DNA of 64,000 nucleotides from Lasiosphaeris hirsuta (Eukaryota > Ascomycota > Sordariomycetes > Sordariales > Lasiosphaeriaceae). How positions within the stretch are numbered: position 1 is the stretch's first letter; every line of letters begins with the position of its first letter. A program made the translations under genes and the position numbers. The stretch covers positions 1,736,001-1,800,000 of the forward strand of contig JAUKUA010000003.1 in NCBI GenBank assembly GCA_030549175.1, read 5' to 3'. This document shows positions 1 to 64,000 of this stretch, piece after piece. The notes beneath the pieces were generated by a model. That model made no database searches, was not told the origin of the DNA, and saw nothing but the letters and a program-made list of their open reading frames with translations.

Positions 1-1
1 G

Positions 2-121
2 CGGTCGTCCGAGCCCGAGCACAGCAAGCAGTCTATGGACCACGAGCGTAGCGACACGTCGTCGGCGTCTTCAGCAGCCGGCTCACCGCCCAGCTCAGGC
101 TGGAAATGGGGTTCTCGCTAG
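2..121 (+). CDS. C-terminal end of an unidentified protein (partial, 5' end outside window)
   Basis: An open frame enters from the left edge and runs 39 codons to a TAG at 119-121. The visible tail is Ser/Glu/Asp-rich and looks disordered, ending in GWKWGSR. The composition is typical of a C-terminal tail, but no domain is visible and the family cannot be named. It would be convergent with the phosphatidylserine decarboxylase gene. It may instead be a chance frame. Confidence 0.4.
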   Translation, partial: RSSEPEHSKQSMDHERSDTSSASSAAGSPPSSGWKWGSR

Positions 122-2055
122 CTGAGTCGTGGTCATCGCCAAACGGCCAAGCCGAAACTACACCAACCGGCCTGAGCTACACATGGAATGAATGGAAGAC
201 AGGGACAACCCAAGCACCCACAGCAAATGGGCTACACCGCCAACCACACTGACATCAACACTCTCGCCTCACTATAGTCGCCCCGGCATATTTTTCATGT
301 CTTCGCAGCATTGCCAGCAATACCATCAGCAGCCTCACACCACGGCGAGATAGCGAGCGCCGCAACCTCCCAAAGTGGAAACTCCAAGTGCTCAAGGCTG
401 CTTCCACCACAGCTGCACGCCCTCACTCAGCACTTGGCGCAGTAACCAGCAACCACCAAAGGCAACCAGGTTTCCCACTGCGGAAGTGTGGCTGGCCTGC
501 AGGCCCCAGCGCCCAGCATGCGACGTTGTGCATCGGAGGAAACACGAACCTACCTATGTTGCTTGGAAACGGCAAGTGGTGTTACGGAGTTAAGAGGAGC
601 TGCGGCGTGAAATTCAACATACGATTTTACAATTGGAGAACATCCCATCGCGGCATGCAATGTCATCATTTCCCGCCGGCAGTTTACACATTCGAGTCGC
701 AAAGCGTGTCGATTCACCCGCCTCACAACACCTATTCTCACAAACAGCAACCTGGCAGCCTCTTTCATTCAGCTTACCACGCAATGCCAACATATTGGCT
801 GGGATGCACGGGACGTGGGGGGAAGATGGACTGAAACGCGGCCCGGGGGGACGATGAGAGGGGAGGGTTGTCCCGGTACAATGTGACCCCGAATTACCAG
901 CGCCGAGTCTCCCTGCCGAAACTCAACCTGACCCGGGGAATGGCAGCAGTGCTATTTTTTCTTTTGATTCTATAATCTTCTCTATCTTTCACTATCATGT
1001 GGGAAGCCGGCGTTAAGCGCGTTTTCCCGGTCGGCAGTTCTTCCATGTCCGTCATCCTGGCTTAGCTTTTTTCCCTTGAGCTTTTTTTTATTTTTATGTC
1101 TCATCTTTTTATCTGGGGTTTGCAGGGGAAGACCGTTGAAATGTCAGCACACCATCGTCCGATCGAGCGGTTGCGTGCACGGCTCCGGTGCGGGGTGTGT
1201 GGGGCGGCAACCATGGCCAAGGCGATAGGGGGAGGGGGGGGGGGAGCGCCTAGAACCCCCCCTTCATTTGCGTTGGCAGGGGGTGGGAGTGTGGGAAATA
1301 TTGCATACGATACCAAGACCGAGGTCATGACTGGAGAGAGGAGAGGAGAGTGAGGGAATCGGGGGACCAGTATGGAGAGAATAAATGCAGCAGTTGTAGC
1401 AGATTTGATACCCTCTAAATTATTACCAAGTCCATACCATTGAACTGAATGCTTGTACTTATCTCGGAAAATGACCAACCTGTAAAACAAAATAATGCCG
1501 TGTCTCTGAGAGCACACAAGTCCAAGAATTAGCCCAACCAAGCCCAAATAACGTGCTTTTACTCACAGGGGAATGATGGTACAGCAGTAGCCGGTAGTCA
1601 GTAAACCCTTTCTTTTCTATTTCAAAGCAACAAGGCAAATCCATGCATGGCTACCTAAACCCAGGCTAACCCCACAACCGTCTCTCGTCTTTCCTCCTAT
1701 CTTCCGTCAATGTTGAACTGTGTACGCCATCACCCCGTCTTCTCTGTCTAGTTGATCACCCAATTACATATATCCACCGCAGTTTTTATACCTAAAGGAG
1801 GGCACGTAGACGCGGGAAAACGTGCCCACAATGCTTCTCACCTTTCTTCTTTCTCAACCCGCTCGCTCGATCGAGCCGGACTCCCACAATCGAGTACATG
1901 CCGCTCACTCCCCACTCCCACCAAAGCTAAGCCGCTTTTTGTTTCCTTTCCCATTGTTCAATCCGACTTCAGCATCACAGGATCACACATCCCCTTCTCC
2001 TCCGTCCCCTCAACTTCAAACACCCCACCATTACCGCCGCAACAGCCCCGCTCTC
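122..2055. other. Gene-free stretch between convergent genes
   Basis: This is 1.9 kb between two converging genes. I see no conserved protein, tRNA or repeat. Short pyrimidine and purine runs occur, including a G-rich run near 1227-1245. The open frames here start at non-ATG codons or lack family-like composition. Confidence 0.5.
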
Positions 2056-5000
2056 CTACGAGATCTGTGTTGCCAATGACGGCGCCAGCTGCTGAGAAGC
2101 CACACCGAGGTCGTCACCACCGCTATCATCAGGGGACTCTTCGGCGCCGGCACCCATACTGCCTTGGATGCGGCGCTTGGCATCCTCTTTGTCGGCCTCG
2201 GTGATCTGGTCGTCGTTCTTGCGCATGTCAGGCGTGTACTGCGACTGGCCGGGCGAGTGGCCGACGGACATGCCAACGCGAATCTATTCCCGCGAACGTC
2301 AGCATCATGGGTATTAAGGATGGTGGGGGTTAGGAGACATACCAAAGTCTCCAAGGCGCCCTTTGAATTCTCAGCCAAATCATCGTCAAACTCTAGCTTG
2401 CCCGGTTCAAAGAGCAAGATCAGCGTGCTTCCGCCAAACTTGAAGTACCCTAACTCCTCGGCCCGCTTAACCTGGTCACCAGCTTGGCGAGTGATCACTG
2501 TGCTCCCCACCATCATGGCGCCGACGCAAATGACCATGACGCGGCCAAACACGGGGCTGTCGATGGGCACCAGCACGCGCACATTTTCGCCGTACACATC
2601 GAGTGCCGAGCGAATCGCCATCGGGTTGACCGTGTAATACTCACCCTCGATCGTTTTGTAATCTCGCATGATACCATCGACGGGGATGTGGAAGCGATGA
2701 TAGTCCTGTGGCGCGAGTCGGAAAATGCCCAGAGCACCACCCTCGTACCGGGACACGTCCTCGGGGAAGGCATTGCCTAGCAGTCGCTTGACGCTGAAAT
2801 CGCGGCCCTTGACCCAGATGTTTTGGGCAACATCAATGCGGTTGAAGACAACTGAGCGGCAGTCGGCCGGCGACACAGCGATGCGGGGGTTTTCGGGGGC
2901 CGAGCAAGGACGCGCATCAGGCTTCAAGGCACGGTAGAAAAACTCGTTGAAGTTCTTGAAGTCGCTCAGGGGCAGCAGTACCTCCGACAAGTCGAGCTGG
3001 TGAAACTCGATGAACTTTGGAATCTCGGCTTTAGACGCCGGGTCGTCAAACTTCTTGCCCTGCTTGATGCTCATACTCTTGAGCAGCTTGCGGACTTGGA
3101 TTCTATGTCAGCTCAAACCGCCACAGTCTGGTGATTTCGACATGATTACTTACTCCTCTTTTTTTCCATGTTGTTGGATTTGAGGCCCTTGTACAGCAAA
3201 CGGATGCCCAATCTGACGTAAACGCTCATCTTTTCTTCGGTAATTTGGCCGGTGGTGCGGTCCTGGACGAGAATGTTGGCCGAGTTGGCACCGAGCTTAT
3301 AGCCTCCGTACGAGATCTTGGTGATGACCTTGGAGTACCACTTGCGCTGCGCCTGGCTGGACGTGACGAACCCACCCATCATCAGGTTGTTGACCTGGCG
3401 CCAGTCTTGGCTCGCGCAGGTGGCGATGTGCGTGATGATGTCGGTGTCCTTGCGCTTGTTGAGACGCGGCTGGTGGCAGATGGGGCATTCCCGGATCTCT
3501 ACGACGTGTTCCTCGGCGCTACCTTGGTTCAGATCTTCCCGATCTAGCAAATCACCCTCTTCGCCCGGGGTAGCGAGTTCTGGGACGACAATGGTGGCCG
3601 TCTCTGTAGGAGTCTCGTCCCCGGACGTTTCCGTACTTGAGCTGGTGAGTTTCCCGGGCACAGAAAGGAGATTTTTCACCCTGTCCGCATCAGGAAGCAT
3701 GGCCTTTACGCGATCTGCTACACCTTGAGGCTTTGTCCTGGCTTCAAGCTGGTCTTCTAGGCAGATGACGGCCTCATCCATGGTCAAATCCTCAGCATCG
3801 TCACTTGCCTTGTGGGGGAACCGTTGGAAGAAGCTGTCGATAGTGGACTCACGCAAAGTAGATCCAAGAGTGTCGAGCATGGTCGTCAGCTCAACCTTGC
3901 TGATGCGCCCACTCTCGTCGGTATCGTACTGCTTCAGCATTGCTCTCCAGAACTGCTGACGAAGCGCAGGATAAGGCATATACTTGGCCCGGATGCTCAG
4001 CTGGGGGTTGTGCTTATCCTCCCACTTCTCTAGGTTCTTCATCTTCAGCGGGAGGGTGAGGGAGACGAAATCAGGCTCATCAGCATCGTTGCCCGACGTC
4101 TCCCCAGCCGTGGATGAAGCGGCGACGACTACATTATCTTGAGGCTGAGGCTGCACAAGAGGGGGGCTTGGCGGTTGCTGTTGAGATGCCTCTGCGATGT
4201 CATCGAGGGGATTTATATTGGTCGAAGCAGGGCTCGGAACGGAAGCGACCACAGACGCATTGGTAATATTCGAAGGGTTCTTGGACAAAGCCGGGCGAGC
4301 AAGTTTGCTTAGACTCTGAGCAGAAGAAGTCCGGGACAGTCCCAATCTCATAAATCGGGGGCGCTGTACCGGAGTAGAGGCATACTCTGGAGCGTCCTTC
4401 AAGTTATACAGCCCAGTGTCGGGGTCGGCCTTTGGCGCCTTCTCAATGATTTCCTTGACGGGAAAGTTGACCGATGCGATAAAATCGTTACCAGAATACT
4501 TGTCATGATCAATGACGGTGAAAGCGAACGAATACGACTGCTCGTGGCCGAGCAGCTGGAAGATCATCTTCTCGTTGAAGACTGGATTTAGGTTATGCCG
4601 GATCGTCTTGGTCCGGTATGTCTTCTTGCCTAGGGAGGCAACCACGAACGGGTCCATATCGAAGCTGGTCTTGGTCAAATTGGACTCGGGAGGGAGATCG
4701 ACGATATTACAGATCTCAAGGAAGATAATGCCGACGACGTCACTGCCGCCGTTCACAAACTCGTAGGGATTATCCCTCTTCTTGCGCTTCAGCCCCTTAA
4801 TCCGAAGTCGCCTCCTCCTCTTCTCCATCGCTTCGGGCTTGGTGGGGTCTTCGTCTTCGGGAGTCTCGTCTTCGTAGACTTCGTACTCATCGTCGTCGTA
4901 GTTGTCTTCCTGTGACCCGCTGAGCTGTGGGGAAGGTGACGGGACCTTTGTCTTGCCGAGGATGGGGGCAAGAATAGGAGTACGGGTCGGGGTGGGATTC

Positions 5001-5757
5001 TGCGATAGCGACTCCGTTGCCGGGACGGATTTCGCAATGGCAGCGAACTTGTCGTAGACCTGCTTGTCGGTGGCATCCTTGCTGAATATATCAAGAAGAG
5101 AGAACTGCAGCAAGACCTCACCAGAGACTACGCTCGTCTTCTTACCGGGCCGCTTGCTCTTTAGGGGGAACCACATGGGAGGCTGTTCAGTCTTCTCGTC
5201 GGCAAATATGTCTTCAAGGCCCAGGTCGAATTCGCCGAGGTAATCTTTCCCGAAGCGGTCCTTATCCCAGCAGCAGACGTCAAGGAGGAGGCTCTGGACG
5301 CCATTGATGGGTAGGTGGGTTCGCTCATTCCATTCTGGGTTCAGCGTCTTGGATACTGAGTGGGTGATATGCTTGGCGTCGGCGAGAGTGAGGACGAGAT
5401 ACTAGCAGAGCACGAGGGCAATCAGATTCAAATTGGATTCTAGACATGGCAAGAGGTGCAGGTTTAGGGGATGCACTCACCGGATCCGACGTGCCTCCTC
5501 TGTCCTTTGCGGCGAGATCCCTGGCCTGGCCAACAAGTCAGCGCGCAGTATTCGTGGAATGCTGTAGGCTCCGGTGATATCTCTCATACCCGCAGAACAA
5601 CGACACTCAGGACAAGGCCAGTTTCCTTGCGGCCCTCTGGGCTCGCCGAATCGCCTTTGCTCCTCATTGGGCTTGCGCTGCGGCTGTTTGCGGTGGAATT
5701 GGTGATGGAGCTGGACGAAAAGCTGGGTTTGAGACGGCTGGGGATGATGCGGACCAT
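2056..5757 (-). CDS. psd2: Phosphatidylserine decarboxylase, C2-domain type (Psd2-like)
   Basis: The enzyme decarboxylates phosphatidylserine to phosphatidylethanolamine; the Psd2 class acts on Golgi/endosomal membranes. Exons read 5757-5590, 5525-5481, 5401-3154, 3094-2343 and 2283-2056, about 1146 residues. An N-terminal C2 domain (VVVLRARDLAAKDRGG, then TSDPYLVLTLADAK) spans exons 1-3. A second C2 (LEICNIVDLPPES, DMDPFVVASLG) follows around residues 240-380, then an EF-hand (DTDESGRISKVE) and a Cys/His-rich patch (CPICHQ to HIATC). The catalytic domain has the Asp of VSPADCRS, the His of YHRFHIPVDG, and the self-cleaving GGST; its Ser, about residue 1043 (codon 2427-2429), becomes the pyruvoyl group. 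The ATG at 5757 has a gccgccATGg context, and an in-frame extension upstream begins only at TTG. The exon 3/4 junction uses the acceptor CCAAG at 3095; an AG nine bases upstream would break the frame. Confidence 0.93.
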
Positions 5758-8185
5758 GGCGGCTGGCGGGGTTCGCGGGGCTGCCGCGACTTTATTATTG
5801 AGTGCCTGCCTTGCCTGCGTAACGGGCCGGCGCAATGACGGGTTGTGTCGAGTGCGGAGGAGGGGGGAGGGGGGGCGGGGGATCGGATCACAGGGCGTCA
5901 GTCAATGCGGGCAGCGTCCAAGGTTCCAGCAATCAAGCAACGGCGCAACCAAGCAAGTTTCGAGTTGTCCGAATGAGTGGCGGTGGACACCCACTGGACA
6001 CTCGCTGTACCACCCCTCGACGCCCAAAAGGGGAGCTGATGATGCAAATGCACAGCCGGCAGATGGATGCGCCAATTCCCAATTCCAATCTCACTAGTCA
6101 AACCAGTCTCGCCAGTGGTCAGTACGCAGCAGTAGGCGGCCCAAGGTGCAGACGTCATTCACGCTCCAGGGCCAAGCTGGACCAGTGGCAGGTAGCGTGC
6201 GCGATCTGCTCAGGTCCCAAATCGGTGTGTGGACATGCCTTGCCGGGCTGCCAAATGCACCAAATGCAACAGGCCAAGACGGGCCTGCGAAAGGGGCGAC
6301 TGTTCAGAAATTAAAAAACCGACAGATTCGAGCAACGACAATCGGGGGCTGGGCTGAAAGGGATGTCTTGTAAGTCTTGGCCGAGAGCTTGGCTGCGAGC
6401 TGGCTGCAGCTCAATCAATCAAGACAGGAAACCACTCGAGTCTTAAAGGGTTCGAGATGCGCTAGGCGATTGCTGGCGACGTTTCACGCAGCTGAAGCTC
6501 CTCTAGCCACGGTCCGTAGCAGGACGGCTCGGGCAAATCTTTCTGGGGGATACCGATGGGCGGATGCTGGCGACGGGGGTGACGGGGATGGATAATCCAG
6601 TGTGAGGGACTTGCCGCAGTAAGATTGTCGACGAGGGTGTGTCGAATGTGTCAAAAGTGTCGTGAGTCGCGTGTCCACCCTTTGTCGGTCGTGTGCCCCC
6701 GGTGTGAATGCTTCAAAAGCTTCGAGTCGGCCGAGAGCAGCAGTCCCGGTTTAAGAGCAGCTAAGAGAAAGGGAGAAAGTGAGCGCTGGTCCGTTCCATC
6801 CGTGAGAGCTGAAGAGATGCGAGTCTCGCTTCGTCTCTGGCTACCACCTGTCTTCAAAGAGCAGGTGGGCCATCATTCCAAACAACCCCCAATGAGGCGC
6901 CCACCTGTCGAAATTAGACCTGCCCACGATCTCGCCCCCTTTTCGCCCATTTCGCTGGCTGCCCCGGCCAACCCCCAGTTTTCCGAATGTCTGGTGCGTA
7001 AAGGCCAATTGACCATTGACGATGCGAGCGACATGACCTGAAAACGGCCGTTGCACAAGGTGTTCGCATGTTGTTGACACTCCATTTGTTGAGCCTGTAA
7101 GCCAACTCTAATTCAGGGAGCCCGGTACGGCACAGCGCTATGCCCGCTATCAGGCATACCTTAGAAGTGCAGCACAGCACAGACGGCAGATCCTTCAACC
7201 CATGGAGGTGCCATTCCTTGCCCGCCTCTCCCTGGACTAACCTCTTTCCCTCTTCCTACCGAGTACTATCGACGACGTCGTAATGGGTTGCGGGGCCGTC
7301 AAATGAACCGCCGTAGTTTTTGTGGATTTCAATTTGCTCGAGTGGCCGGATTCATCCATCCTTCGTGCCATATCAGTTGACGACACAAAAGCAGCCACTT
7401 GTGCGAGGTCCCACCATCGCAGTGTCGGAACCTCTCACGCCAATCAGAATGACACCGAGCCCCCGTCTAGCATCAACACATCGTAGGTGAGGTATGCACA
7501 GATGCTTTCTGGCAGTTTCTGCTATTGGTGTAATGACGCAGTCAGCTCCTAAAAAAGCCAGCCTCGGAACCCCGTAGGCTGACTTCTGCTGATCACCGTT
7601 GTTCTGGCAAACACAATTGGCAGCTGGCCAGCACAGCCAGCACACCCAACACATGAAACCGCCAACGATGGGGGGTGGCTGCATTTCTTCCCTCCATGAG
7701 AACGGGCCAGCCAGTTCACAAGCCCGCCCATTGTGTTGCAGCCCCCGTAGAACAACCTCGAAATACCTTTGTTCCCTTCTTAGCTGAGTGTTGGCGACGA
7801 ACTATGAAACATGACATGATGAGAGAGTCGCTGCACCCAGGAAACATGGATCACTAAGCTGGGCTTATATGTCCAAGTTGACTATTGTGCCCTAGTCTAA
7901 CACACAAAGCAGGACGGGGTATTGGGTGCACTAGTCTACTGCGTATTCGTACCGGCTTCCAACATGCTATACCTCGCTTGGTAACATCACCTGGGTCGAA
8001 ATACTGACGGCATCCATCTTGAGCTCCGAAAAAGCCTTGGGCCAAAGAAACACTTTCTCATCCCGCGTCGGACTCATGACAACATATCGCGAAACGGCGG
8101 CCTGGCTGGATGCTCGCCTCCAGAGATTGGCCCTTGGGTTGAACCGCACCGGAACACCCTGTCCCCCTGTCTTCTCTTGGTCCTC
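5758..8185. other. Gene-free stretch (psd2 promoter side)
   Basis: This 2.4 kb holds the upstream region of psd2 and the downstream side of the broken HAD phosphatase gene. Frames of up to 138 codons occur but none shows a recognisable domain, and most begin at non-ATG codons. I see no tRNA or repeat. Confidence 0.5.
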
Positions 8186-9003
8186 CTAGATGATAGCCTC
8201 CGGCTTCCGCTGGATATCAGCGAAGGTGTCGAAAGGCAGATATGGGACAATCTTCTCTACGCAGTATTCCTCCAAGCGGAGGCCCCGCCGGGCGAAGAGC
8301 ACGTCTGCTTCCACGGCTGCCGCGAGGTCCGACACGCCGTCACCGATAAAGACTATCATCGGCACCGTACCGTTCTCGCACGGCAGCTCCGCCTCCTTCC
8401 ATGCTTCTTGGACTGAAAGCGCCTTGTCGTGGCCGAGCCTTGTCTCGTGCCGCCATACGGGCTTCCATTTTGAACCATCATCCCTAATCTCAGCGTCGTT
8501 GGCAACGATGCCAATGTGTGATGACTGTTCACATATTAGCATGGCAACCCCACCACATGGAAATGAGAATGGAGCCAAGTCACACCTCTTCCTCGCCGAG
8601 GAACGTGTCTAGGACCCTGTGGAGGACGGGCTTTAGGCCGGCGGATATTGTATCGAAGGGGATACTGTTGGCCCGGCAAAATTTTATGGAAGGCGCGAAA
8701 GTCGACATCGATGTCGAGTTCGTCCTTCATGATCTCGAACCCGTCGTCAGATACTTCTCTAAACGAACGCTCGCCGGTTTAGATCTGCTCGTCGAGCATC
8801 GCTCGCCTCTTAGCGTTGCAGCCGTATTTATCAAAGAGGATATGCCCCGCATCCTGCATGAAGATTGTCCCATCGAAGTCTAGTGCCTGTCAGGTCTAAC
8901 ACTTCATGGGTTAAATGGGTGTAGTGCTTACCGGATAAGCATATGATTTCCTCTTGTTGTTTGTTTGTGACATGTGCACCTCGTCTGCAGCATCTTTGCT
9001 CAT
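8186..9003 (-). pseudogene. HAD-superfamily phosphatase, broken by stop and frameshift
   Basis: Three exons can be read: 9003-8932, 8886-8586 and 8524-8186, with good GT..AG borders. The product resembles the fungal HAD phosphatases related to MtnX/PHOSPHO enzymes. Exon 2 begins with motif I (ALDFDGTIF, nucleophile Asp), and exon 3 carries motif IV-like GDGVSDLAAA and FARRGLRLEEY. Two lesions are visible. An in-frame TAA lies at 8779-8781, after LDEQI. One extra base in an A run near 8681-8687 shifts the frame; downstream the +1 frame resumes with KFCRANSIPF and DTISAGLKPVL. Compared with my memory of the family, about ten residues are also missing between REVSDD and GFEIMK. Splice sites and the C-terminal half are intact, so decay looks recent. 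An assembly error would have to explain two separate defects. Confidence 0.75.
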
Positions 9004-10133
9004 CCTCGGTAGGGAGTTGGTCGTTGACGACATATCGTGTTTTGTGTATATGCAACTAATGTCTATTTATTTTGTCTTGGTCGACTAAAGGGGTAAATTG
9101 ACGATGCGCTCGAAATCTTTAAAGTGCATCGATTTTCTCTCAGGATAAGAGTCTATTGCATAGGGGTGCCGTTCGTTATATACGAAAACCTCTTTCCAAG
9201 GTCAGTAATTGTATATTTACTGTGCATGTCGTCTTCCGTGAACCCTGACCCGGCGTAGAGCATTGAAATCCACAAACTAACTCGACCGTATCACGATCTA
9301 CAAGGCCTTGGTAATCTTTCTAGGGTATAATAACGTAGCATGGAAGAATTTTAGCCTTAGGTGTTTCAGTTAGTTGCTAGGTCCTATGGAGGGGATCTAG
9401 GACTTGGTGATCAATGAAACATGCGGCCGGTGTTGCCAAAGGGAAATGTGAAGGGGTATCTGGCGGATTACTGAAGTATTTTGGCCAAAAAGGGGAACAC
9501 GCAAAAGTGACTTTACGAGACGGTAATTCGGGCACCATCGAGTGGCCGAAATATAACTTATGTGGGCATGGGATAATGAGTCCTCTGTTCCTTGGCTTCT
9601 CCATGTAATAGCTCTTTTTGCTTTAAGGGGCATTGGTCAACAAGTCAACAATCACCAACCTTGTCCGTGGAAATCTTTTACATGCAACAATATAGATACC
9701 GTATGGGCCACATGGTACCGCTCTAATTCTTTGATGTTGCAACAGTCAGTAAAACCCGGTCTAGAATGGACACGAATGTATGGTTCACACTCGTTTTTCT
9801 CATCTCATTGCTTACTATTTTAGGGGATCTTTAAAAGAATAATTCTCATTTCAACATGAAGAGCTTTCAAATTTCACTAAAAACTGTGGCTACTCATAAT
9901 ACTGCTAGTGTGATTGATATGGAAGTCAAATTCGCTCTCTAGCCGTTTTTTGGGGGTATTTTATATTACATTTTTCTTGTAAGTTCTTTATCACTACATC
10001 CATAGTACCCTAAATACTCAATTTCACGGATACTCACCTTAACATCACCAACTTCTCACCCAAACAAGAAATTACCTTTGGTTGGTTAGTTCCTCTCTTC
10101 CCCTCTGCGCCGCAAGGTCCCTTAGCCAAACTG
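9004..10133. other. AT-richer gene-free stretch
   Basis: About 1.1 kb that is visibly richer in A/T runs than its surroundings, especially 9050-10080. It has only short open frames and no recognisable gene. It may be decayed accessory DNA adjoining the HAD pseudogene; I cannot identify a transposon. Confidence 0.4.
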
Positions 10134-10485
10134 TCAACTCCTGTGGCCCTGGGGCTGGGGTGTAAGCCGGGGACGGAGTGTCCGTCCGCTTAATCGGCGC
10201 AATGGACGAACGGTGCGAACGGCGCGGGCCCGGAATACGCAAAAGCCAATTAGTATTAGGATGAAGACAGCAAAGCCCGAAGATGATGGGCCAGCGATAG
10301 CACCAGGGCTGAGTTTGTGTGTCCCATCCGAGGCTGCCGAGTCGTTATGGTAGTTGACCAGGTTGGGCATCACCGCTAAGGTCCGAGGTTACGTTGAGCA
10401 AGGTCGTTCTGAGTAGGGTCGGGACGACGGGGGCGGCGCCGACGAGCCTGGCAAGGAAGGGAATGATGAAGAAAATAGCGTACAT
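10134..10485 (-). CDS. Possible small secreted/membrane protein with a frame break
   Basis: From an ATG at 10485 the frame encodes a signal-peptide-like start (MYAIFFIIPFLARLVGAAP) and closes at 10345. An overlapping frame (ATG at 10370, stop at 10134) encodes a linker, LSPGAIAG, a hydrophobic segment (GFAVFILILIGFCVF) and an Arg-rich tail. Together they would form a short type I membrane protein of a common fungal layout. The two frames need a one-base shift near 10345-10375, and no intron of workable size is visible there. It may be a pseudogene, a sequence error or chance. I do not recognise the family. Confidence 0.25.
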
Positions 10486-11063
10486 TGTGAATGTACATGC
10501 TGTCTTCAATGAGCGGGGGGGAGTGTGTTGTGTGTAAGTGTGAGTCTGAGTGTGAAGACGAGCGTGAAGTAACTCGGCGAGGATGATGAACTGAACATTG
10601 AATACGGAGGAGATTACCGATGTTTCATGTATCCCACTGGACATCACTCGTTGTGATGATAAAGGGGTTGGGGATGAGGACAGTGCAGTTGTTGGTCATA
10701 CTGGGAAGGTATACTAAGATTTTGGTTCTAGCTGGGGACATTGTTGGCAAAGGTTAGTTGTAGCGAAGAAAGGGCTTGCTTGCCTTGGATACAGCCGATG
10801 CTAACATAGAGAAAATGTCATTGTTTGAGAAGCAACCAAGTATCCTATGTTAAGACTTGTTGGCTCAGCAAAAGCGAATTGTGTAGGAGCACCACGTCAA
10901 GATTTCCTTTGAAGAGTTGATCCTTAGACTTGAGTGCTGTCAACCAAGAAGAGTATCTGCGGGAAAACACCGGCATCTATTATTTTAGTTCGTTTCGTCA
11001 TTTGATTCCGAGGCCCATTATACACCATAGTCCTAAGGATCATCACCACCTTCGAGGTGTCTT
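10486..11063. other. Gene-free stretch
   Basis: This 578-bp stretch separates the doubtful small protein from the 3' end of the coatomer epsilon gene. It contains a TG/AC-rich patch near 10520-10560. I see nothing else in it. Confidence 0.5.
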
Positions 11064-12140
11064 TTATGCGGCAACCTTCGCCTTGTACTTTGTTGCGGCC
11101 TTGTCGAACAATTCACTCTTCTCGGCCAAGTCCACCAGGAAAGGATGTTGGGCATCAACCTTTTCCAAATTGCTGAGAAACAATTAGTCAACGGAATTTC
11201 AGGTGCAATTAGGGGCACATACCTCGTCAGCTCCTTGGAGTAATTTCCGTTAACCACACTCAATACTAGCAAGTTCGCAATAGCTTCCGCAAATGTGGGC
11301 TCCTTCTTGAATGCCTCGTCTAGGGCAGCCTGAGCCTCTTCTGTCCGGCCAAGATGCAGCTCGGCGACGGCTTGCGAAACCAAGCTTCGCACCGACGATG
11401 TCGCCGGTGCTTGTGCCAACTCCTCAAAAACGTAGAATGCCTGCTGGTACTTCTCACCGCCCTATGTAATAGTCAACGTGTCAGAATATTTGCAAAATGC
11501 CAACTAAGGCTCAGAGGGAACCAACCAATCTCAACCCCACCCACGACTCAGCCAGGTTAACGAGTAGATTATCCTGTGCCCATCTCCTTGCGGCAGCGAC
11601 CTCCTTGATGGCCAGGTCGTTGCGGTTTTGTTGAAGATGAATCTGAACGATGAGCGAAACGGCGTCCACTGTAAGCCACGCCTGTCAGCCCCGCCCTCTG
11701 GACTCATATACCCCTCCAACCCAGCAAGTCGGCAATCGCTACTCACAATTCCCCGAATGCTGCGACAGCAGTGCTAGCGCCTCGTCCGACTTGCCCGCTG
11801 CCTGCAGCACGATGCCGCCCACGACCTGGACGGTGGCGTTGTCGCCAGACTCCTGCGCCAACTGCTCGATCGCCTTCACCGCCGCCTCTTGGTTGCCCAG
11901 GGCTTGCTCCGCCAGGGCGGCTATGGCTTCCAGCTCGGGCTCATTCTCGCTCTGGACTTCGGCAAGCACCCCGTCGGCCTGACCCAGAGCGAGGCGCGCA
12001 CGCAGCTGCAGCACGCGGGCAGGCAGGGCGTTCTCGGACGACAGAGCGGATATGTCAAAGTCGACGACGTCCTGGTACTGGCCCTGGTGGAAGTGGTTGT
12101 GGATGTTAATCAGCTCGCCTTCGGCTGAGTAGGGGTCCAT
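11064..12140 (-). CDS. sec28: Coatomer subunit epsilon
   Basis: Epsilon-COP is a TPR-like alpha-solenoid that stabilises alpha-COP in the COPI coat for Golgi-to-ER transport. Exons are 12140-11747, 11668-11526, 11461-11223 and 11172-11064, giving 294 residues, the usual family length. The N-terminus (MDPYSAEGELINIHNHFHQG), the central ARRWAQDNLLVNLAESWVG and the GGEKYQQAFYVFEELAQAP block are characteristic. The C-terminus has NLLVLSVVNGN. All three introns keep frame. Intron 2 has a weaker donor, GTTGGT, at 11525. Transcription would start in the broad region shared with the DUF6536 gene. Confidence 0.95.
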
Positions 12141-14768
12141 GATTGCGGTTGGTATCCGGTCGACTGGGGAATTGGTGGTCGAATTGGTTCGCGGGCGGTG
12201 TTTCGTCGGTCCTGGAAGCTGTTACGTGGAGCTGTCGTGGCGGAACAAGCCGAGATGGGAAGTGGCCAGCGCGGCATGGAGGGGCCTTGGAGTGAGCCAA
12301 GGTGAGTCAAGGTGAGAGAGGTAAGCAAGGTGAGCAGGCAAGCAAGGGTGGGCGACGTGTGGACCTTCCCCGGGAATTCAGGGTTAGGGTTAATCGGAGC
12401 CAACAAGGCCCATGCTTGGGGCAATTCGGCGCTGTTGGGACGCTGTGTCCGAGCTTTGGGCTCTTAAAGAAACTGACGATCTTACCATGACGCGCCCACG
12501 GAAATCAAACACCGGTATCGATATCGTGTCAAAGGAGCGATCTCGCAGACCGTGTGGCATTGCTTCAGGATGAGCGACAACAGAAACAAACACACAGATC
12601 TCCATCCATAGAGCACGTCAACTCGGACAGACCAGCAAATCGTCAATTACGGGAGCATGATTATGGGCGGCGGTGCTCGCTGATCAAGGTGAGAGTTGGA
12701 GGTTTGTCATTCAATGTCCTGATCCGTTCAGCCATTCCGGGATTACCTCAGCGCTGGAAGTCCGATCCCTAGAGAAAGGAAGAAGTCAGATACGCGAAGA
12801 ACCTGCTGCGAGCGGCTTGTCCCACCTCAGCGCCTCGTCGTCGGCCGCGAGCTCGCTCTATAAGTCCTGGCGCCTGGCCAGACGAAGGCTCAGTAAAGGG
12901 TTCACGTTCGAGCGAGGGCCTGGGGAGAGTTATAGCCTCCGTCATCGTCTTACTACGCAGTAGTCGGGCGCGGTTGCCTGTTGGGGATGTTGGGCTGTGG
13001 CGCTCTCAGATGAAGGGGCAGAGATATGGCGCAGCAGGAGAAGCGCATCATCCTCACCCCATGCAACCCTGAAGCTCCCCTCAGCATCCCGCTAGAGCCC
13101 TCCCCCTCCTCCCTACCAGATTTCAGTGTTGTTTCCAACACATCATCAGCCTCGTTTCTACCCTAACCCGGTCACTGAGTGCTGGAATTTCAGGCTTCTG
13201 AAACGTTTGCACCACAACCCAGCAGCAAGCACCCGTCTTCCCCGCAGCGCATGAACTGCACCGAGAAGGAGACCTGGGCCACGATGGTGCGTCCCTGGCA
13301 GGCCGGGTCACCTCGGGGCCACCACGAGGTCGCCAGGTTCCAATTTCCCCGAGCTTGGACACGGCATGAATGATTGAAGCTAGGAAGAGCCTCTCAAATC
13401 CAGGATCCCGGACCTGGACACATTGGAAATCGTTCCTTGCACACCTTGCGCAACTGCTCAAGAGGCAGCTCACAGCAAGCAAACGAAGCGAGCGTTTCAA
13501 GCCCGTGTCAAGAGAACAAGCAAACCAGGCCCAATCCCACCTTCCATGGCTCCATGGTTCACACATCGATAAGATCGAGTGGATGCGCCAGCGATGCTGG
13601 ATTCCGGACAACTCACCGACTAGTTTAGCTGCTTTCGCAATCCATATTCTTGTTCACCTTCGCGGTCTGCAGTCAAGATGCTAAAGATACCACCCGCCGT
13701 CGCGTGCATCCTGCGTAGCCATCATGTCGTCCTCATTTGGATATGTCGAGCCGGCGGTTGGAACTCGTCTTCCCGATGCGGGCTGCTGCAAAGCGGGACT
13801 ATTTTGAGTGTGAAACCCCTGCTGCCAGCACATGGTGGGCTCTCTTCTCCCGATCGCATGCAGCCCCCATCTCACAGCGTGCTCTACCGAAGCGGCCTAC
13901 CGACCATCGGCACTCGCCTATGACCTACGAGCCAAGACGTCCTTAATAGTTAATCGACGGTAGACTGGTCCGGTCGGTTGCAATTGTCGCCAGGCTGAAA
14001 AAAAGGGCCGTCTCCTTTTGGGCGCCACAAGTGTGATCAGGTGAAGGTGTACGACGTTGAATGAGAAAGGCAGAGAGGCTGACGGTTTTCCAGGCTTGAA
14101 AAAGCACTCCGTCTTCATCAAACATCACCCTAGGTGTCTGGCACTCCCACAGCCGGCATTGCGAAACACGCCGTGATTGGTTGTTACAGTCCTAGGAATC
14201 GTGCTTGCATAGAGTCGTCTTATTATAGCACCCTGGTCAGCCTTGACGCATCCCATCATTGGCACGGCGGCTCAGCATCCAGTCCCCGACCAGGGGTTAA
14301 AGGTGCCGCCCTTTTGCTCCGAGCCGTCAACTTCTCTCTTTCCAGGAGTGACGGTGGAAGGTCATGGCGGGGCAATCCCCCCATCACACCCCTTGCGAAT
14401 GGGCAGCCAGCACAGCGGGGGGCACCGCCGGCTTACAGTTGGATCGTCTATCGTAGTACAGGAACCCGACGAGCAATCCTCGGCGGAAGGCTGGGCGGTC
14501 TTCCTGCCCAGCACTCCGGGCTGAGCCCAATACATAACGATGCCTCCTCCCAACCCCTGCCACAGTCCTCGTACCAGCCACTGGTTATCCTGTCCTCCTC
14601 CTACTAGTCGTGTCAGTCAGGCAGGAAACTTATCATCGAGGATCCCCCTGATATCTATAACCGGGATATGTTGTGCATCCCAACTTAAGAATTCGTTGAC
14701 CAAAGTGGCACCACTCTCCTTATGTCTCTTGTGCTCTCCTATTTGCCTAAGCTATCTCATCTTGCGGG
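12141..14768. other. Divergent intergenic region between coatomer epsilon and the DUF6536 gene
   Basis: This 2.6 kb is upstream of both flanking genes. It contains a tandem telomere-like AGGGTTAGGGTTA at 12379-12391, about 240 bp upstream of the sec28 start. No gene is supported: the frames of 100-160 codons between 13100 and 14600 show no conserved-looking segments. Confidence 0.5.
12379..12391. promoter_or_regulatory. Telomere-like (TTAGGG)n motif in the sec28 upstream region
   Basis: Two consecutive GGGTTA units sit about 240 bp upstream of the sec28 start codon. Such telo-box elements are known in some fungal promoters as sites for Myb-type factors (for example Tbf1). With only two units, the role here is a guess. 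Confidence 0.25.
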
Positions 14769-17314
14769 ATGGAGATAGTGATACCTCCACGGGACCATGG
14801 GCCGTCTACTTTCCGATATACCTGGGACGAGAATGGCGAAGTGCAGCAGGTGACTAGGTCGGTTTCCCTCAACACACGGATGCGATCAACGTGCTGACAT
14901 CAACAGAGTACGAGACGAGTCCTCGACACCACCCAAACGTCCCGTAAGAGGGAGACAGACGGTCCAGTGGCCATTCCAAAGCATCGCTACCGAAACGGAA
15001 ATATCAAGCCCAACAGCCGCGCCGCCTTTTGCCCGGCGAGCGACGTGGCAGCAGCCGAAGCGTAGAGACGCCGATGGAGACTCGATCGATCAGGACCTCA
15101 TTCCAGACTATGTCATCAACTACATTCGAGGCGAGACGCCGGAGACTGTTGCGCGAAGAAAGCGCAATAATGGGAAACTAGGGGAGCGCAATGTCGATAT
15201 TGCGCACCAGCACCGGCCTCACGAGTCCAGAGCGGCCGACTTTGAAGGTTTTCCGTTCAGCAATGAAACAAACAGCCGCCTCGGATCATCGGATGACGGG
15301 CTTGGGGACGAGGAGTGCCGGCATATCCTATCTGGATCTCGTGAGAAGCAGGAAAAGGGGTGGAGGAAGTTGTTGGTGGGGTGGCGAGCGGGCGTTACGC
15401 TGAACGTGTTGCTCTCGTTTGTGATATTGGTGATTGGGTTCACCTGCTTGATTCTGGCCATCTCGAAGGCTTCTCTGTCAGCTGGGAAGTCGGTATTCTT
15501 CGCGGGCTCCTGCACAACAGCGTCGAACATCAACTGGGGACTTCACGCAGTCATCAACGTTTTCGCTGTGATTCTTCTCGGGGGCGCGAACTATGTTTTC
15601 CAGGTGCTCAGCAGCCCTACCAGAACAGAGGTTGCGGTGGCCCATTTTCGGAAGAAGTGGCTTGACATCGGGATTCCGTCGTTTCGAAACCTTGCACACA
15701 TCGAGAATAGCCGGACCTTCCTAGCCGTCGCTATTCTTACAGCGGCGGCTCTTACTCAAGTAATGTGAGTCAACCGGTTCTCCTAGCTGGTATCACGAGC
15801 TGACCAGTCATAGTTACAACGCCGTAATCTTTACTTCGCAAAATGCCGTGGATTACAAGGTCGTCTTGGTCACCGAGTCGTTTCTCAACGGTGCCCCCTT
15901 CAGTAACGACACTTCAAGCAACAGCGGCATGCTGAGTCGCCTCGATATCCTATCGCTCCAACAACAAGCCAGCCGCGGCGAACTGGTTAACCTTACCACA
16001 ACCGAATGCTTCCAGGAATTTGGGGGCGCTTTCTCCACCGACTTCAATGCCGCACTCCTGATCACTAATCTCAACTCTCAAACGAGCTCCCTAGTACAAA
16101 CTTCGGGGGCCAGCGCTTCGATATCCCGGATTGGCACCAGCAGCAGTATTGCCAATCTCACCCTCGATCGGTCTTCGATCAAGTACTGCCTTGCCCAGCG
16201 AGCAAATGAGCAGACGTGCGAAGTCGCCCTCAACGGGTCGCTCTTAGGCGTTGTGGCACTGCTCAATTTGATAACCGTGGCTACCGTCGCTGCAGTCTTA
16301 TTCAAAACCTCATTTCAGCCTCTTGCCAGCCTCGGCGATGCAATTACGTCTTTTATCAAAGATCCCGACACCACAACGCGTGGCTGCTGTCTCCTGACAA
16401 AGACGGATGTTTGGCAAGGGCGCTGGGGTCTTGACGACGCAAAATACTGGATTCCAAGAGACCACTACTGGTTTCAAACTCCCTCCCTACCACGCTGGCT
16501 TATTGCCATGTTTTTGTGGTTCTCCTGTGCTGGTCTCGCTGCGGCAGCCCTCACACTTAGCTTGCTCGCAGACCCCGGCACACGACTCTCCCCCTTCGGC
16601 AGCGCTTCGTCATACACTGTTATCCGCCTGCCCGCGCCAGTGCCCGACGCGGCCGCAGCCCTGATCGCCTGCTTTCCCCAACTCCTCCTGGCGGGACTCT
16701 ACTTGGCCACCAACAGTATCATGACAGCATACTTTTTGTCACACGAGAGCTCGCTCTTCGCAATCGGCGCAGCCCGACCACTTCGCGTATCGGCCGACGC
16801 CGAAGGGGCCCAAACTACATCGCTGTATCTGACGCTACCTCGCCCGGCCTCATGGTTTCTAATCACGATCTTCGTCAGCATGGGCCTCGTCCTCTCGCAA
16901 AGCTTCTTCGCTGTCGCCATCCAGCTACGCGACGTCCCCGTGTCGACGACTTCGACAGCCACGGTCGGCTCCGGGACGGCCACCATTACCCTCGGGCTGA
17001 GCGGGGTCGGGCTGCTCGCCTTCCTCGCCATTCTTGTGCTCCTTGCAACAGTCGTCATCGCACTCGGCTGTCGCCGCGCTCCGCCCGCCGGTGGCGTCAA
17101 CGGCCAGGCCGTGGGTAATCCGATGGCGCTGCCGGCCGGATCGTGTAGCGCTGTAATCAGTGCAAGATGCCACGCGCAGCCGGGGGAGAGGGAGCTGTGG
17201 ATGAAGCCCGTAAGCTGGGGGTCCGTCAGGGAGGGCGTTGGGATGCACGTGAGCCACGCGGCGTTTACCGCGGGGAGAAAGTCAAGTGTGGATGTCAGCC
17301 GGTGTTATGCTTGA
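14769..17314 (+). CDS. DUF6536 multi-pass membrane protein
   Basis: Exons 14769-14857, 14907-15764 and 15814-17314 give 815 residues. The hallmark is a block beginning GWRAGVTLN, followed by a hydrophobic segment, AGSCTTASNINWGLH and NYVFQVLSSPTRTEV, which matches the fungal DUF6536 domain (about residues 195-345). Several membrane segments follow, and the tail has GNPMALPAGSCSAVISARCH. An upstream conserved stretch (QDLIPDYVINYIRGETPETV) supports the N-terminal exon. Exon 1 ends in AG before GTCGGT at 14858; the nearer GTGACT at 14850 would put a stop in exon 2 if translation starts at 14769. The function is unknown; members are plasma- or endo-membrane proteins found only in fungi. Confidence 0.85.
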
Positions 17315-18081
17315 TTTGTTGTTTACTAAAATTATTTTTGTATATATTAAATTTGGGTTGGGGTGGCATTGGAGTTTTGGGGGCTATCTGAGTTGGCAGT
17401 ACCTGGGTTCGTAAGTTGGATTGACACTTTGGGATGGGGTTAGGGGTGCAAGGAAGGTCATGGCATTGGGGGGTTTGGAAAGACGTGCTTTGTTGATATC
17501 GATCTATCTTGGTATATACCCCCGGGAAGGCAGGGTGGAAAAGCTGGACTGAGGGAATTGGGTCCCCAAAAGAGAATTACAAAAATATCTACAAATATCC
17601 GAGCTTGGTTGTGTGTTGCCCCTGTGTCTAGTCAGCCAAACGCAAACCAGCTTATACCCTGTTCGAAACGAAGAGGCGGTCTCACTGAGCGAGACGAAAG
17701 GGGGCGATAGTACACGGTTCGGGCCGAAGATAAGACTTGGCCAGGATGGCGTAATCGCTCGACTGGTTGAATGCTCCACACTTCCCTTTTCAATGTAACA
17801 ATATACAAAATGTATTCCTTTGGGTTCTGTACAGCGCCTCGATTGCTACAGCTAGGAGCGAAATTGGCGTCCGCTCTGCACTCTTTGAAGAGTTTGGGCA
17901 CGGACCAGCCCACCACCCATTTTACTCTCCGTCACAGGTCCACGATCCTAGACCTTGCATCAACTTCCATATCACATCCGGCGCCTCCTTTGGAGTTTGC
18001 GGTTCCTTTCACCACTCGCTCTCCGCTGGCTTCGCAGTAGGACTAGCGACGGCGATTTTTTCGCATGCGCAACAGCCCACA
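17315..18081. other. Gene-free stretch
   Basis: About 770 bp lie between the DUF6536 gene and the broken PD-(D/E)XK-like gene. It contains a T/A-rich 3' region near 17320-17350 and open frames from 17767 that show no conserved segment. I see nothing else. Confidence 0.45.
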
Positions 18082-19074
18082 ATGGCATCGCCCGATCTAG
18101 TTACGTCGGTGTCAGCATCGACGCCGACATCCACATTCATACGAGTATCGCCAACATCGACGAACTCGACAGCGCCCTCGCTAGGCGCCGAGACAGAAAC
18201 CATCAGATTTGTTACCACCGAGGCCATCTGGAACGTTATCAACTCCACCAAGCAAGATATCTTGACGTTTCAATGTAAGTGACTACTACATTTAACCTCT
18301 ATATTACATACTAATATATATGTATATAGATGTTTCACCCCAAGACTTCAATCGACTTGACCAAGAGAGAGAGCTTCGCCGACGGAAAATTCGGTTCGGC
18401 GATATAATGCCAAGGAGCGATTTCTTATCGTCGTTATACCAGGAAAGCCTCACGAACGACTTCACATATACCTCTATAATGAAGCGAGGGACGAAATTGT
18501 CTCTATGGGTCTAAGGGATAGTTGGAACAGTGATGGTGCTACAACATCTCCCCAGTAACCAGGTCCCCAGCGACCAGGTGGTAACTGTGGGGAAGGAGAT
18601 TCGAGTGGTAGCCCGGACCTACAACCAAATGGAAGAAACTGGCCAACATTGGTCATAGAGGCTGGAGACTCATCGTCCTTTGAAAAGTTACGGGCGGATA
18701 TGAGATGGTGGTTTTCGGAATCTGACCACCAGGTTAAGATTGTTCTCTTGGCTAAGCTGGATCGACCTGGAAGGAAAATCATTTTGGAGAAGTGGGTAGA
18801 AACGACACCGCCTCCGATCACCAGAGCCGCCAACATCGCCAATATACTTCGGCCAGACTGCGTCCAAGAAATTACTATCGATTGGACCGAGAATACACCG
18901 GCCGAGATTCCAACATCGCATGTTGTCATTAGAGGTGACCTGCGACTCGAATTTCATCTCCTCTTCCTTCGGCCGCCCGAAACCCCAAGAGAACATGACA
19001 TTCTCATCACCGTTCCGAGGCTACAGGTATATGCATCTAAGGTTTGGAAAGTTGTAGTTCAGCCGCAGGCGTAA
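18082..19074 (+). pseudogene. Broken member of a fungal PD-(D/E)XK-like hypothetical family
   Basis: From the ATG at 18082 the product runs through an intron (donor after 18273, acceptor TATATAG before ATGTTTCACC near 18330). It then reads LRRRKIRFGDI before losing frame near 18430. One base lower, a frame gives VVIPGKPHERLHIYLY. A TAA at 18556-18558 interrupts it, and the same frame continues PGPQRPGGNCGEGDSSG, WPTLVIEAG, LRADMRWWFS and DHQVKIVLLAK to a stop at 19074. The E-x-G / DxRWW / VKIVLLAK pattern matches a lineage-specific fungal family whose core resembles PD-(D/E)XK nucleases (from memory, not searched). Two lesions, one missing base and one stop, suggest a pseudogene. Members are usually accessory genes. 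Confidence 0.65.
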
Positions 19075-19665
19075 TGAAAGAAGGGCGAGTAGGACGGACC
19101 TAGTCGACCGGGAAAGAAATGGCTATGGTATTGGCAGAGAAAAAGTCGGGGTAGCGACTTGGGTTACATCGAATGTGAACGGCTAGGTGTCCTTTTTTCT
19201 AACGTGAATTACGATAAAGAGGAAAAGGCAATACAATCACACAACTGCAACCCCCATCAAAAGTGCAACTGCAGTGCTTCTGACAGCGGTTGTGAATGAC
19301 ACTCTGCCTCCCAGTTCTTGGCTGCCCGCTGTCCCCAAATTCAGGCGCGACTCCTTCGGATTGGGAAAATCGGTATCCGCCTTCGGAAAAGGTACCTATC
19401 CTATGCCTCATAAGTACAACGTGCGAACAAAAACGAATTCGTACTGCTGTCAGCCACGTCTGTGCGTCTATCTTCCAAGAGAAGAGCGCAAGCTGCAGGA
19501 CGCCAGTTTCGCTCCTAGCTGTAGTCTAAGTCGGTTTCATAAGAGGAGTCAAGCGAGACAACAAAGAGTTTCCTTGTACTTGCCGAACGCTTTAGCTCAA
19601 CTTCTCCCACCTCAACTTCTCGCCGACTTTGAGGGTTTTACATTAACCAAATCGACTGAGTCACA
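19075..19665. other. Upstream region of the methionine sulfoxide reductase gene
   Basis: About 590 bp with no supported gene. The open frame running up to 19711 is probably 5' untranslated sequence of the following gene, because it lacks family-like content. Confidence 0.45.
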
Positions 19666-20539
19666 ATGGTATGTGGAAAGATTACGTATCTCCATGACCA
19701 AAAACCACTAGGCCCTAACACACGCGCAACTAGGTCCATGCCGACGCATCCACCTTCGCGGCGGGTGTCACAAAGGCAGAAGCCTACGAGCAAGTGCTGT
19801 TGCAGGCCGAGGGGCTGTTTTACGAGCAGCGGAACTGGGTAAGCACCTAGTTGTTTAGGGGGGTTCGTTATGACATGAAAACGGCCTTGGCGCAATAAGT
19901 GGCCTCAGAGAAAGGGGGCCACCGCCATTCTCCACCTCCTCCTTCTCACTTCCCCATCTCACAATCCTCTAGGTCTGGTATGTCCCCCCTCCCCCTCTCC
20001 CCTTCCTAAACCCCAACTCCCTTAAAAAAACTAACCCTGGCCCACCATAGCAATCTCTCCAACGTCGCTGCCCTCCTCTGGCACGCCTACAAGTCCCTCC
20101 CAGCCCCAAGTAACCAAGTAAACTGGGCAGGTTTGTCAACCCCCTCCTGCTTACCCCCTTTCTAGCTTAACAAGGCTGACCAAACTCAGGCTTCTATACC
20201 CTAGACCCCCTCTCCCCGCCCTCCCGCCCCCAACTCATCCTCGGCCCCTTCCAAGGCAAGGTCGCCTGCCAGACCATTGCCTTCGGCCGGGGCGTGTGCG
20301 GCTCGGCCGCCTCGACCCAAAAGACGCAGCTCGTGCCCGACGTCGATGCCTTCCCGGGTCACATTGCGTGTGACGGAGCGAGCCGGAGCGAGGTCGTCGT
20401 CCCCATTGTTATCGAGAACAAGGGCGTTGTGTCTATCATCGACGTTGATTGTGCCGTGCCTGGCGGGTTTGATGATGTAGACAGAGTGTGGCTGGAAAAG
20501 CTCGCTGAATTAGTAGGGAAGAGTTGCGATTGGCCTTGA
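19666..20539 (+). CDS. Free methionine-R-sulfoxide reductase (GAF domain)
   Basis: The enzyme reduces free L-methionine-R-sulfoxide, using thioredoxin, in the cytosol. The gene reads as five exons: 19666-19668 (only the ATG), 19734-19838, 19973-19977, 20051-20130 and 20190-20539. This gives 180 residues, the family length. The fourth exon begins CNLSNVAALLWHAY and the fifth FYTLDPLSPPSRPQL. The three conserved cysteines are visible at C91 (KVACQT), C101 (RGVCGS) and C125 (HIACDG), with spacings of 10 and 24 as in E. coli Cys84/94/118. The GAF core ends DVDCAVPGGFDDVDR. The third exon is only 5 nt (GTCTG), but it supplies the Val and part of the Cys of the conserved NWVCNLSN. Confidence 0.92.
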
Positions 20540-20876
20540 GTAGATACTTTGACTAGACAAATGCCAAGTTCTCACGCGGGGAGACTGCAATGCGGGAATC
20601 TCTGATCCCTTCTATTCTGCCCCTGTCTCACCCCCCAAGGGGTGAGATGAACTAACCCATACCTAATTACCGTCTCAAAACGTACATGAAAAGTCAATGT
20701 GGGGTTCCAAAGACGTCAGAAATAACTCTGCTGCTATAACCCCATATCCCCATGATTAGCTTTACTTACTACTTTTCCCGGGTGATATGAAAACACCTAT
20801 AAGCCATGCGTCGCACACAAATGAAACAATACAGACAAATAATCGCACCTACACTCGACCCCAGGACGATCTGCTC
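20540..20876. other. Short convergent intergenic region
   Basis: These 337 bp between two converging stop codons presumably hold both 3' untranslated regions and polyadenylation signals. Nothing else is seen. Confidence 0.5.
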
Positions 20877-22462
20877 TTAAAGCAAAAGACTTCCTGTCAA
20901 GGTCAGGACAAAGACCAGACCTGCAACGATGAGCGGAGCCTTGTCCGCGGGTCCAGTGAAGGTGGCGCCGCCAGCGTTCTTGCTGCTAGATGGAGTGCCC
21001 GTAACAGTTCCGGAACCAGGTGCCGCATCGCCAGTGCTAGTGCCGCCCGCGTTTTGTGATCCATCGCCTTTCAGGCCCGGGCCGCTCCCGGCGCCTTCCT
21101 TCATGTACTGCAATCTGGTTAGTACATTGCATTACATCATCAGTTAAAGTTGACTTACATTCTTCGCACTTTCCGGGATCGCGGGGAGCAGGGTCGAGTC
21201 GACGAGCCAGCTAGCGTCCTTGGTAGGACATGCCACAGAGTGTGTTGTCGAAGCGGCGCCGCCGTCGCCAGTGGGAGCTGGGTTCGCAGAAAGGACCTTA
21301 GCAAACTTGCTGAACTCGGGCAGTTCCTTCACAGTGGGCGAGTCGACGCTAGCGATTTCGGCAATGCCAAATTTGTTCTCCTCCAAGGCGTACTCATACA
21401 TGAGGCCGCCGGAGTACACACCCGTCATCTGCTTGCTCATGAGAGCCGCGATCTCACCAAAATCCCGGCCGTTTGATATGCAGCCGTACTCAGACAGGCT
21501 GAGCATGTCAGCAATGGTCCAAGCCGTGGCCAAGCGAAGGGACTTACAAGATCGGGAGCCCATAGTCAGTAAAGTTCTTAACTTTCTGGTCCCAGCCAGA
21601 CGTGACGAAGTCGGTGTTGCACCACGAGTAATCGTTCTGGAGTCTGTTAGCAACACGGTTGGAACAACAATACCGCGACGGGTTTGCTCACAAAGGCAAA
21701 AAAGTCGCTTCTCTCATCATCGGTGCCGCAGTTCATGTACTGAGCAAGCTGCATGCGGTTCTGGGACACGTCGGCAGCCGAGTACCCAACGGGGACCTTT
21801 CGGTAGCCGCGGTTGCCAATGTACTGGCGCATATCGCGAGTGGTGGCCTTGACATAGCGAGCCGACAGGGTACTGTTGACATTGTCGTTGATGACCTCGT
21901 TGCCCGAGAAGAAGGCGAGGGTGTTGTCATATTTGATAAACTCATCTATGGTAGCAAACACACTCTGCAGATAGACGGCGTTGTAGGATGGGCCGGGATC
22001 CAGCCGGTTGATCGAGTATAGCGGATTGTTGGCGTCGATAATAACGTAAATACCAGCATCAGCCAGGGCGTTCATGCACGTGTCGTGGTTGGCCGAGTTG
22101 TCAATGATGTAAACCCGGATGGTGTTGATACCCAGCTTCTTGAACTCGGCGATGTCTCGCTGGCAGACCGTGGTGTCGGCCAAGGGATCTGCCGCCAGCG
22201 ACGAGCCCCCTGGTTGATAGTCAACACCACGGACGTAGAACCGAGTGTTTCCTTGCCAAAAAGCTGTGCGGATTATATATTAGGAGGCCAAAACAGGTAA
22301 GTTCAGGTACGCACGACAGGACATACCATTACCCGAAGCTGTGACGATGGGGAGCGAGGCCCGCTTGCTTGGCGGTTCTGGGTCGGTGGGTGTAGGCGTC
22401 GCCGCCGCGAGACCCGTGAAGGCCGCCAAGGCCGATGCCAAGAAAAAGGATCGGGATCGCAT
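20877..22462 (-). CDS. GPI-anchored 1,3-beta-glucanosyltransferase (GH72, Gel/Gas type)
   Basis: GH72 enzymes cut and rejoin beta-1,3-glucan chains at the cell wall. Exons 22462-22327, 22263-21692, 21636-21548, 21498-21159 and 21107-20877 encode 455 residues. A signal peptide (MRSRSFFLASALAAFTGLAA) leads into AFWQGNTRFYVRGVDYQPGG. The acid/base Glu is E168 (FSGNEVIND) and the nucleophile E269 (LSEYGC). The C-terminus has a Ser/Gly/Thr-rich linker and a hydrophobic GPI-signal tail (PLIVAGLVFVLTLTGSLLL). No Cys-rich X8/CBM43 module follows the catalytic domain, which places it with the shorter Gel1-like group. All introns keep frame. Confidence 0.94.
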
Positions 22463-23903
22463 CTTGGCAAGACAGGCAACGATGCGGGAGCGGGTCGAAA
22501 GAGATGCAGTAATGCGGGGGACAAATCGCCAAGAATTCAAGGTTGCCAAGACAAAGCTCTGATAAAGATGTATTCGAGGCAAGCAATCGTGGAGTCCAAA
22601 ATGAAGGCCAAAATGGGGATGGGAGTGATATCGTGAAATGGAGCGAGTGATTTGTAGCAAAGGAGAATGAATTACAAAAGAAGCACGAAGGGAGGCCAAC
22701 AGGAGCGAGTGAGTTGGCCGAGCAAAGCGAGGAAGAAGACAGCTCGGGTGGCAGTTGACGGGACCAGGAAAGAGTGAGTGTTTGACAGATGGCTGGAAAG
22801 AGCAGTCGCAAATATGAAGGAGGCGGCCGCGGCCCAATGACGGAATGATGAGAAAGGGGCATGGGCACCCATTTCCCGTGAGGGGAGGGAGGGCTCTTTG
22901 CGCCTGGTGATGGACCACCCCCCTGGCTCTTGCATCTTGAAATCCAAAGACGGCAGTGGTCGACAACATGGCATCGAATCCACATGGTAGCAGGCACCTC
23001 GCAATAACACGAGACCTAGCACACCTAAGGCTTGGGTAGCGCTCACGTGGCGCTTCGCTTTGCGACCAACGGCCAAACGGTGCCTGGGGAGAGACGACTT
23101 GTCGGCTAGCCTACTGGCTGGGGACATGACACAGGGAGAACAGAGCAAATCATGTCTGGCACTGCCACGCTCGTGTTTCGCCCGCCGGTGGTGAAGTCCA
23201 GGACTGTTATAGACTGTCAACGGTAATACGTGCCTTATTTCCGCGTTGGAAATCACCGGGATTTCTCCACATTTCCATTGGGAATTTTCACAATGGCAGT
23301 TGTGACTTCGTATGGCCAGCAGGAGGCGGATGTTTTTACCTCAAGGTTTCAAAAAATATGCAGCAGGTTGTCGATCTGTCGCAATTATTGGTCATTCACC
23401 TGGCGATATTGTCCGAGGAAGCGTCCTGAGAGCGTGTCTGCTTCTACAACCGTCGACAGAGTCCAGCCAACGTGGAAAATTTCGTCATTTGTCAATGCTC
23501 AGGTAAATCATAGGTGTTCCCTAAGTCTCCAAGAGAAGAGAGATAGCAAGGCAGCTCATCGACATGATACAAGCCCTGTGTGGCCTATCGTATAACTGAT
23601 AGCTAATGGGATAGATTGATTAAGGTGCATTCCATACAGCCAGGTGTTTGCCCCCTTCGCCCCCTTCTCTGTATCCCTTCACACCTTATCGGCACCCCCA
23701 AACGATTAGCAAACACAGCGAATGCACCCCAATGCAATATCCATTCGGATAATTCCTCTCAAATGTCAACACCGTGACATGTCCTCTAACCATTCTCTAG
23801 CCTACCGGCCTTATCCCACACCCCTACCCAAATGCTCCTAACAACCCCCCAACCCCCACAGTCTCCCACCACTCGCGCCTCCAGCGGCAGCGGCAGCAGC
23901 ACA
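22463..23903. other. Upstream region of the GH72 gene
   Basis: This 1.4 kb contains purine-rich blocks (22600-22740) that probably belong to the GH72 leader, then mixed sequence up to the bzz1 stop. Overlapping frames of up to 229 codons run through the leader, but they start at non-ATG codons or lack conserved content. Confidence 0.45.
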
Positions 23904-26326
23904 CTAAACAACATGGACATAACTCGCCGGTACACTCTTGGTGACCCCGCTCTTCTCCACCTCTGCCCAGCCATCGCCCTGGTCCTCCTTGATGAGCACG
24001 AACCGCTCGCCTTCGGCCATGCTGTGCTCGGCCTCGCTCTGTGCCGCGTACTCATACATGGCCTCGACGTACCTGAGCTTCTTGGCGCCGCGCCTAGGCG
24101 CCACCACGGGGCCCTTCTTCTTAATCGACGGCGCCGCCGATGCGCCCCCGATCGACGACCCGCTATTCGAGTATGTCGATGCGGGCCGTGCCGACTGCCC
24201 CGTGTGTTGCGGCGCCAGGGCTGATGGGGAAGATATCGTTTCGACGTACGATGCTGGCACCAGGCCTTCTTTGAAGCCGGCCCGGACGCGGACCCAGCCG
24301 GAGCCGGCTATCATCATGTTAGCTTCTCGATTGCCGGTAAGGGGCCTTGAATATGGCAACTTACTATCCGGCTCCAGAACAACCAGCTCTCGGCCCTCGG
24401 GGACAGAAAGCTCCCCATCGGCCCCAGCTTCGAACGTATAGAGCATCTTCGCTTTTTGCTCACCACCCCCCCCTCCCCCTACCGCCGCACCGCCGTTGGG
24501 GATACTACCCGGCAACTCACTAACGTACGCAGCAGGTGGAGGCGCAACAATGCGATTCTTCTTCAGCGAGCCCATAAGTGGCCGCGAGCTCGCTGGCGGC
24601 AGCTCCGGCGGCAATCCTTCTTCGGCCGTCGGCGATATTGGCCCCGCTAGCGACCGCTGTGCGCTCGCTGCGTACCCCGAGCTTAGCGAGTTCATCGTAT
24701 TGCTTCTCGTTAGGTCGGGTAGTTCCGCAACGTGGTCCGGCATCCCGCCCGGCTTGAGCAACGAATTTGCCGCCTCTTGACGCTCTTGCTTCAACTTCTT
24801 GCGCTCTTCCTTGGTCTGCTCGCCTGGGCACTCAGCTGGCACCTTCATCTCACACTTGCTGTGGCACGTGTACCCACAGTCGCGGCAGTCGAAGCCCTTG
24901 GCTGAAAGGCCCCAAATCCGCTCGCCACATAAATCGCAATTGGTCGGAATCTTGAACGTCTGTGACTTGAAGTTGTGGTTCTTGGCGCCGAGCGTCACAT
25001 CGCCGACGGCTGACGTGATAGTCGACGTCTCGACCTCGGCCGTGAGCCGTTTCCGGTCCACTTGGTGAAGATCCTCCTGCATCATGAATATTTGCGACAC
25101 CACCGTGACTTCATCCTTCTGCTCTGTTCCGTCCCGAATCCGCTCCTTCACCCGCTTCATCGCGTCCACTTCTCGCCTCTTGCGATCTACCTCACGCCGA
25201 AGATCGCCGAGCTGACTCTTGGATTTGTTTAAAACATTCCGTAGGTAAATCTTGGCCGTCTCATCAACGACCATTGTATCGTCGTCGTGCCATACCGGGC
25301 TGGGCTCAAACGCCTTGTCGGGAGGTTCTTGGAAGCCGCCAACGTTGTGAGACATGAACATCATCGAATCGAGGTGGGGCTCATTCCGTGTGATCTCCTG
25401 CGTCAGGTGACTGATCTGGCCGGAGCTCTGCTGGAGCATGTTGGCCTCGAGCTGAGACGCCAAGGTCCACAGTCCGTTGAGCTTCAGCGTCCGAAACTCG
25501 GACAGGTCTTGGAGGCTATCCAAGAGCTCAGGGATGTATTCGTGGTAGTATTTCTCTTTTTGCTTGTTGGTGACGGTGATGGAAATAAGATAAGAATTCT
25601 TGACATTGTTCATCTCAAGGATCTGCTGTTGGAAGGCGCTCTGCGCCTTAGCCTTGTCGAACGACGATTCGGACTTCTTACGTTTGCTCTCTACTTCTTG
25701 GCAAACCGTGTCGTACTTTGTCTTCACCTTGCGCAGGTCGGCATACGAAGCATCCCGCTCCTTCTCGAGTTTCTCGGCGTATTCAATGTGGCGTTTGCGT
25801 AGCTCCTCAAACCTCGTGGCCACATACTTGAGCGGTTCGGCCACCTTCGTGACCAGGTCATTACCATACCGCTCGTGCTCGTCAGCCCGGGCCTCTAGTG
25901 TGGTGAGGTGTGTTGTCCAGGTCGTTAGAGAAGCACTGTGGGGGAGGAAATACATGTGTCAGCCGCCATGAGACGGAGTCGGAGGACTCGGGCCGTACCT
26001 TTCGAGCGAGCCGGGCGTCATGGTTGGTGTGTCGCCGACGCTCAAGCTCGACGACTTCCTGCTCTTCTTTTCAAAGTATTTCTTAGCCAAGGCATTGAGC
26101 CTGGCGCTGTACTCCTTCTCGATGACGCTCCGCTCGCGGTAAAATGCCTGGATGTCATCGAGCCAGGCGATCCCATTGGCAACCCAAGCGTTGGCTGGCC
26201 TGAGCCCATCCTGCATACAAACACGGCATCGTTAATATGAGGTCAAGGCGTTGGGAGCGCGGAGCAAAAGATAAGGCAGACCTTGAGTTCGGTGCCGAAC
26301 GTCGGCGCAACATCCACCGCGGCCAT
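23904..26326 (-). CDS. bzz1: Bzz1-type F-BAR / C1 / double SH3 protein
   Basis: Bzz1 binds Las17/WASP and curved membrane at endocytic actin patches. Exons 26326-26282, 26210-25999, 25935-24365 and 24307-23904 give 743 residues. The order is an F-BAR domain (about 10-270), a second coiled coil (RREVDRKRREVDAMKRVKER), and a C1 zinc finger starting HNFKSQTFKIPTNCDLCGE with the expected Cys/His spacing. A Ser/Pro-rich linker follows, then SH3-1 (MLYTFEAGADGELSV to VPASYVE) and SH3-2 (MYEYAAQSEAEHSMAEGE to VPASYVHVV), which ends the protein. The last intron (24364-24308) is 57 nt, a multiple of three without stops. It is called because it has GTAAGT, a GCTAACA branch point and ATAG, and its removal restores a normal SH3 sequence. 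Confidence 0.93.
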
Positions 26327-27426
26327 AGTTCCCTTGTTCTCTCACTCGTCGAGCTGCTGTCCTAACCATGCAACAAAAAAAAAAAAAAAGTTGGGACAAG
26401 TGGTAGCGGTGTGAACAGAGGCAAAAAACTATATCGCAGCCATAAGCTGTATGGGAGGGTTCCGTTGGTCTTGCCGCCGTCGACTTAGGCGCATCCTGAG
26501 GCTGAGGTTGCGGTTGAGGGCTCAGGTTGGTTCGGGGGCAGGCGAAAGAGCGATGCAAAGGAGTTGTTGGCCAGCTTCCAAGTGTAGTGATAACTAACCC
26601 CTCCAATTGGCGGCCCGCCCGAGGTGAGCCCAGGTGGCTAAAATTAATGTACCCCCCCCCCCCCCCCCCCGGTCTGCAGGCGGAAGCGGGCCCGGACCCT
26701 GAACCGACACGACACTGTGCCCCAGAGTGTCGCTGTTTCCAGGTCGCGTGTCTGCGCTCTGTAGGCTGTCGAGCTGTCTCCTTGCAGCATCTTCCCACAG
26801 CCGACGGGATTTCTCACTGTGCCAATCTACACTACACTACACTACCCATAATCTGGCGTGGATCGCACACTCAACAAAACTTTGTATCCTGAGGATACTT
26901 TCATATGTCCGTATACATTCCCACGCAAATACGCACAATAGGGTTGCCCCTCGGATGGTGGCTGACGTTAGGTACCCCGCTCTCGACGTTCTTAGGCCAG
27001 GGGGGTTATGTTCTGCATCAGAGTTGGATGACAGCTGAAGATGCGGAGCCTCGTGAAGGCATCGTACTTTCCTCTGATGACCACCTTTCCTTCCGGCAAC
27101 ATATCTTGCTATATACCAGCCAGCCGCACGTGCCTTGAAAGCCGACTCATTTGGAACATATCAAGCTTGATTCAAGAATCGGACCACGAATTTCATGTCG
27201 TCGATCATGATATTCATTGATTGATAAGAGTATAGACAAATCATTAAGGATATAAATCTCCCATAGCTATACTCAACCCCCCCTCCCCCAAAGAAAAAAC
27301 AGATTCGCGCGATGCGATTGGTATCATTTCCTCCACCCCGATATTTCATCAGCAAGCCAACTAACCGTACACCGTGTAGGTCCTTTCTTCACCATTTCCA
27401 TAGTATCTCACTATCCCACTATCCCT
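26327..27426. other. Gene-free stretch with a poly-C tract
   Basis: This 1.1 kb is upstream of bzz1 and downstream of the SUR7/PalI gene. It contains a run of 15 A near 26377-26391, a run of 19 C at 26652-26670 and an ACACTACACTACACTAC microrepeat near 26830-26846. No gene is visible. Confidence 0.5.
26652..26670. repeat. Poly-C homopolymer (19 nt)
   Basis: This is an uninterrupted run of 19 C on the plus strand, in the promoter-side region of bzz1. Comparable runs of 14-18 G occur at 38981-38994, 45929-45944 and 58979-58996. Lengths of such runs are unreliable in assemblies. Confidence 0.9.
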
Positions 27427-28180
27427 TTAACGGCGACCGAACCACTTCCGACGCGGGCGGTACTCTGCTCTAGGGGGGGAGACATATTCAGTCTTCGTCG
27501 AAACGTTGCGGCGCTTGCTCCGGCGTCCAGTGCAGCACGTCAGGAACACGATGATAGTTCCCAGCAGCGAGCAGATGGCCGAGACGAGGATTGTCCAGGC
27601 GGCGTTGCCGTAGTAGGCTTGAGCGTCCGTGTTGTTGTCGTTGACGTTGGAGCGTACAACGCTGAACATGACAAAGTCGATGATCATGATGACAGCAGTG
27701 ATGAGGAAGGCCAGTAGCGCCAACAGTGAGGCGGCCAAGCTGCCGATCACGCCCGCGCCGGCGGCCAGCATGAAGGCAATGAAGTTGAGCCCGCATGCGA
27801 TCGGGTGCAGGATCATGGCCTTGGTAAGCGCCTTCGTCGTTGACTCGGCGTACTCGGAGAACTGGGTGCCATCAACTTGGTTCATGACGGCTGCCGGCGA
27901 GTAGCCGATTTGCGACTTGGTACACGAATCGCTGAAGCAATCGTCAGTGTATGTGGAATCAAGATGCAGTAGAAGGTATTACGCACGCCCCATTGAGGTT
28001 GTTGATGCAATAGCCGAAGGTGCCAAACGCCACATTTGAGTGACTCCCAGCGACATTTCCAAGATCGATTCGCAAAAGGGCAATATCGTGGACAACTGGT
28101 GCAGAGATGCAGGTGATGATCAACAGGATCGAGGCTGCTAACAACAGGAACGTCCCGATGTGGTGGAGGAATGCGAACAT
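27427..28180 (-). CDS. SUR7/PalI (Rim9-like) family membrane protein
   Basis: Exons 28180-27987 and 27931-27427 give 232 residues. Four membrane segments are visible: FLLLAASILLIITCIS near residue 12, then LNFIAFMLAAGAGVIG, LLALLAFLITAVIMIIDFVMF and WTILVSAICSLLGTIIVFLTCC. The first loop has the family signature FGTFGYCINNLN, then a second Cys and IGY, as in Rim9/PalI and SUR7 proteins. These act in alkaline-pH sensing at the plasma membrane or in eisosome/cortical organisation. The tail is short and basic (RPRRKWFGRR), unlike the long disordered tail of PalI proper, so the exact subfamily is uncertain. The donor is GTGCGT. Confidence 0.82.
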
Positions 28181-29830
28181 GTTGATAGCCTAAGAAAATA
28201 AACAATTGGTCTTGTAGGGTAGGTCGAGTATGTGCTTCGTGAACGGCGGATATAAAGTTCGAGAGAACGGTGGCACTGGTTGATCACAAGAGTGGTGGAA
28301 TATAGGCCCATCGAGGGAGAGGACGACGGGATATAAGCAGTTTTCCTAATTGCGACACTACTGTCGGGCACCCATCACGAGATACTACTCAGCGACGTCA
28401 TCCCATACCACAGGCTTCCAACGCTGGCCTGGCCAGAGATTGCGTCCAAAGATTGGGCTTGGCTGGCTCGCTGGCTTCTCCCAGATTATCAAAGACGGCT
28501 ATTAGAAGACAGCGCTTGGTGCGTGGACCAAACAGCTGCGAGGGCTGCGTCTTGTTAGCGGCCCCTGCATGGTTGACAATGACGTAGCGGGGTTGTGTGG
28601 AGCCAAATCTTCAGAAATCGGATTGCGACAGCGGGGCTTAGTCCCCCAGGCTGTGCCTTGATTTGGTGCTTGACGCAGCTGGAGGCTGGGGAGGCCATGA
28701 CGGAACTGGAACACACCATCCACCACTCAGAATCAAGCCCGCTTGGATCTTCGATGGGACGTTCATCAGGAGATGAAAATATTCAATTCCCTTGCCGAAA
28801 AACTGACGTCTATCCCACCCCCCGCATCTGTCCCACTTCCTTCCGGTCTATGTATGTAAGTAATGCAAAAATGAGCCGTAGTCTGCATGCTCTTGGCATC
28901 AGATAGTCAGGTACCCGCCTACCTATTGTTGCAGCTCGGATGAACTGAACAAGATGGGCAACCTGGGAAGGACCGTCTTGCTTGCATGGTGAGGATTTTT
29001 CTCGAAGCACGACGCCACTTTCGGCACATGTCACAAGGTGATGCTTGGAGAAAAGCGGCCAACTCATTTGGTTGGTGTGCACCTCCGCTTTTCTCGCCTG
29101 AATTCACTTCGAATAATATCAGACTCTTCCCAACCACGTGCCAACCGAGTATGCACAAGTATGGATATCCACGCTGGCGACTGCCGCGCGTTCTCGCTCG
29201 AGATCCAGCTTCGATGTGCAATACAGTCACCAGCGAAATCGGTTTCCGCTGATTCCTTGCATATCTTTTCAGTGCACGGACCACTTATGCATCTAGACAT
29301 CAACACGGTGCGCCCTCACACGTGCTTGAGTACTTTGGCGGCCATTGTTAAACGATGCAATTATACCATCTATCCTTTTGTTCGTCGGCTAGCTAAGGTC
29401 AGCTGGAGAGGCCTCGCTTGAAAATGGCTGATATCACAAATTATTGTTTGTACAAGTCGTTACATCTCCTACATTATTGCACATACTGTACAGTATACAA
29501 TACCCTATGACTTGCTCGTTCTGACGATACCGCCACCACCAGTCGCACATCCTGAATCCAGAAATCACACGGCGCCACCACGTCGAGCAAAATGTCGCCA
29601 CAAAGCGTATTCGCCTCATCAGGCTACGTATCACCTTTTAAGGGGAGAATGACGTCTTCGAAGTGATTTAAATACGTAAGGCATCGAAACATGCTAGAAA
29701 ATTCTAGAATTCCATGACATCTATAAATTACCTTTTCCTCCCAGGCCCTTGTGGTGTCAAGCTAGCAAAAAGAAATATAGATGATGAATGAGAAGAACCA
29801 GACAATGTACTCCATGTGCTTCAGAATGCG
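28181..29830. other. Gene-free stretch next to the NLR gene
   Basis: This 1.65 kb lies between the SUR7/PalI start and the NLR stop. Frames of up to 127 codons near 28920-29420 overlap on both strands without conserved content. The end (29430-29800) is AT-rich and probably includes the NLR 3' untranslated region. Confidence 0.45.
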
Positions 29831-32800
29831 CTAGGGGAATGGCACGTCCATGGACATCCTCAAAATCACCACACGCCCTGTCGGACAGCCGATAGCAACT
29901 GCTGATCCGTCTTTGGAAATGTCTGATCTCGAAGGTCGGAAATCAGGTGGAAGCCATATGGAGCCCTGACCTCGCCATGTGACCCAGGAGCCATCGCCAC
30001 TAAGATCCCACCTTGGCCTCGTTCTGCTAGATAGTGCCCGCGCATTTGAAGTCATCTGGCCGTTGGATTTGATCATGTGAGAAGTGTCGCCAATAGTACT
30101 GTAGCTGTTAGAGCTACTGAGTGCGATCTCTTCAAGTTCGATACTACCAGCATTGGTTTGAAGCCACAGTCCAGAATCGCCTGAGGCTTCAAAACGAAGA
30201 CAATCAGGGCTTCTATTCACCGAGAGCACCCCCTCGAGCTTCTGCACCTCCTTGCCTGACCTTGCATCCCAGATCCGGATGGTCCTATCGTATGATCCAG
30301 AGGCGATTCGGCTGCCGTCCGGGGAGAATGCTACCGACGCGACCCCATAGCTATGGCCCTCGAGCTTCTGCACCTCCTTGCCTGACCTTGCATCCCAGAT
30401 CCGGATGGTCTCATCGTCTGATCCAGAGGCGATTCGGCTGCCGTCCGGGGAGAATGCTACCGACGCGACCTCTCTGCTATGGCCCTCGAGCTTCTGCACC
30501 TCCTTGCCTGACCTTGCATCCCAGATCCGGATGGTCCCATCGTATGATCCAGAGGCGATTCGGCTGCCGTCCGGGGAGAATGCTACCGACGCGACCTCTC
30601 TGCTATGGCCCTCGAGCTTCTGCACCTCCTTGCCTGACCTTGCATCCCAGATCCGGATGGTCCCATCGTATGATCCAGAGGCGATTCGGCTGCCGTCCGG
30701 GGAGAATGCTACCGATATGACCCCATAGCTATGGCCCTCGAGCTTCTGCACCTCCTTGCCTGACCTTGCATCCCAGATCCGGATGGTCTCATCGTATGAT
30801 CCAGAGGCGATTCGGCTGCCGTCCGGGGAGAATGCTACCGACGTGACCCTATTGCTATGGCCCTCGAGCTTCTGCACCTCCTTGCCTGACCTTGCATCCC
30901 AGATCCGGATGGTCCTATCGTCTGATCCAGAGGCGATTCGGCTGCCGTCCGGGGAGAATGCTACCGACCTGACCCAACCGCTATGGCCCTCGAGCTTCTG
31001 CACCTCCTTGCCTGACCTTGCATCCCAGATCCGGATGGTCTCATCGTATGATCCAGAGGCGATTCGGCTGCCGTCCGGGGAGAATGCTACCGACGTGACC
31101 CTATTGCTATGGCCCTCGAGCTTCTGCACCTCCTTGCCTGACCTTGCATCCCAGATCCGGATGGTCTTATCGTCTGATCCAGAGGCGATTCGGCTGCCGT
31201 CCGGGGAGAATGCTACCGACGCGACCCCATAGCTATGGCCCTCGAGCTTCTGCACCTCCTTGCCTGACCTTGCATCCCAGATCCGGATGGTCTCATCGTC
31301 TGATCCAGAGGCGATTCGGCTGCCGTCCGGGGAGAATGCTACCGACGTGACCCTATTGCTATGGCCCTCGAGCTTCTGCACCTCCTTGCCTGACCTTGCA
31401 TCCCAGATCCGGATGGTCTTATCGTCTGATCCAGAGGCGATTCGGCTGCCGTCCGGGGAGAATGCTACCGACGCGACCCCATAGCTATGGCCCTCGAGCT
31501 TCTGCACCTCCTTGCCTGACCTTGCATCCCAGATCCGGATGGTCTCATCGTCTGATCCAGAGGCGATTCGGCTGCCGTCCGGGGAGAATGCTACCGACGC
31601 GACCCCATAGCTATGGCCCTCGAGCTTCTGCACCTCCTTGCCTGACCTTGCATCCCAGATCCGGATGGTCTCATCGTCTGATCCAGAGGCGATTCGGCTG
31701 CCGTCCGGGGAGAATGCTACCGATATGACCCCTCCGCTATGGCTCTCAAATGTTTGAAGACATCGACTCCAGACTTGCTCAACCACCGGCTTTGTTAGCA
31801 CCCAGCCAGGCTCTTCTTTGGCAAACATTCGACGGATGATACTGCCAACCGGAGTAAAGAGCAATGCTGATATGTATGTCTGTAGTGGCGCCTGTTCGAT
31901 AAGCCGTCGATTTAGTAAAACAAACCGATATGCGTCTTCGATAAGATTCGTAAAAGCGTCCGTCCTTGCCTAATCTAGCGATTTAGTTATCTACTGTTTA
32001 ACGTAACAGGGGGGTTAGAACTTACTTCGATAATGGTTTTGAGCCTAGCAAGAGAGAGGACTCCATTCGAGATAGCGCCGAAGAGACTTAACGCTTCAAG
32101 CCAGTGAAGGAAGTGGTCGTGGAAAAACGACTCTATGGAGTTTCGTATTCGGATGTTCTTCTTTGATCCTACGATATGCCGTTTGAGAGCGTTTGCTAGC
32201 CGATAACTTCGGGAGCCTTGTAAATCGGCCTTATTCGTTTCACAAACATGGTCGACCCAATATGCACAGGAGTATCCTACTCCAAGTAAAGGGTCAAGCG
32301 TGGGTGGCCGCGCCTCTAGCTCACGGGTGAGCACTCCTGGATGCTCCAGCTGATATATATCTCGCCGGAGTGTATTCTCCATTGCCGTAATTGATCTGTC
32401 GACGATGCTGCGCTGAACAGTGTGTTTCCCGGACGGAAAAATCTTATCGACGGCGGTATCACTGACCAGGTAGTCCTTAGCCGATTGGTGAATCGGATAT
32501 ACGTAGTTATCCACCAGTGTAAGAAAGGAACCACACATGTCGATAATCTTCTCCAGGTCAGCGGTTTCGTACTTAAGCCCAGTTAACGTTCGGAGTTCGA
32601 GAATATGGAGTGGGCGGTACGCCAGGGTTGCGACTGAAAGCATAGCAAGGCACGAGTCTCGGTAGTTGTTTGTAGACTTGCTAATACCTCCCATCATCCG
32701 ATCGTAAAGCGGCGGTAGCCCTGGCGGTATCTCGTCGATACGGCGAACAGCATCTTCGGCCAAGAGACCACGGATAGATCGTAATACTAGATCAACCCAT

Positions 32801-34112
32801 AAAAAGGTACTCTCAGCCTTCTCAAGCAGCTTTTGTTGAATGACGGTTCGCTGGACAGGGCTGGATCGAAGTAATGAGACTTCAGCTACTTTGTAAATGA
32901 TGTAGGTTTTAATCGCCTGTGATACGGCTTCCGAGTTCACCTCTAGACTCAACTTCGCCCCGGGGCTCTCAAGAGCGAGGTTTTCGTCGATATCGACCTG
33001 GTAACGGCTCGTAACGATCCACTTGAGACGATTTTCTTGGAGGACGGTTTCCCGAACCAGGCTAAGGAGGTCCGGCAGACCGTCTTCGCATTCATCGAGA
33101 GCGTCAACAGCCAAGTACACGGTTTCCGACTGTGAGTGTTGGATCATGTGCCTGAACACATTAGACAGCGCGTCGAAGGCGTTGGCGTTGGCGCTGTCGT
33201 AGGCCTTCTTGTCCATCCGGTTGTAGTCACTCTTGAGGTACGAAACGAGACTGACATCTTGGACTAGCAAGAGGTAGATGAGCCCTTTAAGGACGGCGAC
33301 GGCATTGTTCAAGTTGCCATCGGAATTTTGGCAGAAGAAGAAGGACAAAGACGAGTTGGCGACGGGATGGTCAAGTCTGGTCTGAGGTCGAAGTTGCTTG
33401 ATGATGGTAACCATCAGCATTGTCTTGCCCTTCCCGGCACCGCCTTTGATCCAGAGCAACTTGGACTCGCCGGCTTTCCACTCTAGGTAGCTGGGGTGGG
33501 TGAGAATCCAGTTGGACGAGGCTTCGTATAGCCCTCCCTTGGTTCTTTCGATACGTGCCTTGTCGATGGTGGGATCGGTCCACTTTAGCTCCCGGAGGAG
33601 GAGGTCTCGTTCGGCTTCGGAGTCTGTCCAGTCTTAGAGATGTCTTCAATCAGTCCTTTAAGAGGGTGGGGGAGGGTACCGTTTGGCGGCGGTGGCGAGG
33701 TTGGTAGTTCCGTCGTGCAGTGGCTCAGCAGCTGAAGATCCTCTAATATGCTCTTCATGAGCGACTCCACCATATCTCCTTTACCCAAGGCGCGGGTAGC
33801 AAGTACGTATCGCTCCTTTCTCGAAGCATCGCCCTGTGGGATAACATCCTTGAATATCTCTTCGAGTTTTGTTATTCTGTACTTGCAGCACTGTAAGACA
33901 GGCATTTTGGCCTTGCACCATTCCTCATCGGGGTTGGCGTCGTCCTTCGAGATGGTCTGGAGGATTTGGCGGATAAGGGGAAGCCGGGCAGTAACATCGC
34001 GAAAGGCTTGTGGGAGGCCAGATGCATCGTTAGCGGCGTTGTAGATTTTCGCAATTGCGTCAATAATGGCGATGACGCCAGAGATGATGCCGATGACCTC
34101 GGCGCCCGACAT
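29831..34112 (-). CDS. SesA-NACHT-WD40 NOD-like receptor (HET-E/HNWD-like architecture)
   Basis: Fungal NLRs detect non-self signals through repeats and trigger incompatibility or defence through the N-terminal domain. Exons 34112-33680, 33632-32026 and 31969-29831 give about 1392 residues. The N-terminus (AEVIGIISGVIAIIDAIAKI, then ASGLPQAFRDVTARLPL) matches the SesA-type domain of fungal NLRs. A linker (ERTKGGLYEAS) precedes the NACHT domain with Walker A GGAGKGKTM and Walker B VYLAVDALDECEDG. An IHQSAKDYLVS winged-helix-like region follows. Twelve 42-residue WD40 repeats of pattern KLEGHSxxVxSVAFSPDGS, then RIASGSxDxTIRIWDARSG, end in a degenerate cap (WDLSGDGSWVTWRG, VAIGCPTGRVVIL). The SesA and NACHT frames differ by one base. 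A 47-nt intron (33679-33633, GTACCC, branch CTGAT, CTAAG) joins them; otherwise the gene is frameshifted. The second intron (32025-31970) is canonical. Confidence 0.88.
30231..31742 (-). repeat. Twelve tandem 126-bp WD40-coding units
   Basis: Units start every 126 bp (30231, 30357, and so on to 31617). By eye the constant part looks identical in all twelve. Differences fall in a few codons. These are the two residues after GHS (TyrGly, AsnArg, GlyTrp, ArgGlu, GlyGly), the residue after the next Val (Ala, Thr, Arg, Ile), the residue after SGS (Asp or Tyr), and the residue before TIRIWD (Glu, Lys, Arg, Gly). Confidence 0.97.
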
Positions 34113-35810
34113 GTCTTCTGCTCTTGTAGCAAATGCAGTTAGACTCTTGGCTTGGCTAAGTAGGGAAGCCCGCGTCTTACCAGTGTAAAAATAAAAAAGA
34201 AAGTGTTTGAGAAGTTACTTAACTAGACAGCCTCAGATAGGTATAGCTGGCTTTGTTCTGAGAATCTCAATCGACGACGTAGAGTCAATGCTGGGCTGGA
34301 TTGACGAGGGGTTGGGCTGCGATATCTTTGACGTCCCACGTCGCTTCACAGGGCCAATGAAGAAGTGTATAGTACGTGCGAGCGCTTACTCGACAAGCGC
34401 CAGCGAAGCGGCTTGACGCCCGACCAACAGAAAGATATTGGTTGAGGATGGCGCCGTGGATGATCGCTCTGGTGGGCTTTAACCGTACCAGCTTCGGCTT
34501 TTCGGCCGCCAAAGGATGAGTGGTCGCCTTCCATTGCGGGAAGATGGACGTATCTTGGCCCCTTGATCTGCCGTGCTCGGGCCGGTAAGGAGTTCCGTTT
34601 CTTCTTGAGGGAGCTGATTTTAGCAACCGCCGGCCAACCACGTGGCCACACGGACAATCAACGTCCCGAAACCCCAGAGGCCCCGCTCTTCTCGCATATG
34701 CGTGGTTCAATCTGGGCAATCTTGGTGCTGGGCAACGGACAGCACCGCGAGTTACATAACGATAGGATTGGTAGGTAACTCCAACCGCCACCAGCACATT
34801 CTAATAATTAATTCACAGTACGCTACGCTAGCTCTGTACGCTTCCGCTGCTTCCCAAGAGGACGCTGCCTCGGTTTCAGCTACGCTGGCGATCTGAACAT
34901 CGGCCAGTGAATTACTCAGGATCATGTCTCGAATCTGATCATGTTGAGAAGGCGAAAGATTGGGCGCTATGTTGCGGAGGAAGAGCTCTCATAGCGAGTT
35001 TAGTGCTGCTTGCAGTACAGGTCTCCGTAAGCAGAGGCTGTGGGGATGGCGGTAAGAACCTCTTGAGGTGCTGCGCCGGAGTGAAGGCCTTGTCGCAACG
35101 AATGAGTCAACATCGTCATGTGACGGTCTGTGGAGTGCCAAAACTAGCTTGCTCGACGGGCGGCTAAAATTAGCGAATAGTAAACCTGCCCTGATTTGGG
35201 CCCCAAAGATGGAACAAACGGCCCCTGCGCGACGCCAGGATCTACCGCCTTGCCGCGCCGGAACCATCGCCATCCAAGACACTTAGCCAAGGAATCAGCT
35301 GTGTCCGCTTTTATCTATTGGCCGTTGATGGAGACTTCAATAGAATCAGATTCGCCTTATGCTTTGACCGACTGAGGAAGGCGGTCATCTATACTGTCAG
35401 CCTTTTCTTGCCACGGCCACTTCTAGCTGACCTGCGCGCCAGCTTTGGCTGAGTCATCATTATGCCCCGTTGTTGCATTATCCGTCCAGCTTGGTACTTA
35501 AGCGTGTGTGAGAGCGCACAGTGTAGCGGTTAAATACATAAAAGACCCGTGCGCTGGAATGATGTGAAAGAGAAAAGCGGAAGCCAATTTCGCTAGTGAC
35601 TGTAGTAGTTCCGCACAGCCGCAATGGAGCGGGGAGTTTTCGCCAAAAAGAGCAAACTCAGCTGGATGGGTGCTTGGGGTATTGCCGATCGCCACTCGTC
35701 CATCTGATGTTTCTGACAAACGAGGCTTGGATGAACTTGTCAGAACAAGGCTGGAGCCTTCGCGTCTGCAAACTCTACCTCATCGATGGAAATCTTGCCG
35801 GCCACCAGGC
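34113..35810. other. Gene-free stretch upstream of the NLR
   Basis: This 1.7 kb is the promoter side of the NLR gene. A 170-codon minus frame around 34285-34797 lacks conserved segments and begins at a non-ATG codon. No repeats or RNA genes are seen. Confidence 0.45.
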
Positions 35811-36555
35811 TCAGTCGTTTGTCTTGATATTACTCTTGGGGCGGAACAGCGTTCTCAAATTGTCCGCGGCCTTTATTTGCTCTCTGCGCGTCTCGCGAAG
35901 TGCGAAAAAGCTTTCTGGGGTGTTGGGCAAGCCAGCTTTGGTATCTTCTGGTCCACTCCAGACACTCAGACCCGTGTAAGCTGAATCTCTGGGAACTACC
36001 AGTCGCAGCGAAGCTGTCTTGAACAAATCCCCAAGCAGCGGATGGTCATCTTTAGGCCAGGGACCGTAAAGAGGCGACTGGGTGATAAGTTCTTTGTGCT
36101 TGTAATTAGGCGCTGGGAAGACAGTAATGGTGAACGTCTTGATTGCACCGGCTCCAGGCGTGGTAGATGTATTGTTGCTTTCGGCAGCTATGCCATTTTC
36201 GGGTGCTTTCGGTCTTGGGGGTGAAGATGTGTTGCTGTGGATGGGAACATGATCAAACTGCAGCGGACTTCGTTGAATGATGTGTTGAGCGATGTCCCAG
36301 CTGCCAGCGACCGAGACGAAAGAGGAGGGCTCCTGTAGTTTATTAGCCAATGCGTCAGGCTACCAGAAGCTAATTGAGTGCTGGGCAACCCACGTCAAAC
36401 CTCTTGAAGACTTCGATGTCGCCGTACTGCTTCAGCATTCGGAGCACTGCGCGCTGCTCCGAGAAGTTTGCTGGAGCCGGCTTCACCTTGAGATAGATGG
36501 ACCGAGCCCTGATCGGCCCGGAATCAACGAGGAAACGGGCGGCTCGCAATGCCAT
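35811..36555 (-). CDS. Conserved fungal protein of unknown function, RNP-like N-terminus
   Basis: Exons 36555-36394 and 36332-35811 give 227 residues. The N-terminus (MALRAARFLVDSGPIRARSI) looks like a mitochondrial presequence. The following segment (YLKVKPAPANFSEQRAVLR, then YGDIEVFKRFD) has the beta-alpha-beta layout of an RNA-recognition-like fold. The C-terminal half (APNYKHKELITQSPLYGPW) resembles a widespread but uncharacterised fungal family. The intron uses donor GTGGGT at 36393; the nearer GTTTGA would break frame with the acceptor ACAG at 36333. I cannot assign a function. Confidence 0.7.
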
Positions 36556-36968
36556 CACTACCCAGCGTGGTGGGCGTAACTGCAGCGTTGGAATCGGAAA
36601 TTTGTCGATTGATTTCGGATGGTTCAATCCTGTGACGGCATCGAATCCATGTGCACCCGAGCAGCGCAAGTGGGTCCTCACGCTATGTCCCCATTGGCTC
36701 CCGCAACCACAGGGTCCAGTTTTGACATCAAGCACCCAACAATAGACAAATCCGAAGGCAGTTTTCTCAGTGTTGTTTTCTCGTTAACAAGCAGGCACGG
36801 CAAGCAAGAGCCGAGCTGGAGCTACAACAAAGACCGAACACCGGCCTGACCGAGCATTTATACAACCCTAACCCTATTACGATAGGGTAGAATGCCAAAA
36901 TAGGACACCCAGCAAGACCCAAAAAAAAAAACATTCCATTCCGCAGATTGCGGCAAAAGAATTGGAGA
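36556..36968. other. Gene-free stretch between the RNP-like gene and tRNA-Trp
   Basis: About 410 bp that serve as the upstream region of the RNP-like gene. A short A run at 36921-36931 lies about 40 bp downstream of the tRNA and could contribute to RNA polymerase III termination on the minus strand. Nothing else is seen. Confidence 0.45.
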
Positions 36969-37040
36969 TGACCCACACCCGATTTGAACGGATAACCTTT
37001 CGATCTGGAGTCGAACGCGCTACCGTTGCGCCAGCAGGCC
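36969..37040 (-). tRNA. tRNA-Trp (anticodon CCA)
   Basis: The minus strand folds as a 72-nt cloverleaf. The acceptor GGCCTGC pairs with GTGGGTC (several G-U pairs). The D-stem is GCGC/GCGC, the anticodon stem TTCGA/TCGAA with loop CTCCAGA (anticodon CCA at 37006-37008), and the T-arm ATCCG-TTCAAAT-CGGGT with discriminator A. It has no intron. A TTTT lies shortly downstream on the minus strand. Confidence 0.93.
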
Positions 37041-38203
37041 TTTCTTCTTATTAATGATAGTCGGTCACGACACCGCCCCCAAAAATCTCGGGTGCTTGGC
37101 ATCGTTTTCGCTATCCGGTGTGTCCACCCATTTGACCACAGCCGACAAAGCTCAACGCCAGACTCAATGCCAGCTTGAATCACCGTGCCCAATGAAGGCC
37201 GTGGCGAGTAGCATAGTGATGGCGAGAAAGGTGGGCTACCTAGCCATGCTCAACCCAGGGGCAATCGTAGCTGTCTCAGGACCAACTGATCGAGGTCGTG
37301 GGCATTGTCGACACGGGATGTTGCCTAGCTTCACGCTAGGAATCTTGACGGCCTTTGTATGGAGACCGGAGAACCTTTACATGCAACGGGTGCCAGCTTG
37401 TTCAGCCATGTGCAGCTCACTTGACCGAGATCGTGCCAGCCGGGCACAGGAATGACATCTCGGTCAGATGGGGAGGAAGAGTTAGCAGCGGCGATGATAT
37501 AGCATCTGCAGTTACTAACCAATGACAACATAGCAAGAGGTGAGACAGATCTACTTGCAGTGAGCGGGACTATGGCGGTCTGAAGAAGTGCCAGGAGATG
37601 CCCGACTTGTATGATGTTGAAGATGCTAGGGTTGTGTTCTGACTTTCCAGCAAAGAATGGAAAATGAGAGGTCTGGGGATATCTAGCTCCTTTGCTTGCA
37701 ACTATGCAAACTTCAAATAGCTGCAGTCAGTCAGATAATGGACCGGCCTAAAACATATCAAAAAGTTCAACGAAGGCATCCCGCAGTATGACACCCCCTT
37801 CGTTTTCCGTGTGCTAGTGTGCCTTTTATGACAGGGATACCTTTTCGGATAGTAGGAAAAGACCCCGAGACTTCGAAATGGGTTTGTAGATCACGGGATA
37901 GGGGTATCCCGAATGGGCTTATTGACTAGCAACTAAACAAAAAGGAGAATGTGCTATTGGGAGTCACTGCAGTTGACATACCAAGACCGTTTATAGAGAG
38001 GAGTCAATCTATCATGCTAGAAGACACTCCGAGTAGGTCCGGGTTGATGTCCCTCATCGTCTTGATGTGGCATACACTAGCTGCCCTGGTGAGCAGAACC
38101 TGTCGTCAAAACCTATTGTTCCCCTGTGAATCTCTACGTTTGCCGTTCAAATCCCTAGCCACAACACCCAACCCGGACTACGTCCTCATCAGCTATCGTG
38201 ACT
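37041..38203. other. Gene-free stretch
   Basis: This 1.2 kb lies upstream of tRNA-Trp and downstream of the BTB gene. Open frames are short and unremarkable. I see no recognisable element. Confidence 0.45.
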
Positions 38204-39212
38204 TCAACCGCCGGCATACCTGGTAAATCTCGGAAACCAGCCAGAGGCGGAAGATGTTTGTCGTGGACGAGGCAATGGGTAATCCCTCAGACTGATCCCC
38301 TCGAACCACAGTTTTCTTGGGGGCCGTACGAGAAGCCGGAAATGCTTGCAACGCACCGATCTGATCTTCCCACACCCCTCATACCAATGTACGACAGGAT
38401 ATCTCCTTGGGTCGAGACACGTCCATCCCTTGATACTCTCAAACAGTTTAGAACACCCATCCGCCCTCCAGTCTTCCGTTTGGTCCAATCCCTTATACCT
38501 CAGCCACAACAACCAACCCCTAATGAACCGTCTCATCCCTCTGCTTCCCGCCACAGCCCAAAACATATATCTCAGCTGCTCAGCCTCCACAAGGTGCGCA
38601 TGCTGGATAAAATGGCCCAACGCAAAGCGGCAGTATCCCAGGGACTGGAAGCGGTCACCAACGATATAGGCTTCTTGAGTAGCGGAGCCGCACCACACGT
38701 CGTCGTTGCAAATGTGGTGAGGGTCATATACTGGCCACCACTTGCATACGGCACACGAATAAAGCCAATCCACCCAGCGGGAGAAACTGATCGGGTCTTC
38801 TTCGGGGAGGTGGAACTCGCGGGTCAGAGCCTCGAGGAAGAAGTCGCTATAGAGGGCCGCTCTGAAGTAATCTGAGAAGTGACAGACCAGGTCGGTGTGG
38901 ACAAGGAATGTCCGAGAGTCCGGAGCAAGGCCGACAGTGATTTTAATGCGGTCCTCCGGGTTGGAGCACCTAGGGGGAAAGGGGGGGGGGGGGGTTAGGA
39001 TATTGGGCTGGGCTGGCCTTGGTCGGGCAGGTATGGTGGACTTACAGATAGACCTCGACTGGGGAGAGGCTGCCGATGTGAAGGGGACATGCCTCGACGA
39101 ACCTCGGGCAGATGGGAAAATAAGATCGTTCAAATGGTGATAGCAAGGGAGGCGGGAGCTCAGTGTCATTTTGCTGACTTCTCGAGCGTGTCAAACTCAT
39201 CATTTCGTCCAT
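38204..39212 (-). CDS. BTB/POZ-domain protein
   Basis: Exons 39212-39046 and 38969-38204 encode 310 residues. After a short N-terminus (MDEMMSLTRSRSQQ), exon 2 opens with SNPEDRIKITVGLA and continues TFLVHTDLVCHFSDYFRAAL. That is the core of a fungal BTB fold, a dimer or Cullin-3 adaptor module. It is followed by LPEEDPISFSRWVDWLYS and a helical BACK-like stretch (YRFALGHFIQHAHLVEAEQ-like). The start was chosen because only this frame keeps HIGSLSPVEVYL joined to CSNPEDR across the intron. The intron carries a run of 14 C on the coding strand before CCTAG. The substrate is unknown; fungi have many such genes of variable content. Confidence 0.8.
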
Positions 39213-42200
39213 CTTGAACCGCTTGGGTTTCTTGCGTGAACTAGGATACTCCCTTCAACGATAGACATGTACTTCTACCATTTCCGCGGCCCAAATCTTG
39301 CGGGTACCATTGAAGGCAAGAAGGCAAGGAGACAGAGGGATTCCATCTGGAAAGAGCGTTTGCTTCAGTACCTTCCCTGCTCAGTAAACACTCGAACCCT
39401 AATAACTCGGGCAATTCAGCTGGATACTTCGCGGCTGTCTGTGCCGTTAGACTTTCGCGCCACCAAAAGCCATACTAAGGTAAACAAGCCGACCTAGAGT
39501 AACTACGTTGGCGCATATCAACTTGATTGTTGTCGTCGAAGGGTAATAATCACAACGCCGAGGGTTACAAGTTGTGCGAGGATATGGGGGACGTCGAGAT
39601 GGAATAGGGGGCCGGACTGGCCGCACAACAAGGTGTTGACACTCTGGCCAGGCCAACGACTGTGGCTTTGATGCAGCCTTCCTTCGCGATACCCGATACC
39701 ACTGCGACCGCTGCCTTGCCCCTCCTTTCGCACGAAGGAAGCGAACCAGGAGTTGAGACGGGAATATTGACGCTCGATGCTCAAGGATCGCCATATCCTC
39801 TCGACAAAGGCTCGGACCATCCAACTCTAGGGCACTTTTCCTGAGCGAGCTGAATGTCATCGCCTCGGTCGGTCGACGTCTCCGAGTGCAGCCCATTGGA
39901 GATCCAGCAAGAACAACAAACTGATGATGTTTGGTTCCCCGGGCTGGAGATAAAGGTATTGCTTCTAAAATAAAAGGAGAAGGTGCAGAGGAAGCTCTGT
40001 TGATGACCTTGCTTGGTTCTCGTAGCATTGCCGCCGGGTGCGACAGATGCCGATGCAAGCCACATCCCAACTAGGCTATCAGGATTTGATACCCAGTCTG
40101 ACTTACCCACGGTGAGCCTTTGGGGGTTCGCTAGCTCGGGGGTTTCCTCCAGCGCAGCGTTGGGCGTGTGCACGCGCGAATGTTTATGGCCTTTCTGGCG
40201 TGCTGGAACCGAGGGTTTCCTCTGCCGCAGCGAGACCGGCGGTCAAACAAGTTAGGTTACCCTCGCGGCCAGCTGGTCAGCAATTGAGGCTTGAAATAGG
40301 ATAACGCGCCCAAAAAGCAAGGAGAGAGAAAAAAGCAACCCTAATCCGCGATTTGGTTACTGCAGGTCACCCCACTGAGTCTGCTTCTATTTGCAAGTTC
40401 CATGCCCGCCCAGTAACAGGCCCCCTTTATGGAGGCGTTCGGCATCGTGGACAGAAACAGAGATGATCGGCAATTCCCCCAAGAGTCAGTTCCCAAAAAG
40501 CTTCTGTTCCACGACCGGGAGCTTGGCCTGTGGAACGACAAACCCAAGGGCAAGCGCATTGCAATCATAGCTGCTGCAAGACCTATGCAAAAACAATGCA
40601 AGTTCTTTGACATTTATTTACTGCTAGATGACCGCCCGGGAACTGTGTGGTGGTGTGTGTGCGGGCGTTGGCGTTATCCCGGGGCTGTCATGGAATGTGT
40701 CAAGGACCTGTGGGTGTGCGGGATGGCTTCAATAGCAAAATAAACGGCGATTTCGCACACTCGCTCGCACTGTACCGATTACCTTCGGAAGCATGGATCG
40801 AAATGCAGATGCAGAAAGCGCCAACCATCACGATGCTGCTGGGGGCTGCATGCAACCCTGGAGATCGTCACTTCGCGAACTCGAGTTCTCTGGAGCTCCC
40901 AGAGCTGCTTTGCCGGATCGCCCAGTGGGCTTGTGGCCTGTGGGAGGGGGGGGGGGAAGAGAACATGGCGTTTCCTTTCTTCTTTCCTTCCTGCTCGGAG
41001 CCAGGTGGGAGTTTCTCAAAATGAACCAGGCGACTCTAAAGAGACTCACAAGACGACATTGTGCCTCTCCAGGCAGCTCCCCAATCATTTGCACGACGCT
41101 TCTGCACACCTTTGCGCTGAGATGATGAGCCACACCCGGGTCACCCAATTGGAAGTTCGAGGGGGGACCAGCCAAAGACCTTCCGGCAGGTCCTCAACCT
41201 GATCCACTGTCAGGCGGGCAGGGAAAGCCCAGCAGTCTGGGTAGGGTCGTGTATGCCTGTGCCCCTAGTATCCCGTCCGTTCGTGGACTGGGTGAGTTCA
41301 ATGAATCCACCTTGGCAGTGGTTGTTCCACGTAGGAGCCTTCAATCTACCAAAAAATCCCCGAAACAGTTTCAGCTGAGAGGGTCATGTTGGTCGATTCG
41401 TCTGGGGTTAGATGAGCTTGAGCCCCATCCACTGACTCACCCATCCAGCATTGCTCCCAAAGTTCCGGGAGTCTGGCTCTAATTCAATGAAGGAAACTGA
41501 AGGGAAACAAAGCAACGGCACACGGCGATGGCTCCACGGTGTCGGGAATCGGGCCATTGAAGCACCGTCCACCTGAGGGAGCACCCGGCTGTCATATAGG
41601 GCTCGAAGCAAAGTATAGTAGAGCGGCACAAAAGGCACGGGACACGATAACAAAGACGGAAAAGACGCGATGTGTCCGAAATCGCCAACGTGGACGCCAA
41701 AACCAACGCTTGAGAGAGTGGAGACCGGATGAGCTTGTCCAAACGCTTGACATTCAGCCACTTCATCATCCGAGAAAAAATCGGGGCATCGGAGCGAAGG
41801 TCGGCTGAGGCTTGCGGTGCCAAAACTGGCTGGATGCCCAACTTCTAGTGCAATCTCAATTTCAATCCAGCCAACGGCTGTCTTAGGAAGCCACCGCCAA
41901 TATAGCTTACAGGTAGCCTGGCTTGACTCTTGGGACTAGGGCCTACTTGGGACGGAGGAAAATAAGAAAAGCTGCTAGCGGCAACCGAATGTTAGTAAAG
42001 GGGGATTCTCGGCGGTATTCACCATCCTGATCCTTTGTGCCTGGTGCCTGTGGCACAGGCATTAGTTGGATCTAACCTAACTGCTCTATAAGTTTGGGGT
42101 GTTGTTGCATTGGATCCTGGGATATCCTTGTGGAGAGGGAGATGATAGGTATAACAGAAAGAAAAAAATGCTATTGTGTACTCCGTAGGCCGTGGTGATA

Positions 42201-44316
42201 CATCACAACCGTTACTGGACAGGGTCAAACTCGGTACTCGGCAGAGATTCGGTAGACGTAATTCCGGAACAGGAAGCTTGTCTACCAATCGACATGATTG
42301 CTCAACCTTTCGGCAAAGTTGATGAGTCGCAGCTCGGCATCGTAAGAGTGAGGACAATTGCGTGATCCTTGAGGGGGGCACGGAGCACTGTGACCAAACA
42401 CGTGGACGGATGACGGTAAGAACCCGAGGGCCCGGAAATATCAACAATCAGCGCGGGCGAAAGGACCAAAAAAGCCAACATCCCACATCCCGACAAGAGG
42501 TTTCAGGTGTCTCTGATAAGTTATTATAGGGCTATCCTCATACTCAGTCAATGTTTGAAGGCGCGAATGTGTCAATGCAAGGTCGAGAATAAATTGGAAT
42601 TGTCGCGTTCCGACTCCCAGTGCGAGAGGCAGACTGGCACATGTCTTACTCGTTGCCTAGATCCTTGCACGGGACCCAGGGCGATGGATGCCGCACAGTG
42701 TAGAACTAGACGAACTCAGCACTGTTGCACAAAACAACAACCTAATATCATTGGACCGTATCAGGTCAGTAACCCAGAACCAGGGTCCAGGGAGGGAAGG
42801 GCCAGGATCATTGTGCAGACAGCGCGCCACTTGACGACTTAGTCCGAGTGCCACGCAAGGGCCTCTTGGAGAGCATGGAGGTGTGGAGGTGGGAGCACCG
42901 CTGGTTTGCTCAACGCTTTCAACCAGAGCCAAAGAAGCGGCGTTGCAAGCTGGCCCAAGCTTGGATAAGGTAACTTGGTACCTACCTGACCACACGCAAC
43001 ACAAGTGGCAGCTGGAGGCCAGACCAGCCGACCGGCTGAGGAAGCTGTCTAGTGTACCTTTGCAGTTCCCCTCACTTGGCGAAGCCCATCCAGCGTGCCG
43101 CCTGCCTACGCTAGATGGGGTATCTGGCGCCTCTGCCAAAACCTCTTCGCTCAGCCCAGCCTGCGCATTTCTTGCGCACCTGGCCTTTGCATTTCATTTA
43201 GTAGTAGACGCGGTTGACAACGCATATTTTGGACTCTGGCGTCTGTCAGACAGCCGAGAGACGCGGTGTGCGATGTGATTAGACCAAATTAGCGCTGTGC
43301 GCCTAGCTTGGGCGCGAGTGCGTCTGTGATCATGCTCTCCTTTTGGCGTGAGCGACGTCCCCGATGTCTTGGGTCATGTTGGCGGAGCTTTCCAGCGAGC
43401 GCCCAAGTCAGGCAGCCCAGCGCGGAAAGTGACCAATCATTGACCCAATTCACCCTAGCCTAGTCAAGGAGGGTGGTATGCGCATACAGTATGGCGCACG
43501 GTTCCTTCCCCTCCCATCCCTGGTTCCCAGGGATTATGTTTTCTGGGACTGGGGGAATTGGGGGCCTGGGAGTTTGGGACCGGTGGGACACTGGCTGACT
43601 GGAACGAACTGATTGCAAGACGCGCACGATGTGAGACCTGCCGGGGTCAGCCCTTGCCACCCACCCGACACGCCAATTCCCATGAGTGAGCTTCCAAGAC
43701 ACACAGTACGCTAGGACGGGATTGTGCTAGCTCGGCTTGACAGAGACTAGACTCCCACTCTGTCACTGCGTTCGTGTGTCTGCGGGCTGCGTGTCTGCTG
43801 CAGGCGTCCTTCAAGGATTGATTTCCTTGGGCTGTTTTCTCTCATCATGCTCCCTTTTCCCTCTCGTTGCTATATCGCATCGTCTTGTTGTCGTCGCCAG
43901 CCGTCATCGTGCTTCTAGGACACCTTTTGGAGCGGGTTATCGCGACGCTCGTCCGCCAGGTCACCACACCATCGTGAGGTCGATTTGTGTCGCCGGCACT
44001 ACTCCGTACCCCGTCCTTCCTATACCCAATTGATCCATCTCCGTCACCCTCGCCTGCCAGGTCGCTCCAGGCTCCCTGCTGGCTCCCTGCTCCCTGTTGA
44101 GGCTCGGCCGCCGAGTGAATTTGCTTTGGTGCCCAACTAGTGCTAGCTAGTCCGCCCATTAGCGCCCCAGGGCCGCACCTCGATGTCTCCCTCATAAGCT
44201 TTGGGCTTCCCGGTACACCAGTTTCCGTTCAGCTACTCTCCCGTTGCCGCTCGTGCTGTCGTCCGCTCCACCCTTTCAGCTGGGTCAACCCAGCGCAGCC
44301 CAGCACCAATTCCACC
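39213..44316. other. Large gene-free region (5.1 kb)
   Basis: This is the largest gap in the window, between divergent genes. Open frames of 100-207 codons occur on both strands but overlap each other, mostly start at non-ATG codons and show no conserved-looking segments. No tRNA, 5S rRNA or transposon was recognised. The right end (43700-44316) is pyrimidine-rich and probably includes the leader of the next gene. A long regulatory region or non-coding RNAs are possible. Confidence 0.4.
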
Positions 44317-45408
44317 ATGGCGGACAGGCTCGCCACTCAGGACAAAGGAAAAGAACCAACCCGCCCCGATGACAGCATCGACCATGAACAAGTGCCGTCG
44401 CCGACTGGCGAGAACGCCTCTGGGCCGCCAAGGCAAATACCTGCGATATTGAGGCGACTCCAGCAGCACCGCCAACAACGCCAGCAGCGACAGCAGCAGC
44501 GACAACGGTCTCAACCCCAAGCAGAGGGTTCGACCAACTCGTCAATCCCAGCCTCGGCAGCTTGCAGGCCAACCCGGCTGCGAGCAACCGTCGACACGTT
44601 GGTCCGGAAGCTTAGCAAGCAAAACCTGCAAAAGCCCGGTGCCGGCAACGTGCCACAGGAATCTGGCCTGCAATTGCAATTGCCGCTGTCATTAACAGCC
44701 ACGCCGAGTGTGCCAGAATCGGCAGAAGTGGGAGATTCTGCCATCACACTGGAGTCGGCTCTTACTCTCGAGGTTGATGATGAGCCCGAGTCGCACTGCT
44801 CACCATTCCTCGCTCTATCGGAGCAACCTGAACTAGTATCATTAAAAGATCACCTAATGGGCTCCACCTTCCCAATCCAGGCCCTCGATGAGGTGACAGC
44901 AGGGCCGAGCTACACGCCGCAGCCCCCGCAGTCTACCTCTCAGTTCTATGAGAATTTCTTCAACCGCACCTCAGCATCGGACAACGGACCTGAAACGAAG
45001 CAAGCGACTATTGTGCACCTGCCGCCGATACTGGAACCGGATATGGATTACGATCCCAAGCAAGAGCTAAGGCTGCAAGACTTTGATCTCGAGGTAGACG
45101 AGGCCTATGGCCAGGGCGGCCCCGCTCTCACCGAAGAAGACGTACCCTGGGAGAGCTTCAGAAGCATGCGGCGGGTCGGCATGCCAGGCGGCATTAGGAG
45201 GAGTGTTGGCGGGATTCCACTGCGATACCGCCTATCTGCCGACGCGGCCATGAGCTGCCAGAATCTGGTACGGAGTAGGCCCAGGATGCGAAAGAGGAAG
45301 AGGCCGAGGGCGGAGAGCTTCACGTCGTCGGGGGTTACCTCGGCTGTCTCGTCACCAGTGATACCGCCTTCGATACCCTCACCACACCACAACCCTTATT
45401 CGTTGTGA
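44317..45408 (+). CDS. Hypothetical, largely disordered fungal protein
   Basis: A single exon of 363 residues starts at an ATG in a good context (tccaccATGg). The N-terminal third is Gln/Arg-rich (RLQQHRQQRQQRQQQRQR). A Leu/Ser-rich segment (TRLRATVDTLVRKLSKQNL) could be a short helix. The C-terminal part (ALTEEDVPWESFRSMRRVG, then GIPLRYRLSADAAMSC) looks the most conserved, followed by a basic MRKRKRPR stretch that could be a nuclear localisation signal. I do not recognise a domain. Its long upstream region would fit a regulated gene, but this is inference. Confidence 0.7.
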   Translation: MADRLATQDKGKEPTRPDDSIDHEQVPSPTGENASGPPRQIPAILRRLQQHRQQRQQRQQQRQRSQPQAEGSTNSSIPASAACRPTRLRATVDTLVRKLSKQNLQKPGAGNVPQESGLQLQLPLSLTATPSVPESAEVGDSAITLESALTLEVDDEPESHCSPFLALSEQPELVSLKDHLMGSTFPIQALDEVTAGPSYTPQPPQSTSQFYENFFNRTSASDNGPETKQATIVHLPPILEPDMDYDPKQELRLQDFDLEVDEAYGQGGPALTEEDVPWESFRSMRRVGMPGGIRRSVGGIPLRYRLSADAAMSCQNLVRSRPRMRKRKRPRAESFTSSGVTSAVSSPVIPPSIPSPHHNPYSL

Positions 45409-46562
45409 ACTTCTTGCTACACGCTGTCTTTTTATTACATCTTGGGGTTTATGGGAGCGACAGATTATACCCACGGGGTTTGCGATTTTCGGAGTACTGG
45501 AGTTTGGAGTTCAGCAGGAATCCAACCCGGCTTGGACGATTTTGGATGGCGCGCAAAGCGCGCAATGAGCAAGGATCTCAAGGTTGCTGGACTGGTTGCA
45601 TATTTGAGGAGTTCACGGCTGGGAAAGAAACACGCATTTATACCGGGGAACGTGGCGCATTAGATTTGGGTGCCGAAGCCTATTGTTTGTTCTCACCCCG
45701 TCCTGCGGACGCGTTTTCATCAAACGGATATCCGAGCTTTCTACATACAGAGCTGCATAGCATGGGAATAGGACAATTGGATGTGTACGAACAGCTGCTT
45801 TAGATTTTGGGGATCCTAAATCCAATCAGCATTCAAAAGGGGTGAGGAGCATACTCCTCGCCACATTATTCACTCTAAGCCTCTTGCCTCCTTCCTTAGC
45901 CCGTGGTTGAACAATACTAACTCCGATTGGGGGGGGGGGGGGGGTGGGTCTGTGGACAAAGGCACAGTGTAATATCGGGGCGGGTTGGGTTCGCTATTCA
46001 AGGAGACTGAGGTAAGCATCGCACTCCAAGCCATCACTAACGTGCCCAAACTGGTCGTACTGACTGGCACATGACAGCAGGTCTATAGGTGGGTGGCCTC
46101 CTTTCATCGCGGCAGCTTGTGCACCAACCGCAAAAACAGCGAAGCAATCACGACTATACCGTGGTGAGCCGATGGAATAGCCAGCTCGAGCTTCACATTC
46201 CAGCCGTCGACACCACGTCTTTGTTATGGAGGCCCACCCCATTGCCCTCACACATCACAAAGAACCGAGTTTGTTTCTTTATTGTTTCGTAGCCTCCTCG
46301 GAAAGCTCAGTCAGAAGACGCCAGGTACTATGAGATGTTGCCTTATGCTACTGGAATGGATCATCGTTGGCGATGCCACCACATTCTTCGCCTAGGCTCG
46401 CCCCACGCTGCTGTACAAATGTCTGGCACATTCCCACCCCCCCTCCCCCCTATTCATTTTCATACCTTCAGTTGCCGTGGCAGGTCCAGTGGGTTTGTTG
46501 ACATTATCCTGCTCTCCCTGTCTAGAGCCTGTTTGCCCCTCTCTTTTCCCCCGTCCAGCATC
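45409..46562. other. Upstream region of wetA
   Basis: This 1.15 kb contains the 3' end of the preceding gene and the wetA promoter side. It has a run of 16 G (45929-45944) and four AbaA-type CATTCY hexamers between 46196 and 46434. No other gene is visible. Confidence 0.5.
46196..46434. promoter_or_regulatory. Cluster of AbaA-type CATTCY sites upstream of wetA
   Basis: CATTCC occurs at 46196-46201 and 46429-46434 and CATTCT at 46382-46387 on the plus strand. GGAATG, the reverse complement, lies at 46353-46358. In Aspergillus the TEA-domain factor AbaA binds CATTCY to activate wetA. Four hits in 240 bp is more than expected by chance, but binding here is not shown. Confidence 0.35.
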
Positions 46563-46712
46563 ATGGCATCCTGGAGCAACTGCGAAAAACTCGATACCTA
46601 CGATTATCACAACTGCTACTACACCTCAAGTCCACCCGCCCGGCGCAACAATAGCAGCAACAGGCGCAGAGCAGCCGCCCCTCCCGCCTTCCAACTACCT
46701 AGCAGTAGCTAG
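46563..46712 (+). CDS. Upstream open reading frame in the wetA leader (49 codons)
   Basis: An ATG in fair context (catcATGg) opens a 49-residue frame that ends at TAG 46710-46712, nine bases before the wetA ATG. The peptide (MASWSNCEKLDTYDYHNCYY, then Pro/Arg/Ser-rich) has no known family. If the transcript starts upstream of 46563, ribosomes must leak past or reinitiate to make WetA. It could instead lie outside the transcript. Confidence 0.4.
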   Translation: MASWSNCEKLDTYDYHNCYYTSSPPARRNNSSNRRRAAAPPAFQLPSSS

Positions 46713-46721
46713 GACTAGACA

Positions 46722-48277
46722 ATGGCCAGCGTGCAAGGCATGTCATTCACAGCGAGCGAGTTCTCGCTTGTTGAGGACAAAGGAGGCGACGCCCTGTTCT
46801 GGCAGGACCCGGTCGACGAGGCGGGATCGGCGGACTTCTTTGACGAGTTTGTCGTACTCGATGGGCCCGACACGGCCTCGACCCCGACGGCGGGAGGGGC
46901 TGAGGGGGAGAAGGGAGTCGAGGAGGCGACTACGCCAGCCTCGGCCTGCTGAAGACACTCACGCCACCAGTTTCGCTTGGATCGAGTACGAGCATGCTGC
47001 CGCCTGGGCGGCCTGCGGGCGTGGTAAGTGGGCACCAGAGACGGGTTTTGTATCTTGATCTGTCGAGGTGCTAACCCATCGGTTTCGCGCAACAGAAGCA
47101 ACCTCGCCGTGTGCACGGCGACCATGCCATGGCGATTCATCCTGGCGTCCTTAACCTGGGTGGTTTACCGACCTGCTACGACGTGCCCGGTGCGGGCTCC
47201 ATCTCGGACTCGGAGCTGCTGAAGCTTGAGGGATTGACGATGCGATCGCCGCGTGTTCAAATGCCGACTGTATCGGCGTCTGTCCCGCCGTCGCCTCCCT
47301 CGCGATCGGCGAGCCCACGCAAGCCTGGGCGGCTCGAGACTTTCTACACCAAGGTCCGCAACAAGGCTGCCACGCTGCAAGGAAGGTCCAAGCAGCAATC
47401 GTCACAAAACCCGCCAATGCCGAACATTTCGACGGCTCAGATGGGCACGGTGAAGGTAGCAAGCAGGCCGAAGCCGTATAACCTCAATATCATCAAGCCT
47501 CACCTGCCGCTATCCCCACCCCTCACGGGCTCCGTGTCAGACAGCTCACAGCCGTCAGCTACGGCAGACAGCAGCGCCACAAGCTTGTCTTTCGTGGCTG
47601 GCTTTGTAGAGGATCCCTTCCCCGAAGACGATGGCCTTAGCGTTGGTCAGCTCCACTCCGATGCTATCCCCAACACCCCACTGCACACGCCTCTCCTCAA
47701 TGGCTTCTCTTCCACCGTCGGCGGCCCTAATGGTGTAGCCGCCTGGCAGCTGACCAGCTCGAACGCCAGCACTCCCTTTCTCACGCTCGCCACCACCAAC
47801 GATGCCTTTTGGTGGGACCCTACCTGCGACCCGATGGACATGGACATGGAGATGGAAACAGCCCTGCAGCTTGCTCTCGCACAGCAGCAGCAACAGACCC
47901 GAGCCTTGGAGTACCCGCCACCGCCCACATCCAGCACCGACGACCTCTTCACCCCGTCGGGCCTCATGATCCACATGCCGCAGCCGCGCGGTCCAGCGCC
48001 CGCGGTCCTGCACTCTCCGGCCTCAGTACAGGTCACGTCCGCCACACTGGTCCAACCACACTACCACTACCCACCACCTCCTTCCCTCCACCTCCCCAAC
48101 GGCGGCAGCAGCGCCCGGCACGGCCGGCCCACCGAGACCTCCCCGCGCCGGCCCAAGCCGCGCGCCCCGTCCTCCGGCGCTCGTCACTACCAGTACGCAG
48201 TCTACCCGCACTACCCCGGCGGGGCCGCCTTCCTCGCGCAATCCTCGCCGCGCAAGCGCACTGCCTCCAACAACAGC

Positions 48278-48321
<44 letters not shown>

Positions 48322-48883
48322 CGGCCCGCCCCCCTCCCCGTCCCCAACCCCGCGGCTCCATCGCCGCAGCGCCTCGATGCAGCTCCTCCGCAACCCGCCG
48401 ACCGAGCCGCCCTCGGCGATCCGCAAGCGCAAGTCCTGGACAGGCCGACGGCCCTCGGACACAGCCTCCCCGCGCAAGCCGTCGCACGCGCGGCGCGCCT
48501 CGCAAGGGCCCCTCCCGTCATCATCCTCGTCATCCCGACCGCGCCAGTCGAAGTCGCGCCCGGCGAGCACCGCCTCGCCCCCGGACGATGACGACGACAG
48601 CCACCACCAGCTCGAGACACCAGCCGACGTCGGTGGGGACGGCTTCGTCAACTACACGCCATCGGACCACAACATCCTCATGACGGGGGTGGCGCCGTCG
48701 GGGAGCTCCAAGACCAAGGCGCGGCGGGAGCGCGAGGCACTCGAGCAGCAGCGCAAGCTGGGCGAGGCGGTGCGCAAGGCGGTGGTGGCGGCGGGCGGGG
48801 ATGTGAGCAAGCTGGAGCTGGAGGGCGAGAGCGACGTGCTGGGCATGCTGGCGGGCGCGGAGGGGTTGTTGGAGGGCAGGTAG
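46722..48883 (+). CDS. wetA: Conidiation regulator WetA (frame break in exon 1)
   Basis: WetA is a nuclear regulator that directs late conidium maturation downstream of BrlA and AbaA. Exon 1 (46722-47023) encodes MSFTASEFSLVEDKG, DALFWQDP and DFFDEFVVLD, the usual WetA start. Exon 2 (47096-48883) encodes SISDSELLKLEGLTMRSPR in the middle. Its C-terminal signature is VNYTPSDHNILMTGVAPSGS, then KTKARREREALEQQ and AVVAAGGDVSKLELEG. Exon 1 reaches TGA at 46949-46951 in the starting frame. The frame that splices correctly into exon 2 (GGCGTG before GTAAGT at 47024) is one base off, so one indel or an unseen intron lies between about 46880 and 46950, a G-rich stretch. An Asn-rich run from a CAA repeat lies at 48268-48322. 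Confidence 0.85.
48268..48322 (+). repeat. CAA trinucleotide repeat coding poly-Asn in wetA
   Basis: About 18 CAA/AAC units with one CAG interruption encode a Ser-interrupted Asn run of more than 15 residues. Slippage would change the length by whole codons. Confidence 0.95.
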
Positions 48884-50129
48884 AGACTGTCTTTTCTCTC
48901 TCTCTTTTTTTCTCGATGTGGCTGTTTTTCTGGTGTTAAATGAACCGGCGTTGAGGATGTGGGTAGGAGAGACTAATAGAAATCATGGCTCGTTTGTTCT
49001 GCGCTTTGGTGTCGCTCCTTTTCTGCTGGCTCGCAAATTTGTATTACTCCAAAAGAATTCAAAAGGTTTTTAGTTTGGAATATCAAATGTATCGTCTCCG
49101 CTATCGTCGCCAGCCCTGAGCAGAGGTGACAATTTGCCCCATGGCCCTCGACAGGCTCGTATTGTAATAATCCCGTAGCCGTGGCTCCAAAGTAAAATAT
49201 CCTACCCTGTCCTGCGCGCGCATGCTCCAACCCGTTGTGCTTGATCGAGTTATACAACCACCTAGGTGCAGGTCAAATCTGACAACTCGAGCCTCAAGCA
49301 CATCAAGGATAGAACTCTACCTTTTGAGCCGCTTTATAATAATTCAGCAACAGAGCAGAAACACAGCTCGATATATCACATGTAGCACACATGCAAGGTA
49401 AGAATCAAACCCTGGATTAACTAACCCTTCCATCCAGCCCCTAGCCCCCTTCAAAGGCGGCCTATCCTTTTGGAGAAGGAAAACCCGACCCCCAGCCAGC
49501 TGTTGAGTGATTCACCGTACTGCTGGGTCCAGGGAGAACCTCTTCTCACGCAGCTATATGTACAAACACTGAATCAGATTATGTTCATTGCTCTGGCTGC
49601 ACGACTGCCCCTCTCACTCGACCAGCTCCTTTGAGGGCGTAGAGGTAGTGTTTCACATGGGCAGTACCCTGTAACTCTGAGAAGCAATACAAAAAGCGCC
49701 GCAGTCGCCCTAACCTCCCCATCCCAACGGAACCTCTGATTACGCCTTGTCATGCCTTGAATACACCAAATAGAAAAGAAAAGAAGATGGTGTGGTAGGA
49801 TGTGTAACCGTCGCGCGTGTATCCAACACGGCAGAACGGCCGAGGGAGATGAGGGCCGGGGGTAATTCGAGACACCGCTCGTGCCCAATCCCTTCTCCCT
49901 CACCGCGGCGGGATCTGGCCGTGGGTGGCGCACCCAATGCAAAGTCGAACCAAAATGCCACCTGGTCGAGATTGTTGTCGTCAGAGCCCCCAGAAAAAAA
50001 AAATTCGCAAAATAACACCGTGGCACCATTTATCATGAATGGTGAGATGCAGAGCTATAGACAGGCCATATTGTGCCATCCCTCCTTCAGTAATCGTATT
50101 AATCATAACCGGCACCACGTTGCCACGGG
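48884..50129. other. Gene-free stretch between convergent genes
   Basis: This 1.25 kb separates the wetA stop from the stop of the FLC gene. It begins with a TCTCTCTC-type pyrimidine run. A tRNA-like fragment near 49265-49340 was examined and rejected. Nothing else is supported. Confidence 0.45.
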
Positions 50130-52463
50130 CTAGGGTATGTTAGCATAGTTTCGGCCCTCCAGAATTCGCTCGGAGACGTACCTTGCATTGTTTTGTGACC
50201 TAAAGCCAGCTGGGCTCGCGTTGTTCTGCGCCCTGAAACCTGGCGTGAGGTTGGAGCTTGAGCCGCCATAAGGACTCGGGCTCGCCGACCGGTCCTGGAA
50301 GTGCCCGCTCGTTTGGTTTTTTAGGATACCAGGGTTGTTGTATTGTGGCGGGCTACGATTGCCGTCTGCAGGGAAAAGGGGCATCGCGGGATCGGCTGGA
50401 GACCGGGACGGGTTCCCATATCCGTTGGCGGCCGGCATGCGCTCGGTCTGGCGTCGGACAGAGTCCGAAGAGATGGACTCGGCATCATCGTCAAGGTCGA
50501 GCCCGTGCTTGTATCCACCCTTGTCACCGCGAGCAGTAGCCCCGAGGGCATCCAGCTCCGTAGTCGTCGTGAGATGCGTCTGGGACTTCATGAACGAGGT
50601 ACGATCGTCGGCCATGTACGTATAACGGCCATCCGGGTTATCGCGGAAGAAGACAATGATGGTGGTGACAATGAGCATGACCAGCAATACGAGGGCAAAC
50701 GCGGCGTTGGCAATCCACAAGACAACACCGACAACACCAGTGACCAGAGGTGGCTGATTGAAGACCTCGGTGAAAATCAATAGGAAGATGGAGTTGAGAA
50801 AGTTCATGACGCAAATGGCGATGTTGAAAGAGTTGGTGCTCTTGTCCATCCAGGGGCGCAGGACGCTGGCGGCGATCAAGGCGGCGGCCTCAACGAGGAT
50901 GAAGCCAACCGCTTGAATGATGCCCTTGTTCTTATCCTGCGCAAAAGCCACGAACATGCCCTTGACGAAGATATATCCGAGACTTGGGACAATGAAGTAA
51001 TAGGCAGATGCGCGGAACTGGACATAGAGGAAACCCCACTTGTTGAGGGCCTGGGGGTCAGAGAAGAGAATATACGCCGGATTCCTGTGCATGGCAACGG
51101 AACGGCGTGCGATTCTGATGACCTTGGTGGCGGCCCAGCCAAGGGTAGCAATCATGCCGAAGAGGAAGAACACGGCCAAAACCATCTCGGCGGCCGAGTC
51201 GTTTTGGGTGAACTCCCAAAGGCAGAGGATGGTCGTCGAGGGGAATCCAATCAGCGTCATCCGGAAAAGAATGCCCTTGAGGACTGTGAACCAGCCGTTT
51301 CGGAACTCGATAAACTTGTCGCTCTTCATCCGCCGTTGCCTCACCAATAGCTCGAGGAGACCCTTGAAAGCGGCGACGCAGATAGTGACGATGACAACAA
51401 AAATACAGAAAAACGTGAGACCCGTCATGAACAGGTTGGTCGACTCGATGCCTGCTCGGAACGCTACACGCTGGATTCCAAAGACGAGGTAGCTGCCGGA
51501 GCCGGTCTGGATGTTGCCGCGCCTGATGAGATCATGCTTCATGATGGCCGCCATCGGCTCGACAATAGTTCGGGGCATCATGGCAATCGATCGCTTTGCT
51601 AGGTTTATGAGTTCGGCCGAGCGCTTCTCAACCTGAACAGATACCGTCGTCAAGGAGTCGAAAATGTGCGAGGGGGTGCCGCCGGTAGCACGCTGATACC
51701 ACGTAAAGATATCCTGCATAAAGCCAACTCTAATGATGCCCATGCTCCATTGGAAATCCTGGGTCCACGCCATGACGACAGGAGGTAGAGGAACGGCCGT
51801 GAGCCCGAGCATGGCCTGAGCCTGGAAATAACCAAACAGCGAGAGGGCGTTGGCGGCGACATGCGAGGCGGCGTTGTAGTGACCGAGCCCGGATACCATG
51901 GCCGAAGAGGTCAATGCGAGACCAGCAACAATAGCAGTTGCCCACTTGACGCCCACTAGATCAACAGTTTTGCCATTGGAGATGTCAGCCTCGACACATG
52001 CCACGCTGGTGTCGGCGTTGGGTCCGTCAGTCATGTTGATGAACACCTTGACCTTGGCATCGAGGTCAGGGAATGTGTAAGCAATCCCGGGGATCTGCTT
52101 GACGGCATCGGGGCCGACTGGAAGGTTGAAGTTGAGGGGAATCTTTCCAGCCGTCATGGGACACAAGCCGGCCAAGCCAGCCTCGCATGGGTTGACCGTC
52201 GTCCTGATAATCTGGTATCCGTATGCCGAGATCGAGACGTCAAAAATGACACTCCCTTGAATCGAAGAGACGGCAACAATGTCGACATTTGCTGTGTTGT
52301 TGTTTGGCGTGAAGATGACGTTGAACAGACTCGCTGTGAAGCCCGAGTTCTCTTGACATGTGTTTAAAGAATTGGACTGGAGAATCGGCTCGGCGAGGGT
52401 AGTCTGGGTGAAGGCGGCGAGCGACGCCAAAGCCGCGAGGGGCCGTAGTAACGAGACCCTCAT
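50130..52463 (-). CDS. FLC/TRP-like channel family protein (Flc/Pkd2 type)
   Basis: Flc proteins are needed for FAD import into the ER lumen, calcium balance and wall integrity, and belong to the fungal TRP-like family. A single exon encodes 777 residues. A signal peptide (MRVSLLRPLAALASLAAFTQ) precedes an ML-like lumenal domain with paired Cys (NTCQENSGF, NPCEAGLAGLCPM, TSVACVEADIS). About nine membrane segments follow (for example TFFCIFVVIVTICVAAF, VLAVFFLFGMIATLGWAA and VTGVVGVVLWIANAAFALV). The cytosolic tail is Ser/Asn/Pro-rich. The start was set at 52463 because the in-frame sequence further up has no ATG and a signal peptide begins here. Confidence 0.92.
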   Translation of the reverse strand: MRVSLLRPLAALASLAAFTQTTLAEPILQSNSLNTCQENSGFTASLFNVIFTPNNNTANVDIVAVSSIQGSVIFDVSISAYGYQIIRTTVNPCEAGLAGLCPMTAGKIPLNFNLPVGPDAVKQIPGIAYTFPDLDAKVKVFINMTDGPNADTSVACVEADISNGKTVDLVGVKWATAIVAGLALTSSAMVSGLGHYNAASHVAANALSLFGYFQAQAMLGLTAVPLPPVVMAWTQDFQWSMGIIRVGFMQDIFTWYQRATGGTPSHIFDSLTTVSVQVEKRSAELINLAKRSIAMMPRTIVEPMAAIMKHDLIRRGNIQTGSGSYLVFGIQRVAFRAGIESTNLFMTGLTFFCIFVVIVTICVAAFKGLLELLVRQRRMKSDKFIEFRNGWFTVLKGILFRMTLIGFPSTTILCLWEFTQNDSAAEMVLAVFFLFGMIATLGWAATKVIRIARRSVAMHRNPAYILFSDPQALNKWGFLYVQFRASAYYFIVPSLGYIFVKGMFVAFAQDKNKGIIQAVGFILVEAAALIAASVLRPWMDKSTNSFNIAICVMNFLNSIFLLIFTEVFNQPPLVTGVVGVVLWIANAAFALVLLVMLIVTTIIVFFRDNPDGRYTYMADDRTSFMKSQTHLTTTTELDALGATARGDKGGYKHGLDLDDDAESISSDSVRRQTERMPAANGYGNPSRSPADPAMPLFPADGNRSPPQYNNPGILKNQTSGHFQDRSASPSPYGGSSSNLTPGFRAQNNASPAGFRSQNNARYVSERILEGRNYANIP

Positions 52464-55400
52464 ACTGAATGCGACTGGTGAAGGCGTAGATCGATTAATC
52501 TGAGAGAAGTTTCGAGCCCCAAGAAGGGGGGACTTTATTCCAGTGTCGATTTCGCGTCCGGCTCGGTTGGTCGTTGCGTATTGACGGCGGTTCGCGTATG
52601 TCGAGAATAAAGCCCGCCCGAGAGGGAGCAAATCGCTCTTATTATGCTGAGTGAGGAACAATGGCTGGTAATGGAATCGATACGGCCGGGTATTGAATTT
52701 GGGAGGAATGGCGCAGGGGATCCGGTCGCTGCCAGGAGGTAGCTCGATCGAGTCGTGACAGGAAGAAAGAAGCGAGAGAAGTCTGCCAGCAACGTCGAAG
52801 TCGCGGTTCAAAGTAAAACGATCCGGCGGCGCAAAATACGCCTTTGTTCGCAAACGGTGGTGAGTGTGTTGGGAGTCGGCAGGTTTGTAAAATCGAGGAT
52901 TGCCAATGCATCAAAATGGAGAGCGAAGAGGAGGGAAGCAGGTGAGTGTGCTTGTTGGTGGTAGTCTGCCAGGCTGGGCCCCTGGAACTTGCGAGGCAGT
53001 GCTGTCGTAATGAAGGGTCAAAACTGGGACACGGGGGTTGCTAGAGACAATCCGATGCCTGTACCTCCCGACCAGGACGCCACGGGTAGCGTTAGTTAAA
53101 AGTGGACTGGGAGATGAGATCAGGCACGCTAACCCAGTACCTTCCGTTTGCGGGGGTCTTCATATGATTCAAAGTAGCCCTTTATGGGATGATCTGTGCA
53201 CCCCCGATGCATGACAAACATGTCAACCTTTGCATTGAGTCTCGCGCCTGCTCGTGTCCCTTGGTATTTCCTCAATTGTATTTCCTAATTCACGACACCT
53301 TGATTTCCATTGAATTCCTGGCTTTTGATTTCTGAGCCGCCTTGTTGACTAGTGTGCAGATGATGGCATAGCTAATTCGAAGACACTCTGAGAGGTATGT
53401 TTTTGTCGCATCATCTATCTTTGATTGGGCAAAGGCCTCCAAAAACAAGCAACCCCTTTTGCACGCGCGCAACCAAGAAGGGATTCGCTCAAACAGGCCC
53501 GGCCCATCCGCAAAAGGACGGCGGAAGGCCCGCCGGGCATCCCCTCCGTTGCATCGTCACTCCCTCCCCTCGATAAAGATAGGTGTCCCTGCAGGCAAGC
53601 ACTATAAGAATGCTGTCAGGGTCCGGTGCATATGCTGCTTTACTGCCTCTGCGTGCTGCATTTATAGCCGGTACTTTTTCCTGTCAACTGTCAATTACGA
53701 ACCGTCCAAGCTGTCACACCCGGCATATTCCAATTCTAGCCACTCAGCGATGGCCCGATGATGGTGTTCATGTGCGGCACGCGAGCCCTCCCTCTGCGAC
53801 AGACAGTGTTTCCCCTTCTCCAGCTTCCTGTGCACCCCAGAACGAGATTGCACAGCCACTCTTGGCCAATGAAACCAGTTCTTCGTCTGACACAGGAGTT
53901 CGGGTGTGCACACCCAGGGCTCCCCAAAGGACCAGGAACGGCCTGGGACTCCTTGCGATGGAGGGGAATCTAAAGGGGGACCCTGAGGGGTCCGAACTTT
54001 TACAGAGCACTTAGAGCCCTTTGCAACCAACACCCCTCGTGATGGCAATTGCAGCGCCAGGGCGCTGCTTGTTTGTTGTTGTCTTTCATCTTTTCTTCTC
54101 TCATGCGCGGCCTCCAGCAACATGACGATGCTGACACAGGTTCTATGAGAGCAAACCATGACATTGGTTCAACTGCCCCTCCAAAAAGCGCCGTGCGTCG
54201 CGGCCCTGGCAACCCGAGCGCCACCATCGTGGCAGCCAGTCAGCCTTTGGCCCTGAATGCCAAGCCTCGGGCTTTGCAGCAATGACAGTTGACAACAAAA
54301 CTATTGATTCCAAGAGCGCACCACTGAGCGCCCAGAAGGTCACGCTGTTCAACAAGCTTACTTTTTTTTTTTTTTTTTTTTAATTTTTAATTTTTTACAG
54401 TTCCGCTTGAAGACTGCAGGAAACAAAAAGAATCACCATCCCAAAGTCTGCAGCTGTGCTCAGCTGTCGCCGATCAGCTCGGATCACCCACTTCAAACAT
54501 TGGCGCTGGGATCTGTCACACACGAAACATCGCCAGCCCGCCTCCCATGGTTCTGCCTGCATGCTACCGTGACTGGCCAAGCATCCATCGGGAAAACATC
54601 GTTCTTTTTAGAAGATTTACTCAATTCGTAGTTGATTTTTTTTTTTTTTTTTTTGGCGACTTCACAGCTTGTCGTACTTCCTTACGTCTGTAATCCAGGC
54701 AGCGAGAACACGCAACACGCGGGCCCCCCTGTGCATATTGGATGCGACTCGGTCAAAAATGAGACAGTCGAGGCGGGGTGAACTTTGCTCCATCACCCCC
54801 CACCAACGACTTCAAACCTAGCGCTGAGGATGCAATGCCCCGACTCCACAGCGGGCCTTCGATTGTTGTTTTGTCAAACTCGCAGACGACGTCAACTCAC
54901 GTAGTGTAGCACCAAGGTAAATAAACATCGGATGGGGCAGGTGGGAAAGAGGATCAGCAACACCAGCTGGCGCATCTCCCGTCGAAACTACTTCTACAAG
55001 CCTTTTCCCGGCTTGGCCTCCACACCTCCAGCTCGGGGCTCACGGGGGCTCTCTGTTGCCCGGATCAATGCCCACGATCTGCGCTGCAACTGCGAGCCAC
55101 CAGCGCCCGTCACCCGACTGAGCACACCGCGCTGGCCGTGCCACCCGCCTGTCAACCGCAGAATCAAAGATAAGGAAGGGCACGGCCGATCGCCCAGCAC
55201 TTGTTACCAGGAGCGGTAAATTTCAGGGCTCACCTAACCATGACACAGAGTAGCAATGGGAATAATGAGACGGAACTGGGAGATAACAACGGCTGTCATT
55301 GCTATCAATCACCTCAATCCTACCAAGGCCACTAGTATATACGAATATGTATACCCAAGACCTGTAGGCAGGACATTACCGCTGCATATCAAGCTCCTGA

Positions 55401-55675
55401 TATAAGTACCCCCAGACCCTTATTTCATCAAAACAAGTGCACTCGACAATTAATATGCCGACCAAAGAGGCGTAAGACAAACGCCCGTTTCCATGGGATA
55501 ATTCCCCCATTCCATAAAACATGCCCAAAGAAGATAACAAGACGCCTCGAGATGCGATTGCCGTCGTTAGAGGGCATGCCCAGAAACAAACCCAAACACA
55601 AACTCTACGCCCTCATCCGGTACCAAATACCGCGCAGCTTCGTAGAGTCACAACCCCGGAATTACACCCCCCCGC
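52464..55675. other. Gene-free stretch (FLC promoter side)
   Basis: This 3.2 kb lies upstream of the FLC gene and downstream of the DUF3433 gene. It contains poly-T runs of about 20 nt (54362-54381) and 19 nt (54636-54654). The open frames of up to 154 codons near 53580-54160 overlap on both strands without family content. Confidence 0.45.
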
Positions 55676-58276
55676 TCAGAGCCAATTCACCTGCTCCTCC
55701 TCCCAGGGTTTGGTCGCCCGCGAGTAGTCATAGCCAAACTTGTACCCACTAAGCAACTCTTCCTCGTCAACTCCGCAGTGCGACTGCCCATCCCGTCCCT
55801 GGAACCACCCAAGCCCGTAGACTTTGCCCACGTCCTCGAGCTTGCGCACCATGGCCGGATTGGTCAGCTTGCTCGTGCCCACAAAGTCGTACAGCATCTT
55901 GCTCTGATGAATGTACGCCAGCACGCTCGCAATCGTGTTCGGCTGGCGTGGGAGGAACACGCGGCGCCGGCGGACAAACACCACCGTCGCCACAACCCCC
56001 ATATACAGCAGGATCACCATGGCCATGGCCAGCGAGATCCAAAAGCTCAACGGCGTCTCCTGGCCTGCGTTGATATCCCTATTCTCCTCGGCGCCGTGGT
56101 CATGGTCCTCCGGATGTCCCCCGCCGTGAATCAGAGCAAGAAACACCCTGCCCTCCACCGTCGCCAGCGACGTCACCACAATAGTCAACACCTCGGCCAG
56201 AACTGACCCAAACCCGGCCGCAAACACTAGCCAGTGCCCATTCACCGCCCCCTGGAACGCGACCCATCCAAAGGGCATCGCCGTGTAGTCCAGCGTTAGG
56301 GTCTTGGGCGGCGCGTGCCGCCTCGAGAGGATGTAGTATGGTTCCATCATGCGCACGTCGGTCTCGAGGCCGCCCCAGCTGAGCTTGGTGCAGACGGCGA
56401 GGGCGGTCACGACCCACGGCGCCTTGTCCGTGAGCGCATCGGCTGGCGTAAAGAGGAACATGGGGATGAGGGCGAGGAAAATGACGATGCCTGTGACGAA
56501 GGGGATGACGCCCGCTGCGCGGAACATCAGTGGTTGTGGGTTTTCTGACAAGTGGTTTTTGGTGTACTTGTCGGCCGCACGGGCGTATTTGTGCGAGACA
56601 TTATCCTCGTCGGGGGCGAGGGCAGAGTTGCGAAGGACGTAGCGGTGGTTTTTAAGCTTGTGGTGAATGTCTTTGTGCGTAGCGACGTCCATGTCTTTGA
56701 AGTCCATCAGAATATGGCTGACGACAGCCATGGACGCCAGGCCCGCGATACCCTTGACGTCGGCGAGAAGGCCGGAGCGTCGCTTTTGCAGCTGGTAGAA
56801 GAGGATGCTGCCCAAAAGGGCAATGATCACAAAAACGACCGTCAGGAAGCGCGACCACACGCTATGGATTAGGATGCGCTTCTCGTCGTTGGGAAACTTC
56901 ATGCGCGTGGCCCGATCCGGTGTGAGGATAATGGAAGCCGCGCTCAGAGTCGGGACTAGTGCGTTGGCAAGTAGACTGGCGACCGTGGATAGGGCGACAG
57001 CGTAGTGTCTGTACTGGAGAGCCCGGATAGGCCGAAAGAGGTTGAAATGTGTAATGTAGTCGACATTGATCGACTCTGCAGCCAAAGCACCGCCCTCTTT
57101 GGACATCTGATAAAAGGCCTCTAGTCGCTTGACCTCAAAGTCGGTGATCTGCCATAGCACGCCGTACGAAACGGCAATTATCATGGGCAAGAATTTGAAT
57201 CCAAAGTAGGCGGCGCCTGGGATCTCGGAGGGCTCCCGGAACTTCACGAGCGGTTCCCGAGTTGACATCTGATACAAAACCTCCTGAGCCCCTGCCAAAA
57301 CGATAGATAATAGTATTAGTGTTAGTAGGTAGGGCCACCTCATTGAGAAGGGCTTCCAGTCTGGCTGTGGATAGAATATTTGTGTCTTGTCTCCTTTGCT
57401 GGGGAGAAAGGTAGCTCGTCTCATGGCGCTCGGGTTGGCGCTGGACAACATGGTATCGGGCCCGGCCATGATACTAAGGTCAACTTCGGACCTGCTTGGG
57501 AGATCACTGTCCATGACAACCTCGATGACCTCCCCTCTCTTGTTTGCCTCATGCTGTCCGATTTGCCTCAAGGTGTTTCCACGGTTCAGGCCTGGCCTAG
57601 GGGCCCGTGAAAAAGAGCGTCCCAAAGGTGACTTCTCGACTATGGGACTCGATGCGAGCAACGCTGATTCGGTTAACCTTGCCTGGGTCTGTATGCCGAG
57701 CCCCAGACCACCAGTGAGCTTCCCCTGCGCTTCCCGCTCTTGCAGCTTCTTCATGAAAGCCTCGTCGGCTTTGGTGGTTGGTCCGAGAACGCTGGTTAGG
57801 TCGAAAGCTGCTGAAAGGGAGTCATGCCCTATCGGACTACTCGGGTGATCATCGACCCCGATGGGCGCGGCCGAGTTGATCAGACCCAGGTCAATGCCAT
57901 CCTCCTCCTCAAGAATCGCTTCGTGATGTCTCCGCACCGATGCAGTGTTGATAAAAGGGCGGCTCTGTTTTCGCGGGGGTGATGTGCTGTCACCACCGCC
58001 GACTAAGGGGACAGGCTCATAGCCGCCACTGCCAGCGTAGCCCGTAAATGAAGACCAGCCAGACGGCGCGTTTGCATAGATGCGCCCCTCATCTTCCGAC
58101 CCTGATCGCGCCCGGCCGCCATCATCAGTTTGCAATGATACAAGGGACGGTCGTGGCTGTATGTGTTGTAGGTTGTCGAGATCGGCAAAATCAGACACGT
58201 TTGAAATCCGACTCAAGGAGCCAAACGAGACACTGGAATGGAGCGGTGGCTGTTGTGTTTGCCGGGGGTAGTCCAT
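55676..58276 (-). CDS. DUF3433 multi-pass membrane protein
   Basis: A single exon encodes 866 residues from the ATG at 58276 (MDYPRQTQQPPLHSS). The first third is disordered and Ser/Pro-rich with acidic patches. Membrane segments then appear (RWPYLLTLILLSIVLAGAQE, FLPMIIAVSYGVLWQITDFE, FLTVVFVIIALLGSILFYQL, VIPFVTGIVIFLALIPMFLF, WISLAMAMVILLYMGVVAT). The arrangement with YGVLWQITDFEVKRLEAFYQ followed by NVDYITHFNLFRPIRAL fits the fungal DUF3433 family. A conserved tail (KMLYDFVGTSKL, YGLGWFQGRDGQSHCGVDEE) ends the protein. The function is not established; members sit in the plasma or internal membranes. Confidence 0.85.
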   Translation of the reverse strand: MDYPRQTQQPPLHSSVSFGSLSRISNVSDFADLDNLQHIQPRPSLVSLQTDDGGRARSGSEDEGRIYANAPSGWSSFTGYAGSGGYEPVPLVGGGDSTSPPRKQSRPFINTASVRRHHEAILEEEDGIDLGLINSAAPIGVDDHPSSPIGHDSLSAAFDLTSVLGPTTKADEAFMKKLQEREAQGKLTGGLGLGIQTQARLTESALLASSPIVEKSPLGRSFSRAPRPGLNRGNTLRQIGQHEANKRGEVIEVVMDSDLPSRSEVDLSIMAGPDTMLSSANPSAMRRATFLPSKGDKTQIFYPQPDWKPFSMRWPYLLTLILLSIVLAGAQEVLYQMSTREPLVKFREPSEIPGAAYFGFKFLPMIIAVSYGVLWQITDFEVKRLEAFYQMSKEGGALAAESINVDYITHFNLFRPIRALQYRHYAVALSTVASLLANALVPTLSAASIILTPDRATRMKFPNDEKRILIHSVWSRFLTVVFVIIALLGSILFYQLQKRRSGLLADVKGIAGLASMAVVSHILMDFKDMDVATHKDIHHKLKNHRYVLRNSALAPDEDNVSHKYARAADKYTKNHLSENPQPLMFRAAGVIPFVTGIVIFLALIPMFLFTPADALTDKAPWVVTALAVCTKLSWGGLETDVRMMEPYYILSRRHAPPKTLTLDYTAMPFGWVAFQGAVNGHWLVFAAGFGSVLAEVLTIVVTSLATVEGRVFLALIHGGGHPEDHDHGAEENRDINAGQETPLSFWISLAMAMVILLYMGVVATVVFVRRRRVFLPRQPNTIASVLAYIHQSKMLYDFVGTSKLTNPAMVRKLEDVGKVYGLGWFQGRDGQSHCGVDEEELLSGYKFGYDYSRATKPWEEEQVNWL

Positions 58277-60386
58277 TTTGTATGCGCGTGGTGTGCTCAG
58301 GCATCGTCTTACAATGGATAACGCATATCGAGACGTGATCGAGTTCTCAACGAGCGGGATGGGCAAGCAGGTGTCACGGTGAAAATCGAGCGGCTGGGGA
58401 GGTGTATTCGCAAACGACGAGAGGGAAGCTCTTGGGGCCCAGCTCGGTCTTGTACGACATTGTCAAGTAAGGTACAGCTGGGGGCGGGGCAGATCAATAG
58501 TGTACTACTAGCTGCAAGGTCCAGCCAGGCGGGGAGCGACGACAAGGCTGGCCAAGCCCGCGGCCTCTGGAAATCCGGTTGGGTCTGCGTGTCCCAGTGC
58601 CACACGTGCGGCTGAAGAAGCGAACCCGGGAGAAAGGGACGATCCTGGGGGGCTCAAAGAGCGACAAGGCTGAGCGCTAGTTGAAGCGGCTCGCGTGGGC
58701 GCTGGTCTCAGTCGATCACGGCTGCCGCTTGTCTTCAGCTCAGCGCGCCTCTTGAGGGCTCGCTTTGTCTCTCTATCTCGACCAAGCGACGAGGGACGAA
58801 ATATGCGCCGAGTACTTCCCCAAGGCCATGGACCCGAAGGGAGGCCATGGCGGGGAGCAGGAACGGGTAGCATTGACTGAAATGCCCGCATCGAATCATT
58901 CGTCAGCGGACAGAATCCAACCAGCAGCTGGGTAGGGCAGGAAGACGACGTCCCTGCAGTTCGACACCCCGGGGGTCCGGGGGGGGGGGGGGGGGGCAGC
59001 GTTTGCAAGTGCGCCTGCCCGAGGCATAGGTGGGGAGGGGAGGGCCATTCAGTGAGCAGGAAGGTTGGTCGGCGCCCCTGCGCGAGCCCATCCATGCCAA
59101 ATCTAGGCGGGAGGAGTCCGGGCGGCAGTTCGGGGGTCGCGGGGCTGGCGCTTGAGCGCCAAATCCATCGAGAAATCCCGCTCTTCGACGCCAGCCTGCC
59201 ATCCTCTCATTCATGCTCTCGTCCGCCGTCCGACATACGACATCTGCAGCAGTGACTAGCGGCCGACATGACCGACCGTTGCTGGCCAATCGGTGCGAAA
59301 CATCCTCTGCGACGAGAACTTCCTTCACCACTCCCGCACCTCAGCAGGGCCAATTGGCCATGCTCGTCATCGATGCCCCGTGTGGCTTTATACTCTGTAG
59401 TACAGCCCCCGTTGAGTCGTTGGGGGCCTCAGAGCTTACTACTGCGGAGGAAGCAGCTGCTGTCGACATTTCCTTCTTTTAGCACGTGAGCTGTTCACCA
59501 AGTTGAAACCTCTATGCCTCAGTACCATGGTTTTCGGCCTTGATGAGACCCTTTGGCCCCTCGGCCGCTCTGCCCCCGATCCTGCAGTGCTGAGCGATAT
59601 GAGGGGATGACGTGAGGGACCCTTTCTCCAAATAAATTCTCCCAAGTCTGATTTTATCAGGAGTCGCTTGATCGGGGTTGCTCCTCTTCGCTCGACGCCT
59701 TACGAGGAGTCTTGCGGATATAGCGGAAGCCAGGAAGGACCCCGAATTGCTGAATTCAGGGGCCGATAGCAGTGCTATCTGCCATCGTCCCAGTCATCTT
59801 AATCACCTTATCCATCTTCCCTGATCCCTGGGGTATACAGACCTAGGTGTATTTACCCCCTTCCTTCCTGTCCTGCCCTTTGGTGTTCCTCACTCCACCC
59901 GGCACGGGAGAAAAGAAAAGAAGAACGAGAAAAAGTCCCTTTGCCAGCGCCGCGGGACCAAGGCACGGGGTAGAGGGCGGGTACGGGGGCGATTCACCTA
60001 TAGCGTCGCCGATCGTATGGTCTTAAAACGCACAACCGGCCAACCTCATGTGTCAGGTTGATATTTGGCAGAATTGCGCCTTCCCGAGCTTTTTCGTCCA
60101 CAAGCTCTCTTGGCCCCAGTGGCGATGAAGCGTTTATCAATGTTATAATGCTATGATCATGGGACCAGTTTAACCCTCGCCCGACTTGGCTGGCCATACT
60201 CGTAAAGTAGAGAGAATACAGCGAGGGGACAAGGATTTGGTTTTCACTGCTCCTACACAATCGCAATGACCACCGCATGAGGCACCGTCCCTCTCGAGAC
60301 CCTTATTTGAAACCCTGCTTAGCCCTTTCCTCTTGCTTACTTCTTTTATGTGTTTCGGCTCTTTGTAAAGAGAGTAAACCACCACG
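58277..60386. other. Divergent intergenic region
   Basis: This 2.1 kb lies between the DUF3433 and GTPase start codons. It includes a run of 18 G (58979-58996). The overlapping frames of 140-195 codons on the minus strand near 58500-59330 start at weak codons and look like noise in GC-rich DNA. Confidence 0.45.
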
Positions 60387-61381
60387 ATGGTCAACTCGTT
60401 TGTGTGGACGGCCGACGAAGCCAAGTACCTCAAGGCAATACTACGATGGCAGGAGCCAGAGGATGAGAAGACCCGAGCGGCGGCGGCGGCGGCAGCAGCC
60501 GAAGCCGCCGAGCGACGAAGGAGACAACAGCCAGCCGGCGAGTTCCGCATCCTCGTCATCGGCGCCCGAGGTTCGGGGAAGACGTCCATCCTAACACGGG
60601 TACGGCCAAAACGCCCCCCCTACCTCCCCTCCCTACTCCCAATCATAACTGACACGACCTTCCCTCCGCCGACCAGTTCGGCAACGGTACCTTCCGCGGC
60701 GAGGGCGAGCCTCCCGACCCTTTCTACGAGCGTGGGTGCCGCCACCCTATCGACATCGAGGGCACGGCGTACGTGGTGGACGCGCTCGAGATGCCGTCCA
60801 AGCACCTGCTGAGCAACCCGATGCTGGAGCAGGCGCTCAACATCACCGAGGCAGCCGTGCTCGTCTACGATGTGCGGGACCCGGCCTCACTACGCCTGGC
60901 TGAGGGCCTCGCCGAGTTCATGCGCGAGAACATCGGCAACGCCGCCGCCCCCAGGGGCAAGCCGCCGCGCGACTACGCTCTCATGCTCGTCGGCAACAAG
61001 AGTGACGTCGAAGACGAGGAGAGGGCCGTCTCCTGGGCCCAGGGCTCCAAAGCGGCCGCTGCCATCAGGGTCCCGGGGAGTTTGGGCGTGGGACTACCCT
61101 CGCCGGGGGTAGGTCCTGCGGTCCTGATGCCCGCGGCCGTCGGCTGTGCGTTCCTCGAGGTATCGGCGAAGACGGGGGATAATATAGACAAGGTGTTTCC
61201 GCAGATGGGACGGGAGATTTTAAGGATCAAAAGGCTGAATGAGCAGCGGAGGGAACAGGCGGAGAGGCTGGCGCGACAGGCAGCCGCGGCGCAGCAGGCC
61301 GCGCAAGAGCCGATGAAGAAAAAAATGGGGCTGTGGAGGATGATCAGTACGCCGTTCTTCAGGCGACAGACTACCTATTGA
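60387..61381 (+). CDS. Atypical Ras-like small GTPase
   Basis: Exons 60387-60599 and 60677-61381 give 305 residues; the intron ends GACCAG and has a CTGAC branch point. A helical Ala-rich N-terminus (about 30-45) precedes the P-loop GARGSGKTS (59-67). G4 is NKSD (178-181) and G5 is SAKT. The switch-II DxxG is replaced by DALE (106-109), and an extra loop of about 25 residues lies between G4 and G5. The C-terminus is a basic coiled coil (LNEQRREQAERLARQAAAA) without a CaaX box, so lipid anchoring is unlikely. Loss of the DxxG Gly suggests altered hydrolysis or constitutive nucleotide binding. The family is a Ras-like group found in filamentous ascomycetes; the role is unknown. Confidence 0.82.
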
Positions 61382-61667
61382 AGTCGGTGTTTTTCTTTTG
61401 TTGTCCTATGGGCGATTTATGGCGATGGAGTTTGGTGATATTTAGGGGCCTCAGAATGGGGTGGCTAATGAAAGGTGAGAAAGTTACGACGGCCTTTGGG
61501 CGACATTCAATCCTTACTCGACGCATTTTATTCGTTGTTATTATATTTGATAGCGGTATGCTATACCACCATTCGTCAATGAATCGAAGTTGAATGATAT
61601 GTGTTTACATATAACGGTAGTTGGGCGGAGTTGTGAGCTGGGGGCTGATACTTGGATGTTGGCGAGG
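61382..61667. other. Short convergent intergenic region
   Basis: These 286 bp between the GTPase and Oma1 stop codons presumably hold both 3' untranslated regions. Nothing else is visible. Confidence 0.5.
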
Positions 61668-62950
61668 CTAGCCAACAATAATTACACCCCGCGACAAGGC
61701 ACGCTTGAACAGATCAGCAAAAGCTGTGGTAGTATGACAATCGCTCTGCTTTCGCCTGTCGATAGCTTCTGGGAGCCACTCTTGGATCTTTTTTATCCTG
61801 TTCTCGTTCTACATAACCGTTAGTACCCAGTGCCTTGGGAGATTCCAGACAAGGACCTACCGAAGGATGGGTGCTCAACCACTCGGGTACGTCGGCCACC
61901 TTTGCGGACTCCATGTATGCCCAGAACTTGACCGCCTCGGCCGGGTCGTAGCACGCCTCGGCCATCATCATCAAGCCGATGTAGTCGGCCTCGCTCTCCT
62001 GAAGGCGACTCATGGGGTTGCCAAAGGTGATATCGAGCAAGCGCGAGCCGAAATAGTGCATCAGCAGCGGGCCGAATCCGATGAAGCCAGTCAGGGCCAT
62101 TAGGCTGTATAGCAGAATGTTCGTGCCGATGGCCTGTGACATGCGTTCACTGACGTGGTCCGCCACGTTGTGGGCAATCTCGTGGCCGAGAACGGCCGCC
62201 AGAGCGCTGTCGCTACGGGCCATGGGCAAGATGCCACTGAAGACGAAAACCTTGCCGCCGGGAAGGACGAAGGCATTTGCCGTTTCTTTCTCGCACCATC
62301 AGCTTCCCGGGCCCCTCATCAAGAGAAAGAGAAAAAAAATACGTACTCGGATCATCAATCACATAAATCTCCCAGTCCTCCCCGGCCATGCCCGAGAAGG
62401 GGATCAGCTTCTCCATGACCTTGCGCACCCGTGTCGTGCGCCAGTCCCACTCGGGCAGGATCCGCCCGCCCTGCTGCTCCAGCTGGTACAGGATCGCCTT
62501 GTACTGCATCTCGCCGGCTTCGCGCACCGCCTCGGCGCCGTACACGTTGAAGCGCGTCCGTCCGCTCACCGGCACTGTCTCGAGGTTGGCAAAGTAGAAG
62601 ATGCAGGCGCCCCCGAACGCCAGCACCACCACAGCGTGCGTCCCCGGGCTGCGCGCCACCCGCTTGAAGCCGTCGGCAGTGATGAGCGGCTTCACGTCGT
62701 GGAGGGGTCGCCCGTAACGGTCGTATCCTTGGTAGTGCCGCCGCTGGCCGCGGCGGAGGAGGCCGGAGGGCGGAGGGCGGGAGAGGGCTCGGATGGGGAT
62801 CGAGGAAGTTAGGAGTGAGGGCGTTTGGGAGAGGTATCGTTGCGATCGTGTTGTGGTGGTGATTGAGCAGAGGGGCGCTACCCTTGTCGTCGAGCGAGCG
62901 GCGCCCCAGAGGCGCGCAAAGGCTGGCCCCCTTGAGAGCACCTTGAACAT
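61668..62950 (-). CDS. oma1: Mitochondrial inner-membrane metallopeptidase Oma1 (M48)
   Basis: Oma1 is a stress-activated protease of the inner membrane that processes quality-control substrates. Exons 62950-62347, 62285-61861 and 61808-61668 encode 389 residues. The N-terminus (MFKVLSRGPAFARLWGAARS) is a mitochondrial presequence, followed by a membrane segment (HAVVVLAFGGACIFYFA). The M48 core has NAFVLPGGKVFVFSGIL, the zinc motif HEIAH (H236, E237, H240) and the third ligand in ESEADYIGLMMMAEACYDP. The last exon starts NENRIKKIQEW. Exon 2 must begin at 62285: an AG four bases upstream would break the frame. Confidence 0.95.
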
Positions 62951-63744
62951 GGCGACTGCGCGGGCTGAAGAAATTTGCGAGAGGGGCTAATGCGGGCGAA
63001 ACATCTCAATCCCCTCAGCGTGGTTGTCCGTCGTGAACAGGGAGCTTGCACGGTGGTGCTGGGATGAGGTCATCAGCGTTGACTGCAGAAGCTCGGAGAA
63101 GCGGCTGGGGACCCCTGATCAAGTCGGCTGCGGCAGCCCCACCAACTTACTCCCATCAATTTGTAGTGTAAGCCCGGGCTTCTCACTGGCTTCGCTAAAA
63201 CAACGAGATCCAAGGATCGGTATGGAGTAGTACCTATCAGAAAAATGATTTGGCACAATAAAACGTGGCGCGAGATGGAAGATAAAACACATCGATCAAC
63301 TCCGGCATTTATGAGCCAATAGTCTGTCCTAGCGGTGCGGTTTTAGGCCCGGAAGGAGATGCTTCAAACAGAGCAGTTAGATGCCATGACTGCACATTTC
63401 ATATCAAATAAACTCTACAACCCCAGCCCAACCAAATGATCCAAACCCCATTTCACCAAACACACCTCTTTATTAATAAACACATCTCCCGATACGAAGC
63501 GAAGATTTATCATGACAAATGCTTGAACTCTTCTCACCTTCGGATTAGTTTTAGTTTTTTTTCTTTTCTTGTCCATCTTCCCCCTCTACAACAACCCATG
63601 TAGCCCAATCCCATGGGACGTCTGTCTAAAATCCCAAACGCTCCGCCCAGTGACTAACCAAAGGTAGCTTTCCACCCATCATAGTCCCAAAAACACTCAT
63701 CATATCCAAGAAAGAACAAAATAAACCACATTCTCCAACAGCCC
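62951..63744. other. Gene-free stretch upstream of oma1
   Basis: About 790 bp. The part near 63240-63740 is AT-rich and probably includes the 3' untranslated region of the gene at the right edge. Nothing else is visible. Confidence 0.45.
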
Positions 63745-63999
63745 CTAAAGTCCCACCACCATAATTACACCGGCAGCCACCGCAAGCAGGCTTGCGCCGA
63801 CGCGGACACCACCACTCACAACGACGGGCTTGCCCGACTCGATGGGAGCCGGCTTAGCAGTGGAGTTAGCGCTCCACGAGGGGGTAGGCTTGGGCCAGAC
63901 ACCACCGGTACCCGCAGGCGCCGAGGCATCCCACGAGCCGCTGGGCTTGTGCCACGATCCCGAGGGATGGGCCCACTCGCCGCCACTACCCGGTGCCGG
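63745..63999 (-). CDS. C-terminus of a GPI-anchored cell-surface protein (partial)
   Basis: A minus-strand frame enters from the right edge and ends at TAG 63745-63747. Its 84 visible residues are rich in Trp, Ser, Gly and Pro with a loose repeat (HPSGSWHKPSGSWD). It ends in a hydrophobic tail (GASLLAVAAGVIMVVGL) after a small-residue site (VVSGG), the layout of a GPI-attachment signal. The protein is probably a wall or surface protein; its N-terminal domain lies outside the window. Confidence 0.7.
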   Translation of the reverse strand, partial: PAPGSGGEWAHPSGSWHKPSGSWDASAPAGTGGVWPKPTPSWSANSTAKPAPIESGKPVVVSGGVRVGASLLAVAAGVIMVVGL

Positions 64000-64000
64000 G

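Follow-up and report, generated by a model that had tools for sequence, protein, structure and literature searches.

A SesA–NACHT–WD40 receptor gene of Lasiosphaeris hirsuta with a homogenized WD40 array varying mostly at five codons per unit

Structure of the receptor gene

Lasiosphaeris hirsuta, a fungus of the order Sordariales, possesses an intact NLR gene of the SesA–NACHT–WD40 type, in which twelve nearly identical WD40 units differ almost only at five codons. The gene has three exons, encodes 1389 aa and lies on the minus strand at 34112..29831 of the stretch of DNA analyzed here (the window; 64,000 nucleotides of contig JAUKUA010000003.1). It very probably encodes an intracellular receptor whose units are homogenized within the locus, whose predicted ligand-binding face is under diversifying selection, and which would trigger cell death. 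The evidence from L. hirsuta comes from one genome.

All parts of the gene are on the minus strand. Exon 1 (33680..34112) contains the start codon and the SesA (HeLo-like) effector domain, which matches Pfam PF17107 at about 33726-34085 (E 5.4e-36). Exon 2 (32026..33623) encodes the NACHT NTPase (PF24883, E 6.8e-26; PF05729, E 7.9e-09) with the P-loop GGAGKGKT at about 33421-33444, so the description of the gene as an NLR in an earlier note on this DNA was correct. Exon 3 (29831..31969) is an open frame of a linker, the twelve WD40 units (30233..31744), a divergent C-terminal tail (29831..30232) and the stop. The tail may hold cryptic propeller blades of the sort reported in HET-E; tails with conserved W..WLPP..R..G residues are also seen in other arrays of the genome. 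The exons are separated by intron 1 (33624..33679, 56 bp, GT..AG) and intron 2 (31970..32025, 56 bp, GTAAGT..TAG), and homologous introns of 49 and 55 bp, respectively, are present in the closest paralog, L009.

The open frames hinted at a pseudogene, or a frameshift, between SesA and NACHT. This was ruled out because intron 1, with its homolog in L009, brings SesA and NACHT back in frame, and because the spliced protein equals database protein P0001 (hypothetical protein, L. hirsuta) letter for letter. A tRNA-Trp (cca) gene is located upstream of the receptor gene (36969-37040, minus strand), and a (CAA)18 trinucleotide run was observed at 48268-48322 of the window, in GC-rich surroundings with a long open frame.

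Variation among the twelve units

Tandem Repeats Finder reported the array at 30231-31723, with a period of 126, 11.8 copies and 96% matches. Read in codon register, it comprises 12 full units in a single open frame (31744..30233, minus strand); the earlier note had located a real array, but its interval, 30231..31742, was two bases off this register. Across the 12 units, 12 nucleotide columns vary, and 11 of them fall inside codons 4, 5, 7, 23 and 25 of the 42 (hypergeometric p = 8e-12), in agreement with the claim of near-identical 126-bp WD40 units with change in five codons. Because these codons were named from the window array itself, independent testing has to come from other arrays. Mean unit identity over the first 36 residues is 0.90 for the 12 units, and the gene combines an effector, NACHT and repeats more than 85% identical over at least 100 aa, as in fungal NLRs with high internal conservation.

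The alignment and dN/dS calculation proposed in the note gave synonymous and non-synonymous differences per site of 0.093 and 0.409 inside the five codons, and of 0 and 0.002 outside them (12 units). The units had been thought identical outside these codons; this holds for synonymous difference, but codon 1 of unit 1, the sole variable column beyond the five, has changed from Gly to Ser. Similarly, synonymous change is absent outside the five codons, as stated, but not inside them, where Gly at codon 4 is written once as GGA and once as GGT. All four purine combinations announced for codon 25 were found (GAG 6, AAG 2, AGG 2, GGG 2), with G/A changes only.

At the five codons, 10 of the 12 units are distinct. 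Among pairs of two-state columns with a minor state of at least 2, 19 of 28 occur in all four combinations, and one of these pairs is formed by the neighboring bases 73 and 74. This points to unit halves being reshuffled and to changes that recur.

Arrays of this kind are not recovered from Illumina-based assemblies, according to the available text of PMC12222747, and the assembler might have expanded or collapsed the one described here. Such an artefact is very unlikely. The L. hirsuta genome is assembled in 14 contigs, homologs share the design, and the units were not simply copied by the assembler since 10 of 12 differ at the five codons.

RIP as a source of the variable sites

The earlier note regarded the G/A differences at codon 25 as expected from RIP-like C-to-T mutation on one strand; in a wider form of this idea, such mutation instead of selection would create the variable sites. 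The exclusive G/A differences at codon 25 agree with this, and so does the part of the gene beyond the array: the dinucleotide composition of NACHT is mildly RIP-like (TA/AT 0.97, SI 0.89), and the divergence between the window gene and L009 over NACHT and its upstream stretch is rich in transitions (368 : 129), with C/T before A at 0.251 and G/A after T at 0.259 against 0.144-0.236 in other contexts. In the array itself, however, only 2 of 16 CpA/TpG sites per unit are variable, and none of the 5 synonymous ones. Five array columns require a transversion (10 Ti : 5 Tv over the first 117 bases), the second base of codon 25 is outside a CpA/TpG context, and the array composition (TA/AT 0.38, SI 1.85, GC 0.60) is not that of RIP. 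RIP was thus rejected as the cause of the array variation, for which it is a most improbable source. A mild RIP-like dinucleotide composition was observed in window positions 31990-33633 and in the NACHT of L009, whereas the repeat array of the window does not show it; outside the repeats, the receptor gene possibly retains an old and mild RIP-like signal.

Homogenization within the locus

The concerted evolution of units proposed in the note is borne out by comparison with the closest paralog. Over the first 117 bases, unit identity is 95.4% within the window array and 95.7% within L009, but 85.4% between them, and even the least similar pair inside the window array (91.5%) exceeds the most similar pair between the two arrays (88.9%). 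As judged from these identities, homogenization acts within the locus. The comparison covered 21 loci, the window and 20 fetched ones. At least five units were present in 14 of them, and fewer in L010, L011, L015 and L018–L021. One L027 unit running into a stop was dropped.

Among 115 units from 14 loci, the nearest neighbor lay in another array only for the lone L010 unit, which has no siblings. Recent whole-unit exchange between loci, paralogs included, was not seen in this set, while exchange that is older or partial, or that involves loci outside the set, is possible. L010 (C8:6188000-6194000) is a third, broken gene copy, 78% identical over most of NACHT, with two internal stops and a single WD40 unit found.

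The paralog L009 is intact, and its spliced product is database protein P0003 of L. hirsuta. In a SesA–NACHT tree of 21 hand-chosen rows, L009 groups with Dichotomopilus and Rhypophila (99/99), and the window gene is not resolved inside the same ten-row clade (100/99). Since the tree splits off L009 with these genera, it suggests that the window gene and L009 are old duplicates. In framework residues, the window array is nearer to Lasiosphaeria hispida P0007 and P0008 (0.032 and 0.031) than to L009 of the same genome (0.067).

Selection or mutation hotspot

At least nine homogenized arrays are present in the L. hirsuta genome, and the eight others vary mostly at the same codons as the window array. 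The nine pooled loci have at least 6 units and a mean identity of at least 0.93, which left out L013, L017, L022, L023 and L028. In the eight arrays without that of the window, the five codons vary in protein in 35 of 40 cases, against 28 of 272 for the others of codons 1–39 (p = 9e-24). This and the other p-values given here are optimistic because neither units nor columns can be counted as independent.

In place of diversifying selection, the variation might come from a local mutation hotspot or from a relaxation of constraint on surface loops. The variable codons do cluster in two short stretches, and changes recur, with all four combinations even at adjacent bases 73-74. Yet codons 6 (Val) and 24 (Asp), which lie between variable codons inside these stretches, have no variable column among 54 over the nine arrays; the five codons have 67 among 135. 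The invariance of these two codons favors selection over a local hotspot, although their rate is not significantly lower than that of the framework (0/54 vs 49/864, p = 0.11). Within the five codons, moreover, variable columns number 58 of 90 at positions 1-2 but 9 of 45 at position 3 (p = 1e-6). Third positions there still vary above those of the framework (9/45 vs 16/288, p = 0.003), so a somewhat higher local mutation rate is conceivable; just 2 of the 9 variable third positions involve a purely synonymous pair, and the remaining ones accompany an amino-acid change. Altogether, a hotspot or relaxed constraint is an improbable substitute for selection, if slightly less so than RIP or an assembly artefact.

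Contrasting the window array with L009 gave 14 non-synonymous : 1 synonymous states against fixed differences of 4 : 6 (p = 0.007); the contrast is weaker when both arrays are pooled (22 : 6 vs fixed 4 : 6, p = 0.045). With these caveats, the per-site variability counts are those expected of diversifying selection on a few predicted-exposed positions.

Predicted position of the variable sites

In a model of units 1-7 (pLDDT 96.8), four of the five variable sites are situated in loops, and codon 7 is at the start of strand a. Codons 5, 7 and 23 coincide with published WD40 top-face hotspots. The expectation that the variable sites would occupy the binding face and not the propeller core fits four sites of the seven-unit model, and codon 7, which DSSP places inside strand a, less well. 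Together with the confinement to five codons, the loop positions agree with diversification of a predicted binding face.

The model of 12 units plus tail was of moderate quality (pLDDT 67.9, pTM 0.51), with the tail not resolved, and its first-ranked match, 2ymu, gave an rmsd of 23.2 over 581 columns. It was too poor to judge by it the double seven-blade propeller proposed for HET-E. Full unit numbers of 11 or 12 recur in the diverged arrays of L009, L014, L016, L024, L025, the window and P0007, and other arrays here have 6 to 10. This recurrence, close to the unit number of reactive HET-D/HET-E alleles, may reflect a double seven-blade propeller. For residues 1–677, no solved structure was matched by sequence at E 0.01.

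Homologous arrays in other fungi

A protein search matched 854 of 7,992 scored proteins, 120 of which were listed. Among the matches listed, the SesA–NACHT–WD40 homologs P0002 and P0004-P0025 are 59-76% identical over 71-100% of residues 1-720; relatives at 59–76% identity belong to Lasiosphaeria, Chaetomium, Podospora, Monosporascus, Truncatella and others, and PF17107 appears in at least 10 of the homolog domain lists. Arrays were examined in 21 of P0002–P0025, without the paralog P0003, P0006 (0 units) and P0016 (2 units). Nine passed the threshold of at least 3 units and 0.80 identity, and of these P0014/P0021 share a species, as do P0007/P0008.

In these nine testable arrays, the five codons are variable in 42 of 45 cases, compared with 51 of 279 for the remaining codons. 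The entire protein variation of the 11 units of Lasiosphaeria hispida P0007 lies at the five codons. Unit numbers in the nine range from 3 (Podospora comata P0009 and P0023) to 12 (Truncatella angustata P0014), and units found by pattern across the homologs range from 0-2, in short or partial records, up to 12, with gene-specific framework residues. That the Podospora comata relative has only 3 units counts against the explanation preferred here.

The two T. angustata records agree at 99.86% of 695 SesA–NACHT residues and end in identical tails. P0014 has 12 units and P0021 has 7, through the in-register absence of exactly five. The difference resembles a repeat-number polymorphism, but the shorter record may be collapsed because it is on a 128-kb contig. 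P0021 is also shorter by 65 residues ahead of the array, which may reflect a different gene model.

Proposed mechanism and meaning

The WD40 array would fold into one or more beta-propellers, and gene conversion within the locus, or unequal exchange, would keep the units nearly identical. Diversifying selection would change five residues of each blade on the top side, where the loops are, and these would make up the putative ligand-binding surface. By analogy with HET-E/HET-D, this face would most likely bind a polymorphic, non-self cue, which may be a molecule of foreign origin or an allelic form of a self protein met once hyphae have fused. Binding would lead to oligomerization of the NACHT and release of the SesA/HeLo-like domain. 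The released domain would then cause membrane damage and cell death.

The characterized Podospora relatives are incompatibility genes, in the literature available, which is in favor of a role in vegetative incompatibility. The receptor may instead sense other organisms or a guarded self protein, with incompatibility as a by-product. Such dynamism is held to suit pathogen receptors better than vegetative incompatibility alone (PMC2873952, in the part available), and the at least nine homogenized arrays of the genome agree with this; we give xenorecognition or guarding somewhat less than an even chance.

More tentatively, and with the odds somewhat against it, SesA–NACHT–WD40 receptors might form a HET-independent hypervariable recognition arm in filamentous ascomycetes, in which each locus is homogenized alone without unit sharing and the same five codons are re-diversified across lineages. 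L. hirsuta would then run at least nine arrays as a renewable repertoire, with the window gene and its closest paralog coupled to a membrane-damaging effector in place of HET. The many arrays provide a natural test in which the same positions are re-diversified, and the intact paralog and homologs with other unit numbers offer a practical system for how repeat shuffling makes new specificities.

Comparison with known systems

In Podospora, it is established that repeats evolve in concert while a small number of surface codons are under selection (PMC1805685, PMC2873952, PMC12222747, each in the text available). The same is described as general for fungal NLRs (PMC4986451) and noted for highly repetitive WD40 proteins (PMC5587647). 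The HNWD (HET-NACHT-WD40) receptors HET-E, HET-D and HET-R of P. anserina likewise combine NACHT with homogenized 42-aa WD40 units, and also have a divergent C-terminal tail. Their selected codons 7, 9, 25 and 27 (PMC1805685) correspond to codons 5, 7, 23 and 25 of the L. hirsuta array, and their conserved codons 8 and 26 to V6 and D24. Unit numbers are alike, 12 in L. hirsuta and usually 11, with some 10 or 12, in reactive Podospora alleles.

In contrast, codon 4 is as variable as the other four in L. hirsuta and is outside the Podospora selected set. Unit exchange between loci is reported in Podospora, whereas no recent whole-unit exchange appeared among the L. hirsuta loci examined. The effector also differs, SesA in L. 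hirsuta and HET in Podospora. The parallel with HNWD drawn in the earlier note thus applies to the codons, but the receptor itself is not an HNWD: the central NACHT feature is present (PF05729 and PF24883), the N-terminal exon is SesA PF17107, and Pfam found no HET domain in the scanned frames of the gene. A receptor design known functionally in Podospora is now extended to a different effector domain.

HNWD genes are nevertheless present in L. hirsuta, unlike the 2007 report, in its available text, that such sequences were not found outside P. anserina (PMC1805685). Nine other NACHT frames were scanned. HET was found in L014 (C9:2233500-2239500), L016 (C1:7877500-7884000), L011, L013, L017 and L022, and NACHT_N in L012; L024 and L025 had no N-terminal effector in the frame scanned. 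L014 and L016 carry 11 and 12 homogenized units.

Two wider groups are comparable. Blades are also nearly identical in Highly-Repetitive WD40 proteins, whose diversity falls at predicted interaction hotspots, and 2ymu is a solved example; their definition, in the accessible text of PMC5587647, does not include NACHT and SesA. In Sordariales, NLRs of the HeLo-like/sesA type rank among the commonest, and HeLo-like domains, with which sesA was merged, are classed as pore-forming (PMC12258605). The available main text of that paper does not mention Lasiosphaeris, hirsuta or internal conservation, and searches of the literature on L. hirsuta and on sesA with WD repeats and internal conservation, supplements aside, brought up no paper about this receptor gene. 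High internal repeat conservation, defined by repeats more than 85% identical along more than 100 aa, is enriched in fungal NLRs, and sesA/HeLo-like N-termini are a known class among them (PMC4986451, as far as available). From these NLRs the L. hirsuta receptor has no defining difference. It is an individual case with nucleotide-level tests, and it extends a known kind, the fungal NLRs with high internal repeat conservation.
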